NCBI RefSeq assembly: GCF_037860835.1
Contig: NZ_JBBEOG010000002.1
Coordinates: 434,001 to 498,000 of the forward strand
Source: Aquipuribacter nitratireducens
GTDB taxonomy: Bacteria; Actinomycetota; Actinomycetes; Actinomycetales; JBBAYJ01
Length of the DNA: 64,000 nucleotides
Reading direction: 5' to 3'
Shown here: positions 1 through 64,000 of the stretch, in pieces
How the letters are laid out: the number at the start of each line of letters is the position of its first letter
How positions within the stretch are numbered: position 1 is the first letter of the stretch
The notes under the pieces: generated by a model
What the model saw: only the letters and a program-made list of their open reading frames with translations
What the model was told of the DNA's origin: nothing
The model's database searches: none
Position numbers and translations under genes: made by a program

Positions 1-77
1 CGCAGCGGCGGGGCGGAGGCGTCGTGGAGCACGGGGTGCAGTCTGCCCACCCGCACGGGGACCGGCAGGACCGGTGG

Positions 78-83
78 CAGGAT
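78..83 (+). promoter_or_regulatory. -10-like hexamer, leaderless start of the crotonase gene
   Basis: CAGGAT ends 7 bases before the ATG at 91, so transcription would begin at or next to the start codon. The 14 bases CCGGTGGCAGGATC (71-84) recur at the same distance before ligA. There is no Shine-Dalgarno sequence. Bases 1-70 hold nothing else I can support. Confidence 0.5.
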
Positions 84-90
84 CGGGCCC

Positions 91-942
91 ATGCCCGACG
101 TCGAGACGCTCGCGTGCGGCCCGCACGTCCAGTGGGAGACCGCCCCGCACGACCCGGCCCACGGTGACCCCCACGCAGGGGCCGGCGACGCCGACTGGGT
201 GATCGGCACCGTCCGCCTCGTGCGGCCGCCGATGAACCCCATCGGGGCGAGCATCCGCGACGGCGTCGCCGAGGCCGTCCGCCACGCGCGCGCCGACGCG
301 CGCGTCCGCGGGGTCGTCGTCACCGGCGGCGACGTCTTCGCCGCGGGCGCCGACATCAAGGAGATGGCGGGCATGGGCATGCGCGACGTTCTCCGGCTCG
401 CCGCCGACCTGCAGGGCGCGCTCGACGACGTCGCCGGGCTGCCGGTCCCCACCGTCGCCGCCGTCAGCGGGTTCGCGCTCGGCGGCGGCTTCGAGCTCGC
501 GCTCGCGTGCGACCACCGGGTGCTCGACGAGGGCGCCCGCGTCGGCCTCCCGGAGATCACCCTCGGCCTCGTCCCGGGCGCCGGCGGCACGCAGCGCCTC
601 GCCCGGCTCGTCGGCCCCGGGCGGGCGAAGGACCTCGTGTGGACCGGGCGCATGGTGAACGCGGCCGAGGCGCTCGAGCTGGGTCTCGCCGACGAGGTGG
701 CCCCCGCCGGGACGGCGGAGACCGCGGCCAGGGCCCGTCTCGCGCGGTACGCGACGGCCGCCCAGGTCGCCGTCGCCGCGGCGAAGCAGGCCGTCGACGC
801 GGGCCTCGACGGCTCGCTCGCGGAGGGGCTGCAGCTGGAGCGCGGCCTGTTCGCCGGCCTCTTCGGCACGCGGGACGCCCAGGCCGGCCTGCGCTCCTTC
901 GTCGAGCAGGGCCCCGGCAAGGCCGTCTTCGAGGGGAGCTGA
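91..942 (+). CDS. Enoyl-CoA hydratase/isomerase (crotonase) family protein
   Basis: This is a 283-residue crotonase-fold protein that probably hydrates 2-enoyl-CoA thioesters in fatty-acid or amino-acid breakdown in the cytoplasm. The oxyanion-hole segments are visible as FAAGADIKEM and FALGGGFELALACD. Two acidic residues, E135 and E155 (in LPEITLGLVPGAGGTQ), sit 20 residues apart, as the catalytic pair does in true hydratases. About 35 extra N-terminal residues precede the fold. The next gene starts one base after the stop, so the two are probably cotranscribed. The exact substrate cannot be told from sequence. Confidence 0.88.
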   Translation: MPDVETLACGPHVQWETAPHDPAHGDPHAGAGDADWVIGTVRLVRPPMNPIGASIRDGVAEAVRHARADARVRGVVVTGGDVFAAGADIKEMAGMGMRDVLRLAADLQGALDDVAGLPVPTVAAVSGFALGGGFELALACDHRVLDEGARVGLPEITLGLVPGAGGTQRLARLVGPGRAKDLVWTGRMVNAAEALELGLADEVAPAGTAETAARARLARYATAAQVAVAAAKQAVDAGLDGSLAEGLQLERGLFAGLFGTRDAQAGLRSFVEQGPGKAVFEGS

Positions 943-943
943 C

Positions 944-1945
944 GTGGGCGACGACACCCCGGGCGACACGCCGGAGGAGACCCCGCGTCCTGCGGCCACG
1001 GAGGCCGAGGTCGAGGCCGCGTGGCACGACACCGACCTCGCGCAGGTGCTCTACCACGACTGGGAGTCCGGCACCTACGACGACAAGTGGTCGATCTCCT
1101 TCGACGAGCGGTGCATCGACTTCGCCTCGGCCCGGTTCGCCACCACCCTCGGTCCCGCCGCGGCGGCAGCCCCGAAGCCGTTCGGCCGCGCGCTCGAGAT
1201 CGGGGCCGGGACCGGCTTCTTCTCCCTCAACCTGCGCCAGGCCGGCTGGCTGGAGGAGGTCGTCGTCACCGACGTCTCCGCCGGGATGGTCGACGTCGCC
1301 CTCGAGCACGCCCGCAGGCTCGGGTTCCCCGACGGCGAGGGCGGGGTGAGCGGCCAGGTCGCCGGCATCACCGAGCTGCCCTTCGACGACGCCTCCTTCG
1401 ACCTCGTCCTCGGTCACGCCGTCCTCCACCACGTCCCCGACGTCGAGGCGGGCCTGCGCGAGTGCCTGCGCGTGCTGCGTCCCGGCGGCCGGTTCCTCTT
1501 CGCCGGGGAGCCGACGGTCGTGGGCGACCGCTACGCCCGTGCCCTGGGGCGCGCGACGTGGGCCGTGACCACCCGCGTCACGCACCTGCCGCCGTTCCGC
1601 GAGCGCTGGGCGCGCAGCAAGGAGGAGCTCGACGAGTCCTCGCGCGCCGCCGCGCTCGAGGCGGTCGTCGACCTCCACACCTTCCACCCCGGCGACCTCG
1701 CCCGGACCGCCCTCCGTGCGGGTGCCGTCGACGTCACGACGGCGACGGAGGAGCTGCTCGCGGCGTTCCTCGGCTGGCCCGTGCGGACCTTCGAGGCCGC
1801 CGTCAACCCCGAGCGGCTCGGGTGGGGCTGGGCGATGTTCGCCTACCGGGGCTGGCAGCGGCTCGGGCGCGTCGACCGCGTGCTGTCGAAGGTCCTCCCG
1901 CAGGGCGTGTTCTACGACGTCGGGGTGACCGGCACGAGACCCTGA
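944..1945 (+). CDS. Class I SAM-dependent methyltransferase
   Basis: This 333-residue cytoplasmic protein has a Methyltransf_11-type core. SAM motif I is LEIGAGTGFF near residues 84-93, followed by an acidic motif and the post-motif segment VLRPGGRFLFAGEP. The GTG start lies one base after the crotonase stop with GAGGGGAG upstream, which indicates translational coupling. About 100 C-terminal residues after the core have no motif I recognise and may bind the acceptor. The substrate is unknown. It may be a small molecule processed together with the upstream acyl-CoA enzyme, but that is inference from position. Confidence 0.85.
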   Translation: MGDDTPGDTPEETPRPAATEAEVEAAWHDTDLAQVLYHDWESGTYDDKWSISFDERCIDFASARFATTLGPAAAAAPKPFGRALEIGAGTGFFSLNLRQAGWLEEVVVTDVSAGMVDVALEHARRLGFPDGEGGVSGQVAGITELPFDDASFDLVLGHAVLHHVPDVEAGLRECLRVLRPGGRFLFAGEPTVVGDRYARALGRATWAVTTRVTHLPPFRERWARSKEELDESSRAAALEAVVDLHTFHPGDLARTALRAGAVDVTTATEELLAAFLGWPVRTFEAAVNPERLGWGWAMFAYRGWQRLGRVDRVLSKVLPQGVFYDVGVTGTRP

Positions 1946-1973
1946 CCCGGGCCCGACGGCCCCGGACATGACA

Positions 1974-1997
1974 GGTCTCTCACCCACATGAGAGACC
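1974..1997 (+). terminator. Perfect 8-bp hairpin after the methyltransferase gene
   Basis: GGTCTCTC (1974-1981) and GAGAGACC (1990-1997) are exact inverted copies around an 8-base loop. It lies 29 bases past the stop codon and is followed by Cs, not Ts. It could be a T-less terminator, as is common in high-GC actinobacteria, or an operator for the next cluster. Confidence 0.5.
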
Positions 1998-2043
1998 CCC
2001 CATGCGGCGCTCACGTTCCTGCCACACCCGCGCGACACCGTCC

Positions 2044-2065
2044 GTTCACCAGCGGTTCACCAGAC
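2044..2065 (+). promoter_or_regulatory. Tandem 11-bp direct repeat resembling a PhoP (PHO) box
   Basis: GTTCACCAGCG and GTTCACCAGAC follow each other with an exact 11-base period, one helical turn. In Streptomyces, PhoP binds direct 11-base repeats whose core is GTTCACC. The preceding 11 bases (cgacaccgtcc) could be a degenerate third unit. It lies 42 bases upstream of the GTG of the first glycosyltransferase gene, in a 161-base gap. I do not see a clean -10 hexamer downstream. Confidence 0.45.
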
Positions 2066-2106
2066 GGCGCAGCACGCGCCGGCGCCGCGGGGCAGACGGA
2101 GGACGT

Positions 2107-3444
2107 GTGGACAGCATCGCGACCGCAGCGCCGGCCACCCCGGGTCGGCTCGCCCGCACCGACCGTCGACGCCGCACCCGGGGGGCCGCACCCGCGCGGC
2201 TGAGGCGGGTCGCCCTCTACTCCCACGACACCCAGGGCCTCGGGCACGTCCGACGCAACATCGCCGTCGCCGCCGCGCTCGTCGGCGCCGACCCGGCGAC
2301 GAACGTCCTCCTCCTCACCGGCGCCCCGGAGGCGACCTCCCTCCCGCTGCCGCCGCGGACGGAGGTCGTCACCCTCCCGGCGCTCGCCAAGTCCACCGAC
2401 GGCTCGTACGCCAGCCGCGTGCTCGACGCCCCCCTCGCCGACGTCCTCCGCATCCGAGCCGGCGTCGTCACCGCCGCGCTCCTCGCCTTCGCGCCCGACC
2501 TCCTCGTCGTCGACAAGGTGGCGCGCGGGGTCCACGGCGAGCTCGACGAGGCCCTCCGCGTGCTTCGCGAGACGCTGCCGACACGCGTGGTGCTCGGGCT
2601 GCGGGAGGTCCTCGACCACCCCGTCGCCGCCCGCCGCGAGTGGGAGCGCGACCGCACGGACGACGTGCTCCGTGACTCCTACGACGCCGTGTGGGTGTAC
2701 GGCGACCCGCGGGTCTACGACCCCGTCGCCGAGTACGGGCTGTCGCCGGACGTCGCCGCCATGACGGTCCACACCGGCTACCTCGGCCGCGGGCGTCAGG
2801 ACGGCACCCGCACGCGCACCCGCGCGGGCCGGGTGCGCCGACCCGACGGGCCGTACGCCCTGTGCCTCGTCGGCGGCGGCCAGGACGGCGTCGACCTCGC
2901 CCGCGCGTTCCTCGCCGCACCCCTGCCGACGGGCGTGCAGGGGATCGCGGTCACCGGCCCGTACATGGCCGCCGAGCAGCGCCGCGAGCTGCGCGGCCTC
3001 GCCGCCGCCCGCGACGACGTGCGGGTCCTCGACTTCGTGCCGGACGCCGCCGACCTCGTCGCCGGCGCCGCCGCCGTCGTGTCGATGGCGGGCTACAACA
3101 GCGTGTGCGAGCTCCTCGCCGCGCGCCGTCCCACCCTGCTCGTGCCACGGGTACGACCCCGGCGCGAGCAGCTCGTGCGCGCCCGCCGGCTCGCCGCGCG
3201 CGGTCTCGTCGACATGCTCCACCCCGACGTCTGCCACGCGGGCGCGGTCGGTGACTGGCTCGCCCGCGTCCTGCCGCCGGCGGCCGACGCGGACCGACCG
3301 GCTCCCGAGCAGCCCGCGGACGTCGACCTCGACGGCCTGGCGCGCCTGCCGGGCCTCGCCCGCTCCCTCGTGGCCGCGGCCCCTCGGCGACCCGCCGCGG
3401 CCGCGGCGACGAGAGACCTGGAGGTGGACCGTGTCGCCGTCTGA
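2107..3444 (+). CDS. MurG-like (GT-B, family 28-type) glycosyltransferase
   Basis: This protein of about 445 residues probably transfers a sugar from a nucleotide sugar. The N-terminal motif YSHDTQGLGHVRRN matches the glycine-rich GxGH loop of MurG-type GT-B enzymes. The C-terminal half carries SMAGYNSVCELLAARRPTLL, the donor-binding region. I chose the GTG at 2107 because GGAGG (2098-2102) precedes it. An upstream ATG at 2002 would add 35 Arg-rich residues and would start within the 8-bp hairpin's flank, upstream of the repeat box. It is the first gene of an overlapping cluster, and the next start lies inside its last codons. The acceptor is unknown. Confidence 0.8.
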   Translation: MDSIATAAPATPGRLARTDRRRRTRGAAPARLRRVALYSHDTQGLGHVRRNIAVAAALVGADPATNVLLLTGAPEATSLPLPPRTEVVTLPALAKSTDGSYASRVLDAPLADVLRIRAGVVTAALLAFAPDLLVVDKVARGVHGELDEALRVLRETLPTRVVLGLREVLDHPVAARREWERDRTDDVLRDSYDAVWVYGDPRVYDPVAEYGLSPDVAAMTVHTGYLGRGRQDGTRTRTRAGRVRRPDGPYALCLVGGGQDGVDLARAFLAAPLPTGVQGIAVTGPYMAAEQRRELRGLAAARDDVRVLDFVPDAADLVAGAAAVVSMAGYNSVCELLAARRPTLLVPRVRPRREQLVRARRLAARGLVDMLHPDVCHAGAVGDWLARVLPPAADADRPAPEQPADVDLDGLARLPGLARSLVAAAPRRPAAAAATRDLEVDRVAV

Positions 3445-4678
3445 CACCCCGCGCATCGGCTACGTCCTCAAGATGTACCCGCGCTTCTCGGAGACGTTCG
3501 TGCTCACCGAGGTGCTGTCGCTGGAGGAGGCGGGGGCCTCGCTCGAGATCTTCTCGCTGCGGCCCCCGGTCGACGCCCGCTTCCACGCCGACCTCGCCCG
3601 CGTGCAGGCGCCCGTCACGTGGGTCGACTCCTCCTCGGTCCGCGCGAGCGAGGCGTGGCAGCGCCTGCGCGAGGCGGCCACGCGCCTGCCCCGCCTCCCG
3701 GGCCTCCTGCCGGAGCTGCTCGAGGCCGACGCGCGGGACGCGCTGCAGGCCGTCGCCGTCGCCGACGCGGCCGTCGCCCGTGGCCTCGACCACCTCCACG
3801 CCCACTTCGGTAGCGTCGCGACGACCGTCGCCCGGCTCGCGGCGCGCCTCGCCGGGATCACGTACTCCTTCACCGCGCACGCGAAAGACGTCTTCCACGA
3901 GTCCGTCGACGACGACGACCTGCGGCAGAAGCTCCGCGACGCCGCGGCGGTCGTCACCGTCAGCGCGTACAACGTCGCCCACCTCCGGGAGCGGTTCGGC
4001 GCCGACGCGGGTCGCGTCCGGCAGGTCAACAACGGCATCGACCTCGACGCGTTCGCGTGGCGCTCGCCGCGGCAGCGGCCGCGTCACGTCGTCGCGGTCG
4101 GTCGACTCGTCGAGAAGAAGGGCTTCGGGGACCTCGTCGAGGCGCTGCACCTCCTCCGCGCGTCCGGCGACCCGGTGACGTGCGACGTCGTGGGGTCGGG
4201 GCCGCTGCTCACGGAGCTCGCGGCCCGCGTCGCCGCGCTCGGGCTCACCGACCGGGTCCGGCTGCTGGGGCCCCGGACGCAGGACGAGGTCCGAGCAGCC
4301 GTCTCCGCCGCCGCGGTCATGGCGGCGCCGTGCGTGGTCGGCGACGACGGCAACCGCGACGGGCTGCCCACCGTCGTCCTCGAGGCGATGGCGCTGGGGA
4401 CGCCGGTCGTGTCGACGCCGGTCACGGGGATCCCCGAGGTCGTGCGCGACGGTGACACGGGCCTCCTCGTCCCGGAGCGTGACCCCGCCGCCCTCGCACG
4501 CGCGCTGCGTCGCCTCCTCGACGACGCCGACCTGCGCGAGCGCACCGCGCGCGCGGCGCGCTCGCTCGTCGAGTCCGGCTACGACCGGCGGGACCAGGCC
4601 CGGCGGCTCCGCGCGATGCACGCGGAGGTGCTCGCGGGCGGCCACCGGTCGCGTGCGGTCGAGGCGGTGCCGGCATGA
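3431..4678 (+). CDS. Family 4 glycosyltransferase (WcaL/colanic-acid type)
   Basis: This cytoplasmic GT-B glycosyltransferase has about 415 residues. It opens with IGYVLKMYPRFSETFVLTEV, a signature of the colanic-acid/amylovoran-type GT4 branch. The donor site includes VGRLVEKKGF and the E-x7-E stretch GLPTVVLEAMALGTPVVS. The GTG start at 3431 has GGAGG at 3420-3424 and overlaps the previous gene by 14 bases. Longer in-frame starts would run through the previous gene and are unlikely. It probably adds a sugar to the same glycan or glycolipid as its neighbours. Confidence 0.85.
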   Translation: MSPSDTPRIGYVLKMYPRFSETFVLTEVLSLEEAGASLEIFSLRPPVDARFHADLARVQAPVTWVDSSSVRASEAWQRLREAATRLPRLPGLLPELLEADARDALQAVAVADAAVARGLDHLHAHFGSVATTVARLAARLAGITYSFTAHAKDVFHESVDDDDLRQKLRDAAAVVTVSAYNVAHLRERFGADAGRVRQVNNGIDLDAFAWRSPRQRPRHVVAVGRLVEKKGFGDLVEALHLLRASGDPVTCDVVGSGPLLTELAARVAALGLTDRVRLLGPRTQDEVRAAVSAAAVMAAPCVVGDDGNRDGLPTVVLEAMALGTPVVSTPVTGIPEVVRDGDTGLLVPERDPAALARALRRLLDDADLRERTARAARSLVESGYDRRDQARRLRAMHAEVLAGGHRSRAVEAVPA

Positions 4679-5901
4679 GGGCCGTCGTCGTGTGCTCGGA
4701 CCCGGGCATCCCCGTGTTCGGCACCAAGGGCGCCTCCGTCCACCTCCAGGCCGTCCTCACCGAGCTCGTGCGGCGCGGGGACGACGTCCACGTCGTCTCG
4801 CCCCGTCCCGGGGGGCCCGCTCCCGACTGCCTCCGCGCCGTCACGGTCCACCGCCTGCCGGCCGTCAGCGGCACCCTCGGGGCGGCGCGGGAGGCCGCCG
4901 CCCGCGCGAGCGACACCGCCGTCGCCGGCGTCCTCGACCGCCTCCACCGGCAGCGTGCGGGCGTCGACCTCGTCCTCGAGCGCTACAGCCTGTGGGGCGG
5001 CACCGGCGTCGCGTGGGCGGCACGGCACGGGGTCCGCTCCGTCCTCGAGGTCAACGCCCCCCTCGTGCGCGAGCAGGCCGACCACCGGGAGCTCCACGAC
5101 GTGGCGGGCGCGACGGCCGCCGCCCGGCGCTCCCTCGGCAGCGCCGGCGCCGTGGTGTGCGTGAGCGACGGTGTCGCCCGCTGGGCGCGCGAGGAGCTGC
5201 GCACCTGCGACGGGGACCCCGCGCGCGTGCACGTCGTCGCGAACGGCGTCGACACCGCTCGCGTCACCCCGGCCCGCCGACCCGGCGGGGTGCGGCCCCT
5301 CACCGTCGGGTTCGTCGGCAGCCTCAAGCCGTGGCACGGCACCGAGCACCTCGTGGACGCCGTCGCGCTCCTGCGCCGGCGCGACCCGCGGTGGCGGCTC
5401 CTCGTCGTGGGGGACGGGCCGCAGCGCCAGGCGCTCGTCGACCGTGCCGGCGCGCGTGGCGTCGCCGACGCCCTCGAGCTCACCGGCGCGCTCAGCCCGG
5501 TCGCGGTCGCCGCACAGCTGCACCGCATGGACGTCGGGTGCGCCCCCTACGAGACCGCCGCCGACTTCTACTTCTCGCCCCTCAAGGTCTACGAGTACCT
5601 CGCCGCCGGCCTGCCCGTCGTCGCGGCCGACGTGCCCGGGATGGCGGGGCTCCTCCGCGCGGGCGCGGCCGGCGACCGGTCGCTCGGGCGCCTCCACCGG
5701 CCGGGGGACGCCGCCGACCTCGCCGACGCCCTCGCAGCACTGGCCGCCGACCCGCTCGCCCGTCGCCTCGCCGGCGCCCGCGGCCGGCGAGCGGCCGTCA
5801 CCCGGCACACGTGGCGGGCCGTCGTCGCCCGCGTGCTCGCCCTCGCCGACCACGCGCCGCAGCCGCTGCCGGCCCGTGTCGCCGTCGGGGCGGTGGTGTG
5901 A
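4675..5901 (+). CDS. Family 4 glycosyltransferase
   Basis: This GT4 glycosyltransferase of 408 residues has a two-Rossmann GT-B layout. The N-terminal motif is DPGIPVFGTKGASVHL, with GTKG as the glycine loop. The C-terminal donor region contains VGFVGSLKPWHGTEHL and the segment SPLKVYEYLAAGLPVVAADV with the expected Glu. Its ATG overlaps the preceding TGA by four bases, and the ABC exporter gene starts directly after its stop. This arrangement suggests synthesis and export of one product. Substrate and linkage are unknown. Confidence 0.85.
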   Translation: MRAVVVCSDPGIPVFGTKGASVHLQAVLTELVRRGDDVHVVSPRPGGPAPDCLRAVTVHRLPAVSGTLGAAREAAARASDTAVAGVLDRLHRQRAGVDLVLERYSLWGGTGVAWAARHGVRSVLEVNAPLVREQADHRELHDVAGATAAARRSLGSAGAVVCVSDGVARWAREELRTCDGDPARVHVVANGVDTARVTPARRPGGVRPLTVGFVGSLKPWHGTEHLVDAVALLRRRDPRWRLLVVGDGPQRQALVDRAGARGVADALELTGALSPVAVAAQLHRMDVGCAPYETAADFYFSPLKVYEYLAAGLPVVAADVPGMAGLLRAGAAGDRSLGRLHRPGDAADLADALAALAADPLARRLAGARGRRAAVTRHTWRAVVARVLALADHAPQPLPARVAVGAVV

Positions 5902-7761
5902 GTGGCGCGACGACCGACCGGCCTGCGGGACTCCGCCCCCGCCCTGCGCCGGACCCTCCGCGCCCTGCGCCCCCAGGTCCGCCGCGAGCGGAAGCTGCTC
6001 CTCGCCGGCAGCGCCGCGCTGCTCCTCGAGGTCGCGATGCGGCTGCTCGAACCGTGGCCGCTGAAGTACGTCGTCGACGCCGTCGCCGTGGCCACCGGTG
6101 CGCAGCTCGGGGTCGCGCAGCCGGCCGGGATCGGGACCGTCATCCTCGTCGCGGCGCTCGCGCTCGTCGCGTTCACGGCGCTGCGTGCCCTCGCGAGCTA
6201 CCTCATGACGGTGTGCTTCGCCCTCGCGGGCAACCGGGTCCTCACACGCGTGCGCGCCGACATGTACGCCCACCTCAACCGGCTGTCCCTCGCCTTTCAC
6301 GACCGGGCGCGCACCGGCGACCTCGTCACGCGGGTGACGGGCGACGTGGGCCGCCTGCAGGAGGTCGCCGTCACGGCGGCGCTCCCGCTCGTCGGCAACG
6401 TCGTCACGCTCGTCGGGATGCTCGTCGTGGTCGTGGTCCTCGACTGGCAGCTCGCGCTCGTCGTCCTCCTCGTGTTCCCCGTCTTCGCCCTCACGAGCGT
6501 CCGGCTCACCCGCCGCATCAGCGGGGTCGCCCGGAAGCAGCGCGTCGCGGAGGGGGCCATCGCGTCGGTGGCGACCGAGTCCCTCGGCGCCATGAAGGTC
6601 GTGCAGGCGTACTCCCTCGAGGGTCCGCTCCAGCGGGCCTTCGGCGGCAGCAACGAGAAGAGCCTCAAGGACGGCGTCAAGGCGAAGAAGCTCGCCGCCG
6701 GGCTCGAGCGCAAGACCGACGTGCTCGTCGGGCTCGCGACCGGTCTCGTCCTGTACGTCGGCGCCACGCGCGTCGTCGCCGGCGCGCTGACGCCGGGGGA
6801 GCTCGTCGTCTTCCTCACGTACCTCAAGACGGCGTTCAAGCCGATGCGCGACGTCGCGAAGTACACCGGCCGGATCGCCCGGGCGGCCGCCTCGGGCGAG
6901 CGGGTCGTCGACCTCCTCCAGACCCGGCCGGACCTCGAGGACCGGTCGTGGGCGAGAGCCGCACCGCGCCTGCGCGGCCACGTCGAGCTCCGTGACGTCA
7001 CCGTCGCCTACGAGCCGGGTCACCCCGTGCTGCGCGACGTGTCGTTCACCGTCCACCCGGGTCAGCGGGTGGGGGTCGTGGGCCCGAGCGGCTCGGGCAA
7101 GTCGAGCCTCGTGTCGCTGCTGTCCCGCCTGCGCGACCCCGACCGGGGCCAGGTCCTCCTCGACGGCCACGACGTCCGCGACCTCACGATCGCCTCGGTC
7201 CGGCCGCAGGTGGCGGTCGTCCTGCAGGAGAGCGTCCTGTTCGCCACCACCGTGCGGGAGAACATCGCCTTCGGTGCGCCCGGTGCCACGGACGAGCAGG
7301 TGGAGCGGGCCGCTCGGCTCGCCGGCGCCCACGACTTCGTCACCCGGCTGCCCGACGGCTACGACACCGTCGTGGGGGAGCGCGGCACCACGCTGTCGGG
7401 CGGGCAGCGGCAGCGCATCGCGATCGCGCGGGCCGCCGTGCGCGACGCCCCGGTCGTCGTCCTCGACGAGGCCCTCACCGGCCTCGACCAGGACACCGAG
7501 GACGAGGTCGTCGCCGCCCTCGCCCGGCTCACGGACGGACGCACGACCTTCGTCGTGACGCACGACGTCGAGTCGGTCCGCGACGCCGACGTCGTCCTCC
7601 GCGTCGAGGCGGGCCGGCTCGTCGCGGCCGGCCCACCGGAGCAGGTCCTCGGGCCCGCCCCGCGACGGCTGTCCGCCGTGCCGACCCCTCCCGCGGAGCC
7701 AGCGACGGAGCCGGTCGACGAGCCCCGCGAGGCACCGAGGGGGCGACGTGCGCGTGCCTGA
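5902..7761 (+). CDS. ABC exporter, fused permease and ATPase (MsbA/lipid-flippase type)
   Basis: This is a 619-residue half-transporter that would work as a homodimer in the cytoplasmic membrane. Residues about 25-310 hold six predicted membrane helices, including the intracellular-loop stretch FHDRARTGDLVTRVTGDVG. The ATPase domain has Walker A GPSGSGKSS near residue 394, the signature LSGGQRQR near 498, and Walker B VVVLDEAL near 518. The GTG start follows the preceding stop with no gap. With three glycosyltransferases before it, the likely cargo is a glycolipid or oligosaccharide. It is not a two-component polysaccharide ABC system, since the domains are fused. Confidence 0.88.
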   Translation: MARRPTGLRDSAPALRRTLRALRPQVRRERKLLLAGSAALLLEVAMRLLEPWPLKYVVDAVAVATGAQLGVAQPAGIGTVILVAALALVAFTALRALASYLMTVCFALAGNRVLTRVRADMYAHLNRLSLAFHDRARTGDLVTRVTGDVGRLQEVAVTAALPLVGNVVTLVGMLVVVVVLDWQLALVVLLVFPVFALTSVRLTRRISGVARKQRVAEGAIASVATESLGAMKVVQAYSLEGPLQRAFGGSNEKSLKDGVKAKKLAAGLERKTDVLVGLATGLVLYVGATRVVAGALTPGELVVFLTYLKTAFKPMRDVAKYTGRIARAAASGERVVDLLQTRPDLEDRSWARAAPRLRGHVELRDVTVAYEPGHPVLRDVSFTVHPGQRVGVVGPSGSGKSSLVSLLSRLRDPDRGQVLLDGHDVRDLTIASVRPQVAVVLQESVLFATTVRENIAFGAPGATDEQVERAARLAGAHDFVTRLPDGYDTVVGERGTTLSGGQRQRIAIARAAVRDAPVVVLDEALTGLDQDTEDEVVAALARLTDGRTTFVVTHDVESVRDADVVLRVEAGRLVAAGPPEQVLGPAPRRLSAVPTPPAEPATEPVDEPREAPRGRRARA

Positions 7762-9160
7762 CGCCACCCTCGACGGGGACCGGGTCGGCGGCGCGACCGG
7801 CCCCGCCGCCGACCGCGTCCCGTCGCCGAGCGGCGCCACCGCGAGGGAGGTCGAGAGGCTCCTCGCCGCCGAGCCGGACGTGCCCGGCCTGCGGCTGCTC
7901 CTCGACGCCGAGGCCCTGGCGGGCTGGGCCGCGGCGACCGGCGCCCACCCGCTCGCCGACGGCCGCTACGCGGTCCGCTACCTGCGCTGGAAGCCCGGGG
8001 CCGGCGGCGTCGCCCGCCTCGTGCCCGCCGAGCGCGCGCTCCCCGAGGTGTTCCTCGCCGTGTGGCACACGGGGGCCGCCGCGAAGCTCGCGAAGGGGGT
8101 CGGCCGGGCCGGCCGTCACGCCGTCCACGTCGACCCCGACCGCCTCGCGCTCGTCGCGAGAGCGGCCGGTGACCGTGACCTGCCCGGGTTGCGTCTCGTG
8201 GCCCCCGCGGCGGGGGACGAGGTACCGGCCCGTCCCGGCCGGGACGTGCGGCGTGCGCTGCGGGGGCGCACGAGCCTCCGCCCGCTCGCGTGGAAGCCGG
8301 GCCGGCGCTGGGTCGGGCGGGCGTCGTCGCCGGACGGCGCCCTCGACCCGGTCGTCGTCCGCGCGTACCGGCCCGCGGACCTCGGGCGCGCCGTCGAGGG
8401 CTGGCGCACCGTCGCGGGACCACCGGGCCCGCCAGGGGCCGCGGGGCGCGTCCGCGCCCCGCGGCCCCTGGCCGTGGACGCCCGCCGCGGGCTGCTCGTC
8501 ACCGAGCACCTCCCCGGCGTCCCGCTCGACCGGCTGCTGGCGGTGGGCGACGCCCGGGTTGAGGGGGCCCTCGCGGCCGCGGGGGCCGTCCTCGCCGACC
8601 TCCACCGCCTGGGCCCGCCGCGTCCGCCGGCACAGCCCGCGGACCCGCTCGCCGCCGAGATCGCGGCGGTGCGGGCGGCGGGGCGCATGCTCCGGCGGCT
8701 GCGGCCCGACGTGCTCGACGCGACGGCCGGCCGCACGTCCGGCGCGACGCTCGTCGACGACGTGGTCCGGGGCCTCCTGCGCGGCGGGAGCGGACCCCTC
8801 GGTCCGGTTCACGGGGACCTGTCCGCCGACCAGATCCTCGTCGACGCGCGGGGTCGCGTCAGCGTGCTCGACCTCGACGAGGCGGGCCGGGGTCCGCTCG
8901 TGGCCGACGTCGCCGACCTCGCGGCCTCGTGGCTCGTCGAGGCGCCGGCGGCCGCCGACGACCGCCTCGGGCGGCTCCTCGACGGGTACGCCGCCCGTGG
9001 CGGGTCGTGGCCGGACCCCGACGCGCTGCGGCCCTGGCTCGCCGCCCGTCTGCTGCGACGCGCCGTCGCGCCGTTCCGGACGGGGTCCCCGACGTGGGCG
9101 GAGCAGACGGACGAGCTGCTCCGCCGGGTGCGCGGCGTCCTCGACAGGGGACAGCGGTGA
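7748..9160 (+). CDS. APH-fold phosphotransferase-like protein 1
   Basis: This protein of 470 residues has an aminoglycoside-phosphotransferase/choline-kinase fold in its C-terminal half. The Brenner-type loop HGDLSADQILVD begins at H355, and the metal-binding segment SVLDLDEAGRGPLVADVADL follows. The usual Asn of HxDxxxxN is Gln here, as in the next gene. The first 150 residues contain a partly repeated lobe (YAVRYLRWKPG and LRPLAWKPG) that I cannot assign. The GTG start overlaps the exporter gene by 14 bases. It may phosphorylate a sugar or lipid head group, or may be a non-catalytic kinase fold. Resistance to antibiotics should not be inferred. Confidence 0.72.
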   Translation: MRVPDATLDGDRVGGATGPAADRVPSPSGATAREVERLLAAEPDVPGLRLLLDAEALAGWAAATGAHPLADGRYAVRYLRWKPGAGGVARLVPAERALPEVFLAVWHTGAAAKLAKGVGRAGRHAVHVDPDRLALVARAAGDRDLPGLRLVAPAAGDEVPARPGRDVRRALRGRTSLRPLAWKPGRRWVGRASSPDGALDPVVVRAYRPADLGRAVEGWRTVAGPPGPPGAAGRVRAPRPLAVDARRGLLVTEHLPGVPLDRLLAVGDARVEGALAAAGAVLADLHRLGPPRPPAQPADPLAAEIAAVRAAGRMLRRLRPDVLDATAGRTSGATLVDDVVRGLLRGGSGPLGPVHGDLSADQILVDARGRVSVLDLDEAGRGPLVADVADLAASWLVEAPAAADDRLGRLLDGYAARGGSWPDPDALRPWLAARLLRRAVAPFRTGSPTWAEQTDELLRRVRGVLDRGQR

Positions 9161-10350
9161 CGGCGACGACCCGCGGCCCCGCCCTGCTCGGGATCCGCGC
9201 GGACCTCCTCTCCCACGGTCTCGGCCTCCGCCGCGCGTGGCCGCGCTCGCCCGAGCACCTGCTGCTCCACGCCGCCGCGGGTCACGGTGAGCCGCCCGGC
9301 TGGACGGCGGGGCAGTGGTTCGCCGACGAGGGCAGAGCGGCCGACGTCGCGCGGCGCTGCGCCCGGGCACAGCACCTGCCCGGCACGGGCGTCGTGCTGC
9401 AGCCGGCCGGGGCGGACCACCGGCTCCCCGGTCTGCCGACCCTCCTGCAGTGGCCGGGTGCCCGCCTCGTCGCCCACCGTCCCGGCCGGCGGGCCGTCGT
9501 CCGCCTCGACCGCCCCGGCACGGACCCGCACTGGGCGAAGGTCGTGCGGCCCGGGCGCGCGGCCGGGCTCGCCCGCACCGCGTCGTGGCGGCCGGCGGGT
9601 GTCACGGTCCCCGAGGTGCTCGACGTCGACGAGGCGACCGGCATCGTCGTGACGGCCGACCTGCCGGGCACGACGCTGCGGGCCCTCGCGTCGGCGGACG
9701 ACCGCGTCGCGGCGTGGCGGGCCACCGGGGCCATGCTCGCCCGCGTGCACGCCGCCCCGGCACCGGAGGGTGCCCCCGTGCACGCGCTCGACGACGAGGT
9801 CGCCGTGAGCGTGCGGTGGCTGCGACTGGCCCGGTCGCTGGGTGCACTGCCGCCGTGGGCCGTCGCGCGGCTCGAGGGCGTCGTCGTCGAGCACGCCGCG
9901 GCCGCGGGCGCGCCGGCGGTCCCCGTCACCCTCCACCGCGACCTGCACGACGGGCAGGTGCTCGTCCGCGGCACGCGGGAGTGCGACATGGGCGTCGGCG
10001 TGCTCGACCTCGACCTGGTGGCCCGCGGGGACGCCGCCGTCGACCTCGGCAACGTCCTCGCCCACCTCGTCCTGCGTGCGCTGCAGGGGGACACCGCTGC
10101 GGCGGGGGAGACCGCGTGGGCCTTCCTCGAGGGGTACCGGGGGGCCGGCGGCGCGCTGCCGGCGGACAGGTCGTTGACCGCCCACGTGGGCCTCGCCGCC
10201 GCCCGGCTCGCCGCCGTCTACGGGTTCCGCCCGGCGGCGGCCGGCGGGCCGGGCGACGACCCGGACGCCGGCGGGGCGCGGGTCGTCGCCGGCCTCGTCG
10301 CGCTCGCTCTCGACCCGCGTCCCGCCGTCCTCGCGGCCGCGCGGGCCTGA
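9157..10350 (+). CDS. APH-fold phosphotransferase-like protein 2
   Basis: This second APH-fold protein has 397 residues and starts by a GTGA overlap with the first. The catalytic loop is HRDLHDGQVLV, starting at H260, and the metal motif is GVLDLDLVARGDAAVDLGN. Gln again replaces the loop Asn. The nucleotide lobe region includes HWAKVVRPGRAAGLART. Two adjacent divergent copies suggest a pair acting on related steps or forming a heterodimer. The gene ends in an 8-bp hairpin whose loop contains the stop codon, so the tightly overlapping cluster probably ends here. Confidence 0.72.
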   Translation: MTATTRGPALLGIRADLLSHGLGLRRAWPRSPEHLLLHAAAGHGEPPGWTAGQWFADEGRAADVARRCARAQHLPGTGVVLQPAGADHRLPGLPTLLQWPGARLVAHRPGRRAVVRLDRPGTDPHWAKVVRPGRAAGLARTASWRPAGVTVPEVLDVDEATGIVVTADLPGTTLRALASADDRVAAWRATGAMLARVHAAPAPEGAPVHALDDEVAVSVRWLRLARSLGALPPWAVARLEGVVVEHAAAAGAPAVPVTLHRDLHDGQVLVRGTRECDMGVGVLDLDLVARGDAAVDLGNVLAHLVLRALQGDTAAAGETAWAFLEGYRGAGGALPADRSLTAHVGLAAARLAAVYGFRPAAAGGPGDDPDAGGARVVAGLVALALDPRPAVLAAARA

Positions 10351-10358
10351 GCCCGCGC
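10339..10358 (+). terminator. 8-bp hairpin with the stop codon in its loop
   Basis: GCGCGGGC (10339-10346) pairs with GCCCGCGC (10351-10358). The four-base loop CTGA contains the TGA of the second kinase-like gene. It is GC-only with no T tract, so termination is plausible but not certain. Confidence 0.45.
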
Positions 10359-10369
10359 GCCGCCTCTGC

Positions 10370-10375
10370 TAGAAC
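10370..10375 (+). promoter_or_regulatory. -10-like hexamer before the acyltransferase gene
   Basis: TAGAAC lies 7 bases before the GTG at 10383, matching the leaderless spacing seen at many starts in this window. It follows the hairpin at 10339-10358, so the acyltransferase may have its own promoter. Confidence 0.4.
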
Positions 10376-10382
10376 CGGGAGG

Positions 10383-11195
10383 GTGGAAGGGCTCGCCGCC
10401 GTCGTCGCCGCGTGGCGGGTCCGGCTGCGCGAGGGCCGCCACCCCGAGCAGTACGCCCACCTGTCCCGCGAGTCGCTCGCGTGGGTGTGGCGCCACCGCG
10501 CGCTCACCCCGGGCTACCTCGTCCGCTACGCCCGCCTCCTCCGGCTGCGGCTGCTCCATCCCGACGTCGTGACGCACGGGATGGTCTTCCTCGGGCGCGG
10601 CGCGCGTGTCCGGACCGTGCCCGGCTACGGGCGGGTGCACCTCGGGGCGTTCGTCCACCTCGGTGAGCGGACGGTGCTGCGCGCCCACGAGGGGATGCTG
10701 CGGGTCGGGGACAAGGTCGTGGCCGGCGCCGACGTCCGGGTCACGTGCTGGCTCGACGTCGAGGTGGGCGACGGCACCCTCCTCGCGGACTGGACGTACG
10801 TCGCCGACTTCGACCACGTCCACAGCGACGTCGCCCGGCCGGTCAAGGACCAGGGCATCCGCAAGGCACCCGTGCGGATCGGTCCGGGCTCGTGGCTGGG
10901 GCTGCGCAGCGCCGTCCTGCGTGGCAGCGACCTCGGCCGCGGCACCGTGGTGGCCGCCCACGCCGTCGTCCGCGGCGCGTGGCCCGCCGACGTCGTCCTC
11001 GCCGGAGTGCCGGCGGTCCAGGTCGCCGACCGTGCCGAGCGGGCCGCGCGGGGCACGTGGCCCGGCGCCGACCTCCTCGCCCACGACCCCGCGCTCAGGC
11101 CCGCCGCGCCACCAGCACGAGGTCGAGGGCGTCGTCGAGCGCGGCTCCGGGGCCGCCCGGTGCCACCCGGAAGCCGGCCGCGGCGGCGCGGCTGA
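10383..11195 (+). CDS. Left-handed beta-helix (hexapeptide) acyltransferase
   Basis: This protein of about 270 residues resembles maltose/sugar O-acetyltransferases. Imperfect hexapeptide turns run through RVHLGAFVHLGERTVLRAHE and IGPGSWLGLRSAVLRGSDLGRGTVVAAHAVV, which would form the acetyl-CoA-binding helix. A histidine-rich segment (FDHVHSDVARPVKDQG) sits where the catalytic His is expected. It may acylate the product of the upstream glycosyltransferases. The frame only closes at 11195, so about 33 Arg/Pro-rich C-terminal residues overlap the convergent methyltransferase gene. That tail is probably not functional. The fold call is firm, the end is less so. Confidence 0.75.
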   Translation: MEGLAAVVAAWRVRLREGRHPEQYAHLSRESLAWVWRHRALTPGYLVRYARLLRLRLLHPDVVTHGMVFLGRGARVRTVPGYGRVHLGAFVHLGERTVLRAHEGMLRVGDKVVAGADVRVTCWLDVEVGDGTLLADWTYVADFDHVHSDVARPVKDQGIRKAPVRIGPGSWLGLRSAVLRGSDLGRGTVVAAHAVVRGAWPADVVLAGVPAVQVADRAERAARGTWPGADLLAHDPALRPAAPPARGRGRRRARLRGRPVPPGSRPRRRG

Positions 11196-11838
11196 CGGTG
11201 CGGGCGTCGGGCGGTGGCCCGTGGACGCCGAGCACCTGCACGGCCGTCAGGCGCCGGCCGGCCGCGAGCGCCCGGAGCTCCTCGGCGTCGTACTCGCGGT
11301 GGTGGTAGACGTTCGCGGGTCGGGCCTCCCGGGGCAGGCCGGGGGAGAACGTCAGCCGGTTCGGCGTCGTGCACACGAGCACCCCGCCGGGGCGGAGCAC
11401 ACGCGCCGCCTCGTCGAGGTGCTCCCACGGCGTCCAGACGTGCTCGATCACCTGGCTGCTCACGACCGCGTCGGCCACGCCGGAGGCGAGAGGGAGCGCG
11501 ACGACGTTCCCGCGGACGTCGGCGACCTCCGCCCCGCCGTAGCCGGCCGCGGCGTGCGTCGCGGCCGCCGCGTCGAGCTCGACGCCGACCACGCAGGGGC
11601 CGGGGACGTCGCGCCGCGCCCGCAGGAGGGTGCTCGCGTACCCCTCCCCGATGCCGGTGTCGACGACGAGCGCCCGGCGCCCCGCACGCCCCGGCGGCAG
11701 GAGCCGGGACGCCAGCCGGTACCCGGCGACGTGCCGGGCGAACCAGTACCGCTCCTCCCGCGACCAGGCCGCGTGGCCGTCGTCGGGGCCGGTCCGCTCG
11801 CCGGTGAGCGGGAGGGCCGGGCGGTGGGTGTCGGGCAC
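11095..11838 (-). CDS. SAM-dependent methyltransferase (class I, UbiE/BioC-like)
   Basis: This minus-strand protein of about 247 residues has motif I ALVVDTGIGEGYAS, where the usual EIGxGxG is DTGIGEG. The Methyltransf_11 hallmarks DAVVSSQVIEHVWTPWEHLDE and VLRPGGVLVCTTPNRLTF follow. The GTG at 11838 is preceded 7 bases away by CACACT (11851-11846), a plausible leaderless -10. Its 3' end overlaps the convergent acyltransferase by 101 bases. The target is unknown. Methylation of a glycan, lipid or quinone is possible, and its position next to the glycan cluster favours the first. Confidence 0.78.
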   Translation of the reverse strand: MPDTHRPALPLTGERTGPDDGHAAWSREERYWFARHVAGYRLASRLLPPGRAGRRALVVDTGIGEGYASTLLRARRDVPGPCVVGVELDAAAATHAAAGYGGAEVADVRGNVVALPLASGVADAVVSSQVIEHVWTPWEHLDEAARVLRPGGVLVCTTPNRLTFSPGLPREARPANVYHHREYDAEELRALAAGRRLTAVQVLGVHGPPPDARTVSRAAAAGFRVAPGGPGAALDDALDLVLVARRA

Positions 11839-11909
11839 GCGTGGCAGTGTGGGCCCCGCAGGCGCGACGGGGCGTCCGCCCCACCGGGCGGGTCCGTCGA
11901 GCCTAGGGC

Positions 11910-11921
11910 TACTGATGAGTA
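11910..11921. promoter_or_regulatory. TACT-N4-AGTA inverted repeat upstream of etfBA
   Basis: TACT GATG AGTA (11910-11921) lies in the 139-base divergent gap, 56 bases before the etfB start and just after TAGGGCT. Short palindromes of this kind are typical TetR-family operators near acyl-CoA or electron-transfer genes. The regulator is not identifiable from this window. Confidence 0.35.
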
Positions 11922-11977
11922 ACATGCCGCCAGGCGCGGGGGCCGACCGTCCCCGCCGGCACGAGGAGAGGTCGTCG

Positions 11978-12775
11978 ATGAAGATCGCCGTCTGCGTCAA
12001 GCACGTCCCGGACGCCCAGGGGGACCGCGGGTTCCGGGCGGACACCACCACCGACCGCGAGGCCGTCGACGGCCTGCTGTCGGAGCTCGACGAGTACGCC
12101 GTCGAGGAGGCGGTCCGGCTCAGGGAGTCCGGCGCCGCCGGGGACGACGCCGAGGTCGTCGCGCTCACCATCGGGCCCGCCGACGCCCGCGACGCGCTCA
12201 AGAAGGCCCTCCAGATGGGCGCCGACGCCGGTGTCCTCGTGAGCGACGACGCCATCCACGGCTCCGACGCCGTCGGCACGTCCCTCGTCCTCGCGAAGGC
12301 GCTCGAGAAGGTCGGCGCCGACCTCGTCCTCACGGGCATGGCGAGCACGGACGGCGGCATGGGGGTCGTGCCCGCCATGGTCGCGGAGCGTCTCGGCCTG
12401 CCGCAGGTGACGTACGCGGCCGAGGTCACCCTCTCCGGCGGCGCCGGCGGCACGGTCCGCATCCGGCGCGACGGCGACGCGAGCACCGAGACGGTCGAGG
12501 CCTCGCTGCCGGCGCTCGTCAGCGTCACCGACCAGATCAACGAGCCGCGCTACCCCTCGTTCAAGGGGATCATGGCGGCGAAGAAGAAGCCGGTCGAGGA
12601 GTGGACGCTCGCCGACATCGGCGTCGACCCCGCCGACGTGGGGCTCGACGCGGCGTGGACCGCGGCGGTCGAGGCCGAGGCCCGCCCGCCGAAGCAGGCC
12701 GGCACGGTCGTCACCGACGAGGGCGACGGCGCCGCGAAGCTCGTGGAGTTCCTCGCCTCCCAGCGGCTCGTCTGA
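11978..12775 (+). CDS. etfB: Electron transfer flavoprotein beta subunit
   Basis: This 265-residue protein begins MKIAVCVKHVPDAQGDRGF, the typical EtfB start, and includes ALKKALQMGADAGVLVSD and LVLTGMASTDGG. With EtfA it forms the soluble heterodimer that carries electrons from acyl-CoA and other flavin dehydrogenases to the quinone pool through ETF-quinone oxidoreductase. The ATG is preceded by GAGGAGAGG. etfA follows after 43 bases, so the two are an operon. Length and motifs are normal. Confidence 0.95.
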   Translation: MKIAVCVKHVPDAQGDRGFRADTTTDREAVDGLLSELDEYAVEEAVRLRESGAAGDDAEVVALTIGPADARDALKKALQMGADAGVLVSDDAIHGSDAVGTSLVLAKALEKVGADLVLTGMASTDGGMGVVPAMVAERLGLPQVTYAAEVTLSGGAGGTVRIRRDGDASTETVEASLPALVSVTDQINEPRYPSFKGIMAAKKKPVEEWTLADIGVDPADVGLDAAWTAAVEAEARPPKQAGTVVTDEGDGAAKLVEFLASQRLV

Positions 12776-12818
12776 GCCTGCGCGACCCGCCCGCACCGAC
12801 AGCAGCAGGAGACACCCC

Positions 12819-13796
12819 ATGGCCCAGGTCCTCGTCGTCGTCGACGCCACCCCCACGCCCGAGTCCTCCGGCGGCGCCGTCCGCAAGGCGTCGCTGGAGC
12901 TCCTCACCCTCGCCCGCCGCCTCGGCGATCCCGTCGCCGTCGTCTTCGGTGCGCCGGAGGGCGCCGACGCGCCCGCCGCCCTCGCCGAGCACGGCGCCGC
13001 GGAGGTCGTCATGGTGGGCGGCGCCGACGTCGTCGACCACCTCGTCGCGCCCAAGTCGGAGGTGCTCGCCCGGCTGGTGGAGGAGCGTGCGCCCGCCGCC
13101 GTGCTCCTGCCGAGCAGCCCCGAGGGCAAGGAGGTCGCCGGCCGGCTCGCCGTACGCACGGGGTCCGGCGTCGTCACCGACGCCGTCGACGTCGCGCTCG
13201 ACGGCGACCGCGTCGTGGCGACGAAGTCCGTGTTCGCCGGGTCCTACACGACCCGCTGCGCCGTCACGCGCGGCACGCCCCTCGTCGCCGTGAAGCCGAA
13301 CACCGTCGCGCCCGAGCCGGCGCCCGCGGCCGGGACCGTCACCGTGCTCACCCCGGAGGTGTCGGAGCAGGCGAAGTCCGCCCGCATCGTCGAGCGGCAG
13401 CCCAAGCAGGCCTCCGGTCGGCCGGACCTCGCCGAGGCCTCGATCGTCGTGTCGGGCGGACGCGGGACGGACGGCGACTTCAGCGCCGTCGAGGCGCTCG
13501 CCGACGCCCTCGGTGGCGCGGTCGGGGCGAGCCGGGCGGCGGTCGACGCCGGCTGGTACCCCCACAGCAACCAGGTGGGCCAGACCGGGAAGACCGTGTC
13601 CCCCCAGCTCTACCTCGCCGCCGGCATCTCCGGTGCCATCCAGCACAAGGCGGGGATGCAGACGTCGAAGGTCGTCGTCGCGGTCAACAAGGACCCCGAG
13701 GCGCCCATCTTCGAGATGGCCGACTTCGGCGTCGTCGGCGACCTCTCGAGCATCCTCCCCGCGGCCACGGAGGAGATCGCGCGACGCAAGGGGTGA
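12819..13796 (+). CDS. etfA: Electron transfer flavoprotein alpha subunit
   Basis: This 325-residue EtfA has an N-terminal adenine-nucleotide alpha-hydrolase-like domain and a C-terminal FAD domain. The FAD-binding signature runs from SGGRGTDGDFSAVEALAD to YLAAGISGAIQHKAGM, with VVAVNKDPEAPIFEMADFGVVGD following. It pairs with EtfB directly upstream. AGCAGGAG lies in front of the ATG. The gene ends just before the nifS promoter. Confidence 0.95.
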   Translation: MAQVLVVVDATPTPESSGGAVRKASLELLTLARRLGDPVAVVFGAPEGADAPAALAEHGAAEVVMVGGADVVDHLVAPKSEVLARLVEERAPAAVLLPSSPEGKEVAGRLAVRTGSGVVTDAVDVALDGDRVVATKSVFAGSYTTRCAVTRGTPLVAVKPNTVAPEPAPAAGTVTVLTPEVSEQAKSARIVERQPKQASGRPDLAEASIVVSGGRGTDGDFSAVEALADALGGAVGASRAAVDAGWYPHSNQVGQTGKTVSPQLYLAAGISGAIQHKAGMQTSKVVVAVNKDPEAPIFEMADFGVVGDLSSILPAATEEIARRKG

Positions 13797-13806
13797 GCGG
13801 GGTGCC

Positions 13807-13812
13807 TACCCT
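13807..13812 (+). promoter_or_regulatory. -10-like hexamer, leaderless start of nifS
   Basis: TACCCT lies 6 bases before the GTG at 13819, in the 22-base gap after etfA. No Shine-Dalgarno sequence is present, so a separate leaderless transcript for nifS-mnmA is likely. Confidence 0.5.
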
Positions 13813-13818
13813 CTACGC

Positions 13819-15018
13819 GTGAGCGCCTACCTCGACCACGCGGCGACCACGCCCGTGCGCGACACCGCGCTGGCGGCGTGGCGGGACGCCGCCCTCGCCG
13901 GCGGCAACCCGTCCTCGCTGCACGGGCCGGGCCGGCGCGCCCGTCGCGCCGTCGAGGACGCCCGGGAGCAGGTGGCGGCGGCGCTCGGGGTGGGCGCGGC
14001 GGAGGTCGTCCTCACCGCAGGCGGCACCGAGGCCGACAACCTCGGCGTCAAGGGCCTGTGGGGCGCCCGGACGGCTGCCGACCCGCGGCGCCGCGTCGTC
14101 CTCGCGAGCCCCGTCGAGCACCACGCGGTCCTCGACTGCGTGACGTGGCTCGCCGACGCCCGCGGTGCGGAGGTCGTGTGGCTGCCCGTCGACGCGGACG
14201 GCCGCGTCGACGTCGCCGGCACGGCGGCGCTGCTCGAGCGCGACGGGGACCGGGCGGCCCTCCTCACGTGCATGTGGGCGAACAACGAGGTCGGCACGAT
14301 CCAGCCGCTGGCCGAGGTCGTCGCACTCGCCCACGAGCACGAGGTACCCGTTCACGCGGACGCCGTGCAGGCCGTCGGCTGGCTGCCCGAGGCGGTCGGC
14401 GCGATCGGTGCCGACACCGTCGCCGTGAGCGGTCACAAGCTGGGGGCCCCCACGGGGTCCGGGGCCCTCGTGGTCCGCCGGGGCACGGCGCTGGAGCCCG
14501 TGCTCCACGGCGGCGGGCAGGAGAGGGGCGTACGCTCCGGCACCGTCGACGCGCCGGCCGCGGCGGCCCTCGCGGTCGCGCTCCGGGAGGCCGTGGCGGA
14601 GCAGCCGGACCAGGCGCCGCGCGTCGCCGCCCTCCGCGACCGCCTGGCCGCGGGCCTCCTCGCGACCGACCCCACCGCCGTCGTCCAGGGCGCCGACCCC
14701 GCCTCGGGCGGCCGCCTGCCGACGAACCTCCACGTGACGTTCCCCGGCTGCGAGGGCGACAGCCTCCTCTACCTCTTCGACGCCGCGGGTGTCGCCGTGT
14801 CCACGGGCTCGGCGTGCCGCGCCGGCGTGCCGGAGCCCTCGCACGTCCTGCACGCGATGGGCGTCGCCCCGCTCCTCGCCCGGGGGGCGCTGCGGTTCTC
14901 GCTCGGACGCACGAGCACCGACGCCGACGTCGACCGGGTCCTCGAGGTCCTCCCCGCGGTGCTCGAGCGCGCCCGCGCCGCCGGTGCCCGCAGCCGGGGC
15001 GCGGTGCTGGCGGGGTGA
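13819..15018 (+). CDS. Cysteine desulfurase (NifS/IscS family)
   Basis: This pyridoxal-phosphate enzyme of 399 residues takes sulfur from cysteine as a persulfide for tRNA thiolation or Fe-S assembly. The start [11 protein letters not shown] is typical. The PLP lysine is K207 in [12 protein letters not shown], and the persulfide cysteine is C333 in [17 protein letters not shown], on the mobile loop. The downstream mnmA starts four bases after its stop, and this pairing strongly suggests it is the sulfur donor for 2-thiouridine. It could also serve other sulfur acceptors. Confidence 0.93.
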
Positions 15019-15022
15019 GCAC

Positions 15023-16096
15023 ATGAGGGTGCTGGCGGCGATGAGCGGCGGCGTCGACTCCGCCGTGGCGGCGGCGCGCGCCGTGGACGCCGGCCACGAC
15101 GTCGTGGGGGTCCACCTCGCGCTGTCGCGCGCCGAGGGCGGCTCGGGCCCCGCCCGGGCGCGCGGGTGCTGCACGGTGGAGGACGCGCACGACGCGCGTC
15201 GCGCCGCGGACGTCCTCGGCATCCCCTTCTACGTGTGGGACCTCTCCGAGCAGTTCGCCGAGGACGTCGTCGCGGACTTCGTCGCGGCGTACGCGGCCGG
15301 GCGCACCCCGAACCCCTGCGTGCGCTGCAACGAGCGGATCAAGTTCGCCGCGCTCCTCGACCGCGCCCTCGCGCTCGGGTTCGACGCCGTCGCGACGGGG
15401 CACTGGGCGCGGCTCGAGCACGGCCCCGACGGTCCGCGGCTGCGTCGGGCGGCCGACGCGGCGAAGGACCAGTCGTACGTCCTCGCCTCGGTCGCGCCCG
15501 AGCGGCTCGGGCACGTGGTGCTGCCGGTGGGCGACACCCCCGACAAGGCCCTGCTGCGCGAGGAGGCCGCCGCCCGCGGTCTCGCGGTGGCGGCGAAGCC
15601 GGACAGCCACGACATCTGCTTCGTCCCGGACGGCGACACCCCGGGCTGGCTGTCCCGGCGGCTGGGGGACGCCGCCGGTCCGGTCGTCGACACGAGCGGC
15701 ACCGTCGTCGGGCGGCACGAGGGCACCCACCGCTTCACCGTCGGCCAGCGCCGGGGTCTGCACCTCGACCGGCCCGCCCCGGACGGGCGGCCCCGGTACG
15801 TGCTCTCGCTCGAGCCCGTCACCCGTACCGTGACGGTGGGCTCGGCCGAGGACCTCCTCGTCGCCGCCCTGGCGGGCACGGAGCCGGTGTGGCACGGCGC
15901 GCCGCCCGCGGTGGGCTCGCGCGTCGAGGTCCAGGTCCGCGCCCACGCGCGTCCGGTCGCCGTGACCGTCGAGCACGCGACGCCCGACGCGGTCGCGCTC
16001 CGACCGGAGTCCCCGGTCCCCGCGGTGGCGTCCGGGCAGCTGCTCGCCATGTACGACGACAGCGACACCGTGCTCGGGGCCGCGCGGGCGGCCTGA
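15023..16096 (+). CDS. mnmA: tRNA-specific 2-thiouridylase MnmA
   Basis: MnmA adds sulfur to U34 of tRNA-Lys, -Glu and -Gln in an ATP-dependent reaction. The 357-residue protein shows the PP-loop [10 protein letters not shown] near the N-terminus. The two catalytic cysteines are C102 (in [12 protein letters not shown]) and C199 (in [11 protein letters not shown]), the same numbers as in E. coli MnmA. The C-terminal beta-barrel follows ([16 protein letters not shown]). It starts with an ATG four bases after nifS, so sulfur donor and user are coexpressed. A strong hairpin follows the stop. Confidence 0.95.
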
Positions 16097-16098
16097 CC

Positions 16099-16124
16099 CC
16101 CACATGAGGCGGCTCTCATGTGGG
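16099..16124 (+). terminator. 10-bp perfect hairpin after mnmA
   Basis: CCCACATGAG (16099-16108) and CTCATGTGGG (16115-16124) are exact inverted copies with a 6-base loop. The hairpin begins three bases after the mnmA stop and lacks a T tract. It covers the first possible ATG (16120) of the next reading frame. Confidence 0.65.
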
Positions 16125-16155
16125 TCTCACGCGCGGGTCACCCGCCGTCGGGACC

Positions 16156-16653
16156 GTGGTGCACGTGGAGGGAGACCGGACGCGCACGCCCGCCCCAGCG
16201 GCGCCGGTCGAGCCCGTCGCACCCGCCGGCGGCACCCGTAACGCCGTGCTCGCTGCTGCGACCGGCGTCGTCGTCATCGCCGCGGTCGCCGCGGCGGCGC
16301 TCGCCGTCGTCCCGCGGGTGCCGGAGCTCGGCAGCGTCGTCGTGACGATCCCCGCCCCCGAGCCGTCAGCCGGCCCGTCGCCGAGCCCGTCGCCGAGCCC
16401 GTCGCCGAGCCCGTCGCCGAGCCCGTCACCGAGCCCGTCACCGAGCCCGTCACCGAGCCCGTCGCCCGACCCGGCACCTGCGCCCGCTCCGGAACCGGAG
16501 CCCGCGCCGGCGCCCGCCCCGCCCCCGCCTGCGCCGGAGCCCGCGCCGGCACCCCCGCCGGACGACGACGACTCGGACGACGACGGCGGCCCGGACGACG
16601 ACGACGGCCCGGACGATGACGACGATGAGGACGATGACGATGACGACGACTGA
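16156..16653 (+). CDS. Membrane-anchored Pro/Ser-stalk protein with Asp-rich tail
   Basis: I do not recognise a family. The product of about 165 residues has a short cytoplasmic N-terminus and one hydrophobic helix (NAVLAAATGVVVIAAVAAAA). A stalk of repeated Pro-Ser follows, then a Pro/Ala/Glu-rich stretch and an acidic tail made almost entirely of Asp with some Gly and Pro. The stalk is encoded by a 12-bp tandem repeat. Starts are possible at 16120, 16156, 16159 and 16165. I prefer 16156 because 16120 lies inside the mnmA hairpin. The sensor kinase gene starts 15 bases downstream, so it may present a cation-binding tail to that kinase. This role is inference. Confidence 0.6.
   Translation: MVHVEGDRTRTPAPAAPVEPVAPAGGTRNAVLAAATGVVVIAAVAAAALAVVPRVPELGSVVVTIPAPEPSAGPSPSPSPSPSPSPSPSPSPSPSPSPSPSPSPDPAPAPAPEPEPAPAPAPPPPAPEPAPAPPPDDDDSDDDGGPDDDDGPDDDDDEDDDDDDD
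16374..16457 (+). repeat. Seven tandem 12-bp units encoding Pro-Ser
   Basis: The unit CCCGTCGCCGAG is repeated four times (16374-16421), then CCCGTCACCGAG three times (16422-16457), with a partial eighth copy. The G-to-A change is shared by three neighbouring units, which suggests stepwise slippage. Copy number is likely to vary between strains. Confidence 0.9.
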
Positions 16654-16668
16654 GCGGGGCGGTCCCCG

Positions 16669-18234
16669 GTGACCCGGTCGGTGCGCGCCCAGGTCGTCGG
16701 CGCCGTCGTCCTGCTGCTCGTCGTCGGTCTCGCGGTGTCGGCGGTCCTCAGCTACGTCGTGCAGTACAACGACGTCGACGAGCGGGTCGCGCGGGAGCTC
16801 GAGCAGGAGGTCCAGGAGTTCGAGACGCTCGCCTCCGGACCGCTCAACCCCGTGACGGGCGAGCCGTGGCAGGGCGTCGACGAGGTGCTGACGACCCTCG
16901 TCACCACGCTCGCCCCCGAGGAGAACCAGGTGCTCCTCGGCTTCGTCGACGGCCGCCTCGTCACCGTGCAGGAGTCGACCGAGCGCATCGACTTCGAGGA
17001 CGAGACCGCCGCGCTCGCCGACATCGTCGCCTTCCCCGCCCCCGGCATCGGCAGCACGGACACCTCACAGGGCCGGCTCGCCTTCGCCGCCGTCCCCGTC
17101 GTGGACCCCGCCGACGGGCGCGACGCCCTGTTCGTCGCGACGTACCTCGTGTCCGACGAGTACGCCGAGGTGACGGGGACCATCCGGGACCGCGCCGTCG
17201 TCTACGGCGCCGTCGTGGTCGTCGTCGCAGCCGTGGGGTGGCTCCTGCTCGGCCGGCTGCTCGCGCCGCTCGCCGCCCTGCGGGACGCCGCGGCGAGCAT
17301 CGACGACCAGGATCTCTCCCGCCGCATCGACGTCGAGGGTCGTGACGAGGTCTCCGACCTCGGCCGCCGCTTCAACGCGATGCTCGACCGCCTCGAGAGC
17401 GCGTTCGCGAGCCAGCGCGACCTCCTCAACGACGTGGGGCACGAGCTGCGGACGCCCGTCACCATCGTCCGCGGGCACCTCGACCTGCTCGACGCCGACG
17501 ACCCGACCGACGTGCGTGCGACCCGGGAGCTCGTGCTCGACGAGCTCGACCGGATGTCGCGGCTCGTCGACGACCTCATCACCCTCGCGAAGTCGGAGCG
17601 GCCGGACTTCGTGCGCCCCGGGCCCGTCGACGTCACGGTCCTCACCGACGAGGTCCTCGAGAAGGTGAGCGCCGTCGCGCCGAGGTCGTGGCGCCTCGAC
17701 GGGCTCGCCGCGGGCACGGTCCTCCTCGACCGCGAGCGCGTCACGCAGGCGCTCGTCCAGCTCGCCGCGAACGCCGTCACGCACACCGCACCGCACGACG
17801 AGATCGCGATCGGGTCCGCCCGCGTCGCAGGTGACGACACAGGTGCCGGGGACCGGGTGCTGCTGTGGGTGCGCGACACCGGGCCCGGCGTCGACCCCGA
17901 CGACGAGGAGCACATCTTCCGGCGGTTCGGTCGGGGCACGGGCGAGGACCGGGGGAGCGGCACCGGTCTCGGCCTCGCGATCGTCCAGGCCATCGCCGTC
18001 GCGCACGGCGGCGGGGTCGTGCTGGAGAACGCACCCGGGGAGGGCGCGACGTTCGTCCTCGACCTGCCGTGGGTGCCGGCGGGTCAGCCCGACGAGGACC
18101 TCGAGGTGCCTCACCGCCCGGTCGACGGCCCGTACCCGCCCGAGGGGCCGCCGGACGACGGGGCCTACGACCTGTCCCTGTACCGACCACCCCACGGGGC
18201 CGACGGCCCCCGACCGGACGGAGCCCACCGGTGA
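16669..18234 (+). CDS. Two-component sensor histidine kinase with HAMP domain
   Basis: This 521-residue membrane kinase has a helix at about residues 9-31 and an extracellular sensor domain of about 140 residues. A second helix lies near 176-198 (AVVVVVAAVGWLLLG), followed by a HAMP linker. The phospho-accepting histidine is H258 in NDVGHELRTPVTIV. The ATPase domain shows the N-box QLAANAVTHT, DTGPGVDPDD and GTGLGLAIVQ. The C-terminal 50 residues are Pro/Gly-rich. The response regulator starts by a four-base overlap, so they form one system. The signal is unknown, but the upstream Asp-rich membrane protein hints at a cation or envelope cue. Confidence 0.9.
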   Translation: MTRSVRAQVVGAVVLLLVVGLAVSAVLSYVVQYNDVDERVARELEQEVQEFETLASGPLNPVTGEPWQGVDEVLTTLVTTLAPEENQVLLGFVDGRLVTVQESTERIDFEDETAALADIVAFPAPGIGSTDTSQGRLAFAAVPVVDPADGRDALFVATYLVSDEYAEVTGTIRDRAVVYGAVVVVVAAVGWLLLGRLLAPLAALRDAAASIDDQDLSRRIDVEGRDEVSDLGRRFNAMLDRLESAFASQRDLLNDVGHELRTPVTIVRGHLDLLDADDPTDVRATRELVLDELDRMSRLVDDLITLAKSERPDFVRPGPVDVTVLTDEVLEKVSAVAPRSWRLDGLAAGTVLLDRERVTQALVQLAANAVTHTAPHDEIAIGSARVAGDDTGAGDRVLLWVRDTGPGVDPDDEEHIFRRFGRGTGEDRGSGTGLGLAIVQAIAVAHGGGVVLENAPGEGATFVLDLPWVPAGQPDEDLEVPHRPVDGPYPPEGPPDDGAYDLSLYRPPHGADGPRPDGAHR

Positions 18235-18899
18235 ACCGCATCCTCATCGCGGAGGACGAGCCGCGCATCGTCAGCTTCCTCGAGAAGGGGCTGCGGGCCA
18301 ACGGCTTCACGACGACGTCCGCGCCCGACGGCGTGACGGCGCTCGACCTCGCCCGCAGCGACGAGGTCGACCTCGTCATCCTCGACGTGGGGCTCCCCCT
18401 CATGGACGGCTTCTCGGTCCTCAGGGCGCTGCGCGCCCAGGGGCACACCGTCCCGGTCGTCGTCCTCACGGCGCGGGACGCCGTCGACGACACGGTGACG
18501 GGGCTGTCGCTGGGCGCCGACGACTACGTGCGGAAGCCGTTCGCCTTCGAGGAGCTGCTCGCGCGCGTGCGGTTGCGGCTGCGCGCGGCGTCCGCGTCGT
18601 CCGCGGAGGAGACCGTGCTCCGCGTCGGTGGTCTCAGCCTCGACCTGCGGACGCGGCGCGCCGACGTCGAGGGCCGCACCGTCGACCTGTCGGCGCGGGA
18701 GTTCGGGCTCGCCGAGGTCTTCATGCGCCACCCGGACCAGGTGCTCAGCCGCGAGCAGCTGCTCTCCCGGGTCTGGGGCTACGACTTCGACCCGGGGTCG
18801 AACGTCGTCGACGTCTACGTCCGCTACCTGCGCGGGAAGGTCGGCAGGGAGCGGATCGAGACGGTCCGCGGGATGGGCTACCGCCTCGTGTCCCCCTGA
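18231..18899 (+). CDS. OmpR/PhoB-family response regulator
   Basis: This 222-residue regulator is the partner of the kinase it overlaps (GTGA). The receiver domain has the acidic pair in IAEDEPRI, the phosphorylation site D52 in VILDVGLPLMDG, and a conserved Lys in YVRKPFAFEELL. The C-terminal winged helix (REFGLAEVFMRHPDQVLSREQLL and VYVRYLRGKVG) is of the Trans_reg_C type. It is probably a DNA-binding transcription factor. Its targets are not visible, though the upstream membrane protein gene is an obvious candidate. Bases 18900-19050 hold no gene or clear hairpin. Confidence 0.92.
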   Translation: MNRILIAEDEPRIVSFLEKGLRANGFTTTSAPDGVTALDLARSDEVDLVILDVGLPLMDGFSVLRALRAQGHTVPVVVLTARDAVDDTVTGLSLGADDYVRKPFAFEELLARVRLRLRAASASSAEETVLRVGGLSLDLRTRRADVEGRTVDLSAREFGLAEVFMRHPDQVLSREQLLSRVWGYDFDPGSNVVDVYVRYLRGKVGRERIETVRGMGYRLVSP

Positions 18900-19050
18900 C
18901 CGGCGGCCGTCCGGGCGAGTGTCCACAGGAGCGCCCGGACGGGCCTTCCGCGCCGCGGCGGCGCGTGCCACGATGTGCCGCCGCAGCGCGCCGGAGCGCC
19001 GCACCGGGGGGCGTGCCCCCGCGGGCGAGGCCATCGTCTCGGAGGGACCC

Positions 19051-20235
19051 ATGACCACGCCCCAGCCCGCTCCCGGCTGCCCGGACACCCCGGACGCCCG
19101 TGCCGTGCTCCGCTCGGTGGAGAAGGTCGTCGAGCGCGCCGCCGCGCCCACGCTCGGTGAGCGGCTGCGGCGGGCGAAGCTGACGTACGCGAGCCGGCAC
19201 GTCGTGCCGCTGCACGCCGGGCAGCCCCTCGCGCTGCTCACCGGGGACGACGTCGTCCCCGCCGCGGGCGACCTCGTCCTCGCCCGCGTCACCTCCGTCG
19301 GACAGCACACGTGGGTCGAGCTGCCCACCGGCCGGCACGCCCGTGTGTTCGCCGGTGACGAGGTGGTCCTCGCCTACGCCGACCGCTACGCGCCCGACGC
19401 GTTCCTCGCCCACGTCCCCGAGGACCTCGGCCCGTGCGACCTCGTCGCCGCCGGTGGCATCGCGGCACGGGTCGACGCCGCGCACGCGAGCATGGCCGCG
19501 CCGACGCGGATCGAGCCCGTGGGACTGCTCGCCGACGGGACGGGCCGCCGCCTCCGCCTGCGCGACTGGACGACGGTGCGGCCCCGGCAGCCGGAGCCGG
19601 CGACGGCCGACTCGGTGCCCGTCGTCGCCGTCGTCGGCACCGCGATGAACGCCGGCAAGACGACGGCCCTCGCCATGCTCGTGGCCGGCCTCAGCGCCGC
19701 CGGGCTCAGCGTCGGCGCCGCGAAGGTGACGGGGACCGCCGCCGGGAACGACCCGTGGCTGTTCACCGACGCGGGCGCCGAGGCCCTCGACTTCACCGAC
19801 GCCGGCCACCCCACGACGGCCGGGGTCGCCCACGAGGACTGCGTCGGCGTCGTCGGCGGGCTCCTCGCCGAGCTGCGCGGTCGGCACGACGTCGTCGTCA
19901 TGGAGATCGCCGACGGCGTGCTCCAGCGGGAGTCCGCCGCCCTCGTCGCCGACCCCCGTGTCCGCGCGGCCGTCGACGGGGTCCTCTTCGCCGCCGGTGA
20001 CGCCGTCGGCGCGCTCGGTGGCGCCGAGCGCCTCGCCGCCCTCGGGTGGCGCGTGCTCGGGGTGACGGGTTTGTTCACCGCCTCCCCGCTGGCGGTCCGC
20101 GAGACGGAGGAGCGGGCCGTGGTGCCGGTGCTCGCGAGCACGGACCTCGCACAGCCCGAGCACGCGCTCGCCCTCCTCGCCCGGCTGCGCGCCGACCGCG
20201 GCACCCGGCACGACGGGCTGACCACGCAGCCGTAG
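19051..20235 (+). CDS. P-loop NTPase-like protein, DUF1611-like, function unknown
   Basis: I do not recognise a characterised family. The 394-residue protein has an N-terminal beta-rich half (LTYASRHVVPLHAGQPLALL) and a C-terminal nucleotide-binding half. The P-loop-like sequence GTAMNAGKTT lies at residues 196-205, with Ala in place of the usual second Gly. It is followed by VGAAKVTGTAAGNDPWLFTDAGA and a Walker B-like VVVMEIADGVLQRES. This layout resembles DUF1611/MobB-type ATPases. The ATG has GGAGGG upstream. The aldo/keto reductase follows after 11 bases, although that gene has its own -10-like motif. Confidence 0.6.
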   Translation: MTTPQPAPGCPDTPDARAVLRSVEKVVERAAAPTLGERLRRAKLTYASRHVVPLHAGQPLALLTGDDVVPAAGDLVLARVTSVGQHTWVELPTGRHARVFAGDEVVLAYADRYAPDAFLAHVPEDLGPCDLVAAGGIAARVDAAHASMAAPTRIEPVGLLADGTGRRLRLRDWTTVRPRQPEPATADSVPVVAVVGTAMNAGKTTALAMLVAGLSAAGLSVGAAKVTGTAAGNDPWLFTDAGAEALDFTDAGHPTTAGVAHEDCVGVVGGLLAELRGRHDVVVMEIADGVLQRESAALVADPRVRAAVDGVLFAAGDAVGALGGAERLAALGWRVLGVTGLFTASPLAVRETEERAVVPVLASTDLAQPEHALALLARLRADRGTRHDGLTTQP

Positions 20236-20238
20236 GCT
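20233..20238 (+). promoter_or_regulatory. -10-like hexamer, leaderless start of aldo/keto reductase
   Basis: TAGGCT overlaps the TAG stop of the P-loop gene and lies 8 bases before the GTG at 20247. No ribosome-binding site separates it from the start. Confidence 0.5.
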
Positions 20239-20246
20239 CGCGGTCC

Positions 20247-21272
20247 GTGAGCGACACGACCTCGACGACGTCCGACCCCACCGGAGACACCGCCACCGCC
20301 CGTCACGTCCCGCGGCTGGGGCGGGACCTGTCCGTCGTCGGCCTCGGCTGCTGGCAGCTGGGCGCCGACTGGGGCGAGGTCAGCGAGTCCGACGCGAGCG
20401 CGACCGTCGTGGCGGCGCTCGACGCCGGGGTCACGTTCCTCGACACCGCCGACGTGTACGGCGACGGGCGCAGCGAGCGCATCGTCGGCGCCGTCGCCGC
20501 CGCACGTCCCGAGCGGCCCTTCGTCGCGACGAAGGCAGGCCGCCGCGCCGACCCGCACGTGCCCGAGCAGTTCACCGAGGCGAACCTGCGGGCGTGGGTG
20601 GAGCGGTCGCGGCAGAACCTCGGCGTCGACACCCTCGACCTCGTCCAGCTCCACTGCCCGCCCTCCCCGGTGTACTCCGACGACCGGGTGTTCGACGTCC
20701 TCGACGCGCTGGTCGACGAGGGTGTCCTCGCGGCGTACGGCGTCAGCGTCGAGCGCTGCGACGAGGCACTGACCGCGATCGCCCGGCCCGGCGTCGCGAC
20801 CGTCCAGATCATCCTCAACGCGTTCCGGCTCAAGCCGCTCGACGAGGTCGTCCCCGCCGCCCAGGAGGCGGGGGTCGGGATCATCGCGCGGGTGCCGCTC
20901 GCGTCGGGCCTGCTGAGCGGCCGCTACGACGCGTCGACGACGTTCGCGGAGAACGACCACCGCACCTACAACCGCGAGGGGCAGGCCTTCGACGTCGGCG
21001 AGACCTTCTCCGGCGTACCGTTCGACGTCGGCCTCCGCGCGGTCGAGGAGCTGCGCGAGGTCGCGGGGGAGCGGCCGCTCGCCGAGCTCGCCCTCCGCTG
21101 GGTCGTCGACACCCCCGGCGTCACGACCGTCATCCCCGGCGCCCGCAACCCCGATCAGGCGCGACGCAACGCCGCCGTCATGACGAGCGCGCCGCTGACG
21201 GACGACCAGCGCCGGGCGGTGCGTGAGACGTACGACCGGCACGTGCGCCCGGTCGTCCACGACCGCTGGTGA
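20247..21272 (+). CDS. Aldo/keto reductase (voltage-gated K+ channel beta-like group)
   Basis: This NADPH-dependent oxidoreductase has 341 residues and a TIM-barrel fold. The catalytic motif is LDTADVYGDGRSE with Asp and Tyr, and the Lys is in FVATKAGRR. The His of the tetrad is in DLVQLHCPP. The cofactor-binding C-terminus reads VTTVIPGARNPDQARRN. The MetE-like gene starts by a GTGA overlap. The substrate is probably a small aldehyde or ketone, but nothing here shows which one. Confidence 0.87.
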   Translation: MSDTTSTTSDPTGDTATARHVPRLGRDLSVVGLGCWQLGADWGEVSESDASATVVAALDAGVTFLDTADVYGDGRSERIVGAVAAARPERPFVATKAGRRADPHVPEQFTEANLRAWVERSRQNLGVDTLDLVQLHCPPSPVYSDDRVFDVLDALVDEGVLAAYGVSVERCDEALTAIARPGVATVQIILNAFRLKPLDEVVPAAQEAGVGIIARVPLASGLLSGRYDASTTFAENDHRTYNREGQAFDVGETFSGVPFDVGLRAVEELREVAGERPLAELALRWVVDTPGVTTVIPGARNPDQARRNAAVMTSAPLTDDQRRAVRETYDRHVRPVVHDRW

Positions 21273-22288
21273 CGCTTCCGGCCGGGCCCTGGGCCACGGG
21301 CGTCGGGTCGCTGCCGCACAGCCGGCCGGACGAGGCGCTCGACGTCGTCGTCGGGGAGCTCGGCGACGGTCACGTGCCGTTCGTGCCGGAGCTGCCGGGC
21401 CGCGGTGTCGGGTCGGACGTGATCGGTCGCGGGGCCGCGTTCCTCGTCGACCTGCCCGTGGACCTGCAGCCCGCCGGGTGGCGCCTCGTCGACCGCCCGG
21501 GGGCGGACCTACGGCGCGCCCGCTCGTGGTGGCGGCAGGACCTGGACGCCCTCGGCGACCGGGGACCGGAGCTGACCGGGGCTCGCGCGCTCAAGGTGGG
21601 TGTCACCGGGCCGTGGACCCTCGCCGCCGCCCTCCAGCGGCAGCGGGGCGAGGTGGCCGTCAGCGACCCCGGGGCCCGTCGCGACCTCGTCGACTCCCTC
21701 GCGGAGGGCGTCGGGCTGGTGCTCGCCGACGTCCGGCGGGCGGTGCCCGAGGTGCCGCTCGTCCTGCAGGTCGACGAGCCGTCGGTCGTCCCCGTCCTGC
21801 TCGGCCGGCTGCCGACGGCGAGCGGCTACGGCACGCTGCGGGCGGTCGAGGGGCCGGAGGTGCGTGACGGGCTGCGCCGCGTCGTCGACGCCGGCCACAC
21901 CGCCGGCGCGGCGGTCGTCGTCCACTGCTGCGCGGCGGGCGCGCCGGTGCGGCTGCTGGGGGAGACGCGGGCCGACGGGCTGTCGCTGCCGGTGCCGCTG
22001 AGCGCCGCGGGCGCCGCCGGGGCGGTGTGGGAGCACGTGGCCGGGCTGGTCGAGGCGGGCACGATGCTGCTCGCCGGGGTCCTCGACCCCACCGCCGACG
22101 TCGCGCCGGAGCCGGACGCCCTCGCCCGCGACGTCCAGCGCGTGTGGTCCGACGTCGGCCTCGCCGCCGACGCGCAGGCGCGGCTCGCGCTCACGTCGAC
22201 GTGCGGCGCCGCCGGGACAGCGCCCGCCGCGGCGGTGCGGCAGCTGCGGGCGCTCGCCGGGGCGGCGACCCGGCTCGCGACGGGCTGA
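21269..22288 (+). CDS. Cobalamin-independent methionine synthase-like (MetE C-terminal) protein
   Basis: This 339-residue protein corresponds to the C-terminal barrel of MetE. The zinc ligands are visible: H219 and C221 in VVHCCAAGAP, and C312 in TSTCGAAG. The opening TGVGSLPHSRPDEALDVV matches the short MetE-like proteins found in archaea and actinobacteria. The N-terminal half of classical MetE is missing, so it may use a different methyl donor, such as a protein-bound corrinoid, or another thiol acceptor. It is coupled to the aldo/keto reductase by GTGA. MetE-like genes near ligA are common in actinobacteria. Confidence 0.82.
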   Translation: MTLPAGPWATGVGSLPHSRPDEALDVVVGELGDGHVPFVPELPGRGVGSDVIGRGAAFLVDLPVDLQPAGWRLVDRPGADLRRARSWWRQDLDALGDRGPELTGARALKVGVTGPWTLAAALQRQRGEVAVSDPGARRDLVDSLAEGVGLVLADVRRAVPEVPLVLQVDEPSVVPVLLGRLPTASGYGTLRAVEGPEVRDGLRRVVDAGHTAGAAVVVHCCAAGAPVRLLGETRADGLSLPVPLSAAGAAGAVWEHVAGLVEAGTMLLAGVLDPTADVAPEPDALARDVQRVWSDVGLAADAQARLALTSTCGAAGTAPAAAVRQLRALAGAATRLATG

Positions 22289-22312
22289 CGCGCCTCCCAG
22301 CCGGCGTGGGGG

Positions 22313-22678
22313 TCATGCCGGGACGGTGCGCAGACGCCCGGCGATGTCGGTCACGTCGTCGAGGCGACCGTCCGCGACGCACATGAGCAGCTCGAAGGCC
22401 TCGTCGTCGCCGAGGTCCGGCCGCCTGCCGTTGAGGTCGAGGAGCACCACGCACGCGAGCCACCCGAGTCGTGTGTTGCCGTCGACCAGGGGATGGCTGG
22501 ACACGACCGAGTGCAGGAGGGCCGCCGCCTTGGTCCCGAGGTCGGGATACGCGTCCTGCCCGAAGGCGCTCGCCCTGCTGCGGTTGGTCGCGGCGTCGAG
22601 GAGCCCGAGGTCCCGGACCGGCCCGGCGCCGAGGACGCGCACGAGACGCACCAGGTCCTCGACGTCGAGGTGCTCCAC
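22313..22678 (-). CDS. Doc-family toxin (Fic fold)
   Basis: This 121-residue protein has the Doc/Fic active-site motif HPLVDGNTRLGW with H62, N68 and R70. The family consensus is HxFx(D/N)xNxR, so Leu replaces the usual Phe. Doc toxins phosphorylate elongation factor Tu and stop translation. The GTG start lies one base after the stop of the small RHH gene upstream, the normal antitoxin-toxin order. The final residues (CVADGRLDDVTDIAGRLRTV) are typical of the family. It converges on the MetE-like gene with a 24-base gap. Confidence 0.85.
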   Translation of the reverse strand: MEHLDVEDLVRLVRVLGAGPVRDLGLLDAATNRSRASAFGQDAYPDLGTKAAALLHSVVSSHPLVDGNTRLGWLACVVLLDLNGRRPDLGDDEAFELLMCVADGRLDDVTDIAGRLRTVPA

Positions 22679-22679
22679 C

Positions 22680-22892
22680 TCAGACGGTGCCGAGTCGCTG
22701 GAGGACGTCCGACCATCGATCGGCGAGTCGTTCGCCGGCCTCCTGCACGCGATCCTGGTGTCCCGCGCGCTCGTACCGTTCGAGCACCGCCCGGCGGACG
22801 ACCTCCTGGCGGGACAGTCCCTCCCGCTCCGCCAGGGCGGCGAGGGCCTGCTCGAGCTCGGAGTCCGTGCGCAACGCCATGGCCACCGCCAC
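22680..22892 (-). CDS. Ribbon-helix-helix antitoxin of the Doc pair
   Basis: This 70-residue protein has an N-terminal RHH-like DNA-binding segment (ALRTDSELEQALAALAERE, then GLSRQEVVRRAVLERY). The charged C-terminal stretch would hold the toxin. I chose the GTG at 22892 because AGGAGG ends 6 bases before it. A longer reading frame would run through the operator and the large hairpin. RHH antitoxins normally repress their own operon, and palindromes at 22907-22932 are the likely site. Toxin and antitoxin are one operon. Confidence 0.82.
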   Translation of the reverse strand: MAVAMALRTDSELEQALAALAEREGLSRQEVVRRAVLERYERAGHQDRVQEAGERLADRWSDVLQRLGTV

Positions 22893-22906
22893 ACGGCACC
22901 TCCTCT

Positions 22907-22932
22907 GATACCGAAGTGGTACCAGATCGATC
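22907..22932. promoter_or_regulatory. Operator-like palindromes before the antitoxin gene
   Basis: GATACC-N5-GGTACC (22907-22923), TGGTACCA (22917-22924) and GATCGATC (22925-22932) lie side by side just upstream of the antitoxin ribosome-binding site. They are AT-richer than the surroundings. Tandem short palindromes are typical RHH autorepression sites. Confidence 0.5.
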
Positions 22933-22949
22933 GGCTGTAAGCCGGGCCG

Positions 22950-23006
22950 CGAGAGGTCGCCGGTGCGACGACACGCCGGCGTGTCGCGCACATCGGCGAC
23001 CTCTCG
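22950..23006 (-). terminator. 57-base two-tier inverted repeat
   Basis: The arms CGAGAGGTCGCCG/CGGCGACCTCTCG, GTGCG/CGCAC and CGACACGCC/GGCGTGTCG pair with only a one-base and a two-base bulge, giving 27 paired positions. It lies 19 bases beyond the stop of the minus-strand epimerase gene and before the antitoxin promoter, so it could insulate the two. A similar structure lies at 58061-58123. Confidence 0.65.
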
Positions 23007-23025
23007 GCTGTGGGTCGACGGGTCC

Positions 23026-23934
23026 TCAGCGCCGGGTCGAGATCAGGTCGCGCAGTGCGGAGTGGAGCTCGACGTGGGCGAAGTCGAACCCGGCAGCCTG
23101 GAGCCGCGCCGGGAGCACCCGGCGCCCTGTGAGCCCGAGTGCCGGATCGGTGCGCAGGAGCAGCGCTCCGAGCCGGACCACCGGCGTCGGGGTGGGTGGC
23201 ACCGGCGGGCGGCCGACCACGGCACGCAGGTCCGCCATCAGCTGGCTGTTGCGCACCGGCGAGGGGCTGCTCGCGATCAGGACTCCCGAGAGGGAGGGGT
23301 CGGTGAGGGTGGCACGGACGATCGCCAGCCAGTCCTCGATGTGGATCCACGAGACCCACTGCCGGCCCGAACCGACCCGGCCGCCCAGGCCCCAGCGGGT
23401 CAGCAGGAGCAGCCGATCCAGTGCCGGGCTGTCGCGGTCCAGCACGATGCTGGTGCGCAGGACCACGACCGAAGCGGCGTGGACGCCGTCGACGGCGGCC
23501 TCCCACGCCCGTGCGACACCGGCCATCTGTGGCGGTCCGTCCGCCGGTGGGGAGGACTCGGTGAGGACCGCGTCCCCGGCGTCGCCGTAGATCGCGGCGG
23601 TGGAGGCCTGCACCCAGACGGGCACCGGTCGGGCCAGCTCGGCGGCGGCGGCAGCGAGCGCGCGGGTCGGCTCGACCCGGGAGGTGGTGAGGAGCTCGAT
23701 GTTCGCGGGGGTGGGCCTGCGGTCCACCAGTGCGCCGGACAGGTTGACCACGGCGGCGCCGTCCAGCTCCGCGGCCCAGGCGCCGACGGTGCGGCCGTCC
23801 CACGACACCTGACGGTGCTGTGAGTCACGATCCGGTCGACGGGTCAGCACGACGACGTCGTGCCCTCGACGGGTGAGGTCGGCAGTGAGCCGACGCCCGA
23901 GCGAGCCGCTGCCCCCTGCGACGACCACCTTCAC
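23026..23934 (-). CDS. YfcH-like NAD(P)-dependent epimerase (TIGR01777 family)
   Basis: This 302-residue atypical SDR begins MKVVVAGGSGSLGRRL, the Rossmann GGxGxxG loop. It contains AAVVNLSGALVDRRP and the segment VQASTAAIYGD, where the family's Tyr is found. A C-terminal DUF1731-like part follows. Family members are cytoplasmic with mostly unknown substrates, and some are linked to cell division. The GTG start has TAGGGT (23947-23942) 7 bases upstream, consistent with a leaderless message. It stands alone, with the helicase gene ending 21 bases upstream. Confidence 0.85.
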   Translation of the reverse strand: MKVVVAGGSGSLGRRLTADLTRRGHDVVVLTRRPDRDSQHRQVSWDGRTVGAWAAELDGAAVVNLSGALVDRRPTPANIELLTTSRVEPTRALAAAAAELARPVPVWVQASTAAIYGDAGDAVLTESSPPADGPPQMAGVARAWEAAVDGVHAASVVVLRTSIVLDRDSPALDRLLLLTRWGLGGRVGSGRQWVSWIHIEDWLAIVRATLTDPSLSGVLIASSPSPVRNSQLMADLRAVVGRPPVPPTPTPVVRLGALLLRTDPALGLTGRRVLPARLQAAGFDFAHVELHSALRDLISTRR

Positions 23935-23955
23935 CCGACGGACCCTACGTGCCGG

Positions 23956-26520
23956 CTACAGCCGGCCGACGTCCGTCACCCGGACGACCGCCTCGCCCGC
24001 CTCGTCGCTCGCGGCGAGGTCGACCTCGGCGCCGATACCCCAGTCGAGGTCGCCCGCGGGGTCGTCGAAGGTCTGCCGGACGAGCCAGCGCCGCGGCTCG
24101 ACGGTCACCGTGAACCGGTCGGGGCCGCGGGCGTCGGGGCCGGTGCCGATCTCGTCGTACTCGGCGAAGTAGGCCTCGAGCGCCTCCCGCCAGCGTTCGG
24201 CGTCCCAGCCGGCGTCGGCGTCGAGCTCCCCGAGCGGGTTCCAGTGCCGCAGCGCCGCGAGCCGCACGCGACGGAACATCTCGTTGCGCACGAGCACCCG
24301 GAACGCCCGGACGTTGCGCGTGACGGGCGGCGGGCCCTCGTCGAGGGACCCGGGGCGGACCTCCGCGACCGACTCGGCCCCGGCGGCGAGCAGGGCCCAC
24401 TCGTCGAGCAGGGAGGAGTCGACCTGCCGGACGAGCTCCCCGAGCCACTCGACGATGTCCGTCAGCTCCTCGCTGCGCGCCTGCTCGGGCACGGTCTGGC
24501 GCAGCGCCCGGTAGGCGTCGGCGAGGTAGCGCAGGAGGACGCCCTCGGAGCGCGTCAGCTCGTAGGCGCGGACGTACTCGCTGAACGTCGCCGCCCGCTC
24601 GTGCATGTCGCGGACGACGGCCTTCGGTGACAGCTCGTGCTCGCGCACCCACGGGTGGCCGCTGACGTACGTCTCGTAGGCGTGCTCGAGGAGGTCGGCG
24701 AGCGGGCGGGGGTGGGTGACCTCCTCGAGCAGCTCCATCCGCTCCTCGTACTCGATGCCGTCGGCCTTCATCTCCGCGACCGCCTCGCCGCGCGCCTTGA
24801 ACGCCTGCGCCTGGAGCACCTGCCGGGGGTCGTCGAGGGTGGCCTCGATGACGCTGACGACGTCGAGGGCGTAGTCGGGGGAGTCGCGGTCGAGGAGCTC
24901 GACGGCGGCGAGCGCGAAGGGGGAGAGCGGCTGGTTGAGGGCGAAGTCGCGCTGGAGGTCGACGGTGAGCCGGACGGTCCGCCCGTCGGGGTCCGGCGGA
25001 TCGACCTTCTCCACGACGCCCGCGGCGACGAGGGAGCGGTAGGCGGCGATGGCGCGGCGCATGTGGTGGAGCTGGCGGATGCGGGGCTCGTCGGAGTCCT
25101 CGATGAGGCGCCGCATCGCGGTGAAGGGGTCGCCGGGCCGCGCGATGACGTTGAGGAGCATCGCGGTGGTGACGCGGAAGCGGGGTTGCAGGGGCTCCGG
25201 GTCGGCGTGGACGAGGCGCTCGTACGTCTGCTCCGACCACGTGACGGTCCCCGCAGGTGGCTTCTTCCTCACGAACTTCTTCCGCTTCGCCGGGTCGTTG
25301 CTCGCCTTGGCGGCCGCGCGCTCGTTCTCGATGACGTGCTCGGGCGCCTGCACGACGACCCGGCCGGCGGTGTCGAACCCGGCGCGCCCCGCGCGCCCCG
25401 CGACCTGGTGGAACTCCCGGGCGGTGAGGACGCGCACCTTGCGGCCGTCGAACTTCGTGAGGCTCACGACGAGCACGGTGCGGATCGGCACGTTGATGCC
25501 GACGCCGAGGGTGTCGGTGCCGCACACGACGGCGAGCAGGCCGCGCTGGGCGAGGCGCTCCACGAGGCGGCGGTAGCGCGGCAGCATCCCCGCGTGGTGG
25601 ACGCCGACGCCCGCCGTCACCAGGCGCCGCAGGACCTTGCCGAAGCCCGGCCCGAACCGGAAGGCGCCGAGCTCGTCCGCGATGGCCTGCTTCTGCTCCT
25701 TGGTCCGCAGTGGCGTGCTCATGAGGCTCGAGGCGTGCTCGAGCGCGGCCGCCTGCGTCGGGTGGACGACGTAGACCGGCGCCTGGTCATCGCGCACGAG
25801 GAGCTCGACGGTCTCGTGCAGGGGGGTGAGGGAGTAGTCGAACGTCAGCGGCACGGGCCGCTCGGCGGTCGTCACGTGGGCGACGGGCGTGCCCGTGCGC
25901 TCCTCGAGCCGGCGGGCGAGGGCCGTGACGTCGCCGAGCGTCGCCGACATGAGGAGGAACTGGGCGTCGGTCAGCTCGATGAGCGGCACCTGCCACGCCC
26001 AGCCGCGGTCCCGGTCGCCGTAGTAGTGGAACTCGTCCATGACGACCTGCCCGACACCGGCGTCGCGGCCCCGCCGCAGCGCGAGGTTGGCGAGGACCTC
26101 GGCGGTCGCGCACACGATCGGGGCGTCGGTGTTGATCCCGGCGTCGCCCGTCATCATCCCGACCCGCTCGGCGCCGAAGGTGTCGCACAGCGCGAAGAAC
26201 TTCTCGCTGACCAGGGCCTTGATCGGGGCGGTGTAGAAGGTGCGGCGGCCGTCGCCCAGAGCGAGGGCGTGCGCGCCCGCGGCGACCAGGCTCTTCCCGG
26301 ACCCCGTCGGGGTGGCGAGCACGACGTGCGAGCCGCTCGCGAGCTCGAGCAGCGCCTCCTCCTGGTGCGGGTACAGCGTGAGGCCGGCATCGCCGGCCCA
26401 CGCGGTCACCCGTTCCAGCACCGTGTCGGCGTCCGCGCCGGCGACGTCGCCGAGCGGGGCGGTGTCCGGGGTCCGGGGGAGGGGGTGCGGGGCGATCGCG
26501 TCCGTGGGCTCGGCCGTCAT
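23956..26520 (-). CDS. Ski2/Mtr4-like DEAD/DEAH-box helicase with DUF3516 domain
   Basis: This 854-residue superfamily 2 helicase probably unwinds RNA. The N-terminal helicase core contains Walker A LATPTGSGKS near residue 68, the DExH motif VVMDEFHYYGD, the SAT motif LLMSATLGD, and motif VI FHQVAGRAGRAGF. The last 400 residues match the DUF3516 extension found in actinobacterial members, with a cluster of Trp and charged residues near the end (EPRRWLVRQTFDDPAGDLDW). The ATG at 26520 has GAGGAT 9 bases upstream. No partner gene is adjacent, and the helicase may act in RNA turnover. Confidence 0.9.
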   Translation of the reverse strand: MTAEPTDAIAPHPLPRTPDTAPLGDVAGADADTVLERVTAWAGDAGLTLYPHQEEALLELASGSHVVLATPTGSGKSLVAAGAHALALGDGRRTFYTAPIKALVSEKFFALCDTFGAERVGMMTGDAGINTDAPIVCATAEVLANLALRRGRDAGVGQVVMDEFHYYGDRDRGWAWQVPLIELTDAQFLLMSATLGDVTALARRLEERTGTPVAHVTTAERPVPLTFDYSLTPLHETVELLVRDDQAPVYVVHPTQAAALEHASSLMSTPLRTKEQKQAIADELGAFRFGPGFGKVLRRLVTAGVGVHHAGMLPRYRRLVERLAQRGLLAVVCGTDTLGVGINVPIRTVLVVSLTKFDGRKVRVLTAREFHQVAGRAGRAGFDTAGRVVVQAPEHVIENERAAAKASNDPAKRKKFVRKKPPAGTVTWSEQTYERLVHADPEPLQPRFRVTTAMLLNVIARPGDPFTAMRRLIEDSDEPRIRQLHHMRRAIAAYRSLVAAGVVEKVDPPDPDGRTVRLTVDLQRDFALNQPLSPFALAAVELLDRDSPDYALDVVSVIEATLDDPRQVLQAQAFKARGEAVAEMKADGIEYEERMELLEEVTHPRPLADLLEHAYETYVSGHPWVREHELSPKAVVRDMHERAATFSEYVRAYELTRSEGVLLRYLADAYRALRQTVPEQARSEELTDIVEWLGELVRQVDSSLLDEWALLAAGAESVAEVRPGSLDEGPPPVTRNVRAFRVLVRNEMFRRVRLAALRHWNPLGELDADAGWDAERWREALEAYFAEYDEIGTGPDARGPDRFTVTVEPRRWLVRQTFDDPAGDLDWGIGAEVDLAASDEAGEAVVRVTDVGRL

Positions 26521-26565
26521 GGTGCGCCCATCCTCGCAGCCCCCCGGCGCGCGCTCAGCGCACGA

Positions 26566-27429
26566 TCACGACGCCCCCGCGTCCGCGAGGCCGAGACCGC
26601 GCGCCCACACGGCGTCCATGCCACGGTCGGGCAGCAGGGCCCGCATCGCGAGCAGCACGCGGGCGTCACGCCCGACGACCACGCGCGGGGCCGGTCGGGC
26701 TCGGGTCAGTGCGCCGTGGACCGCGCGGGCGACGTCCTCGGCAGGGGCGGCGCCTCTGCGGATCCTCGCGACGAGCTGCCGCTCACCGGCGAAGTGTGCG
26801 GCGTACAGCTCGCGGTGCTCGGGGGCGAGGCGCTGCTCGAGGCCGTCGAGGAGCGCGTCCATCTCGCGCCACGGGTCGGTGTCGACGACTCCGGGCTCCA
26901 CGAGCACCACCCGGACCCCGGAGGGCCGCAGCTCGACCCGCAGGCAGTCCGCCACGGCCTCCACGGCGAACTTCGAGGCGTTGTACAGACCGGTGAACGG
27001 GAACGACAGCCGGCCGTTCACCGACGAGATGAAGACGATGCGACCCTTCGCGCGGCGCAGTCGTGGCAGCACCGCACGGGTCAGCGCGAGCGGCCCCACG
27101 AGGTTGACGTCCATCTGGCGGTGCATGTCGTCCCTCGTGAGGGTCTCCACCGGCCCCGCGACGGCGATGCCCACGTTGTTCACGAGCGCGTCCAGCGCCT
27201 CCGGGAGGTGCTCGGCGAGAGCCTCGACGTGGTCGGGTTCGGTGACATCGAGGACGACGGGCGTGATGCGGTCGGAGGCGCGGCGCAGCGACTCGGCCGC
27301 CTCCTCGGTGCGGACCCCACCGAGCACGTGCCAGCCCGAACGCGCCAGCTGCAGGGCGATGGCGCGGCCGATCCCGCGGCCCGCGCCGGTGACGAGGACG
27401 GTCGGTGCCGGGTCCGCTGCAGCGCTCAT
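26566..27429 (-). CDS. Short-chain dehydrogenase/reductase
   Basis: This classical SDR has 287 residues. The cofactor motif is TGAGRGIGRAIA near residues 13-24, followed by NNVGIAVAG, and the catalytic YNASK lies in FTGLYNASKFAVEAV with the Ser in ISSVNGRLSF. The ATG at 27429 has CACGCT 7 bases upstream (27442-27437). It is divergent from the LuxR-type regulator across 93 bases, so it is a likely target of that regulator. The substrate is unknown. Confidence 0.87.
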   Translation of the reverse strand: MSAAADPAPTVLVTGAGRGIGRAIALQLARSGWHVLGGVRTEEAAESLRRASDRITPVVLDVTEPDHVEALAEHLPEALDALVNNVGIAVAGPVETLTRDDMHRQMDVNLVGPLALTRAVLPRLRRAKGRIVFISSVNGRLSFPFTGLYNASKFAVEAVADCLRVELRPSGVRVVLVEPGVVDTDPWREMDALLDGLEQRLAPEHRELYAAHFAGERQLVARIRRGAAPAEDVARAVHGALTRARPAPRVVVGRDARVLLAMRALLPDRGMDAVWARGLGLADAGAS

Positions 27430-27510
27430 GAGGGCAAGCGTGGACGTCGACGCCGTCCCGACCGCGAGTAGCCCGGTACTCGAACGCTGCGGTGCTCCGG
27501 CCACGCTCGC

Positions 27511-27516
27511 TAGCAT
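27511..27516 (+). promoter_or_regulatory. -10-like hexamer, leaderless start of the LuxR/AAA regulator
   Basis: TAGCAT lies 6 bases before the GTG at 27523. CACGCT just upstream (27502-27507) matches the -10-like hexamer of the divergent SDR gene. The 93-base divergent gap holds both promoters. Confidence 0.5.
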
Positions 27517-27522
27517 CCGGTC

Positions 27523-30141
27523 GTGGAGCGGCAGTGGCCGCTCACCGGCCGCGACTCAGAGCTGCAGCAGGTGGCAGCAGGCGTGCGGCCCGGTGCGGCG
27601 GGGATCGTCGTGGCCGGACCCCCGGGGGCCGGCAAGACCCGGCTGGTGCGCGAGGCACTCGCCGCCGGCGCCTCCCGGGGCGCGCGCGTGCTGTGGGTGC
27701 AGGGCGGGGAGGCCACCCGACAGGTGCCGCTCGGACTGTTCGCCGGCGTCCTGCGTCTTCCCGAGGGGGACGGCGGAGCCTCCGCCGTCGCCGCGGCGGT
27801 CGACGAGCTCGCCACCCTGGCGCCGCTCGTCCTCGTGGTCGACGACGCGCACCTGCTCGACCCGCTGTCCGCGGTCGTCGTGCACCGGGCCGCGGTGCGC
27901 CGCCTCGGCCCCGTCGTCCTCACCCTGCGTCACGGCACGAGCCCGCCCGACCCCGCGACGTCGCTGTGGAAGGACGGTGCCCTTGAGCGGCTCGACCTCG
28001 ACCTGCTCGACGCGGACGCGACTGCGTCCCTGGTCGCCGCGGTCCTCGACGGACCGGTGGAGACCCGGTCGGTCCGCCGGCTGTGGGCGCTCACGCAGGG
28101 CAGCCCCCTGTTCCTCCGCCACCTATTGCCCGCCGAGGTGGCCGCCGGGCGGTTCTCGCCGGCATCCGGCCTCTGGTGCTGGTCGCAGGAACCGCGGCTC
28201 ACGCCCGGGCTCGCCGCGCTGCTCGGCCGGGATCTCGGCGCCCTCACGCCCGAGGAGCAGCACGTCGTCGACGTCCTCGCGGTCGCCGAGCCCGTCGCCG
28301 TCGACACGCTCGCTCGTCTCGGCGCACCCGGCGCTGTGGCGGTCCTGGAGGCCGTGGAGTCCCGCGGCCTCGTCCGGACCGCGACGGCGTCGGACGGCCT
28401 CGTCGCGCGGCTGGCGCACCCGCTGTACGGAGAGGTGCGACGGGAGTCCATGGGTGAGATGCGTGCGCGACGGCTCCGCGGGGCCGTGGCCGCCACGCTC
28501 GACCCCGACACCGACGTCCTGCGGAAGGCGGTCCTCGCGCTCGACTCGGACCTGCCACCGGATCCCGCGCTCTTCCTCCGTGCGGCCGAGCGGGCGATCG
28601 GGCTGTTCGACCTGCCGCTCGCGGAGCGCCTGGCGCGCGCGGCGGCGGCGACAGGTGACGCGCGAGCCGGTGTCGTCCACGCCTCCGCGCTGTCGTGGCT
28701 GAGCCGCGGCGAGGAGGCGGAGGCACTCCTCGTCGCGCTGGCGGCGCGCGCCGCGGACGGCCCCACCGGCGCGCTCGTCCAGGCCGTGCGGGCGGGCAAC
28801 CTCGCGTGGTCGCTGCGGCAGCTCGAACGGGCACGTGGGGTGGTGGCAGCAGCTCTCGGCCGCGACGACGCCGGTCCCGTCCGGCTCCACCTGGAGGCGC
28901 TGGACGTCGCCCTCGCCGCCGCGGCCGGCGAGGTGGCCACGGTCCTGCCCCGCGCCGTGGCGCTGCGCGGGCGCACCCGGGGCAGCGACCTGCCCGACCT
29001 GCTCGTGACGTCCGCCCTCGCCGCCACCGCCGCGGTGACCGGCCGCGTCGATCTGCTCGCACCCGGGGTCGCGGACCGGGGATCCGCGACCCCGTCCGCG
29101 ACACCGTCGACGATGAGCATCCCTGCCTTCGGACGCGCCGACTTCCAGGTGCTGGGGTACCGGCTCGCGGGCCTGCCGGAGCGTGCGGCCGAGGTCGCAG
29201 AGCCCCTCCGCGCGGCGTCGGCGGACCTCCACGGGCCGGCCCGGCTCATGGGGCTCGTCCTCGCGGGCCACGCCGCCCTCGCGGCCGGCCGCGTCCGGCC
29301 CGCCGTCGTGCCGCTGCGAGAGGCGTGGTCGGCGCTCGAGCCGTCACCGCACGAGTTCCGGTTCCGCTGCCGGACGCTGCTCGTCACGGCGTTCGCGATG
29401 ACGGGGGACCGCACCGCAGCGAGGGTCCTCCTGCCCGGGCTCGTGGCGGAACAGCACCCGACGTACCGCCTGTACGTCCCCGACGACCTGCTCGCTCGGG
29501 CGTGGGTGGCGGCGAGCGAGGGCGCGACGAGCGAGGCCGTCGACCTCGCGCTCGCAGCGGCCGGGCTCGCCCGTGCCCAGGAGTCGCCGGCCTACGAGGT
29601 GCTCGCGTGGCAGGTGGCCGCGCAGCTGGGAGCGGCCGCCGCCGTCCTGGGCGAGGGGGTGACCCGCCTCGAGGCGGTCGCGAGCGTCGTCGCCGGCCCC
29701 CGCGCGGTCGTCGCCCTCGAGTACGTGGTCGGGACCCTGCGGGCCGACGCGGCCGCGCTGCTCCGCGTCTCGGCGGGGTTCGAGGCGCTCGGCGACCCTG
29801 TGGCCGCGGCGGACTCCGCCGCGCAGGCCGCGACCCTGCTGCGCCGACACGCCCGCCGTGGCGCCGCCCTGTCGGCGGCGGCCCGCGCACAGCGGCTCGC
29901 GGAGCGCGCCGGTGTCCGTACCCCCGCCGTCACCGCCGCGACCGTGCCGCTGCCACTGACCGGGCGGGAGCGGGAGGTGGCGCTGCTCGCGGCCCGTGGC
30001 CTGTCCAACCGGGAGATCGCCGAGCGCCTCGTCGTGTCGGTGCGAACGGTCGAGGGGCACCTGTACCGGATCGGGCACAAGCTCGGCGTGGCGGACCGGA
30101 CGGAGCTGGCCGCGATCCTCGACCCCGCCGCAGACGGGTAG
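27523..30141 (+). CDS. Large ATP-binding LuxR-family regulator (LAL/MalT type)
   Basis: This 872-residue regulator has an N-terminal AAA/STAND domain. Walker A is AGPPGAGKTR near residue 30 and Walker B LVLVVDDAHLLD near 105. A long helical repeat region follows, and a C-terminal LuxR helix-turn-helix lies at about residues 810-865 (LTGREREVALLAARGLSNREIAERL and SVRTVEGHLYRIGHKLG). LAL regulators usually activate nearby genes when a ligand is bound. Candidate targets are the divergent SDR gene and the downstream cupin and aldo/keto reductase genes. No operator is evident. The ligand is unknown. Confidence 0.9.
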   Translation: MERQWPLTGRDSELQQVAAGVRPGAAGIVVAGPPGAGKTRLVREALAAGASRGARVLWVQGGEATRQVPLGLFAGVLRLPEGDGGASAVAAAVDELATLAPLVLVVDDAHLLDPLSAVVVHRAAVRRLGPVVLTLRHGTSPPDPATSLWKDGALERLDLDLLDADATASLVAAVLDGPVETRSVRRLWALTQGSPLFLRHLLPAEVAAGRFSPASGLWCWSQEPRLTPGLAALLGRDLGALTPEEQHVVDVLAVAEPVAVDTLARLGAPGAVAVLEAVESRGLVRTATASDGLVARLAHPLYGEVRRESMGEMRARRLRGAVAATLDPDTDVLRKAVLALDSDLPPDPALFLRAAERAIGLFDLPLAERLARAAAATGDARAGVVHASALSWLSRGEEAEALLVALAARAADGPTGALVQAVRAGNLAWSLRQLERARGVVAAALGRDDAGPVRLHLEALDVALAAAAGEVATVLPRAVALRGRTRGSDLPDLLVTSALAATAAVTGRVDLLAPGVADRGSATPSATPSTMSIPAFGRADFQVLGYRLAGLPERAAEVAEPLRAASADLHGPARLMGLVLAGHAALAAGRVRPAVVPLREAWSALEPSPHEFRFRCRTLLVTAFAMTGDRTAARVLLPGLVAEQHPTYRLYVPDDLLARAWVAASEGATSEAVDLALAAAGLARAQESPAYEVLAWQVAAQLGAAAAVLGEGVTRLEAVASVVAGPRAVVALEYVVGTLRADAAALLRVSAGFEALGDPVAAADSAAQAATLLRRHARRGAALSAAARAQRLAERAGVRTPAVTAATVPLPLTGREREVALLAARGLSNREIAERLVVSVRTVEGHLYRIGHKLGVADRTELAAILDPAADG

Positions 30142-30174
30142 CCGACCACTCGCCCGCCCGCTCGCCGCCGGACC

Positions 30175-30180
30175 CACGCT
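30175..30180 (+). promoter_or_regulatory. -10-like hexamer, leaderless start of the cupin gene
   Basis: CACGCT ends 6 bases before the ATG at 30187. The same hexamer precedes the SDR gene at 27429, so the two genes may be read by the same promoter type. Confidence 0.4.
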
Positions 30181-30186
30181 CGACGC

Positions 30187-30663
30187 ATGACCGTCACACC
30201 GACACCCGCCGCCGCCCCGCTCGCGCCGGGGCAGGGCGCCCACCACCGCATGGTCGACGGTGACCACGTCGCCAAGGCCCTCGTCGAGGATGCATGCGGC
30301 GCCTTCGAGGTCTTCGAGGTCGTGGCCGAACCGGGACCGCCCGCACCGCCGCACGTGTCGCCGTGGTCCGGCGTCCTGTTCGTGCTCGAGGGCACCGTCC
30401 GGGTGCACGTCGAGGACGCGCGCCACGACATGTCCCCCGGCGCGACCATCACGCTGCCCGCGGGGACGTCCTGCACCGTCGAGGTGCCGGACGGCGCACC
30501 GTCGCGCTTCCTCGCCGTCACGTCCGGCACCGGCGCGGGCCGCTTCTTCGCCGACTTCGCACGCTCCGTCGCCCTCGACCGGCCGCTCGCCGAGACGCTG
30601 CCGGAGGTCCTCGCCGTCACCCGGCGGCACGGCGTCGTCGTCTCGGGAGCCCCCCAGCCGTAG
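30187..30663 (+). CDS. Cupin-domain protein
   Basis: This 158-residue protein has a single double-stranded beta-helix. The two cupin motifs are recognisable around [22 protein letters not shown] and [16 protein letters not shown]. Only one clear His lies in motif 1, so metal binding is uncertain. It sits 45 bases after the LuxR-type gene and may bind the ligand or modify the substrate of the flanking reductases. A purely structural or sensor role is equally possible. Confidence 0.75.
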
Positions 30664-30728
30664 CGCGGGTCCCGGCGTCGCCCGCGGCCCGGGTTGCCGG
30701 GTGCCGTGCACGGGTGCTGGATGGGCGG

Positions 30729-33909
<3,181 letters not shown>

Positions 33910-33920
33910 ACTCGCCCACC

Positions 33921-34241
33921 ATGTCCGACACCCCCGCCCGCTCGGCCGAGCAGCTCGACGCGGACCGCGTCGCGCACCTCGCCGGGCTCGCGCGCATCGC
34001 CCTCACCGACGCCGAGCGCGAGCGGCTCGCCGGGCAGCTGTCCGTCGTCCTCGAGGCCGTCGCCCAGGTGCAGGAGGTCGCGACCCCCGACGTGCCCGCC
34101 ACCAGCCACCCGATGCCGCTGACGAACGTCATGCGCGACGACGTCCCCGTGCCGGGGCTGTCGCCCGAGGCGGCGCTGGCCGGGGCGCCCGCCGTCGAGG
34201 ACGACCGGTTCCGCGTCCCCCGCATCCTCGAGGAGGACTGA
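33921..34241 (+). CDS. gatC: Asp/Glu-tRNA amidotransferase subunit C
   Basis: This 106-residue GatC wraps GatA and GatB together in the GatCAB complex. It shows the usual pattern [24 protein letters not shown] and a C-terminal motif [10 protein letters not shown]. The final FRVPRILEE is the typical end of the family. The gatA ATG overlaps its TGA by one base. An AGGAGG within its last codons serves as the ribosome-binding site of gatA. Confidence 0.95.
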
Positions 34242-35812
34242 TGAGCACGAGCCGCGACCTCACCCGCCTCGGCGCCGCGCAGATGGCGGAGGAGATGGCG
34301 GCCGGTGACGTGTCGAGCGTCGAGCTCGTCGAGGCCGCCCTCGCGCGCATCGACGCCGTCGACGGCTCCGCCGAGGCCGGCGTCCACGCCTTCCTCCACG
34401 TCGCCGCCGACGAGGCGCTCGCCGTCGCGCGCTCCGTCGACGAGGCACGCGCGGCGGGCGAGCCGCTGCCGGCGCTGGCCGGGGTCCCGGTCGCCGTCAA
34501 GGACGTCGTCGCGACCCGGGGCATGCCGACGACCGTCGGATCCCGCATCCTCGAGGGCTGGGTCCCGCCGTACGACGCGACGCTCGTCGAGCGGCTGCGG
34601 GCCGCGCGGACGCCCCTGCTCGGCAAGACCAACATGGACGAGTTCGCCATGGGCTCGTCCACCGAGCACTCCGCGTACGGTCCCACGCGCAACCCGTGGG
34701 ACCTCGAGCGCATCCCCGGTGGGTCCGGGGGCGGGTCGGCAGCCGCCGTCGCCGCGTACGAGGCGCCGCTGGCCGTCGGCACCGACACCGGCGGGTCCAT
34801 CCGGCAGCCCGCCGCCGTCACCGGCACCGTGGGCGTCAAGCCCACCTACGGCGGCGTGTCCCGCTACGGCCTCGTCGCGCTCGCCTCGAGCCTCGACCAG
34901 GCCGGGCCGTGCGCCCGGTCCGTGCTCGACGCGGCGCTGCTCCACGCCGCGATGGGCGGGCACGACCCCCGGGACTCCACCTCGCTGGCCGGCCGTGCCC
35001 CCGACGTCGTGGCTGCCGCCCGCGACGGGGCCACCGGCGACCTCGCCGGGGTCCGTGTCGGGCTCGTCCGCGAGCTCGGCGGCGAGGGCTACCAGGCCGG
35101 GGTGCAGGCGCGCTTCGCCGAGGCCGTCGACGTGCTCCGCGAGGCCGGCGCCGAGGTCGTGGAGGTGTCGGCGCCCCACTTCCGCTACGCGCTCGCCGCG
35201 TACTACCTCATCCTGCCCAGCGAGGCGTCGAGCAACCTCGCGAAGTTCGACGCCATGCGCTACGGCCTGCGGGTGGGCGACGGCGACCCGCAGGCGACCG
35301 CGGAGGCCGTCATGTCGGCGACCCGCGAGGCCGGCTTCGGTGACGAGGTCAAGCGGCGCATCGTCCTCGGTACCTACGCGCTGTCCGCCGGCTACTACGA
35401 CGCCTACTACGGCTCCGCGCAGAAGGTGCGCACGCTCGTCCAGCGCGACTTCGCCGCTGCGTTCGAGCGTGCCGACGTGCTCGTGTCGCCGACCGCCCCG
35501 ACCACGGCGTTCCGCTTCGGCGACAAGCTGGACGACCCGATGGCGATGTACCTCAACGACGTCGCCACCATCCCCGCCAACCTCGCGGGCGTCCCCGGGA
35601 TGTCCCTGCCGAGCGGCCTGGCCGACGAGGACGGGCTGCCCGCCGGCATCCAGCTGCTCGCGCCCGCGCAGGCCGACGACCGGCTCTACCGGGTCGGTGC
35701 GGCCCTCGAGGCGCGCCTGCTCGACCGCTGGGGCGGTCCGCTGCTCGATCGCGCGCCCGCGCTCGGCTCCTTCCCCCGCCGCGACCTCACGACCACGGGA
35801 GCACCCGCATGA
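34241..35812 (+). CDS. gatA: Asp/Glu-tRNA amidotransferase subunit A
   Basis: GatA is the glutaminase that feeds ammonia to GatB for converting Glu-tRNA-Gln to Gln-tRNA-Gln. The 523-residue protein has the amidase-signature triad: Lys in [14 protein letters not shown], the cis-Ser in the Gly/Ser-rich loop [19 protein letters not shown], and the nucleophilic Ser in [13 protein letters not shown]. Length is typical. It overlaps gatC by one base and gatB by four, so the three are translated together. Confidence 0.97.
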
Positions 35813-37314
35813 CCGCGACCACGGAGCTCGTGGAGTTCGACGACGCCGTCGCGCGCTTCGACCCCGTCGTGGGCCTGGAGGTCCACGTCGAGCTGTCGAC
35901 GCGCACCAAGATGTTCTGCGGCTGCGAGCACTCCTTCGCCGCGCCGCCGAACAGCCAGGTGTGCCCGGTCTGCCTCGGGCTGCCCGGCGCGCTGCCGGTG
36001 CTCAACGGGGCCGCGGTGGAGTCGGCGGTGCGGATCGGCCTCGCGCTCAACTGCGAGATCGCGCCGTACGGCCGGTTCGCGCGGAAGAACTACTTCTACC
36101 CGGACATGCCGAAGAACTTCCAGACCTCGCAGTACGACGAGCCGATCGCCCACGACGGGTGGCTCGACGTCGAGCTCGACGACGGCGAGGTCGTGCGCGT
36201 CGGCATCGAGCGCGCCCACATGGAGGAGGACACCGGCAAGTCGACGCACGTCGGCGGCTCGACCGGCCGGATCCACGGGGCCGAGTACTCCCTCGTCGAC
36301 TACAACCGGGCCGGCATCCCCCTCATCGAGATCGTGACGAGGCCCGTGCTCGGCACCGGGCCGCGCGTCGCGGAGGTCGCCCGCGCCTACGTCGCGACGC
36401 TGCGGGACCTGCTCCGCTCCCTCGGGGTGTCGGAGGTGCGCATGGAGCGCGGCAACCTGCGCTGCGACGCGAACGTGTCCCTGCGACCGTCGCCCGACGC
36501 GCCGCTCGGCACGCGGACGGAGACGAAGAACGTCAACTCGCTGCGCTCGGTCGAGCGCGCCGTCCGGTACGAGGTGCAGCGGCAGGCTGCCCTCCTGACG
36601 GCCGGGGGAACCGTCACGCAGGAGACCCGGCACTGGCACGAGGACACCGGTGTCACGACCTCGGGACGCCCGAAGTCCGACGCCGACGACTACCGGTACT
36701 TCCCCGAGCCCGACCTCGTACCGGTCGAGCCCGACGCCGAGTGGGTCGAGTCGCTGCGTGCGTCGCTGCCGGAGCCGCCCGCGGCCCGGCACCGGCGGCT
36801 GCAGGGGGAGTGGGGCCTCGCCGACGCCGAGATGCGTGACGTCGTCAACGCGGGCGCCCTCGACCTCGTCGAGGCCACCGTCGCCGCGGGCGCGGCGCCG
36901 GCGGCCGCGCGCAAGTGGTGGATGGGCGAGCTGTCGCGCCGGGCCAAGGCGGACGGCGTCGAGCTCGGCGACCTCGCCGTCACCCCCGGCCAGGTCGCGG
37001 AGCTGCAGGGCCTCGTCGACTCGGGCCGGCTCACCGACTCCCTCGCGCGGCAGGTGCTCGACGGCGTCCTCGCCGGCGAGGGCGCGCCGGAGCAGGTCGC
37101 CACCGCCCGGGGGCTCGAGGTCGTCTCCGACGACTCGGCGCTCGGCGACGCCGTCGACCGCGCCATCGCCGCGAACCCGGACGTCGCGGCGAAGGTCCGG
37201 GACGGCAAGGTGCAGGCCGCCGGTGCCCTCATCGGCGCCGTCATGAAGGAGATGCGCGGCCAGGCGGACGCCGCCCGCGTGCGGGAGCTCGTGCTGGAGC
37301 GCCTCGGGGCCTGA
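35809..37314 (+). CDS. gatB: Asp/Glu-tRNA amidotransferase subunit B
   Basis: GatB phosphorylates and amidates the misacylated tRNA. The 501-residue protein contains [19 protein letters not shown] with the metal-binding cysteines, and [15 protein letters not shown]. The C-terminal YqeY-like tail domain (about 400-500) grips the tRNA elbow. It is the last gene of the gatCAB operon. With gltX at 61654 it implies that this organism makes Gln-tRNA by the indirect route. No glnS lies in the window. Confidence 0.97.
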
Positions 37315-37338
37315 GGCGATCCGGTCGCCGGCCTCGCG

Positions 37339-37728
37339 TCACGACGAGACGAGAAGGGCGATCGTCACCGAGTGCACCACGGCGATGCCGAGGTTCGACA
37401 GCACGACGGGGTTGCGGAGGTCCCGGACCGTGACCCCGCTCAGCACCTTGTAGACGACCTGCAGCCCGAGCAGGGCGAGCACGGCGGGTTCGAGGTCGGG
37501 GAGCCGCCTGCTGGCCACCAGGACCGTGACGAGCAGGGCGGCGGAGCCGGCGAGGATCGCGAGGTAGATCGCCAGCAGGATGTCGCGCGCCGGCGTGCGT
37601 TCGCCGTAGGCGCCCGCCGGCCAGCGGGCACCCAGGAGGAGCGAGCCCGTCACCGGGACGAGGACGAGCACGTTGAGGACGAGCGAGACGACCGTCAGCG
37701 GCAGTGCCGCGGTCTCGAGGCCGACCAT
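37339..37728 (-). CDS. Small membrane protein with four helices, unknown
   Basis: I do not recognise the family. The 129-residue product has four hydrophobic segments, starting near MVGLETAALPLTVVSLVLN and ending near GIAVVHSVTIALLVSS, with a short polar loop (RWPAGAYGERTPARD). The ATG at 37728 has CACCAT 6 bases upstream (37740-37735), consistent with a leaderless start. Longer in-frame starts would cross the palindrome at 37747-37759. It converges with gatB across 24 bases and is probably independent of it. Confidence 0.62.
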   Translation of the reverse strand: MVGLETAALPLTVVSLVLNVLVLVPVTGSLLLGARWPAGAYGERTPARDILLAIYLAILAGSAALLVTVLVASRRLPDLEPAVLALLGLQVVYKVLSGVTVRDLRNPVVLSNLGIAVVHSVTIALLVSS

Positions 37729-37746
37729 GCGCCCATGGTGCGTGAT

Positions 37747-37759
37747 GTCAGTAACTGAC
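37747..37759. promoter_or_regulatory. GTCAGT-A-ACTGAC palindrome
   Basis: A perfect 6-bp-arm palindrome lies 19 bases upstream of the small membrane protein start, next to its -10-like motif. It is AT-richer than its surroundings. It resembles an operator, but the regulator is unknown. The remaining gap to the sulfatase (37760-37883) shows no other structure. Confidence 0.4.
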
Positions 37760-37883
37760 GCAAGGTTTCCGGCCGCACGCCGCAGGGTGCTCACCCGGGC
37801 CGGGTGAGGCGTGGCGTCGACGGCCCGGCCTAGCGTCCGTCGCGGGCGCCGGAGCCGGCGGTCCGGGGCGGAAGGAGACGCGC

Positions 37884-39374
37884 ATGCCCGGTGGTCGACC
37901 GAACATCCTCGTCCTGTGGGGCGACGACATCGGGATCACGAACCTCAGCTGCTACTCCGACGGGCTCATGGGGTACCGCACCCCGAACATCGACCGCATC
38001 GCCGAGGAGGGGGCGCGCTTCACCGACTACTACGGGGAGCAGTCGTGCACCGCCGGGCGGGCCGCGTTCATCACAGGGCAGAACCCGTACCGCACCGGAC
38101 TGACGAAGGTCGGGATGCCCGGCGCGGACATCGGGATCCGGGCGGAGGACCCGACCATCGCGACGGCGCTCAAGGAGCAGGGGTACGCGACCGGGCAGTT
38201 CGGCAAGAACCACTTCGGGGACCGCGACGAGTTCCTGCCCACCGCCCACGGCTTCGACGAGTTCTTCGGCAACCTCTACCACCTCAACGCCGAGGAGGAG
38301 CCGGAGGACCCCGACTACCCCGACCCCGAGCACTTCCCCGGCTTCCGGGAGCGCTTCGGCCCCCGCGGGGTCCTCCACAGCTGGGCCGACGGCAGGATCG
38401 AGGACACCGGGCCGCTCACGAGGAAGCGGATGGAGACGATCGACGAGGAGGTCGTACCGCACGCACAGCGGTTCATCCGCGACGCGCACGAGGCCGGCAC
38501 GCCGTTCTTCCTGTGGTTCAACACGACCGGCATGCACTTCCGCACCCACATCAAGGACTCCATCCGCGGGCAGGCGGGCCGGTGGCAGTCGGAGTACCAC
38601 GACGCGATGGTCGAGCACGACAGACGCATCGGGGAGATGCTCGGCGTGCTCGACGAGCTGGGGATCGCCGAGGACACGATCGTCCTCTACAGCACCGACA
38701 ACGGCCCCCACATGAACACGTGGCCGGACGCGGCGATGACGCCGTTCCGCAACGAGAAGAACTCGTGCTGGGAGGGGGCCTTCCGCGTGCCGTCGCTGGT
38801 CCGCTGGCCCGGGACGGTCGAGCCCGGGACCGTCCTCACCGACATCGTGAGCCACGCCGACTGGTTCCCCACGCTGCTGAGGGCGGCCGGTGCGCCGGGG
38901 ATCGTGGAGGACCTCAAGCAGGGCCACAGTCTCGCGGGGCGGGACTACCGGGTGCACCTCGACGGCAACGACCAGACCGACTACCTGTCCGGGGAGTCGC
39001 CGACGAGCGCGCGGGACTCCTTCTTCTACGTCTCCGACGACGGGGATCTCATGGCGATGCGGTTCGACAACTGGAAGATGGTCTTCCTGGAGCAGCGCGC
39101 CACCGGGACGCTGCAGGTGTGGGCGGAGCCCTTCACCGAGCTGCGCGTGCCGAAGGTCTTCAACCTGCGCACCGACCCGTTCGAGCGTGCCGACGTCACG
39201 TCGAACACGTACTACGACTGGGTCCTGAGCCACGCCTTCCTCGTGGTGCCGGCGCAGGCCTTCGTCATGCGGCTCGCGAGCACGTTGCAGGAGTTCCCGC
39301 CCCGGCAGGAGTCGTCGAGCTTCACGGTCGGGAAGATGCTCGCGAAGCTCCAGGCGGGCCTGCCCAGCTCGTGA
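37884..39374 (+). CDS. Type I sulfatase (formylglycine-dependent arylsulfatase)
   Basis: This 496-residue protein hydrolyses sulfate esters. The N-terminus NILVLWGDDIG supplies the metal-binding Asp pair. The modification motif is CTAGR with C55, which must be oxidised to formylglycine. Later metal ligands lie in VLYSTDNGPHMNTWPD. There is no signal peptide, so it should act in the cytoplasm or leave by an unusual route. Its activating enzyme is encoded 7 bases downstream. The segment YHDAMVEHDRRIGEMLGVLDEL is typical of the family. The natural substrate is unknown. Confidence 0.92.
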   Translation: MPGGRPNILVLWGDDIGITNLSCYSDGLMGYRTPNIDRIAEEGARFTDYYGEQSCTAGRAAFITGQNPYRTGLTKVGMPGADIGIRAEDPTIATALKEQGYATGQFGKNHFGDRDEFLPTAHGFDEFFGNLYHLNAEEEPEDPDYPDPEHFPGFRERFGPRGVLHSWADGRIEDTGPLTRKRMETIDEEVVPHAQRFIRDAHEAGTPFFLWFNTTGMHFRTHIKDSIRGQAGRWQSEYHDAMVEHDRRIGEMLGVLDELGIAEDTIVLYSTDNGPHMNTWPDAAMTPFRNEKNSCWEGAFRVPSLVRWPGTVEPGTVLTDIVSHADWFPTLLRAAGAPGIVEDLKQGHSLAGRDYRVHLDGNDQTDYLSGESPTSARDSFFYVSDDGDLMAMRFDNWKMVFLEQRATGTLQVWAEPFTELRVPKVFNLRTDPFERADVTSNTYYDWVLSHAFLVVPAQAFVMRLASTLQEFPPRQESSSFTVGKMLAKLQAGLPSS

Positions 39375-39381
39375 CACCCTC

Positions 39382-40347
39382 GTGACCGTGGTGGACTCCC
39401 CGGCCCTCGTCCGGGTGGCCGGTGGCGAGTTCCTCATGGGCTCGGACCGGCACTACCCGGAGGAGGGGCCGGCGCACCCGGTCCGGGTGGGCGACCTCGA
39501 GGTGTCCGCCACGACCGTCACCAACCGGCAGTACCAGGCCTTCGTCGAGGCCACCGGCTACGTCACCGTCGCCGAGCGACCGCTCGACCCGGCGGACTAC
39601 CCCGGTGCGCCGGCGGAGAACCTCGTGCCGGGATCGCTCGTCTTCACCATGACGCCCGGACCGGTCGACCTCCGGCACCTCAGCCAGTGGTGGACGTGGA
39701 CGCCGGGGGCGTGCTGGCACCGTCCCGAGGGCCCTGGCAGCGACCTCACCGGACGGGAGGAGCACCCGGTCGTCCACGTCGCCTTCGAGGACGCCGCCGC
39801 GTACGCGTCGTGGGCCGGGCAGGACCTGCCGAGCGAGGCGGAGTGGGAGCACGCGGCCCGGGGCGGCCTCGACGGCGCCGACTTCGTGTGGGGGGACGAG
39901 GCGGTGCCCGGCGGGCGCTACCTCGCGAACTTCTGGCAGGGCGGCTTCCCCTGGCGCAACGACCGGGCCGACGGCTTCGCGGGCACCGCCCCGGTCGGCT
40001 CGTTCCCGCCCAACGGCTACGGCCTGTTCGACATGGCGGGGAACGTCTGGGAGTGGACGACGGACTACTACGCGGCCCGGCACCCCGACCCCGCCGGCTC
40101 GGCGTGCTGCGTCCCCACCGACCCCCGCGGCCCCTCCGTCACCGACAGCCTCGACCCCGCGCAGCCGCAGTTCGCGGTCCCCCGCCGGGTCATCAAGGGC
40201 GGCTCGTTCCTGTGCGCCGACGAGTACTGCCTGCGCTACCGGCCCGCGGCGCGGCGGCCCCAGATGGTCGACACCGGCATGAGCCACATCGGGTTCCGCA
40301 CCGTCCGCAGGCCGGTCCCGGTGGGCGACGGGCGCGGGGGCGGATGA
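39382..40347 (+). CDS. Formylglycine-generating enzyme (SUMF1/FGE family)
   Basis: FGE oxidises the CxAxR cysteine of sulfatases to formylglycine, using copper and oxygen. The 321-residue protein begins with the family's VAGGEFLMGSD and has NEYGLFDMAGNVWEW-like NGYGLFDMAGNVWEW. It carries the two copper cysteines C278 and C283 in GGSFLCADEYCLRYR, the five-residue spacing of proven FGEs. It also has ARRPQMVDTGMSHIGFR near the end. The GTG follows the sulfatase stop by 7 bases, so substrate and modifier are coexpressed. This is a true FGE rather than a generic SUMF domain. Confidence 0.93.
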   Translation: MTVVDSPALVRVAGGEFLMGSDRHYPEEGPAHPVRVGDLEVSATTVTNRQYQAFVEATGYVTVAERPLDPADYPGAPAENLVPGSLVFTMTPGPVDLRHLSQWWTWTPGACWHRPEGPGSDLTGREEHPVVHVAFEDAAAYASWAGQDLPSEAEWEHAARGGLDGADFVWGDEAVPGGRYLANFWQGGFPWRNDRADGFAGTAPVGSFPPNGYGLFDMAGNVWEWTTDYYAARHPDPAGSACCVPTDPRGPSVTDSLDPAQPQFAVPRRVIKGGSFLCADEYCLRYRPAARRPQMVDTGMSHIGFRTVRRPVPVGDGRGGG

Positions 40348-41261
40348 GCGCCCGGCCCCTGCCGTCGTGGCGGGACGGGCCCGCCCGGGCGAGCCTGCTC
40401 GGCTTCCTCGCCGACAGTGCCCGGATCGCGCCCGAGGACAGGCTGGCCGTGCTCGACGTCGACGGCACGCTGTGGTGCGAGAAGCCCCGGTACGTCCAGC
40501 TGGACTTCCTCCTCGACCAGCTCACCGCCGAGGTCGCGCGCCGCCCGGATCTCCGCGAGCGGGCGGAGCTCCGGGCCGTGATCGAGGGCGACGACGCGGC
40601 GGTTGCGTCCTTCGGGCTGCCGCGGGTCGCCGCCGCGCTCGTCGAGCTCTTCGAGGGGCAGTCGCCGGGGCAGTTCAGCGAGCGCGTCCGCCGGTTCGTC
40701 CGCGAGCGGACGCAGCCCGAGCTCGGCGTCCCCTACCGCGGGCTCCGCTACCGCCCGATGCTTGAGCTCCTCGACGCGCTGCGCGCCGCCGGCTTCGACG
40801 TCGCGCTCGTCACCGGTGGCGGGGCGGAGTTCGTGCGGGCGGTCGCGCTCGACTTCTTCGGAGTGCCCCCGCAGTCGGTGGTCGGCACGCAGATCGCGTA
40901 CCGGGTCGTGCGGGACGGGGCCGGTCGTCCGGCCCTGCTCCGGACGTCCGACGTCGACCTCAGCGGCGTGAACGAGGGGCCCGCCAAGGTCGCGAACATC
41001 CAGCGCGTGCTCGGGCGGGCACCGGTGTTCGCGGCGGGCAACTCCCCGGGCGACGTCGACATGCTCCAGTGGGCGGGAGCCTCGGGCGGGCCGTCGCTGT
41101 CGCTGCTCGTCGAGCACGACGACCCGGAGCGCGAGGTGGCGTACGAGTCGGTCGCCGGGTCCTTCGACGCCGCCGAGCCCGTCGCGGTGACCGCGCAGCG
41201 GTGGGGGTGGACGACCGCGAGCGTCGCCCGGGACTGGGAGACGGTCCTCGTCGGCGCGTGA
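40344..41261 (+). CDS. HAD-superfamily phosphatase (phosphoserine phosphatase-like)
   Basis: This 305-residue HAD protein has motif I LAVLDVDGTLW with nucleophile D38 and acid D40. Motif II is VALVTGGG, and motif IV is FAAGNSPGDVDMLQWA. The four-helix cap lies between motifs I and II. It overlaps the FGE gene by ATGA, completing a three-gene cassette. It may dephosphorylate the product or precursor of the sulfatase substrate, such as a sugar or amino alcohol that bears both groups. That link is inference from position. It converges with the dehydrogenase gene with a 9-base gap. Confidence 0.85.
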   Translation: MSARPLPSWRDGPARASLLGFLADSARIAPEDRLAVLDVDGTLWCEKPRYVQLDFLLDQLTAEVARRPDLRERAELRAVIEGDDAAVASFGLPRVAAALVELFEGQSPGQFSERVRRFVRERTQPELGVPYRGLRYRPMLELLDALRAAGFDVALVTGGGAEFVRAVALDFFGVPPQSVVGTQIAYRVVRDGAGRPALLRTSDVDLSGVNEGPAKVANIQRVLGRAPVFAAGNSPGDVDMLQWAGASGGPSLSLLVEHDDPEREVAYESVAGSFDAAEPVAVTAQRWGWTTASVARDWETVLVGA

Positions 41262-41270
41262 CGCTCGGGT

Positions 41271-42539
41271 TCAGCCGAGCGGCACCCGGAGGATCCGGTC
41301 GTCGCCCTCGCGCGGATCGCCCCGGAAGGTGTTGCTCGTGAGCACCCACAGGCTCTTCCCGTCGGGCGCGAGCTCGACGTGCCGCAGCCGGCCGTAGCCG
41401 TCGAGGAACACCTCCGGCTCGCCCGCCACCTCGCCGTCCCGGACCGGGACCCGCCACAGCCGCTGGCCCCGCAGGGCCGCGAGGTAGACCGCGTCGTCGG
41501 TCACGGCGATCCCGCTCGGCGAGGCCTCGTCCGTTCCCCACGTCGCGACCGGGTCCGTGAAGCGCTCGCCCCCGCCGGTGCCCTCGACCTGCGGCCAGCC
41601 GTAGTCGTTGCCCGGCGCGATGGCGTTGAGCTCGTCGGTGCGGTTCTGGCCGAACTCGCTCGCCCACATGGTCCCGTCGGCTGCGGACCACCCGAGCCCC
41701 TGGACGTTGCGGTGCCCGCTGCTCCACACCGGCGAGGTCGGGTCGGGGTTGCCGGGCGCGGGCTCGCCGTCGGTGGTGACGCGGAGGATCTTCCCGGCGA
41801 GGGACCCCGGCTCCTGCGACGCCGCCTCGTCCCGCGCGTCCCCGGTCGCGACGTAGAGGTGGCCGTCGGGGCCGAGGTCGATGCGACCGCCGTTGTGGAC
41901 CTCGGAGCGGGGGATGCCGTCGAGGACGGTCGAGGGGTCGGTGAGGGCGAGGGCGTCACGGTCGAAGTCGTAGCGGACGACCCGGTTCTCCTCCGGCGCC
42001 GAGAGGTAGACGTAGACGTGCTCGGCGCCGACGTCGGTCGTGATCCCGAGCAGGCCGCCCTCGCCGCCGGGCGCGACGCCGGACACGCGCCCGTCCTCGC
42101 CCTCGGCGGCCACGGGCTGCAGCTGCCCGTCCGGCGTGACGTGCACGACGCGCTGCTGGTCCCGCAGGGTGACGAGCGCCGTGCCGTCGGGGAGGAAGGC
42201 GAGGTCCCACGGCACGTCGAGGCCCGTCACGACGTCCTGTGCCGCGGATGCGTCCGGCGCTCCGGTGGCGGTCGCGTCGGTGAAGGTGCTCGTCGGGTCC
42301 GGCGCTTCCGACGCGGTGCCCGTGGGCGCGGCCGCGGCGGTGGACGGCGCCGTCGCGGCGACGGAGGGTGGGGAGGGCGGGTCGGCCGTCGCGGTCGCCG
42401 GTGCCGACCCTGCGGCGCTCCCGGTCGCCGGTGCGGCGGCCTCCTCGCCGCCGCACGCGGCGAGGAGCAGGGCCGTCGCGGTCGTCGCGGTCAGCGCCTG
42501 CAGCGAGGCCCTCGTGGCGCGTCCCCCGGTGCGTCGCAT
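41271..42539 (-). CDS. Lipoprotein PQQ-dependent sugar dehydrogenase (GDH-B/sorbosone type)
   Basis: This protein of about 422 residues has a lipoprotein signal: [11 protein letters not shown], a hydrophobic run, and the lipobox LLAAC near residue 30. An Ala/Pro/Thr/Ser-rich linker of about 70 residues follows. The six-bladed propeller starts at [17 protein letters not shown] and contains GGEGGLLGI and [22 protein letters not shown], hallmarks of soluble-type glucose/sorbosone dehydrogenases. It would sit outside the membrane and oxidise sugars with PQQ. CACCAT lies 7 bases before the ATG at 42539, and an ATG at 42548 is the alternative start. No PQQ synthesis genes are in the window. Confidence 0.87.
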
Positions 42540-42646
42540 GCCGTCCATGGTGCGCAGCCGTGGTGCCCGCCCGCACGACGGGCCCCGACCGGTGCGGTCG
42601 GGGCCCACGAGGAGTCCACCTGCCGACCGGCCCGAGGCGGCCGTCC

Positions 42647-42652
42647 TACGCT
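42647..42652 (+). promoter_or_regulatory. -10-like hexamer, leaderless start of ilvD
   Basis: TACGCT lies 6 bases before the ATG at 42659, with no Shine-Dalgarno sequence. The 119-base divergent gap to the dehydrogenase holds no other clear element. Confidence 0.5.
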
Positions 42653-42658
42653 GTCGGC

Positions 42659-44359
42659 ATGTCGGAGCAGCCGGTCGACCGCCGCCCCCGTTCCCGCGAC
42701 GTCACCGACGGGCTCGAGCGCACCGCCGCGCGCGGCATGCTTCGCGCGGTCGGGATGACCGACGACGACTTCGACAAGCCGCAGATCGGGATCGCGAGCA
42801 GCTGGAACGAGATCACGCCCTGCAACCTCAGCCTGCAGCGGCTCGCGCAGTCGGCGAAGGACGGCGTCCACGCCGCCGGCGGCTTCCCCATGGAGTTCGG
42901 CACGATCAGCGTCTCCGACGGCATCTCCATGGGCCACGTCGGCATGCACTACAGCCTCGTGAGCCGCGAGGTCATCGCCGACAGCGTCGAGACCGTCATG
43001 CAGGCCGAGCGCCTCGACGGCGCGGTGCTCCTCGCCGGCTGCGACAAGTCCCTGCCCGGCATGATGATGGCCGCGGCCCGCCTCGACGTCGCCGCCGCCT
43101 TCGTCTACGCCGGCAGCATCCTGCCCGGCACCGCGAAGCTGTCGGACGGCAGCGAGCGCGAGGTGACGATCATCGACGCGTTCGAGGCCGTGGGCGCGTG
43201 CGCGCGCGGGCTCATGAGCCGCGAGGACGTCGACGCGATCGAGCGCGCGATCTGCCCCGGCGAGGGCGCGTGCGGCGGCATGTACACCGCGAACACGATG
43301 GCGAGCATCGGCGAGGCGCTCGGCCTGAGCCTGCTCGGCTCCGCGGCCCCGCCGGCCGTCGACCGGCGCCGCGACGGCTTCGCGCGCCGCTCCGGGGAGG
43401 CCGTCGTCGGGATGCTCGAGCGGGGCCACACCGCCCGCGACATCCTCACGCGCGAGGCGTTCGAGAACGCCATCGCCGTGCTCATGGCCTTCGGGGGCAG
43501 CACCAACGCCGTCCTCCACCTCCTCGCCATCGCGAACGAGGCGCAGGTCGAGCTCCACCTCGACGACTTCAGCCGGATCGGGGCGAAGGTGCCCCACATC
43601 GGGGACCTCAAGCCGTTCGGCGCCCACGTCATGACCGACGTCGACCGCATCGGCGGGGTGCCGGTGGTCCTCCAGGCGCTGCTCGACGCCGGCCTGCTCA
43701 ACGGCGACTGCCTGACGGTCAGCGGCCGCACGATGCGCGAGGACCTGCTCGCGCTCAAGGCGCCGAGCCCCGACGGGCGCGTCATCCGGGCGCTCACCGA
43801 ACCCATCCACGCCACCGGCGGCATCACGATCCTCCACGGCAGCCTCGCGCCCGAGGGCGCGGTGGTGAAGAGCGCGGGCTTCGACGAGTCGGTGTTCGAG
43901 GGCACGGCGCGGGTCTTCGACGGCGAGCGCGCGGCGATGGACGCGCTCGAGGACGGCACCATCACCGCTGGCGACGTCGTCGTCATCCGCTACGAGGGGC
44001 CCAAGGGCGGCCCCGGCATGCGGGAGATGCTCGCCATCACCGGCGCCATCAAGGGCGCCGGCCTCGGCAAGGACGTCCTCCTCCTCACCGACGGACGCTT
44101 CTCCGGCGGCACGACCGGGCTGTGCGTCGGTCACGTCGCCCCCGAGGCGGTCGACGGCGGGCCGGTCGCGTTCGTCGAGGACGGTGACCGGATCCGCCTC
44201 GACGTCGCGAACGCCACCCTCGACCTCGTCGTCGACGACGGGACGATGGCGCGCCGGCGCGCCGCGACGACCCCCCGGCCGCCCGCCCCGCCCCGCGGTG
44301 TCCTGTCGAAGTACGTGCGGACCGTGCGGTCGGCGAGCCGCGGCGCCGTCACGACGTGA
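42659..44359 (+). CDS. ilvD: Dihydroxy-acid dehydratase
   Basis: IlvD is the Fe-S dehydratase of valine and isoleucine synthesis. The 566-residue protein has the cluster cysteines in [22 protein letters not shown] and [16 protein letters not shown]. The C-terminal signature [21 protein letters not shown] is intact. It has its own leaderless promoter and is separated from ilvBNC by a GGDEF-EAL gene. The length is normal. The C-terminus [21 protein letters not shown] is typical of actinobacterial enzymes. Confidence 0.96.
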
Positions 44360-44448
44360 GAGCACCGGGGGGTGCGCCGACCACGGGGCCTCCGTCCGGG
44401 CGGACATGACGCGGCGTCGCCGCAAGGGGTGCCCACGGGAGCGTGGGA

Positions 44449-44466
44449 TCGGTCATCATCGACCGA
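44449..44466. promoter_or_regulatory. TCGGTC-N6-GACCGA inverted repeat before the GGDEF-EAL gene
   Basis: Two perfect 6-base arms (44449-44454 and 44461-44466) lie 28 bases before the ATG at 44495. The spacing fits a dimeric regulator, but the protein is unknown. Confidence 0.35.
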
Positions 44467-44494
44467 CCAGGCTCCCCGAGGGACGAGGACGGAC

Positions 44495-47245
44495 ATGCTG
44501 ACCGAGCATGTGTCGCGGCCACGAGCGCTGGCGGTGCTCCGGGTCCTCGTGTGGGCGGTCGCCGCCCCGCTCGTGGGCCTCGGCGTCCTCGCCGTGGGGT
44601 CGCTCGGGCGCTGGAGCAGCCCGGAGTCGGCGCAGCAGGTCCGCACGCTCGTCCTGCTCGGCTGCCTCGCGGTCCTCGCCCTCGCCCTGGGGGTCCGTGC
44701 GGTGCGGGCGGTGGGGCGGGAGCGCCTCGCCTGGCTCGGCGCGGCGCTGCTGGCCCCCGTCGGCGCGGTCGTCGTCGTCGGCGGGGGCAACGGCACGTCC
44801 GGCACGAGCCTCGTGGCCCGCGCCGGCGTCGCCGTCCTCCTCGTCGTGGCCGTCCTCCTGTCACCCGGGGTCCGGCGCAGCCCGGACCGGGCCGTCATGC
44901 TCGTCCTCGAGGGCTGGGCGCTGAGCGCGGGACCGCTGCTCGCGGGACTGCTCCTGTGGACGGCGACCGCGCCCGGCGGTCGGCTGCCGCCCACGGCCGA
45001 GCCCGTCGTCGGGGTGTGGATCCTCCTCGACCTCGTCGTGCTCTCCCTGCTCGTCGGCCTGTGGCGCCGCCAGGAACGGGGGGAGCGCGGCCGGGTCGCC
45101 CCGCTCGTCGCGTCGGTCGCGGCGATGACCGCGGCCGAGGCGGTGACGTGGCGGGGCGGCACCACGGGACCGGCGGACGCGTGGTCGGACTCCCTGTGGG
45201 CGGTCGCCGTCGTGGCCGCGGCGGCCGCCGCCGTCGGGCGCGAGCCGCTGTTCCTCCACCTCGGCCCGGTGCGACGCCGCGCGAGCGACGTCCACGCGGA
45301 CCAGGAGCCGCCGTTGACGCGCCACGAGTCCCGCACCTGGCTGCCCGTCGTCGTCGTCGGTGTCGTCGCGTGCCTCGTCGCGGTCCGCAGCCTCGCGGGA
45401 CTCGGCCCCGAGCCGGTGTTCGTCGCCCTCACCTTCAGCCTCGTCGTCGCGGTCCTGGCGCAGACGGTCATCCTCCTGCGCGAGCAGTCCCGGCTCGCGC
45501 GCCGGCTCCACGAGACGTCCGTCCGCTTCCGCACGATCGTCGACGGCTCGTCCGACGTCGTCGCCGTCTGCGACGCCGCCGGGGTCGTCGTCTTCTCCAG
45601 CCCGGCCGCGCGCGCCGTGCTCGCGATGGAGCCGGGCGAGCTCGAGGGACGCCGCCTCAGCGGTCTCGTGCACCCCGCCGAGCAGGACGAGCTCGACGAC
45701 GCGCTCGTGACCGGCCGCCACGAGCCGGTCGCCCTCGACCGCGTGCGGGTGGGCCGCGCGGGCGGGGGCTGGCGCCACATGGAGGTCCGCATCCACCCGC
45801 ACGACACCCCGGCCGTCCCGGGCGGCCTCACGGTCGTCATGCGGGACGTGTCGGAGCGGGTCCGGCTGCAGCGCGAGCTCGAGCGGCGCGCACGCTACGA
45901 CGCCCTCACGGGGCTGCCCAACCGGTGGTGGTTCTCCCGGGCCCTCGCCGACCGGGTCGCCGCCGGCCTGCCGACGTCGGTCGTGTTCATCGACCTCGAC
46001 GAGTTCAAGGCCGTCAACGACACCGAGGGTCACGCCGTCGGCGACCGCCTCCTCGTCGCCGCGGCGCGTCGGCTCCGCTTCGCCGTCGCCGAGGACGACG
46101 TCGTGGGTCGCCTGTCCGGTGACGAGTTCGCCGTCATGGTGTGCGACGACGACGTCGACCACGTCCGCCGCGTGGCGGACAAGGTCCTGGAGGAGATGGT
46201 CGCCCCCTACGCGGTCGGCACGCGCCGCCTGCGGGTCGCGGCGAGCGTCGGGCTCGCGGTCGCCCAGCCCGGCGGCACGGCCGACGACGTGCTCCGCGAC
46301 GCCGACCTCGCGATGTACGAGGCGAAGCGCGCCGGGGGCCGTCGTGCCGTCACCTCCCACCCCCGGCTGCTCGCGAGCGCGCTCGAACGGACCGAGCTCG
46401 AGCGGCGGGTGCGGGAGGCGGCGGAGAGCCGTGACTTCGAGCTCCACCACCAGCCCGTCGTGTCGCTGTCGGACGGGCGCGTGCTCGGCAGCGAGGCGCT
46501 GCTGCGGTGGCCGGGCTCCGGGGTGGGGCCGGCGGAGTTCGTCCCGTTCCTCGAGCACAGCGGTCTCATCCTCGAGGTGGGGGCGTGGGTCCTCGACACC
46601 GCGCTGCGCCAGGCGGCGGCGTGGGCCGCGCAGGGGGCGCCGCTGTCCGTCGCGGTCAACCTCTCGCCCCGACAGCTCGTCGACACCCAGCTCGTGGAGC
46701 GCGTCCGCAGCGGCCTGGCCGCGCACGGCGTCCCGGCGGACCGGCTCACGCTGGAGGTCACCGAGACGACCCTCCTCCGCGACGTCGACGCCGCCGTCGA
46801 GACGCTCGCGGCACTGCGCGCGACCGGCGTGCACGTCGCGCTCGACGACTTCGGCACCGGCTACTCCTCCCTCGCCCACCTCCACCGGCTGCCGATCGAC
46901 GTGCTGAAGGTCGACCAGGCGTTCGTCCGGGCCGCGACCGTCTCGCCCCGCGACCAGGCCGTCCTCCGCTCGATCGTCGCCCTCGGGCACGAGCTCGGGC
47001 TCACGGTCGTCGCGGAGGGCGTGCAGGAGGTGGCGCACGTGCACCTCCTGCGGGCGCTGGGGTGCGGGCGCGCCCAGGGCTTCCTCCTCGCCCCGCCGGT
47101 ACGGTCCGAGGACGTGCCCCGCGTCGTCGACGTGCCCCCGGTCGGGGCCGGGTCGCCGACCGCCGACGACCTCCGCGCCGACCTCGGCTCCGCCGACATC
47201 CGGACGGCCGTCTCACCCCTCGGGACAGGAGGGGTCGCCACCTGA
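44495..47245 (+). CDS. Membrane PAS-GGDEF-EAL cyclic-di-GMP enzyme
   Basis: This protein of about 916 residues has eight or nine predicted membrane helices in its first 330 residues. A PAS domain follows (RTIVDGSSDVVAVCDAAGVV), then GGDEF and EAL domains. The cyclase motif is SGDEF near residue 541, an active variant. The usual upstream RxxD inhibitory site is absent (AEDD). The phosphodiesterase motif EALLRW lies near 667, with DDFGTGYSSLAHL and KVDQAFV conserved. It could make or degrade c-di-GMP in response to a membrane or PAS signal. GAGGA precedes the ATG. It has no evident link to the flanking ilv genes. Confidence 0.92.
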   Translation: MLTEHVSRPRALAVLRVLVWAVAAPLVGLGVLAVGSLGRWSSPESAQQVRTLVLLGCLAVLALALGVRAVRAVGRERLAWLGAALLAPVGAVVVVGGGNGTSGTSLVARAGVAVLLVVAVLLSPGVRRSPDRAVMLVLEGWALSAGPLLAGLLLWTATAPGGRLPPTAEPVVGVWILLDLVVLSLLVGLWRRQERGERGRVAPLVASVAAMTAAEAVTWRGGTTGPADAWSDSLWAVAVVAAAAAAVGREPLFLHLGPVRRRASDVHADQEPPLTRHESRTWLPVVVVGVVACLVAVRSLAGLGPEPVFVALTFSLVVAVLAQTVILLREQSRLARRLHETSVRFRTIVDGSSDVVAVCDAAGVVVFSSPAARAVLAMEPGELEGRRLSGLVHPAEQDELDDALVTGRHEPVALDRVRVGRAGGGWRHMEVRIHPHDTPAVPGGLTVVMRDVSERVRLQRELERRARYDALTGLPNRWWFSRALADRVAAGLPTSVVFIDLDEFKAVNDTEGHAVGDRLLVAAARRLRFAVAEDDVVGRLSGDEFAVMVCDDDVDHVRRVADKVLEEMVAPYAVGTRRLRVAASVGLAVAQPGGTADDVLRDADLAMYEAKRAGGRRAVTSHPRLLASALERTELERRVREAAESRDFELHHQPVVSLSDGRVLGSEALLRWPGSGVGPAEFVPFLEHSGLILEVGAWVLDTALRQAAAWAAQGAPLSVAVNLSPRQLVDTQLVERVRSGLAAHGVPADRLTLEVTETTLLRDVDAAVETLAALRATGVHVALDDFGTGYSSLAHLHRLPIDVLKVDQAFVRAATVSPRDQAVLRSIVALGHELGLTVVAEGVQEVAHVHLLRALGCGRAQGFLLAPPVRSEDVPRVVDVPPVGAGSPTADDLRADLGSADIRTAVSPLGTGGVAT

Positions 47246-47264
47246 CACCGGCCCGGGTGGGGCG

Positions 47265-47270
47265 TACCGT
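47265..47270 (+). promoter_or_regulatory. -10-like hexamer of the ilvB leader
   Basis: TACCGT lies 7 bases before the GTG of the leader peptide at 47278, so the leader peptide would be read from a leaderless transcript. The element is 20 bases after the stop of the GGDEF-EAL gene. Confidence 0.5.
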
Positions 47271-47277
47271 CGCCCCC

Positions 47278-47349
47278 GTGGCACAGCACGGTGACTCCCG
47301 GGGCCCCAGGGCCGTCGGGGTACTCGTACTCGGCAGGCGCGTCGCCTGA
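47278..47349 (+). CDS. Putative ilvB leader peptide
   Basis: This 23-codon reading frame encodes [20 protein letters not shown] followed by RVA. Its second half is crowded with branched-chain residues: four Val and two Leu within eleven codons. Two of the Val codons are GTA, rare in this GC-rich genome, placed as GTA CTC GTA CTC. It starts 7 bases after TACCGT and ends 133 bases before ilvB. Val/Leu/Ile-rich leader peptides control ilvBNC by attenuation in Corynebacterium and Streptomyces. No protein of its own function is expected. Confidence 0.6.
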
Positions 47350-47379
47350 CCGAGCTGCAGCCACGGCCCGAGCGACGCG

Positions 47380-47413
47380 CGACCCCTCAGCCCCGACCGG
47401 GGAGGAGGGGTCG
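47380..47413 (+). promoter_or_regulatory. ilvB leader hairpin A (putative attenuator)
   Basis: CGACCCCT (47380-47387) pairs with AGGGGTCG (47406-47413), and CCCC (47391-47394) pairs with GGGG (47399-47402) inside it. CCCCGAC at 47391-47397 can instead pair with GTCGGGG (47314-47320) in the leader peptide sequence, which would disrupt the hairpin when ribosomes clear or stall there. No T tract follows. Confidence 0.5.
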
Positions 47414-47455
47414 TCCCGCGTCCGGGCACCGGCCCGCGCGGGGTGGCGCGGGACG
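47412..47455 (+). promoter_or_regulatory. ilvB leader hairpin B
   Basis: CGTCCCGCG (47412-47420) pairs exactly with CGCGGGACG (47447-47455). It overlaps the last two bases of hairpin A and ends 27 bases before the ilvB ATG, so the two structures may compete and one may mask the ribosome-binding region. Confidence 0.45.
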
Positions 47456-47482
47456 GACGCGGACGGAGAGGACAGCACGACG

Positions 47483-50888
<3,406 letters not shown>

Positions 50889-50907
50889 CGCGCCCGGCGA
50901 CGACGTC

Positions 50908-50944
50908 CCGGTGGCACCCGCTCGGCAGGTGCGGGTGCCACCGG
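50908..50944 (+). terminator. 14-bp perfect hairpin after ilvC
   Basis: CCGGTGGCACCCGC (50908-50921) pairs exactly with GCGGGTGCCACCGG (50931-50944) around a 9-base loop. It begins 20 bases after the ilvC stop. No T tract follows, as usual here. It is the clearest terminator of the window. Confidence 0.75.
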
Positions 50945-50957
50945 CGGCGCGCCGGGT

Positions 50958-50963
50958 GATGAT
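50958..50963 (+). promoter_or_regulatory. -10-like hexamer before the DUF2256 gene
   Basis: GATGAT lies 6 bases before the GTG at 50970, directly after the ilvC hairpin. It fits the leaderless spacing used elsewhere, so the DUF2256/photolyase pair probably has its own promoter. Confidence 0.4.
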
Positions 50964-50969
50964 CGTCCG

Positions 50970-51407
50970 GTGAGCCGCCGGAGGGACCGCCCGGACGCCG
51001 ACCCGGGCCCGGAGCCGCTCGAGCGGACGTGCCGCGTGTGCGGGCGCCGCATGGAGCGCCGTGCCCGGTGGGGCGACCACTACGACGAGGTGCGCTACTG
51101 CTCATCGGGGTGCCGGCGCCGCGGGCTGCGCCCGGTCGACGAGCGGCTCGAGGACGCGCTCCTCGACCTGCTCGCCCGCCGCGCCCGTGACGCCAGCGTG
51201 TGCCCGAGCGAAGCCGCCCGGCTCGTCGCCGGGCACGGCACAGACCGCGACGAGGACGCGTGGCGCCCGCTCATGGAGCCCGCGCGCATGGCGGCGCGTC
51301 GCCTCGTCGCCCGCGGGCACGTCGAGATCACTCAGCACGGCCGGGTCGTGGACCCGAGCACCGCGAAGGGGCCCGTGCGGGTGCGGCTGCCGCGGACCGC
51401 GAGGTGA
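50970..51407 (+). CDS. DUF2256 and DUF3253 domain protein
   Basis: This 145-residue protein joins a small zinc-finger-like domain to a helical domain. The first part has CRVCGRRMERRARW and YCSSGC, a C-x2-C and C-x3-C pattern typical of DUF2256. The second part (LEDALLDLLARRARD to GHVEITQHGRVVDPSTAKGP) is DUF3253, which looks like a winged helix. Neither domain has an established function. DUF2256 genes are often found next to bacterial cryptochrome/photolyase genes, and here the photolyase-like gene overlaps it by GTGA. A role as partner or regulator of that enzyme is inferred. Confidence 0.78.
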   Translation: MSRRRDRPDADPGPEPLERTCRVCGRRMERRARWGDHYDEVRYCSSGCRRRGLRPVDERLEDALLDLLARRARDASVCPSEAARLVAGHGTDRDEDAWRPLMEPARMAARRLVARGHVEITQHGRVVDPSTAKGPVRVRLPRTAR

Positions 51408-52666
51408 GCACGCGGACGCAGCTGCCGACCCCGGGGCCGGACGTCGCCGCCGACCCCGACGCCGCCGTCGCGTGGGTCGGTGCGCACCTGGGTGACCTCG
51501 CCCTCGAGGGCGCCGAGGGCGCCGAGGGCCTGGTCGCGAGCCCGGCCTTCCGCGGCGGGCAGCCGGCGGCCGACGCCGCGCTCGCCGCGCTCGACGTCAC
51601 CGGCTACGCAGCGCGCCGCAACGAGGTGTGGCCCGAGCCCCGGCGCGGCGCGAGCCGCATGAGCCCGTACATCCGGCACGGGCTCGTCGACCTGCGCAGC
51701 GTGTGGGACCGCGTCGCCGACGCCCCGTCGCGGGACCGGCAGAAGTACCGCGACGAGCTGCTGTGGCAGGAGTACGCCCGGCACGTCCACGCCCGGACGG
51801 GACGGGGCATGCGGGCGCCCCTGCGGCACGAGCCGGCCGTGGGCTCCGGCTGGTCGGGGGAGCCGTGGCCGGCGGAGATGGCGTGCATGCGGCTCACCAC
51901 CGACGAGCTGCGTCGTGACGGGTGGCTCGTGAACCAGACCCGCATGTGGCTGGCCTCGCAGTGGACGGTCCGGGCCGGGTGGGACTGGCGGGAGGGGGAG
52001 GAGGAGTTCTTCCGGCACCTGCTCGACGGCTCCCGGGCGGCCAACCGGCTCGGGTGGCAGTGGACGGTGGGCGCGGGGACCGGGCGCCCGTACGGCTTCA
52101 GCCGGTGGCAGGTCGAGAAGCGCGCGCCCGGAGTGTGCGCGGGCTGCCCGCTCCGCGAGCGCTGCCCCGTCGACGGCTGGCCCGACACCACGGCGCCGCC
52201 GCGGCTGCTCCACCGCGCCCCCGGTCTCGGCCGCGGCGAGCCCGGCGCCGACCTCGCCGGGCCGTCCGACGTCGTCGCCACCTCTGCGCCGCGCGCGGTG
52301 TGGCTGACGTTCGAGTCGCTCGGCGACGCCGACCCCGCCCTCGACGCGCACCCCGAGCTGCCGGTGGTCGTCGTCTTCGACGAGCCGCTGCTCGCCCGGC
52401 TCCGGCTGTCCGCCAAGCGCCTGGTGTTCCTCGCCGAGACCGTCGCCTCCCTCGCCACCCGCCACGACGTCGAGGTCCACCGGGGCCGACCCGGGGAGGT
52501 CCTGCACGGCCGGGACGCGGCCGTCACCCACGCGCCCGTCCCCGGGTTCGGGCCGCGCGCGGTCCGCGCCTCCCCCGCGGAGGTGCACCCGTGGCCGTGG
52601 CTCGTGCGCCCCGGCGCGGGGTCCGTCCGGTCCTTCACCGCGTGGCGCAAGGGGGCCCGCGTCTGA
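51404..52666 (+). CDS. Photolyase/cryptochrome-like FAD protein with inverted domain order
   Basis: This 420-residue protein has the helical FAD-binding domain of photolyases first, at about residues 40-265 (PEPRRGASRMSPYIRHGLVD, YRDELLWQEYARHV, GWLVNQTRMWLASQW, DGSRAANRLGWQWT). An alpha/beta domain resembling the photolyase antenna domain follows at about 300-395 (AVWLTFESLGDADPALD, VVVVFDEPLL, SAKRLVFLAETVASLA). In normal photolyases the order is reversed. Four cysteines, C161, C245, C248 and C254, have spacing close to the [4Fe-4S] ligands of FeS-type bacterial photolyases (C350, C438, C441, C454 in PhrB). It may repair (6-4) lesions or act as a light sensor. It starts by GTGA overlap with the DUF2256 gene. 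Confidence 0.82.
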   Translation: MSTRTQLPTPGPDVAADPDAAVAWVGAHLGDLALEGAEGAEGLVASPAFRGGQPAADAALAALDVTGYAARRNEVWPEPRRGASRMSPYIRHGLVDLRSVWDRVADAPSRDRQKYRDELLWQEYARHVHARTGRGMRAPLRHEPAVGSGWSGEPWPAEMACMRLTTDELRRDGWLVNQTRMWLASQWTVRAGWDWREGEEEFFRHLLDGSRAANRLGWQWTVGAGTGRPYGFSRWQVEKRAPGVCAGCPLRERCPVDGWPDTTAPPRLLHRAPGLGRGEPGADLAGPSDVVATSAPRAVWLTFESLGDADPALDAHPELPVVVVFDEPLLARLRLSAKRLVFLAETVASLATRHDVEVHRGRPGEVLHGRDAAVTHAPVPGFGPRAVRASPAEVHPWPWLVRPGAGSVRSFTAWRKGARV

Positions 52667-52676
52667 GCCGAGGGGG

Positions 52677-53459
52677 TCAGTCCCCGCCGCCGTCGCCCCC
52701 GCCGCCGTCACCGCCGTCGCCGGAGCCCGCCCCCGCGGAGGCGTCACCGTCGACCGCGGTCCCGATCGCGCGGAGGTCGAGCGCGTCGGAGTCGTCCGCG
52801 ACAACGAGCACCACCCCGCCGTGGTCGTCCCGGCGGTTCTCGAGCTCGGCACGCAGCGCCCGGGCCGAGCGCGAGCGGGCGAGGAGGAGGAGGGCGCCCG
52901 CACGCGCGAGCGTCTCGTCGGTGAGGTCGTCGCCGGTCGCGAGCGCCGCCAGCCGTCGCCGCCCCTCCGCCGCCCGTCGAGCACCGGAGCCCGTGAGCCG
53001 CACCTCGTGCTGGGTGCCGTACCAGCGGCTGCGCGTGGTCGTCGTGACGAGCCCTGCGCGCTCGAGCTCCTCCACCGCCGCCGCGCGGACGCGGGTGGTC
53101 AGCCCGGTGTCCTCCGTCCGCAGCCGGAACAGCAGGTCCCGCAGCCGCACGCCGGCCGGGTCGTCCGCGCCGAGGAGCCGGGCCCGGGCGGCGTCGTGGA
53201 GCACGACGAGCGGGGGGAGCGGCGGGCACGCGACGTCGCCTGCTGCGACGAGCGGCGTCGCGCTCTCCCCGATCAGGCGGCGCCGACGTCGCACCGTGAC
53301 GCTCCACACGCGGCGCAGGACGAGCTCGCGGGCGGTCAGCGAGCTCGACGACAGCCCGACCGTGCGGCCGTCCGCGAGGAGGATCTCGCCGGCCGCGGCG
53401 GACAGCGGCCACGCGACCGGCTCGTCCTCGGGGACGGGGGACGGCGCGCTCGGGCCCAC
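52677..53459 (-). CDS. Hypothetical protein with Asp/Gly-rich tail
   Basis: I do not recognise the family. The 260-residue product has a middle region ([38 protein letters not shown]) that looks like a winged helix. A helical stretch follows ([20 protein letters not shown]), and the tail consists of Gly and Asp. There is no signal peptide or membrane helix. The GTG at 53459 has TAGGGT 7 bases upstream (53472-53467), giving a leaderless start. It is divergent from leuB across 77 bases and converges with the photolyase-like gene across 10. Confidence 0.55.
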
Positions 53460-53523
53460 GGCGGGAACCCTACGGCGTCCACCAGCACTCGGACGGCCGG
53501 GCCGGGGCGGCCGGTGCGCGTCG

Positions 53524-53529
53524 TAGCCT
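53524..53529 (+). promoter_or_regulatory. -10-like hexamer, leaderless start of leuB
   Basis: TAGCCT lies 7 bases before the GTG at 53537. The divergent gap also contains TAGGGT (53472-53467) for the hypothetical gene on the other strand. Confidence 0.5.
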
Positions 53530-53536
53530 GCGGAGC

Positions 53537-54619
53537 GTGACCGCGACGACGCCCGCCGCCGCCCCCCGCACGCTCGACCTCGCCGTCATCGGTGGCGACG
53601 GCATCGGTCCGGAGGTGGTGGGCGCCGGTCTCGACGTGCTCCGCGCCGCCGTCGCCGCGGACGGTGTCGACGTCCGCACCACGGACTACGACCTCGGGGC
53701 GGCGCGCTGGCACCGGACGGGGGAGACCCTCACCGACGCCGACCTCGACGCCGTCCGGCAGCACGAGGCGATCCTCCTCGGCGCCGTCGGCGACCCCGGA
53801 GTGCCGAGCGGGGTGCTCGAGCGCGGCCTCCTCCTGCGGCTCCGCTTCGCCCTCGACCACTACGTCAACCTCCGCCCGTCGGTCCTCCTGCCCGGCGCCA
53901 CCAGCCCCCTCGCGCCGCACGTCCTCGACAAGGGGCCCGTCGACTTCGTCGTGGTCCGTGAGGGCACCGAGGGGCCGTACGTCGGCAACGGCGGGGCGCT
54001 GCGCGTCGGGACGCCCGCGGAGATCGCGACGGAGGTGAGCGTCAACACCGCCTTCGGCGTCGAGCGCGTCGTGCGCGACGCCTTCGCCCGCGCCGCGGCC
54101 CGCCCGCGGCGGCGCCTCACCCTCGTCCACAAGCACAACGTCCTCGTCCACGCCGGACACCTGTGGCGACGTACCGTCGAGGCCGTCAACGCCGAGTTCC
54201 CGGACGTCAGCGTCGACTACCTCCACGTCGACGCGGCGACGATCTTCCTCACGACCGACCCGCAGCGCTTCGACGTCGTCGTCACCGACAACCTGTTCGG
54301 TGACATCCTCACCGACCTCGCCGCCGCCGTCACCGGCGGCATCGGGCTGGCCGCCAGCGGCAACGTCAACCCCGACCGCTCCTCGCCCAGCATGTTCGAG
54401 CCGGTCCACGGCTCGGCCCCCGACATCGCGGCTCAGGGGGTCGCCGACCCGACCGCGACGTTCCTGTCCGTCGCGCTGCTCCTCGAGCACGTCGGGCTCG
54501 GAGAGGCCGCCGCGCGCGTGCAGGAGGCGGTCGTCGGCGCCCTCGCCGACCGCGACCCCTCGGCGCCGCGCCCGGGCACGGCCGAGGTCACCGACGCGGT
54601 CCGCGCCCGGCTCGCGTGA
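53537..54619 (+). CDS. leuB: 3-isopropylmalate dehydrogenase
   Basis: LeuB oxidatively decarboxylates 3-isopropylmalate in leucine synthesis, using NAD+. The 360-residue protein has [16 protein letters not shown] at the start, the substrate Arg region [21 protein letters not shown], and a metal-binding Asp in [17 protein letters not shown]. The NAD loop is [20 protein letters not shown]. It may also act on citramalate-derived 2-methylmalate in the isoleucine branch, since cimA is two genes downstream. Upstream leuA and leuCD are not in the window. Confidence 0.95.
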
Positions 54620-54629
54620 GGGCCGCGGC

Positions 54630-54635
54630 TAGGCT
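54630..54635 (+). promoter_or_regulatory. -10-like hexamer upstream of ilvE
   Basis: TAGGCT lies 49 bases before the ilvE ATG. Unlike most units here, this one would have a leader of about 40 bases, containing a GC hairpin (CCGCGC/GCGCGG within 54645-54663) and GGGAGG before the ATG. Confidence 0.4.
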
Positions 54636-54683
54636 GACCCGGACCGCGCGCCGGGGCGCGGCCGGACCGCTGGGAGGCGCACG

Positions 54684-55811
54684 ATGACGCAGACGGACAC
54701 CGACACGTCGCAGGACGCCGCGGGCACCTCGCCGCTCGCCTTCACGGTCGACCCGGACGTCGCGCGGCGCACCGACGAGGAGCGCGCGCAGATCCTCGGT
54801 GCCCCCGGGTTCGGGAAGCACTTCACCGACCACATGGTGACGGCGACGTGGACCCTCGATCGGGGCTGGCACGACGCCGGCGTGCGCGCCTTCGGCCCCA
54901 TCACCCTGTCGCCCGCCGCCGCGGTCCTCCACTACGCGCAGGAGGTGTTCGAGGGTCTCAAGGCCTACCGCCACGACGACGGCTCGGTGTGGTCGTTCCG
55001 GCCCGAGGCCAACGCCGCGCGGTTCGCCCGCTCGGCCCGTCGCCTCGCGCTGCCGCAGCTGCCGGAGGCCGACTTCCTCGGCTCGCTCGAGGCGCTCGTG
55101 CGCGCCGACGTCGACTGGGTGCCGAGCGGGGGCGAGGCGAGCCTCTACCTGCGCCCGTTCATGTTCGCCTCCGAGGAGTTCCTCGGGGTGCGCCCGGCGC
55201 ACACCGTCACGTACTGCCTCATCGCCTCGCCCGCGGGCTCGTACTTCCCGGGCGGTGTCCGCCCGGTCAGCATCTGGCTCACGACCGACTACACCCGGGC
55301 CGCCCCCGGCGGCACGGGTGAGGCGAAGTGCGGCGGCAACTACGCCGCGAGCCTCGCCGCCCAGCAGGAGGCCATCGGGCACGGCTGCGACCAGGTCTGC
55401 TTCGTGGACGCGACGGAGCACCGCTGGGTCGAGGAGCTCGGTGGCATGAACCTCTACTTCGTCCACGCCGACGGCCGGCTCGTCACGCCGTCGCTCACCG
55501 GGACCATCCTCGAGGGCGTCACCCGCTCGTCGATCCTCACCCTCGCGAAGGAGCTCGGGCACGAGGTCGAGGAGCGGAAGGTCTCCGTCGAGGAGTGGCG
55601 CGACGGCGTCGCCTCCGGCGACATCACCGAGGTCTTAGCGTGCGGCACCGCGGCGGTCGTCACCCCGCTCGGGCGGCTCGCGTGGGACGGCGGCGAGGTC
55701 GTCATGGGCGAGGAGCCGGGGGAGACGACGATGCGGATCCGCTCGCGGCTCCTCGACATCCAGTACGGCCGCGAGGCCGACGAGCACGGTTGGCTGCGGC
55801 GCCTGGCATGA
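54684..55811 (+). CDS. ilvE: Branched-chain amino acid aminotransferase
   Basis: IlvE transfers the amino group to the 2-oxo acids of Val, Leu and Ile. The 375-residue fold-type IV PLP enzyme has VLHYAQEVFEGLKAYRHDDG, and the family signature EAKCGGNYAASLAAQ contains the PLP lysine. LACGTAAVVTPLGRL lies near the C-terminus. It is separated from leuB by a small leader region and overlaps cimA by ATGA. The length is that of eukaryote-like actinobacterial IlvE proteins. Confidence 0.95.
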   Translation: MTQTDTDTSQDAAGTSPLAFTVDPDVARRTDEERAQILGAPGFGKHFTDHMVTATWTLDRGWHDAGVRAFGPITLSPAAAVLHYAQEVFEGLKAYRHDDGSVWSFRPEANAARFARSARRLALPQLPEADFLGSLEALVRADVDWVPSGGEASLYLRPFMFASEEFLGVRPAHTVTYCLIASPAGSYFPGGVRPVSIWLTTDYTRAAPGGTGEAKCGGNYAASLAAQQEAIGHGCDQVCFVDATEHRWVEELGGMNLYFVHADGRLVTPSLTGTILEGVTRSSILTLAKELGHEVEERKVSVEEWRDGVASGDITEVLACGTAAVVTPLGRLAWDGGEVVMGEEPGETTMRIRSRLLDIQYGREADEHGWLRRLA

Positions 55812-57421
55812 GCGAGCGCGCGGCGATCGAGGTCTACGACACGACCCTGCGCGACGGCGCCCAGCAGGAGGGACTGTCGCTGTCGGTCGCCGACAAGCTC
55901 GCGATCGCGCGTCACCTGGACGACCTCGGCGTGGGCGTCATCGAGGGCGGGTGGCCCGGCGCGATCCCGAAGGACACCGAGTTCTTCGCGCGCGCCGCCG
56001 ACGAGCTGCAGCTGCGCCACGCCCGCCTCGCCGCGTTCGGCGCGACCCGCCGGGCGGGCGGGCGCGCCGACACCGACGCGCAGGTCAGGGCGCTGCTCGA
56101 CGCCCGCGCGCCCGTCGTCACCCTCGTGGCGAAGAGCCACACCGGCCACGTCGAGCGCGCCCTGCGCACCACTCCCGCGGAGAACCTCGAGATGGTCCGC
56201 GACAGCGTCGCCTTCCTCGTCGCCGAGGGCCGCGAGGTCGTGCTCGACGCCGAGCACTTCTTCGACGGCTTCCTCCTCGACCGCGCCTACGCGCTCGAGG
56301 TCCTCCGGGTCGCCATGACCGCGGGTGCGAGCACCGTCGCCCTGTGCGACACCAACGGAGGGCACCTGCCGGACGTCGTCGCCGACGTCGTGGCGGAGGT
56401 CCGTGCCGCGGTCGGGGCGCCGATGGGCATCCACTGCCACAACGACACCGGCTGCGCGGTCGCGAACACCCTCGCGGCCGTCGACGCCGGTGCCGTGCAG
56501 GTCCAGGGCACGCTCAACGGCTACGGCGAGCGCACCGGCAACGCCGACCTCGTGACGGTCGTGGCGAACCTCGAGCTCAAGCGGTCGACGCCCGTGCTGC
56601 GCCCGGGCGGTCTCGCGGAGGCGAGCCGGATCGCGCACGCCGTCAGCGAGATCACGAACGTGCCGCCGTACTCGCGCCAGCCGTACGTGGGCGCGAGCGC
56701 CTTCACCCACAAGGCCGGCCTGCACGCCAGCGCCATCCGCGTCGACCCCGACCTCTACCAGCACACCGACCCGCGCACGGTCGGCAACGACATGCGGATG
56801 CTCGTGTCGGAGATGGCGGGCCGGGCGAGCATCGAGCTCAAGGGCCGGGAGCTCGGCCTCGACCTGTCCGACCCCGTCCTGCTGTCCGCGGTGACGGAGG
56901 CGGTGAAGTCGAAGGAGGCCGAGGGGTACACGTTCGAGGCCGCCGACGCCTCCTTCGACCTCCTCGTCCGGCGCGTCGCCGCGGAGCGCGGCCTCGGTGA
57001 GGGTGTCCCGGACTACTTCCACGTCGACTCCTGGCGCGTCATCACCGAGATGCGACCCGGCGACGCGCACGGCGCCGCGCTGTCGGAGGCGACCGTCCGG
57101 CTGGTCCTCCAGGGGGAGCGGTGCGTGGCCTCCGGCGAGGGCAACGGGCCCGTCAACGCGCTCGACGCCGCGCTGCGCACCGCGCTCGACCCCAGCTACC
57201 CCGAGCTCGCGCACCTCGACCTCGTCGACTTCCGGGTGCGGATCCTCGACGCCGCCCACGGCACCGACGCCGTCACCCGCGTGCTGCTGGAGACCGCCGA
57301 CCAGGAGTCCTCGTGGACCACGGTGGGGGTCGGTCCCAACGTCGTGGAGGCGTCGTGGGAGGCCCTCGTCGACGGCCTGGCGCACGGGCTGCTCCGCCGG
57401 GGCGTCCCCTCCCGCGCGTGA
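55808..57421 (+). CDS. cimA: (R)-citramalate synthase
   Basis: CimA condenses pyruvate and acetyl-CoA to citramalate, giving 2-oxobutyrate for isoleucine without threonine deaminase. The 537-residue DRE-TIM enzyme has VYDTTLRDGAQQEGLSLSV, the metal ligands in GIHCHNDTGCAVANTLAAVDAG, and a C-terminal regulatory LeuA-type domain (about 400-530). The pattern IEGGWPGAIPKD is typical of CimA rather than LeuA. It overlaps ilvE by ATGA and the next gene by GTGA. Homocitrate synthase is a less likely alternative. Confidence 0.93.
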   Translation: MSERAAIEVYDTTLRDGAQQEGLSLSVADKLAIARHLDDLGVGVIEGGWPGAIPKDTEFFARAADELQLRHARLAAFGATRRAGGRADTDAQVRALLDARAPVVTLVAKSHTGHVERALRTTPAENLEMVRDSVAFLVAEGREVVLDAEHFFDGFLLDRAYALEVLRVAMTAGASTVALCDTNGGHLPDVVADVVAEVRAAVGAPMGIHCHNDTGCAVANTLAAVDAGAVQVQGTLNGYGERTGNADLVTVVANLELKRSTPVLRPGGLAEASRIAHAVSEITNVPPYSRQPYVGASAFTHKAGLHASAIRVDPDLYQHTDPRTVGNDMRMLVSEMAGRASIELKGRELGLDLSDPVLLSAVTEAVKSKEAEGYTFEAADASFDLLVRRVAAERGLGEGVPDYFHVDSWRVITEMRPGDAHGAALSEATVRLVLQGERCVASGEGNGPVNALDAALRTALDPSYPELAHLDLVDFRVRILDAAHGTDAVTRVLLETADQESSWTTVGVGPNVVEASWEALVDGLAHGLLRRGVPSRA

Positions 57422-58047
57422 GCGAGGCGTTCCTCGCGGGCGCGCGGGCGGCGCACCGGCTCGTGGCCTCCTCCGTTGTCGGCGACCGGTGGTCCGAGTC
57501 GTCGGTCCTTCCCGGCATGTCGACGGGGGAGCTCGCGGCGCACCTCGCCCGGGCGGTCCTGCAGGTGGACGCCTACCGGTCACGTGGCACGAGCACGCCG
57601 GTGACGACGGACGCGGTCGGCTACTTCGCCGACCTCGCAGGCACTGCCGAGCCGGACTCGGTGCTCAACGTCGGGGTGCGCGAGCGCGCGGCGGCCTCCG
57701 CCGCTGACGGGCACGGGGCGCTCGTCGGCGCGCTCGAGGCCGCGCTGGTGAGGCTCGGTGCCGCACTGCCGACCGCGCCCCGCGACGAGGTCGTCGTGGT
57801 CGGCCATCGGCGGGACCAGGTGCTCCTGCTGTCGGAGTACCTGCGGACCCGGTGCGTCGAGCTCGCCGTCCACCTCGAGGACCTCGCCCTGTCGGTCGAC
57901 GCAGCCCCGGAGGTGCCGGCGGCAACGGTCGGCGAGGCCGTCGACCTGCTGCAGGCGGCGGCGCGCCGCCGGTACGGCGACGCGGCCGTCCTGCGGGCCC
58001 TGGCCCGCCGCGAGCGAGACACCGTCGACGCCGCGCGCGTCCTCTGA
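57418..58047 (+). CDS. DinB/MDMPI-like protein (mycothiol maleylpyruvate isomerase N-terminal type)
   Basis: This 209-residue protein has the four-helix-bundle pattern of DinB/MDMPI proteins: AHRLVASSVVGDRWSESSVL, GMSTGELAAHLARAVLQVD and CVELAVHLEDLALSVD. Histidines in these helices would bind one metal. Family members use mycothiol, a thiol of actinobacteria, for isomerase, transferase or detoxification reactions. It is coupled to cimA by GTGA, but no pathway link is obvious. A long hairpin follows the stop. Confidence 0.75.
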   Translation: MSEAFLAGARAAHRLVASSVVGDRWSESSVLPGMSTGELAAHLARAVLQVDAYRSRGTSTPVTTDAVGYFADLAGTAEPDSVLNVGVRERAAASAADGHGALVGALEAALVRLGAALPTAPRDEVVVVGHRRDQVLLLSEYLRTRCVELAVHLEDLALSVDAAPEVPAATVGEAVDLLQAAARRRYGDAAVLRALARRERDTVDAARVL

Positions 58048-58060
58048 GCACGGCCTCGGG

Positions 58061-58123
58061 CGGTGAGAGGGGGATCCGTCCCGCGACACGCCGCCCCGGC
58101 CGGGACGAACTCCCCTCTCACCG
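58061..58123. terminator. 63-base two-tier inverted repeat between convergent genes
   Basis: CGGTGAGAGGGG (58061-58072) pairs with CCCCTCTCACCG (58112-58123), and inside it CGTCCCG (58077-58083) pairs with CGGGACG (58101-58107). It lies between the convergent MDMPI-like and MarR genes and could terminate both. The decamer CGACACGCCG in its loop also occurs in the hairpin at 22950-23006. Confidence 0.65.
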
Positions 58124-58131
58124 TGTGGGTC

Positions 58132-58623
58132 CTACCGGCAGGTCGCGCCCGGCAGCCCGGCCGCCGCACGCTCGAGCAGGCGCACGAGGTCGACGCGCTC
58201 ACGCTCGTCGAGCCCGGCGAGGGTCTCCTCCGCCAGCACCGTCCACGCCTCGTCGACCCCGTGCAGCCGCTCGCGTGCCGCGGGGGTGAGGGAGACGACC
58301 GTCGACCGGCGGTCCGCGGGGTCCGGGTCGCGCCGCACGAGGCCCGCCCCCTCGAGCCGCTGCACCATCTTCGTCACGGTCGGCGGCTCGATGGACAGCG
58401 CCCCGGCCAGCCGTCCGGGGGTCGTCGGACCGGTGTCGGCGAGCACGAGGAGGAGCACCTCCTGACCCGGGTGGAGGTCGAGACCCCGCAGCAACGACGC
58501 CGCGCGCGCCCGGTGCGCCCGGGCCAGGGACACGACGGCGCGGTTGACCCGCCACGCCCACCCCGGCTCGCCCGGTCCGGGGCGCTCGCTGCCCGGGGGC
58601 AGCACTGCAGGGGCGTCGCTCAC
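58132..58623 (-). CDS. MarR-family transcriptional regulator
   Basis: This 163-residue protein has the MarR winged helix. The recognition region is GRLAGALSIEPPTVTKMVQR, followed by the wing LVRRDPDPADRRSTVVSLTPAAR. Flanking helices form the dimer. It is translated by GTGA overlap with the upstream membrane protein gene. The perfect 13-bp-arm palindrome at 59101-59134, in front of that gene, is a likely binding site, giving autoregulation and control of the divergent MDMPI-like gene. The effector is unknown. Confidence 0.92.
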   Translation of the reverse strand: MSDAPAVLPPGSERPGPGEPGWAWRVNRAVVSLARAHRARAASLLRGLDLHPGQEVLLLVLADTGPTTPGRLAGALSIEPPTVTKMVQRLEGAGLVRRDPDPADRRSTVVSLTPAARERLHGVDEAWTVLAEETLAGLDERERVDLVRLLERAAAGLPGATCR

Positions 58624-59078
58624 GCGGTGAGTGTCTCCCGACGCCCGAGGAACAGCAGCACGGCGGCGGCGACCACGACGTGCATGAGGCACAGGAGCAG
58701 GCGGGCCGCCGTCGAGGCGTCGACCGCGACGAGGAACGGCTGGGCGAAGGACAGGACGAGGAGCACGAGCACCCCGACGGTGAACACCGCCTCGGGCCAC
58801 CGGGTGAACCGCAGGTGGACCCAGCGCCCGACGGTGGCGGCGACCACGCCGACCACGCTCGCGACGGCGACGGCCCCGACGACGAGGGGAGCGGACGACC
58901 CGTCGGCGGCCGCCGGGTCCGGGACGAGCACCTCGAGGCCCGCGGCGCCTGCGACCAGGAAGAGGACGACGTTGACGACGACCGCGGCGAGGGCGGCGAG
59001 CAGACCGCGGACCCACAGGCGGCGGGTCGGCCGGGTCGTCCCGGCGGCGGCAGGGGTGGTGGGGGTGGGGGTGGCCAT
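58620..59078 (-). CDS. Four-helix membrane protein (DUF6069-like)
   Basis: This 152-residue protein has four hydrophobic segments: LLAALAAVVVNVVLFLVAGA, VVGAVAVASVVGVVAATVG, AVFTVGVLVLLVLSFAQP and LLLCLMHVVVAAAVLLFLG. A conserved segment WVHLRFTRWPEAVF lies between the second and third. This pattern matches the actinobacterial DUF6069 family, whose function is unknown. The ATG at 59078 has GAGGAGG 4 bases upstream. It heads an operon with the MarR gene, so it is probably controlled by it, and an envelope-protection role is possible. Confidence 0.78.
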   Translation of the reverse strand: MATPTPTTPAAAGTTRPTRRLWVRGLLAALAAVVVNVVLFLVAGAAGLEVLVPDPAAADGSSAPLVVGAVAVASVVGVVAATVGRWVHLRFTRWPEAVFTVGVLVLLVLSFAQPFLVAVDASTAARLLLCLMHVVVAAAVLLFLGRRETLTA

Positions 59079-59100
59079 GGTTCCTCCTCGGACCGAGCTC

Positions 59101-59134
59101 CTTTGCCGGCTCACAACATGATGAGCCGGCAAAG
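59101..59134. promoter_or_regulatory. MarR-type operator: CTTTGCCGGCTCA-N8-TGAGCCGGCAAAG
   Basis: Two perfect 13-base arms (59101-59113 and 59122-59134) lie in the 94-base divergent gap, 23 bases from the membrane protein start and 39 bases from the MDMPI-like start. Length and symmetry are typical of MarR-family operators, and a MarR gene is in the adjacent operon. Binding would probably block both promoters. Confidence 0.7.
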
Positions 59135-59159
59135 CATTCCTGTCCAGGACCGGGGGCCC

Positions 59160-59165
59160 TACGGT
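59160..59165 (+). promoter_or_regulatory. -10-like hexamer, leaderless start of the MDMPI-like gene
   Basis: TACGGT lies 7 bases before the GTG at 59173. The operator at 59101-59134 ends 25 bases upstream of it, so a bound MarR protein would sit at or just upstream of the -35 region. Confidence 0.5.
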
Positions 59166-59172
59166 TCGCGTC

Positions 59173-59901
59173 GTGGACCACGACACCCTGCTCGCGCACG
59201 TGCGGGCCGACCACGACCGCACCCAGGTCGCGGCCACGGCCGCCGGTCTCGACGCCCCCGTCGTGACCTGCGGCGACTGGACCGTCCGCGACCTCGTCGA
59301 GCACCTGTCGCTCGTCTACCGGCACAAGGTCGCGTGCATCGAGCTGCAGGCGGAGCCCGAGCCGTGGCCACCACCGGACCGGCACGTCGGCGACCCGCTC
59401 GTCGAGCTCGACGCCGCCCACGAGCGGCTCCAGGAGGTGCTCGGATCCCACGCCCCCGGCGACCCCGCGTGGACGTGGGAGGAGTCGGACCGGACCGTCG
59501 GCTTCTGGGTGCGCCGCATGGCGCACGAGACCGCGGTGCACCGTGCCGACGCCGAGCTCGCGGCCGGGACGACCCCGGTCGTCGACGCCGCGCTGGCGGC
59601 CGACGGCGTCGACGAGCTCCTCCGCGTCTTCGCCGAGGGCGACTGGTCCGACGTCCCGCAGCCCGGTCCGGCCACGACCGTGGTCCTCCACGTCCCGGGG
59701 CGCGCGTGGACGGTGCGCTCGACGCCCGACCGGCTCGCGGTGGGCGACGGGGCGGACGAGGCGGCGGACGCGACGGTGCACGCCGACGCGTCCGACCTGC
59801 TGCTGTGGCTGTGGGGCCGCCCCCACGGCGAGCTCGCCGTCGACGGCGCGCCGGACGCCGCCGAGGCGCTGCAGCGGCGCCTGGCCGTCGTGACGACCTG
59901 A
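59173..59901 (+). CDS. Maleylpyruvate isomerase-family mycothiol-dependent enzyme (TIGR03083)
   Basis: This 242-residue protein has an N-terminal metal-binding helical bundle and a C-terminal SCP2-like domain. Family motifs are GDWTVRDLVEHLSLVYRHK and RRMAHETAVHRADAE, giving the His-Glu-His metal site. The C-terminal half ends with the typical LWLWGRPHGELAVDG. It is divergent from the MarR operon across a shared operator, so it is probably induced by the same signal. The substrate could be an electrophile or an unsaturated acid. Confidence 0.88.
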   Translation: MDHDTLLAHVRADHDRTQVAATAAGLDAPVVTCGDWTVRDLVEHLSLVYRHKVACIELQAEPEPWPPPDRHVGDPLVELDAAHERLQEVLGSHAPGDPAWTWEESDRTVGFWVRRMAHETAVHRADAELAAGTTPVVDAALAADGVDELLRVFAEGDWSDVPQPGPATTVVLHVPGRAWTVRSTPDRLAVGDGADEAADATVHADASDLLLWLWGRPHGELAVDGAPDAAEALQRRLAVVTT

Positions 59902-59902
59902 C

Positions 59903-60796
59903 TCACCCGCGGGTCGCAGCCCCCGCGAGGACCGTCTCGCACACCGCGACGAGGCGCTCGCGGAGGGCCGCGGCGCGCCCGGTGAGCTCGCGCTGCCGGG
60001 CGACGTACTCCGCCCTGCCCTCCTGCGTCTCGATCGCCACGGGAGGCAGGGCGTACGACGACAGGTCGTAGGGGGACGCCTGCATGTCGAGGACGCGGAT
60101 CTCACCGGCGAGGGCGAAGCAGTCGAGGGCGAGCTCGCCCGGGACCGCCGGACCGAGCTTCGTCGCCCACTTGTGGCAGTCCATCGCCGCGTGCAGGCAC
60201 CCCGGCTGCTCGAGGGCGACCTGCCGCTCACGGGTCGGCTGCACGCGGTTGCGGCCGACGGCGGCGGGGGTGAAGAAGCGGAAGGCGTCGACGTGGGAGC
60301 AGCGGACGGGGTGCGACTCCACGACGGCGTCGGTGCCGGCCTGCCCGAGCCGCAGCGGCAGCGGGTGCCGCAGCTGCTCGTCGCGGCCCTGCCGGTAGAC
60401 CATCGCCCACTCGTGGAGGCCGAGGCAGCCGGTGAACGCCGGACGGGTCGCCGTCGCGGTGAGGAGGCGGTGGACGAAGCGGACGGTGTCGCCGCGGGCC
60501 GCGACGTAGGCGTCGACGTCGAGGTCCACGACCCCGTTCGCCTCGCGGTACCACCGCCATGCTGCGTGCAGGGCCGCGCCGTCCTCGGCCGGGGCGAGCG
60601 CGACGCCCGCGCCGGGGTGCCTGCGCCTCAGCTGCGCGGGCCGCGTCGGGTAGTACGTCCAGAGGAAGTCCTCGACCGCGTGCGGCTCCCCGCGCGCCCG
60701 TCGCGACCGGTGCCCGGCGCTCAGGGCGTCCGCCCGCGCCTCGTGCGCCGCGAGCCGCGCCCGCCACACCTCGGGCGGGAGCACCTCCGTCGTCAC
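59903..60796 (-). CDS. Conserved protein usually annotated 3-methyladenine DNA glycosylase
   Basis: This 297-residue actinobacterial protein contains VEDFLWTYYPTRPAQLRRRHPG near the N-terminus, TGCLGLHEWAMVYRQG in the middle and CLHAAMDCHKWATKLGP later. It is conserved in actinobacteria under the name 3-methyladenine DNA glycosylase. I see neither the AlkA helix-hairpin-helix nor Tag zinc ligands, so that name is uncertain. The GTG at 60796 has TACCCT 6 bases upstream (60808-60803). It is divergent from the FAH-family gene across 57 bases. Confidence 0.6.
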   Translation of the reverse strand: MTTEVLPPEVWRARLAAHEARADALSAGHRSRRARGEPHAVEDFLWTYYPTRPAQLRRRHPGAGVALAPAEDGAALHAAWRWYREANGVVDLDVDAYVAARGDTVRFVHRLLTATATRPAFTGCLGLHEWAMVYRQGRDEQLRHPLPLRLGQAGTDAVVESHPVRCSHVDAFRFFTPAAVGRNRVQPTRERQVALEQPGCLHAAMDCHKWATKLGPAVPGELALDCFALAGEIRVLDMQASPYDLSSYALPPVAIETQEGRAEYVARQRELTGRAAALRERLVAVCETVLAGAATRG

Positions 60797-60839
60797 CGCC
60801 CCAGGGTAGGCAGTGCGGCAGGGGGTCACAGGCCGCCGG

Positions 60840-60845
60840 TAGCCT
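60840..60845 (+). promoter_or_regulatory. -10-like hexamer, leaderless start of the FAH-family gene
   Basis: TAGCCT lies 8 bases before the GTG at 60854. The opposite-strand TACCCT for the glycosylase-like gene is at 60808-60803, so the 57-base gap holds two back-to-back promoters. Confidence 0.5.
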
Positions 60846-60853
60846 CCTCGACC

Positions 60854-61657
60854 GTGCGGATCGCGAGGTACACGACAGGTGAGGACCCCGTCTACGGCAT
60901 CGTCGAGGGCGACCCGGGCGAGGAGGTCCTCCACCAGGTCGCCGGGGACCCCCTGTACGTCGAGCCCGTCCGCACGGGGCAGACGCACGCCCTCGTCGAC
61001 GTCCGCCTGCTCGCGCCGGTCATCCCGCGCAGCAAGGTGGTCGGCGTCGGCAAGAACTACGCCGACCACGTGGCGGAGATGGGCGGCGGCCAGGCGCCGA
61101 CGGAGCCCGCCCTCTTCCTCAAGCCCAACACGAGCGTCGTCGGGCCGATGGACCCCGTCGTGCTCCCGTGGCAGTCGGAGGAGGTCCACTACGAGGGCGA
61201 GCTCGCCGTCGTCATCGGCCGCCTCTGCAAGGACGTGCCGGAGGACCGGGTGCCGGAGGTCGTCCTCGGCTACACGTGCGCCAACGACGTCACCGCCCGC
61301 GACCTGCAGCGCAGCGACCTCCAGTGGGCGCGCGCGAAGGGCTTCGACACCTTCTGCCCGCTCGGCCCCTGGCTCGTCACCGCCGACGAGCTCGCCGTCG
61401 ACGACCTCGCGCTCACCACGCGGCTGGACGGCCAGGTCGTCCAGTCCGGCCGGACCTCGCAGATGATCCACGACGTCGTCTCCGTCGTGAGCCACGTCAG
61501 CGAGGCCTTCACGCTCCTGCCCGGCGACGTCATCCTCACCGGCACGCCGTCGGGGGTGGGCCCGCTGCAGGACGGGCAGGTGGTCGAGGTCGAGGTGGAG
61601 GGGATCGGCGTGCTGCGCAACCCGGTCCGCGACGCCGGTGAGGGAGGTGCCGCGTGA
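60854..61657 (+). CDS. Fumarylacetoacetate hydrolase (FAH)-family protein
   Basis: This 267-residue cytoplasmic enzyme has the FAH core: [17 protein letters not shown] and [14 protein letters not shown]. The metal-binding [11 protein letters not shown] and [13 protein letters not shown] follow, and [16 protein letters not shown] closes it. Members hydrolyse or decarboxylate diketo acids such as acylpyruvates or oxaloacetate. The gene sits just before gltX in many actinobacteria and overlaps it here by GTGA. The substrate remains open. Confidence 0.9.
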
Positions 61658-63183
61658 GCCCCGAGGTCCACGAGGTCGTCCACGAGCACGCGGGCCTGCC
61701 CGCCGCGGGCGCGGTGCGCGTGCGGTTCTGCCCGTCGCCGACCGGTACCCCGCACGTCGGGCTCATCAGGACGGCCCTGTTCAACTGGGCGTACGCCCGC
61801 CACACCGGCGGCACGTTCGTCTTCCGCATCGAGGACACCGACGCGGCGCGCGACTCGCAGGAGTCGTACGACGCGCTGCTCGACTCCCTGCGCTGGCTCG
61901 GTCTCGACTGGGACGAGGGACCCGAGGTCGGCGGGCCGCACGCCCCCTACCGGCAGTCCCAGCGACGCGCCGTGTACGACGACGCCATCGCGCGGCTGCT
62001 CGAGGCCGGGCAGCTCTACGAGTCGTTCTCCACCCCCGCGGAGGTCGAGCAGCGCCACCGCGACCACGGCCGCGACCCCAAGCTCGGCTACGACAACCAC
62101 GACCGGTACCTCACCGACGAGGCCCGCGCGGCGTTCCTCGCCGAGGGCCGCTCGCCGGTGCTGCGCTTCCGGATGCCCGACGCCGACGTCGTCGTCGACG
62201 ACCTGGTCCGCGGCGAGATCCGCTTCGCGCAGGGCAGCGTGCCCGACTTCGCCGTCGTGCGCGCCAACGGGGACCCGCTCTACACCCTCGTCAACCCCGT
62301 CGACGACGCCCACATGGGCATCACCCACGTGCTGCGGGGGGAGGACCTGCTGAGCTCGACGCCCCGGCAGGTCGCGCTCTACGACGCGCTCGCCGCCGTC
62401 GGGGTCGGGACGGGCGTCCCGCGCTTCGGGCACCTGCCGTACGTCATGGGCGAGGGCAACAAGAAGCTGTCGAAGCGCGACCCCGAGTCCAACCTCCTCC
62501 TGCACCGCGAGCGCGGCTTCCTGCCCGAGGGGCTCCTCAACTACCTCGCGCTGCTCGGCTGGGGCATCGCCGACGACCGCGACGTCTTCACCCTCCCCGA
62601 GATGGTCGCGGCGTTCGACGTCGCCGACGTCAACGCCAACCCCGCGCGCTTCGACGTCGCGAAGGCCGAGGCGATCAACGCCCAGCACCTGAGGGCGCTG
62701 CCGCCCGAGGAGCTCGGCCGGCGGGTCGTGCCGTACCTCGCCGGGCTCGTCGCCGACCCGCCGACCCCGGCCCAGGCGGAGGTGCTCGCGGCGGCCGTGC
62801 CGCTCGTGCAGGAGCGGATGACGCTGCTCGGGCAGGCCCGCGACATGCTCGGCTTCCTCTTCGTCGACGACGACGCCCTCCGCCACGACGAGGAGTCGGT
62901 CGCGGCGCTGCGGCCCGAGGCGCCCGAGGTGCTCGCTGCGGCCCGCGAGGCCCTCGCCGGGCTCGGGAGCTGGGACACCGCGGGCATCGAGGCGGCCCTC
63001 CGTGCGGCTCTCGTCGACGGTCTCGGCGTCAAGCCGAAGTTCGCCTTCGCGCCCGTGCGGGTGGCGGTGACGGGCCGACGGGTGTCCCCGCCGCTCTTCG
63101 AGTCCATGGAGCTCGTCGGTCGGGAGTCGTCGCTCGCCCGGCTCGACCGCCTCGCCGCCCGGCTCGGACCCGCGCCGGGCTGA
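61654..63183 (+). CDS. gltX: Glutamyl-tRNA synthetase
   Basis: GltX charges tRNA-Glu, and tRNA-Gln too where the GatCAB route operates. The 509-residue class I synthetase has the HIGH-like motif HVGL in [17 protein letters not shown] and the KMSKS-like KKLSK in [16 protein letters not shown]-terminal anticodon-binding domain follows. An N-terminal extension of about 20 residues precedes the fold. It is coupled to the FAH gene by GTGA. Together with gatCAB it is expected to be non-discriminating. Confidence 0.96.
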
Positions 63184-63204
63184 CGGTCGAGGCGGTCTCG
63201 CGGC

Positions 63205-64000
63205 TCAGGGTGACGTCAGGGGCACGACCCACGCCTGGACCGTGAGCGGCCGGCTGCTCGTCGGCGGCTCCTCGAGCAGCCTCGCAGGCTCGCTCGTCGC
63301 GAGGTCGACGACAGGCTGGGCGGTCACCCCGGTGGCGTCGGCGACCTGCTGCGCGCTCGCCTGGTCCCCGACGAGCACGACAGGTGTGGCGCCGTTCGCC
63401 CGCGCTCCGGCCGCGGCGCGCGCGAGGACGGAGCCGAGGTCCTCCCCACCACCCGGCTCGGCCGGCGGCTCGATACCGACGAGCGGGACCCCGCACAGGG
63501 CCCGGACCACCGGGGCCCACTCCACGCGCGCCCGGAAACCGACCGTGAGGACGGCAGGGTCCGGCCCCGCGGCCTCGAGGGCCCCGCACACCTGCCGGGC
63601 GGCGTCGACCTGACCCACCTCGGTGCGCTCGAGCGCGACCGGTGCCGTCGCGAGGGCGGTCGGGACCAGGAACGACAGCGCGAGGCCGCTCGCCAGCAGG
63701 GGCCGGGCCGCGCCACCCCCGGCTCGTCGTGGCAGCCAGCGGGTGAACGCGACGAGGGCCGCGACCGCGCACAGGACGACGAACGGGTACGTGACGGTGA
63801 CGTAGCGCCGGTCCGCCCACGGGTGGTCCGGCGTGATCGCCGGGCGGTAGAGGCTGACGAGGGTGACGGCGAGCCCGACGACGAAGGGCAGCACCCACCC
63901 CGGCAGCGGCCGGCGTGTCAGCACCGCCCGGGCGCCGACCACGGTGAGCGCGACGGAGGCGACGGCCGCGGCGAGGACGGTCGCGGGACCCAGCCACCAC
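63205..64000 (-). CDS. Membrane protein, C-terminal part (possible GT39-like), truncated by the window edge
   Basis: The frame is open to the window end, so the N-terminus lies outside. The visible part starts with a helix (WWLGPATVLAAAVASVALT), then helices near PGWVLPFVVGLAVTLVSLY and FVVLCAVAALVAF. About 130 extracellular residues follow. The segment DHPWADRRYVTVTYPF resembles the arginine-containing loop of membrane mannosyl- or arabinosyltransferases of family GT39/GT87. The identification is tentative. It converges with gltX with a 21-base gap. Confidence 0.55.
   Translation of the reverse strand, partial: WWLGPATVLAAAVASVALTVVGARAVLTRRPLPGWVLPFVVGLAVTLVSLYRPAITPDHPWADRRYVTVTYPFVVLCAVAALVAFTRWLPRRAGGGAARPLLASGLALSFLVPTALATAPVALERTEVGQVDAARQVCGALEAAGPDPAVLTVGFRARVEWAPVVRALCGVPLVGIEPPAEPGGGEDLGSVLARAAAGARANGATPVVLVGDQASAQQVADATGVTAQPVVDLATSEPARLLEEPPTSSRPLTVQAWVVPLTSP

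Follow-up and report, generated by a model that had tools for sequence, protein, structure and literature searches.

The question raised by this locus is how a perfect tandem repeat, lying 5' of the first gene of a glycan export cluster in Aquipuribacter nitratireducens, contributes to the control of that cluster. A sequence-only reading had taken the repeat for a possible PHO box through which PhoP would activate the cluster during phosphate starvation, and had suggested that the product may be a phosphate-free polymer. In the present study, the window (the whole stretch of 64,000 nucleotides analysed), the organism's own 3.83-Mb genome (3,827,235 bases in 26 contigs) and the genomes of relatives were searched. 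The features in the window are as follows.

1974 to 1997, no strand: inverted repeat GGTCTCTC-N8-GAGAGACC, overlapping the inverted array unit; read from the sequence
1988 to 2025, plus strand: array operator, with ATGAG at 1988-1992 (inverted), CCCAT at 1999-2003, CTCAC at 2010-2014 and GCCAC at 2021-2025
2036 to 2041, plus strand: predicted -10, CACCGT (nAnnnT), with a start site predicted near 2048
2044 to 2061, plus strand: PHO-box-like tandem GTTCACC-AGCG-GTTCACC, the site of the sequence-only reading; pattern, weight matrix and exact tandem count
2107 to 3444, plus strand: first glycosyltransferase (Glyco_tran_28_C); domain scan, with 570 relatives confirmed in genome contigs
3431 to 5901, plus strand: two GT4-type glycosyltransferases; domain scan, gene order conserved
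5902 to 7761, plus strand: ABC exporter (ABC_membrane and ABC_tran); domain scan
7748 to 10350, plus strand: two APH-type phosphotransferases; domain scan
10365 to 11195, plus strand: hexapeptide acetyltransferase-like protein; domain scan
16104 to 16141, plus strand: second array copy, ATGAGGCGGCTCTCATGTGGGTCTCAC, then GTCAC at 16137-16141, with a -10 GACCGT at 16152-16157
16120 to 16653, plus strand: Pro/Asp-rich membrane-anchored protein, true start probably 3' of 16150
16669 to 18234, plus strand: sensor histidine kinase (HAMP, HisKA, HATPase_c); domain searches
18231 to 18899, plus strand: OmpR-family response regulator, the proposed array binder; domain and homology searches

First, the repeat itself was borne out. 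The sequence GTTCACCAGCGGTTCACCAG occupies 2044-2063 in the intergenic region 5' of the first glycosyltransferase, and GTTCACCAG occurs in it twice, at 2044-2052 and 2055-2063, with a period of 11 bases; the glycosyltransferase has its in-frame GTG at 2107, preceded by GGAGG at 2098-2102. A longer in-frame reading frame from the ATG at 2002 would make the box coding, and this ATG lies upstream of the predicted transcription start. No other exact GTTCACC-N4-GTTCACC occurs in the window besides the copy at 2044-2061. A second tandem, with one mismatch, is found at 58803-58820 on the minus strand within an open reading frame, and the earlier statement that the window holds no second intergenic tandem is consequently correct. 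The proposed scoring with a PhoP weight matrix was run on the window, using a matrix built from 14 other PHO boxes with the 2044 site left out; the 2044 site ranked first (26.3), ahead of 58799 on the minus strand (23.7) and a third site (9.4). An extension of the box to four units (CCACACC at 2022 and CGACACC at 2033, in phase by eye) was rejected, the windows concerned scoring only -9.6 and 6.2. Within the window, tandems with at most three mismatches exceed shuffled sequence only modestly (9 against a mean of 3.8, with 3 of 100 shuffles reaching 9), and single GTTCACC motifs number 15 against 4.1 expected, a count that 0 of 100 shuffles reached. Genome-wide, the tandem occurs at 34 places with at most two mismatches, compared with 3 for the reversed pattern. 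Motifs, positions, genome-wide rarity and conservation can all be read directly from the DNA.

Second, the tandem at 2044-2061 is likely a PHO box, at which PhoP binding is predicted. In PMC4415409 and PMC7244524, such boxes are defined by 11-base direct repeats with the core GTTCACC; at least two direct units are required, and two are present here. The genome encodes a regulator of the PhoP/RegX3 type (L053), which matches mycobacterial RegX3 (2oqr) with an E value of 9e-99 and an identical recognition helix, TKTLDVHVKRLR; its gene lies on contig C8, about 24 kb from the box of a pstS-like gene, with a kinase match immediately 5' of it (C8:125279-125980). The motif is also found at the genome's own phosphate-starvation genes. 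Exact tandems number three genome-wide, namely the 2044 site and those upstream of the pstS-like gene (L003; PBP_like_2, with TIGR00975 at 203.2 bits against a cut-off of 205) and of a glycerophosphodiester phosphodiesterase (GDPD) gene (L002). Tandems with at most two mismatches precede genes for a PhoX phosphatase (L013), another GDPD (L023) and a 5'-nucleotidase (L008), and four of the five one-mismatch tandems (L004-L007) are inside or at the edge of open reading frames. In relatives, where controls gave 0 or 1 match per genome, tandems lie before genes read by eye as pstS (G001, G002, G047 and G048), polyphosphate kinase (G048), and GDPD and a sodium/phosphate transporter (G047), with some matches falling elsewhere. 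The site resembles the Streptomyces-type PHO box (bound by PhoP, or by RegX3 in mycobacteria) in its two 11-base GTTCACC units, the regulator ortholog and the motif at phosphate genes; unlike that type, it lies 3' of the predicted -10 of another regulator and not upstream of its own -10. At L002 (approximately 1501-1560), the exact tandem is located between the GDPD gene and a FecCD-type permease gene, beside sequence that resembles an iron-regulator box.

Third, a conserved promoter is observed upstream of the box. Regions upstream of the glycosyltransferase orthologs carry an array with the consensus ATGAR-N6-YTCAY-N6-YTCAY-N6-YTCAY, consisting of one inverted and three direct units 11 bases apart, and the window copy is degenerate in units 2 (CCCAT) and 4 (GCCAC). 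Alignment of 36 array promoters (30 fetched loci and both arrays of the window, plus L084, L140, L132 and L074 added by eye, with L128 excluded for its irregular array) revealed the -10 without selection, with A in 26/36 and T in 33/36 at offsets 49 and 53; the set is not independent, as it includes three Occultella loci and other relatives that resemble one another closely. PmrA/PhoB-type class II operators are known among OmpR-family regulators, and the array shows the features of this class, 11-base units followed by a -10 at a fixed distance. The array resembles these operators and those of CopR/CzcR, CseB and PrrA-type regulators in its 11-base direct repeats ending just 5' of the -10, and differs in the inverted first unit and the unit YTCAY. 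The inverted repeat at 1974-1997 is followed by no T run. With at most one mismatch, the three-unit pattern occurs at two places in the own genome (reversed control 0), this promoter and 16104-16130, the latter 14 kb away in the same window before the histidine kinase/response regulator operon.

In 21 genomes selected for, or related to, the cluster, 34 exact arrays were found (reversed control 0); among the 30 fetched, 14 stand immediately 5' of the glycosyltransferase and 5 upstream of a histidine-kinase operon; the other 11 precede further genes, including those for Asp-rich exported proteins, APH-type kinases and a DUF4956-VTC operon. In a linkage sample of 59 relatives not selected for the cluster, the array was present in 10 of 13 with the glycosyltransferase versus 7 of 46 without it (Fisher p 5.8e-5). 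The kinase/regulator pair, or the kinase, adjoins the glycosyltransferase in some genomes (L081/L182, L187, L188 and L189). Twelve non-actinobacterial genomes yielded 10 exact arrays in 7 genomes, with 3 reversed controls; five of the 10 lie within about 250 bases 5' of a GT28-type gene, all in genomes listed as cyanobacterial. Orthologous glycosyltransferases in many Actinobacteria, and related ones in several Cyanobacteria, have the array upstream, and the cyanobacterial arrays suggest that the regulatory link may have been kept or transferred across phyla. Cyanobacterial arrays directly 5' of GT28-type genes are found at L248, L249, L252, L253 and L256. The same-genus genomes G001 and G002 were rejected as a footprint, since neither has the glycosyltransferase or the array; the best kinase matches in them reach 34-41% identity and mostly cover only part of the sequence.

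The local response regulator is proposed, on the basis of linkage, as the protein that binds the array, and the local two-component system is probably the main control of the cluster. Six regulators encoded at array- or cluster-linked loci share 56-72% identity with that of the window and have the common helix GSNVVDV, unlike that of PhoP; among the matches listed, no NCBIfam model exceeded its cut-off for the local regulator. A second regulator of the genome (L056), 59% identical to the local one, might be another binder of the array.

The relation of the box to this promoter determines how a PhoP site might act. The box begins 3 bases 3' of the -10, and 2044-2061 spans the predicted start near 2048. 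When 396 genomes of the order were searched for an array with a TCACC tandem 15 to 45 bases 3' of it, the pair was found in two, the own genome and G048, both with a 74-base span (controls 0); the other 11 of the 12 genomes from the family of G048 lack the pair. Between the two promoters, 26/38 array positions are identical, as are 1/10 of the spacer, 4/6 of the -10, 15/18 of the box and 16/45 of its 3' flank, against a background of about 0.32. Because the glycosyltransferases themselves are about 50% identical, this island appears to be either constrained or shared by transfer, and part of the identity could stem from inheritance of a transferred cluster common to both. Across 36 glycosyltransferase upstream regions (L032 excluded, as L087, of equal length at 519769, is apparently the same contig), a tandem with at most one mismatch was present in three (own, L035 of G048, and L069), while reversed controls gave 0/36 at up to two mismatches; retention of the box in all orthologs is thus ruled out. 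Near-tandems with two mismatches in Occultella, considered as separate boxes, proved to be array units.

We propose herein that two OmpR-family regulators converge on one promoter. The local response regulator (18231-18899) would bind the array at 1988-2025, just 5' of the -10 at 2036-2041, and switch on the glycan export cluster, and would also switch on its own operon through the array at 16104. Upon phosphate starvation, phosphorylated PhoP would occupy the GTTCACC tandem at 2044-2061, over the predicted start, and block the promoter, such that the cluster would be expressed upon firing of the local sensor in the presence of sufficient phosphate. We infer which protein occupies which site, that the -10 functions in a promoter, and whether each regulator activates or represses; to the combined account, activation by the local system with a PhoP block in phosphate limitation, we would give an even chance. 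In PMC7244524, Pho boxes located 3' of the -10 or start site are described as a "road block" that represses transcription, with higher expression in a phoP mutant. The window box resembles those of sco4209 and dmdR1 in Streptomyces lividans/coelicolor described there in its position 3' of the -10 or start site; it differs in being superposed on the array promoter of a second OmpR-family regulator and in being known here from sequence alone.

Activation of the cluster by PhoP in starvation, yielding a phosphate-free polymer, is unlikely. The box scores like the activator boxes of pstS and other phosphate genes, but the conserved promoter sits upstream of it, and no -10 was found 20 or 31 bases 3' of the 2044 box. 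There is no T between 2062 and 2104, which leaves the interval from box to gene without a usual -10. In contrast, 8 of 14 control PHO boxes have an nAnnnT 20 or 31 bases downstream, and TANNNT stands exactly 31 bases 3' of every one of the six pstS-type boxes. The missing -10 is a strong but not absolute argument against activation, as a clear -10 at these distances is missing from 6 of the 14 control boxes as well, and its absence alone does not exclude activation. The PHO-box claim of the sequence-only reading is well supported by the own-genome phosphate genes, the RegX3/PhoP-type regulator, the motif in relatives and a footprint common with one other genus; control of the glycan cluster by a starvation activator is unsupported, with the box 3' of the -10 of a conserved array promoter and no nAnnnT before the gene. 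Since the box lies on the predicted start of a promoter apparently driven by the neighbouring sensor, low phosphate would more likely lower than raise cluster expression, and repression by PhoP, which we consider somewhat better than even, appears more likely than activation.

The composition of the cluster bears on the same issue. The cluster contains three glycosyltransferases, an exporter and two APH-type kinases, and the order GT28-GT4-GT4-exporter, often with APH-type kinases, is seen in most of 80 fetched loci, including Cyanobacteria, Planctomycetes and Proteobacteria. A nucleotide-sugar dehydrogenase in the cluster is a criterion for a teichuronic-type polymer; none was named among the ten proteins scanned (91 to 11850), which speaks against a phosphate-free polymer and leaves that earlier claim without support. 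The replacement of teichoic by teichuronic acid is known from Bacillus subtilis, to whose genes the window cluster is unrelated. PMC4415409 describes this replacement under Pho control as established, which favours activation; the teichoic and teichuronic acid genes are controlled in opposite ways there, and the repressed branch would be the closer analogy to a phosphate-controlled surface polymer in the window. The two APH-type kinases hint, no more, at a phosphate-costly product, and the position of the box fits such a product being shut off in starvation.

It is also improbable that the tandem is bound by another OmpR-family regulator, either the local one extending its array or an MtrA-/AfsQ1-type protein. 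Array and tandem are both 11-base repeats with a TCAC/TCAT core, array units read TTCACG/TTCACC in some relatives, and 14 Trans_reg_C matches above the cut-off were found in the own genome. However, GTTCACC tandems mark phosphate genes in the own genome and in relatives, the box is 2 bases out of the array register, most array promoters have no box, and the recognition helices of the PhoP and array types differ. A chance match or functionless relic is very improbable despite the rarity of the tandem in orthologous promoters (3/36), chance being rejected on the genome-wide control (34 versus 3) and the G048 footprint with its identical span and conserved island, the window shuffles being less telling.

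Returning to the convergence of the local system and PhoP, we suggest tentatively, at somewhat less than even confidence, that the four-unit operator with an inverted first unit may define an unrecognised two-component regulon over a conserved glycosyltransferase-exporter cluster in Actinobacteria and Cyanobacteria, to which a few lineages would have added PhoP as a block at the start site. The promoter of a phosphate-costly surface glycan would then be "activated AND NOT phosphate-starved". At the level of listings, nothing recognisable on the cluster, the array or the two-component system was found in the literature. If true, a surface glycan cluster of very distant bacteria would have a portable regulator and operator recognisable from sequence alone, the phosphate link would point to a phosphate-costly and not a phosphate-saving product, and the promoter would exemplify a nutrient regulator grafted onto the promoter of another system.

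Several minor observations concern the genes around the array. The four-unit operator (window 16104-18899; L148-L179) accompanies the glycosyltransferase cluster, Asp-rich exported proteins, APH-type kinases and the DUF4956-VTC operon; at L192:4079-5592 it lies 5' of genes for a DUF4956 protein and a VTC-domain (polyphosphate polymerase-like) protein. The own genome encodes a second histidine kinase (L261, G000 C4:393994-395376), 46% identical to that of the window, with no array within 1.5 kb and, among the matches listed, no nearby Trans_reg_C match. The first gene of the kinase operon (16120-16653) codes for a signal-anchored protein that has an Asp run at its end and matches nothing in Pfam or NCBIfam. 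Similar Asp-rich proteins are located 3' of the array in other genera (L158, L164, L170, L179 and L187), and the Asp-run protein might bind cations or cationic peptides.

Follow-up and report, generated by a model that had tools for sequence, protein, structure and literature searches.

A predicted leaderless ilvL attenuator upstream of ilvBNC in Aquipuribacter nitratireducens with a terminator hairpin that lacks a U-tract

Introduction

The region upstream of the ilvBNC operon of Aquipuribacter nitratireducens raises the question of whether a leader-peptide attenuator of branched-chain amino acid biosynthesis can operate with a terminator hairpin that is not followed by a run of U. The region was analysed in a window of 64,000 nt, by which the whole stretch of DNA under analysis is meant (contig NZ_JBBEOG010000002.1, positions 434,001 to 498,000 of the forward strand); all coordinates below are those of the window. 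A 2005 study (PMC1262725) predicted an attenuation device upstream of ilvB in Corynebacterium, Mycobacterium and Streptomyces. In Corynebacterium glutamicum, the mechanism was tested by changes of codons, hairpins and start codon (PMC11857589), and in Mycobacterium tuberculosis GUA is the control codon and changing the LVVI codons abolishes induction (PMC13236596, 2026). Contrary to this, codon changes at ilvB of Streptomyces coelicolor were without effect on regulation, as stated in PMC1262725. A first-pass annotation, made from the sequence alone, had placed a leaderless leader peptide and two competing hairpins upstream of ilvBNC and had referred to ilvB attenuation in Corynebacterium and Streptomyces as known.

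Very probably, ribosome-mediated attenuation controls the ilvBNC operon at this locus, by a device of the type already known upstream of actinobacterial ilvB. It has the defining features tested except for the run of U, and what is new is this U-less variant of the terminator.

Results and discussion

Operon, leader peptide gene and predicted start

The operon and the elements preceding the stems are located as follows:

47242..47247, + strand: -35 element CTGACA (nTGACn type), from sequence, with a 17-nt spacer to the -10 element
47265..47270, + strand: -10 element TACCGT (TAnnnT type), from sequence, 7 nt before the start codon
47278..47349, + strand: leader peptide gene ilvL, predicted to be leaderless, supported by homologous peptides before ilvB in other actinobacteria
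47320..47331, + strand: control codons GTA CTC GTA CTC, of which CTC-GTA (47323-47328) is the conserved pair
47465..47472, + strand: Shine-Dalgarno-like GGAGAGGA of ilvB, from sequence
47483..49294, + strand: ilvB, acetolactate synthase large subunit (NF005860, 1116 bits)
49297..49809, + strand: ilvN, acetolactate synthase small subunit (NF008864, TIGR00119)
49860..50888, + strand: ilvC, ketol-acid reductoisomerase (NF004017, TIGR00465)

The assignment of the downstream genes as ilvB, ilvN and ilvC in the first-pass annotation was borne out by these profile matches. The upstream neighbour is a gene for a GGDEF/EAL-type protein, which ends at 47245, so that its stop codon is overlapped by the -35 element CTGACA.

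A short open frame rich in branched-chain amino acid codons is present upstream of ilvB: it comprises 23 codons from GTG (47278) to TGA (47349) and contains the run GTC GGG GTA CTC GTA CTC, as had been described. The GTA codon was likewise rightly called rare, with 15 of 1673 Val codons (0.9%) in the genes of the window, and it appears twice in the leader peptide gene, adjoining CTC codons. Translation of the frame yields no Ile; the earlier description of a Val/Leu peptide devoid of Ile is thus accurate, its claim to novelty is not, since lack of Ile is ordinary variation within this family.

Judged by sequence geometry, the -10 element lies about 7 nt before the start codon, and both promoter elements match the nTGACn and TAnnnT motifs reported for Streptomyces lividans (PMC8079986). 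Transcription is predicted to start at 47278 or at the next base. A scan for the strict E. coli-type sigma-70 consensus gave no promoter here, as expected, the rules being those of E. coli. Among 68 leaders with the peptide, TAnnnT was found 6–8 nt before an in-frame start codon in 35 and at 3–5 or 9–12 nt in 0, and since this spacing recurs, the leaderless start belongs to much of the family, not to this genome alone. For C. glutamicum ilvL, PMC11857589, citing Morbach, places the transcription start a single nucleotide away from the start codon, and ilvL of S. lividans (MRTRILVLGKRVG) was described as 'transcribed leaderless' (PMC8079986). With leaderless ilvL published for Corynebacterium and Streptomyces, the leaderless start is not new, contrary to the earlier proposal; the geometry itself, with TACCGT 7 bases upstream, is present and recurs in relatives. 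A start site downstream of the peptide had been named as an observation that would speak against the proposal; the start can only be predicted from the sequence, and the prediction fits 47278.

Conservation among relatives and comparison with known systems

Regions upstream of ilvB were taken from genomes of the order and from named genomes, giving 102 usable loci, 68 of which carry a peptide with GTA at the same position. In 65 leaders, the residue preceding the GTA anchor is Leu in 63 (encoded by CTC in 61), the residue following it is Leu, Val or Ile in most, and Arg is usual at +4; the window peptide is homologous to these other ilvL peptides (LV[LV].GRR[AV] with CTC-GTA). Both other genomes of the genus contain the leader peptide (one of them as VARDGILLVEVLVVGRRVA), and the genus retains the peptide end VLVxGRRVA together with CTC-GTA.

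A covariance model (R1) of the peptide end, the antiterminator stem P1 and the terminator, with the window included in training, found matches in 158 of the 248 genomes of the order, in most of them a single one. Because R1 contains the window, a further model (R2) was trained with the three genus members left out; it located the window element at 47323-47414 (52.0 bits, E 4.8e-11), which is also its best place in the whole 3.8 Mb genome. A search of the window with 4227 Rfam models gave no ilvB-related match up to E 5.

The direct sequence relative is ilvL before ilvBHC of Streptomyces (PMC8079986, PMC1262725), with ILVLGKRVG against VLVLGRRVA in the window. CTC-GTA, P1 and a CCCCTC/GAGGGG terminator are shared and the Streptomyces leader is leaderless by mapping of the transcription start site, but there the hairpin is followed by TTTTTT. 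The ilvL/ilvBNC system of C. glutamicum (ilvB-II motif; Morbach et al. 2000; PMC10272879; PMC11857589) has in common with the window a leaderless Val/Leu peptide with an Arg-rich end (MTIIRLVVVTARRLP), an antiterminator linking the peptide gene with the base of the terminator, the terminator itself and the ilvBNC operon, and differs in peptide sequence and in the presence of a U-run. A leader uORF, a GUA control codon and a terminator hairpin are shared with the ilvB1 attenuator of M. tuberculosis (PMC13236596), in which the uORF contains LVVI, a ribosome at the stop codon blocks the antiterminator, and reporter and codon tests were done. Unlike in the window, P1 of the mycobacterial leaders compared is longer, at 11–17 bp, and shares as many as 5 bases with the terminator, and a U-tract is present. 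With this element, one more lineage is added to those in which this well-studied regulatory device occurs.

Antiterminator and terminator stems

The following elements were assigned in the leader RNA:

47334..47348, + strand: P0, local hairpin CAGGCG/CGCCTG over the stop codon, from folding; a genus-level prediction
47337..47345, + strand: P1 (antiterminator) 5' arm GCGCGTCGC, within the peptide gene, from covariation
47372..47380, + strand: P1 (antiterminator) 3' arm GCGACGCGC, from covariation
47380..47388, + strand: P2 (terminator hairpin) 5' arm CGACCCCTC, from folding and conservation
47405..47413, + strand: P2 (terminator hairpin) 3' arm GAGGGGTCG, from folding and conservation
47366..47379, + strand: 5' strand by which P2 might be lengthened at its base (P2b, 47374-47379; P2c, 47366-47370), a weak candidate
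47414..47427, + strand: site of the U-tract in relatives, here TCCCGCGTCCGGGC with no T run; 3' strand of the possible extension

An antiterminator spans from the 3' end of the peptide gene to the base of a terminator hairpin. The 5' arm of P1 is formed by the last codons of the peptide gene; this stem had been overlooked in the first-pass annotation. In an alignment without the genus, 91.2% of the cells of P1 were paired and 6 of the 9 pairs had changed on both sides, and the covariation score of P1 and P2 together was 0.243, whereas slid registers scored 0.05-0.10 and shuffles 0.125; the outcome was the same with the genus members included. In most leaders, the 3' arm of P1 adjoins or slightly overlaps the 5' arm of P2, and P1 and the upper P2 stem of the window have one base in common only. 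The 3' arm of P1 and both arms of P2 are identical in the 3 genus members, with a differing loop between the P2 arms, and the whole leader folds more stably than its shuffles (z -3.2). In some leaders (L010, L038, L039, L043), the gene stops before the P1 arm (LVLP* TAG CGCGC), which there sits just 3' of the stop codon, outside the gene.

Three pairings were discarded. The leader segment GTCGGGG (47314-47320) had been proposed to pair with CCCCGAC (47391-47397); this complementarity is literally present, but its probability was 0.00 in every folded state, and as an antiterminator it cannot form in either of the two sister genomes (GTCGAGG and GTGGAGG). The second of the two hairpins proposed earlier, at 47412-47455, fared similarly: 47412-47420 and 47447-47455 are complementary, but the pairing had a probability of 0.00 in every state tested and is not conserved within the genus. 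P0 was not retained as a family-wide element, covariation being absent across the wider family. The first of the two hairpins (47380-47413, now P2) exists and is conserved, and the lack of conserved peptide or stems in relatives, by which the earlier proposal might have failed, was not found: peptide, P1 and P2 are all conserved. Given the conserved peptide, the covarying P1 and the conserved spacing of -10 element and start codon, there is good support for reading the locus as a leader-peptide attenuator of ilvBNC that depends on rare GTA codons and whose peptide is probably translated from a leaderless start.

Folding with an assumed ribosome footprint masked gave a P1 core probability of 0.98 with the ribosomal A site at the second GTA, once the transcript reaches 47400, and of 0.00 with the ribosome at the stop codon. 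P1 of the window is high (0.76) only within a narrow range of transcript lengths. When 63 leaders were cut at a set point after P1 and folded in the same way, the mean P1 probability was 0.67 in the stalled state and 0.06 at the stop codon, and 53 of the 63 leaders showed the expected difference. The window gave 0.06 and 0.00, respectively, in this fixed-length test, because its P1 appears only in slightly longer transcripts. That P1 is blocked by a ribosome at the stop codon follows in large part from the assumed footprint, so that these values indicate a fitting geometry, not that the switch occurs. In the fully transcribed leader, P2 wins over P1 at equilibrium; the choice must therefore be a kinetic one, in agreement with the models published earlier (PMC11857589; PMC13236596). 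In folding of the free RNA, P0 suppresses P1 in the genus when the ribosome is absent, whereas P1 is formed in most relatives; by this prediction, the genus would be 'off without translation' and most relatives 'on without translation'.

Loss of the U-tract

The longest T run after P2 in the window is 1, so that no run of U follows the hairpin, and a scan for U-tract terminators with E. coli-type rules gave no match here, as expected. Among 126 leaders, the T run after the terminator is at least 3 in 119 (range 3–7, usually 5–7) and 1 in the other 7, namely the 3 of this genus and 4 of one genus in another family of the same order (L012, L013, L019, L190), the sister genus of which keeps TTT. 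Locus GC over 3–6 kb was used in place of genome GC. The six loci of highest GC are all among these 7, and the remaining U-less leader is eighth in rank (0.742); the exception is L218, with seven Ts at a locus GC of 0.743. None of the 126 leaders has fewer than 3 Ts below a locus GC of 0.742, and T-run length falls with locus GC (Spearman -0.52, n 126, the relatives not being independent). In the genome itself, 7 T runs of four or more were counted in 400 kb on both strands, and genome-wide counts of hairpin-plus-T-run terminators gave too few cases for a comparison between species.

A lower extension of P2 (47374-47379 with 47417-47422 and below) is possible in 3/3 genus members. Against shuffled tails, p was 0.22 for the window and 0.19 and 0.014 for the two relatives; as the extension beats shuffled tails in only one of three, a lower stem replacing the U-tract is only a hint. 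Tail pairing of this kind was seen elsewhere: in several leaders (L210, L016, L190, L013, L192, L194), sequence after the U-tract site can pair with sequence preceding the terminator, and such pairing is slightly commoner than in shuffled tails (10/77 leaders at p up to 0.05).

GC-rich hairpins without a U-tract, proposed to end transcription, are also described as I-shaped intrinsic terminators of mycobacteria (PMC12288462), the predicted terminator here differing in that it sits in a regulated attenuator with U-tract-bearing orthologues. The same review reports U-less terminators in mycobacteria, yet cites work by which mycobacterial polymerase requires a U-tract, and the need for one is disputed between Ahmad 2020 and Czyz 2014, as both are cited there. 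Most likely, the locus is a classical branched-chain amino acid attenuator whose terminator would work without a U-tract. A wider proposal, on balance somewhat doubtful and offered tentatively, is that in at least 2 actinobacterial lineages above ~74% GC a working attenuator gave up its U-tract and the hairpin alone decides termination, possibly with a lengthened lower stem in direct competition with the antiterminator. If termination by the hairpin alone were true, pairs of orthologues with and without U-tract would constitute a natural series on the need of actinobacterial polymerase for a U-tract. More than 100 orthologous attenuators have the same peptide end and stems, with a U-run going from 5–7 to 1 as GC rises, and thus offer paired test substrates for U-independent termination, which is disputed in high-GC bacteria and bears on attenuator function in M. 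tuberculosis.

Proposed mechanism and alternatives

With peptide, promoter spacing, P1, P2 and operon established at the level of sequence comparison, stalling, switching and termination are envisaged as follows. RNA polymerase would begin with the GTG at 47278 or directly beside it, giving a leaderless mRNA that would be translated immediately. When charged Leu or Val tRNA is scarce, above all the one reading GUA, the ribosome would stall at 47320-47331 and leave the end of the peptide gene (47337-47345) free to pair with 47372-47380, forming P1; this would prevent full formation of the base of P2, and transcription would continue into ilvBNC. A ribosome that reaches the stop codon would cover 47337-47345, so that P1 could not form, P2 would, and transcription would stop. 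As P2 has no U-tract in this genus, termination here would have to be U-independent, aided by NusG or Rho, or leaky.

Chance alone, i.e. an open frame and GC-rich hairpins in a genome of 75% GC, might be invoked on the grounds that the open frame extends far upstream (ORF 46507-47349) and that such a GC content makes hairpins common; comparison refutes it through the homologous peptides, the promoter spacing, the covarying P1 and the match of the held-out model (E 4.8e-11), and its probability is practically nil. Control of ilvB translation or mRNA stability by the conserved elements, instead of transcription termination, is highly improbable. It would agree with the absent U-tract and with leaderless Cys leader peptides in mycobacteria, which attenuate translation according to a reference of PMC13236596, but ~50 nt separate the end of P2 from the Shine-Dalgarno sequence of ilvB, most of which stays unpaired in the predicted fold, and relatives of the same layout have textbook terminators.

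The remaining alternatives leave the peptide in place and differ in how, or whether, transcription ends. If Rho stopped transcription, an unstalled ribosome would free RNA at the stop codon, Rho would load on the leader and P2 would serve mainly as a pause, with the peptide and the choice between P1 and P2 unchanged. The missing U-tract fits this, as does M. tuberculosis, where ends are mostly Rho-dependent and canonical U-tract ends make up 2–4% (review PMC12288462); the arms of P2 and their placement relative to P1 are, however, kept in the genus, which Rho alone would not need, and an ordinary U-tract lies at the same place in most relatives, so that this course is considered rather unlikely. 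Alternatively, the terminator could be decaying in very GC-rich genomes, leaving the attenuator leaky or dead and ilvBNC near constitutive. U-tract loss indeed tracks GC content, and the scarcity of T runs of four or more (7 in 400 kb of the genome) points the same way. Simple decay is argued against by arms (P1 3' arm and both P2 arms) that stay identical in 3 genus members while the loop varies and by the retained VLVxGRRVA end with CTC-GTA, both of which indicate selection; moreover, the leuS attenuator of the same genome keeps TTTT and one of the two genus relatives has it too, so that U-tracts are not wholly gone from the lineage. Decay is accordingly thought improbable, and a classical attenuator with a terminator working without a U-tract remains the preferred reading.

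Related attenuators

The leuS attenuator is a second leaderless leader (VHHRSLVLTGPR*) in this genome, located before the gene for leucyl-tRNA synthetase (G000:C11, ~5.85 kb; L246 1474-1580). Its TATCGT lies 6 nt before GTG, its P1 is CCGCGCTG:CAGCGCGG, and its terminator GCCCCTC/GAGGGGC carries the TTTT mentioned above; both genus relatives have this attenuator as well, one with a run of 4 Ts and one with a run of 2. Upstream of cimA, one family of the order has a second copy of the ilvB-type attenuator (L224 1001-1107, G049:C132:60446; also in G034 and G092); cimA encodes citramalate synthase (TIGR00977), the entry to isoleucine, and the codons of this leader are CTC GTC ATT ATC (Val/Ile).

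Follow-up and report, generated by a model that had tools for sequence, protein, structure and literature searches.

A domain-reversed photolyase gene with a probable iron-sulfur site in Aquipuribacter nitratireducens

The photolyase gene, its relatives and its neighbours

The window, a stretch of 64,000 nucleotides from Aquipuribacter nitratireducens, contains on its forward strand an ORF (51404-52666) that encodes a protein of 420 aa, whose translation carries the motifs quoted in an earlier note on this DNA. The gene directly follows a smaller one on the same strand, and the features of the two are listed below with the evidence for each.

50970..51407, + strand: upstream gene (145 aa) with DUF2256 zinc-ribbon-like and DUF3253 domains (Pfam PF11625, PF10013)
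51404..52666, + strand: photolyase gene of reverse domain order (420 aa, GTG start; SPL / Phr6-like) (translation, homologues, AlphaFold2)
51536..52183, + strand: FAD-binding catalytic domain, residues ~45-260 (PF03441, hhalign, PDB 1iqr/1tez)
51884..51886, + strand: C161 codon, the first of four predicted Fe-S ligands (Cys in 112/112 sequences; FeS-BCP column match 10/10)
52136..52165, + strand: stretch with the codons for the three further predicted Fe-S ligands, C245, C248 and C254, arranged as C-x2-C-x5-C (112/112; FeS-BCP columns)
52259..52603, + strand: C-terminal antenna-type (DNA_photolyase-like) alpha/beta domain, residues ~286-400 (hhalign, shuffles, Foldseek match to 2j07)

Pfam places FAD_binding_7 (PF03441) on residues 160-226 of the photolyase (E=1.2e-10), and the FAD half aligns by hhalign with residues 192-385 of class I photolyases (E 7e-26), which are also the nearest solved proteins in the PDB comparison. 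By these positions the FAD domain stands at the N-terminus, with no alpha/beta domain ahead of it, as the earlier note had read from the motifs. The full-length AlphaFold2 model, built on an alignment of 72 family sequences, has a pLDDT of 94.2 and a pTM of 0.93, the latter implying a fixed arrangement of the two domains in the predicted structure. With Foldseek, the stretch aligned for the whole model comprised 213 columns, approximately the length of one domain, because Foldseek alignment is sequential.

A scan of genome contigs returned 328 stretches encoding relatives, of which 80, matching over nearly the whole length, were kept. The 71 full-length homologues are 56-66% identical, and the 72-sequence alignment displays invariant columns across both halves, including the four cysteines. 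A full-length member was found in 26 of the 397 sampled genomes of the phylum (host counted) and, for one related family, in 21 of 251 genomes, plus one member in two pieces; none of the sampled family members was seen to lack the C-terminal domain. The family further includes members from MAGs of Myxococcota and Binatota.

The product of the upstream gene matches PF11625 (E 1.7e-28) and PF10013 (E 1.7e-9). Its stop codon overlaps the GTG start of the photolyase gene by 4 bp, and the two genes are likely co-translated. A DUF2256-DUF3253 gene is present on the same strand at a distance of at most 112 bp, upstream or downstream, in 17 of the 111 family loci (host included; a few of the 17 are near-duplicates), and its product is a possible functional partner of the photolyase. 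Five of 106 loci (L030, L059, L101, L105 and L027) have a FeS-BCP gene adjoining or near the family gene, and such loci possibly represent photorepair clusters. Two of them, L030 and L059, carry the DUF2256-DUF3253 gene in addition to the FeS-BCP (6-4) photolyase gene.

In the window, the photolyase gene is located within a branched-chain amino-acid cluster (47291-57421: ilvB, ilvN, ilvC ... leuB, ilvE and a citramalate/isopropylmalate synthase-like gene, names given from reading the translations), an odd site for a repair gene. A convergent ORF of 260 aa (52677-53459, minus strand) follows, and had no significant Pfam or NCBIfam match.

The C-terminal antenna-type domain

The earlier note had proposed searching the two halves separately against photolyase families in Pfam. 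The FAD half matches PF03441; the C-terminal half alone matched nothing in Pfam or NCBIfam as a single sequence, which, read to the letter, is an outcome that the note had named as a refutation. Profile comparison was needed to assess its homology and changed this picture. A profile of family residues 285-420 (81 sequences) was compared by hhalign with 29 canonical actinobacterial photolyases and aligned with class I residues 4-137 (Prob 94.8, E 5e-8). Its score was 57.7; 199 shuffles of the columns gave no more than 30.6, the profile in reverse 14.8, and three unrelated proteins from the window between 16 and 20. Against the FeS-BCP profile the same domain reached only E 0.09, so that it resembles the antenna domain of class I and not the DPRP domain of FeS-BCPs. 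When the full-length family profile was aligned to class I, both domain alignments were recovered in swapped order, which bears out the reversed order proposed in the earlier note. The protein may also be a circular permutant in the strict sense, with the two domains packed as in a canonical photolyase, as the note had inferred.

The C-terminal part of the model also matches in five further genomes, beside the FAD match of a canonical photolyase (G130, 4e-7; G173, 3e-6; G248, 6e-6; G152, 5e-5; and G262, 2e-4, the weakest, which contains one stop codon), and on the N-terminal side wherever it was placed. Relatives from Deinococcus, equally FAD-first, match PF00875 at E 3e-5, slightly under the curated cut-off, and class I at E 2e-11. 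Folded in isolation, the domain gave a pLDDT of 90, with the Thermus photolyase carrying 8-HDF (2j07) as its top PDB match (prob 1.00, TMq 0.62), at a Foldseek E of only 1.5e-3.

An unrelated Rossmann-type domain, of the universal stress protein or methyltransferase kind and merely resembling an antenna domain, would agree with the lack of a Pfam match for this half and with the presence of both protein types among the Foldseek matches, none of them below E 1e-3. This reading is already disfavoured by a profile match to the antenna domain well over shuffles and unrelated proteins, by the Deinococcus homologues, which provide a link to PF00875, and by a photolyase being the best structural match; we regard it as very improbable. 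On the profile evidence, the C-terminal half is homologous to the antenna domain that class I photolyases carry at their N-terminus, and the earlier reading of an antenna-like domain placed last is upheld. The actinobacterial domain falls short of the canonical length and may therefore have lost its chromophore. The host encodes an FO synthase, which makes the antenna pigment 8-HDF, and thus has this pigment available.

Among the listed plasmid records, FAD-first relatives are found on Deinococcus and alphaproteobacterial plasmids. On a plasmid of Deinococcus sp. QL22 (L171:2408-3699), two ORFs overlapping by 4 bp encode the FAD/Fe-S part and, separately, the antenna part; the second matches the antenna domains of class I at E 1e-10. 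This may be a frameshifted pseudogene, but the second ORF has its own ATG and both frames look intact. The alphaproteobacterial plasmids (L116, L117, L168-L170) encode FAD-first photolyases without the Fe-S cysteines, some of them adjoining UbiB-kinase or DUF3429 genes. Their C-terminal domain had no significant profile match to that of the family, and these proteins, which probably belong to the NewPHL group, were dropped as proof of a C-terminal antenna.

Probable Fe-S site, repair pocket and activity

Cysteines C161, C245, C248 and C254 are identical in all 112 family sequences and coincide with the four cluster-cysteine columns of FeS-BCPs (10/10 for C161), which class I enzymes lack. The FeS-type ligand spacing suggested in the earlier note thus holds for positions and columns but is approximate in the last gap, which is x5 here (C-x2-C-x5-C) and about x12 in the FeS-BCP sequence shown in the hhalign alignment. 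The cyanobacterial RS9916 Phr4 is closer, its C169, C254, C257 and C263 being spaced 85/3/6 against 84/3/6 here (PMC9426592). Because the cysteines are invariant, lie on the FeS-BCP columns and share their last gap with Phr4, they likely hold an Fe-S cluster, and the possibility of an iron-sulfur enzyme raised earlier has become a probable Fe-S site.

The putative repair pocket is equally conserved: E118, W121, N177, W195, N214, W218 and W220 are identical in 112 of 112 members, and M181 in 104. These residues stand where class I enzymes have their CPD, flavin and electron-transfer residues, and match those of class I CPD photolyases. Six of them (E118, W121, N177, M181, N214 and W220) align with class I CPD-binding and FAD residues that we take to be E274, W277, N341, M345, N378 and W384 in E. 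coli numbering. In the alignment, FeS-BCPs have His in the N177 column (10/10), Pro in place of W195 and Met in place of W218. The family profile aligned with class I at E 7e-26 versus 1.6e-9 with FeS-BCPs, and among PDB matches 1tez (E 2e-23) stands against 4dja (E 7e-4).

In the FAD-domain tree the family falls outside the FeS-BCPs, which form a separate, starred clade, and groups with class I, DASH and other reverse-order proteins. The unconstrained tree separates the reverse-order forms, but a single clade of them is not rejected (p-AU 0.276), so that they may have arisen by one rearrangement or by several. By sequence, the whole protein resembles class I CPD photolyases more closely than FeS-BCPs. 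A PF04244 (DPRP) match was absent from the Pfam search of the protein, and the FeS-BCP affinity proposed earlier survives only in the corresponding cysteines, given the closer class I similarity, the separate clade, the missing DPRP match and Asn177. With the class I CPD pocket kept, FeS-BCP residues that differ and a tree position outside the FeS-BCPs, CPD is most likely, and a better guess for the substrate than a (6-4) photoproduct.

A (6-4) photolyase, with Fe-S cysteines marking (6-4) repair as proposed for Phr4, Phr5 and Phr6 (PMC9426592), is an alternative. The cysteines do align with those of FeS-BCP (6-4) enzymes, and a Synechococcus phr4 mutant showed greater sensitivity to UV-C than to UV-B (PMC9426592). 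Against this, the N177 column holds Asn in 112 of 112 members and His in all FeS-BCPs, every class I CPD pocket residue is kept, and SPL activity is reported as CPD repair (PMC9649867). The host, moreover, already has a separate FeS-BCP gene, besides a class I photolyase, and we consider (6-4) repair by this protein unlikely. Still to be weighed is a light sensor of the cryptochrome kind that repairs nothing, a role that would suit the unusual partner gene upstream and recalls actinobacterial homologues such as cpf2 and cryB, which have been discussed as light sensors (PMC8591293). Strictly invariant repair-pocket residues, a protein devoid of a signalling domain and the presence of another repair photolyase among the neighbours at five loci make it distinctly improbable, and we found no evidence for the new light-sensing role that the earlier note had envisaged.

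We therefore favour, with good though not full confidence, a flavin-dependent DNA photolyase of inverted topology, belonging to the Fe-S branch of the SPL (short photolyase-like) class, equivalent to cyanobacterial Phr6 or Phr4+Phr5, and most likely acting on CPD; it is most likely an SPL-class CPD photolyase that is domain-reversed instead of short. In such an enzyme, the N-terminal helical domain would bind FAD together with a UV-damaged pyrimidine dimer, most likely a CPD, and light-excited FADH- would give an electron to split the dimer. By analogy with NewPHLs the substrate may perhaps lie within single-stranded DNA. An Fe-S cluster on the four cysteines of the N-terminal domain would lend stability to the fold and to the face that binds DNA. 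Behind the catalytic domain, the antenna-type Rossmann domain may carry an antenna chromophore, or its role might be purely structural or one of DNA binding. One observation does not fit this explanation: in E. coli expressing phr4/5, UV-C protection was equal in light and dark (PMC9426592), which, if the analogy holds, is unlike simple photorepair.

Comparison with known photolyases

Since cyanobacterial proteins with the reverse-order layout are already in the literature (PMC9426592), the gene is a well-supported new relative and not a new kind of protein. What is new here is a full-length actinobacterial clade in which the C-terminal domain is always kept, antenna-domain homology proven by profiles, the residue evidence of a CPD-type pocket for CPD over (6-4) repair, and the recurrent DUF2256-DUF3253 neighbour, which may offer a functional context for two uncharacterised domains. 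Stable families exist with either domain order, so that a photolyase does not depend on which of the two, catalytic or antenna domain, comes first.

Class I CPD photolyases (1tez, 1owl, 1iqr, 2j07) are the nearest solved relatives for both domains and have the CPD pocket residues in common with this protein, which is their opposite in having the antenna domain last and Fe-S cysteines at columns where they have none. The FeS-BCPs PhrB (4dja) and CryB (3zxs) resemble it in the four cysteines of corresponding columns and differ in their leading DPRP domain, the His in the N177 column and their separate clade.

The SPL class of Xu et al. 2021 (doi 10.1093/molbev/msab191) is described as having CPD activity and an Fe-S cluster and as being without the N-terminal domain (PMC9649867; the class is also covered in PMC9178010 and PMC9498864). 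As far as these descriptions go, the present protein is like SPLs in its similarity to class I/III CPD photolyases, its probable Fe-S site and its want of an N-terminal alpha/beta domain, and differs in having an antenna-type domain at the C-terminus. The SPL that Xu et al. tested reportedly came from Rhodococcus fascians; if that protein shares this C-terminal domain, there is less force in the argument that a missing domain marks SPLs as primitive. We advance, tentatively and as somewhat less than an even prospect, that SPLs, proposed as an antenna-less ancestor of all photolyases, are neither short nor ancestral, at least their actinobacterial and deinococcal members being domain-reversed and forming with the DUF2256-DUF3253 partner a two-protein photorepair module, sometimes beside a (6-4) FeS-BCP gene. 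NewPHLs (Emmerich et al. 2020, as cited in PMC13274461) have been equated with SPLs and their inverted topology noted (PMC13274461). NewPHL and Phr7 with its Z-domain likewise place the FAD domain first, whereas the alphaproteobacterial relatives, which probably belong to this group, have, unlike the family described here, no Fe-S cysteines and a C-terminal domain without a significant match.

The closest published counterparts are the reverse-order Fe-S photolyases Phr4/Phr5 and Phr6, described in 2022 in Synechococcus and Cyanobium, of which Phr4/Phr5 were UV-protective in Synechococcus and E. coli and were predicted from their cysteines to have (6-4) activity (PMC9426592). We infer orthology with these proteins and with the named SPLs from the domain architecture and the spacing of the cysteines. 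Phr6 and the split Phr4/Phr5 of Cyanobium and marine Synechococcus, by their published description, also have the FAD domain first, the photolyase domain last and four Fe-S cysteines, and the two-gene form of Phr4/Phr5 recurs in the Deinococcus QL22 relative. They are cyanobacterial and proposed to be (6-4) enzymes, whereas the protein described here is actinobacterial with a pocket favouring CPD, and such a pocket next to a probable Fe-S site is relevant to the published suggestion that (6-4) activity is what Fe-S cysteines indicate in photolyases of reverse order.
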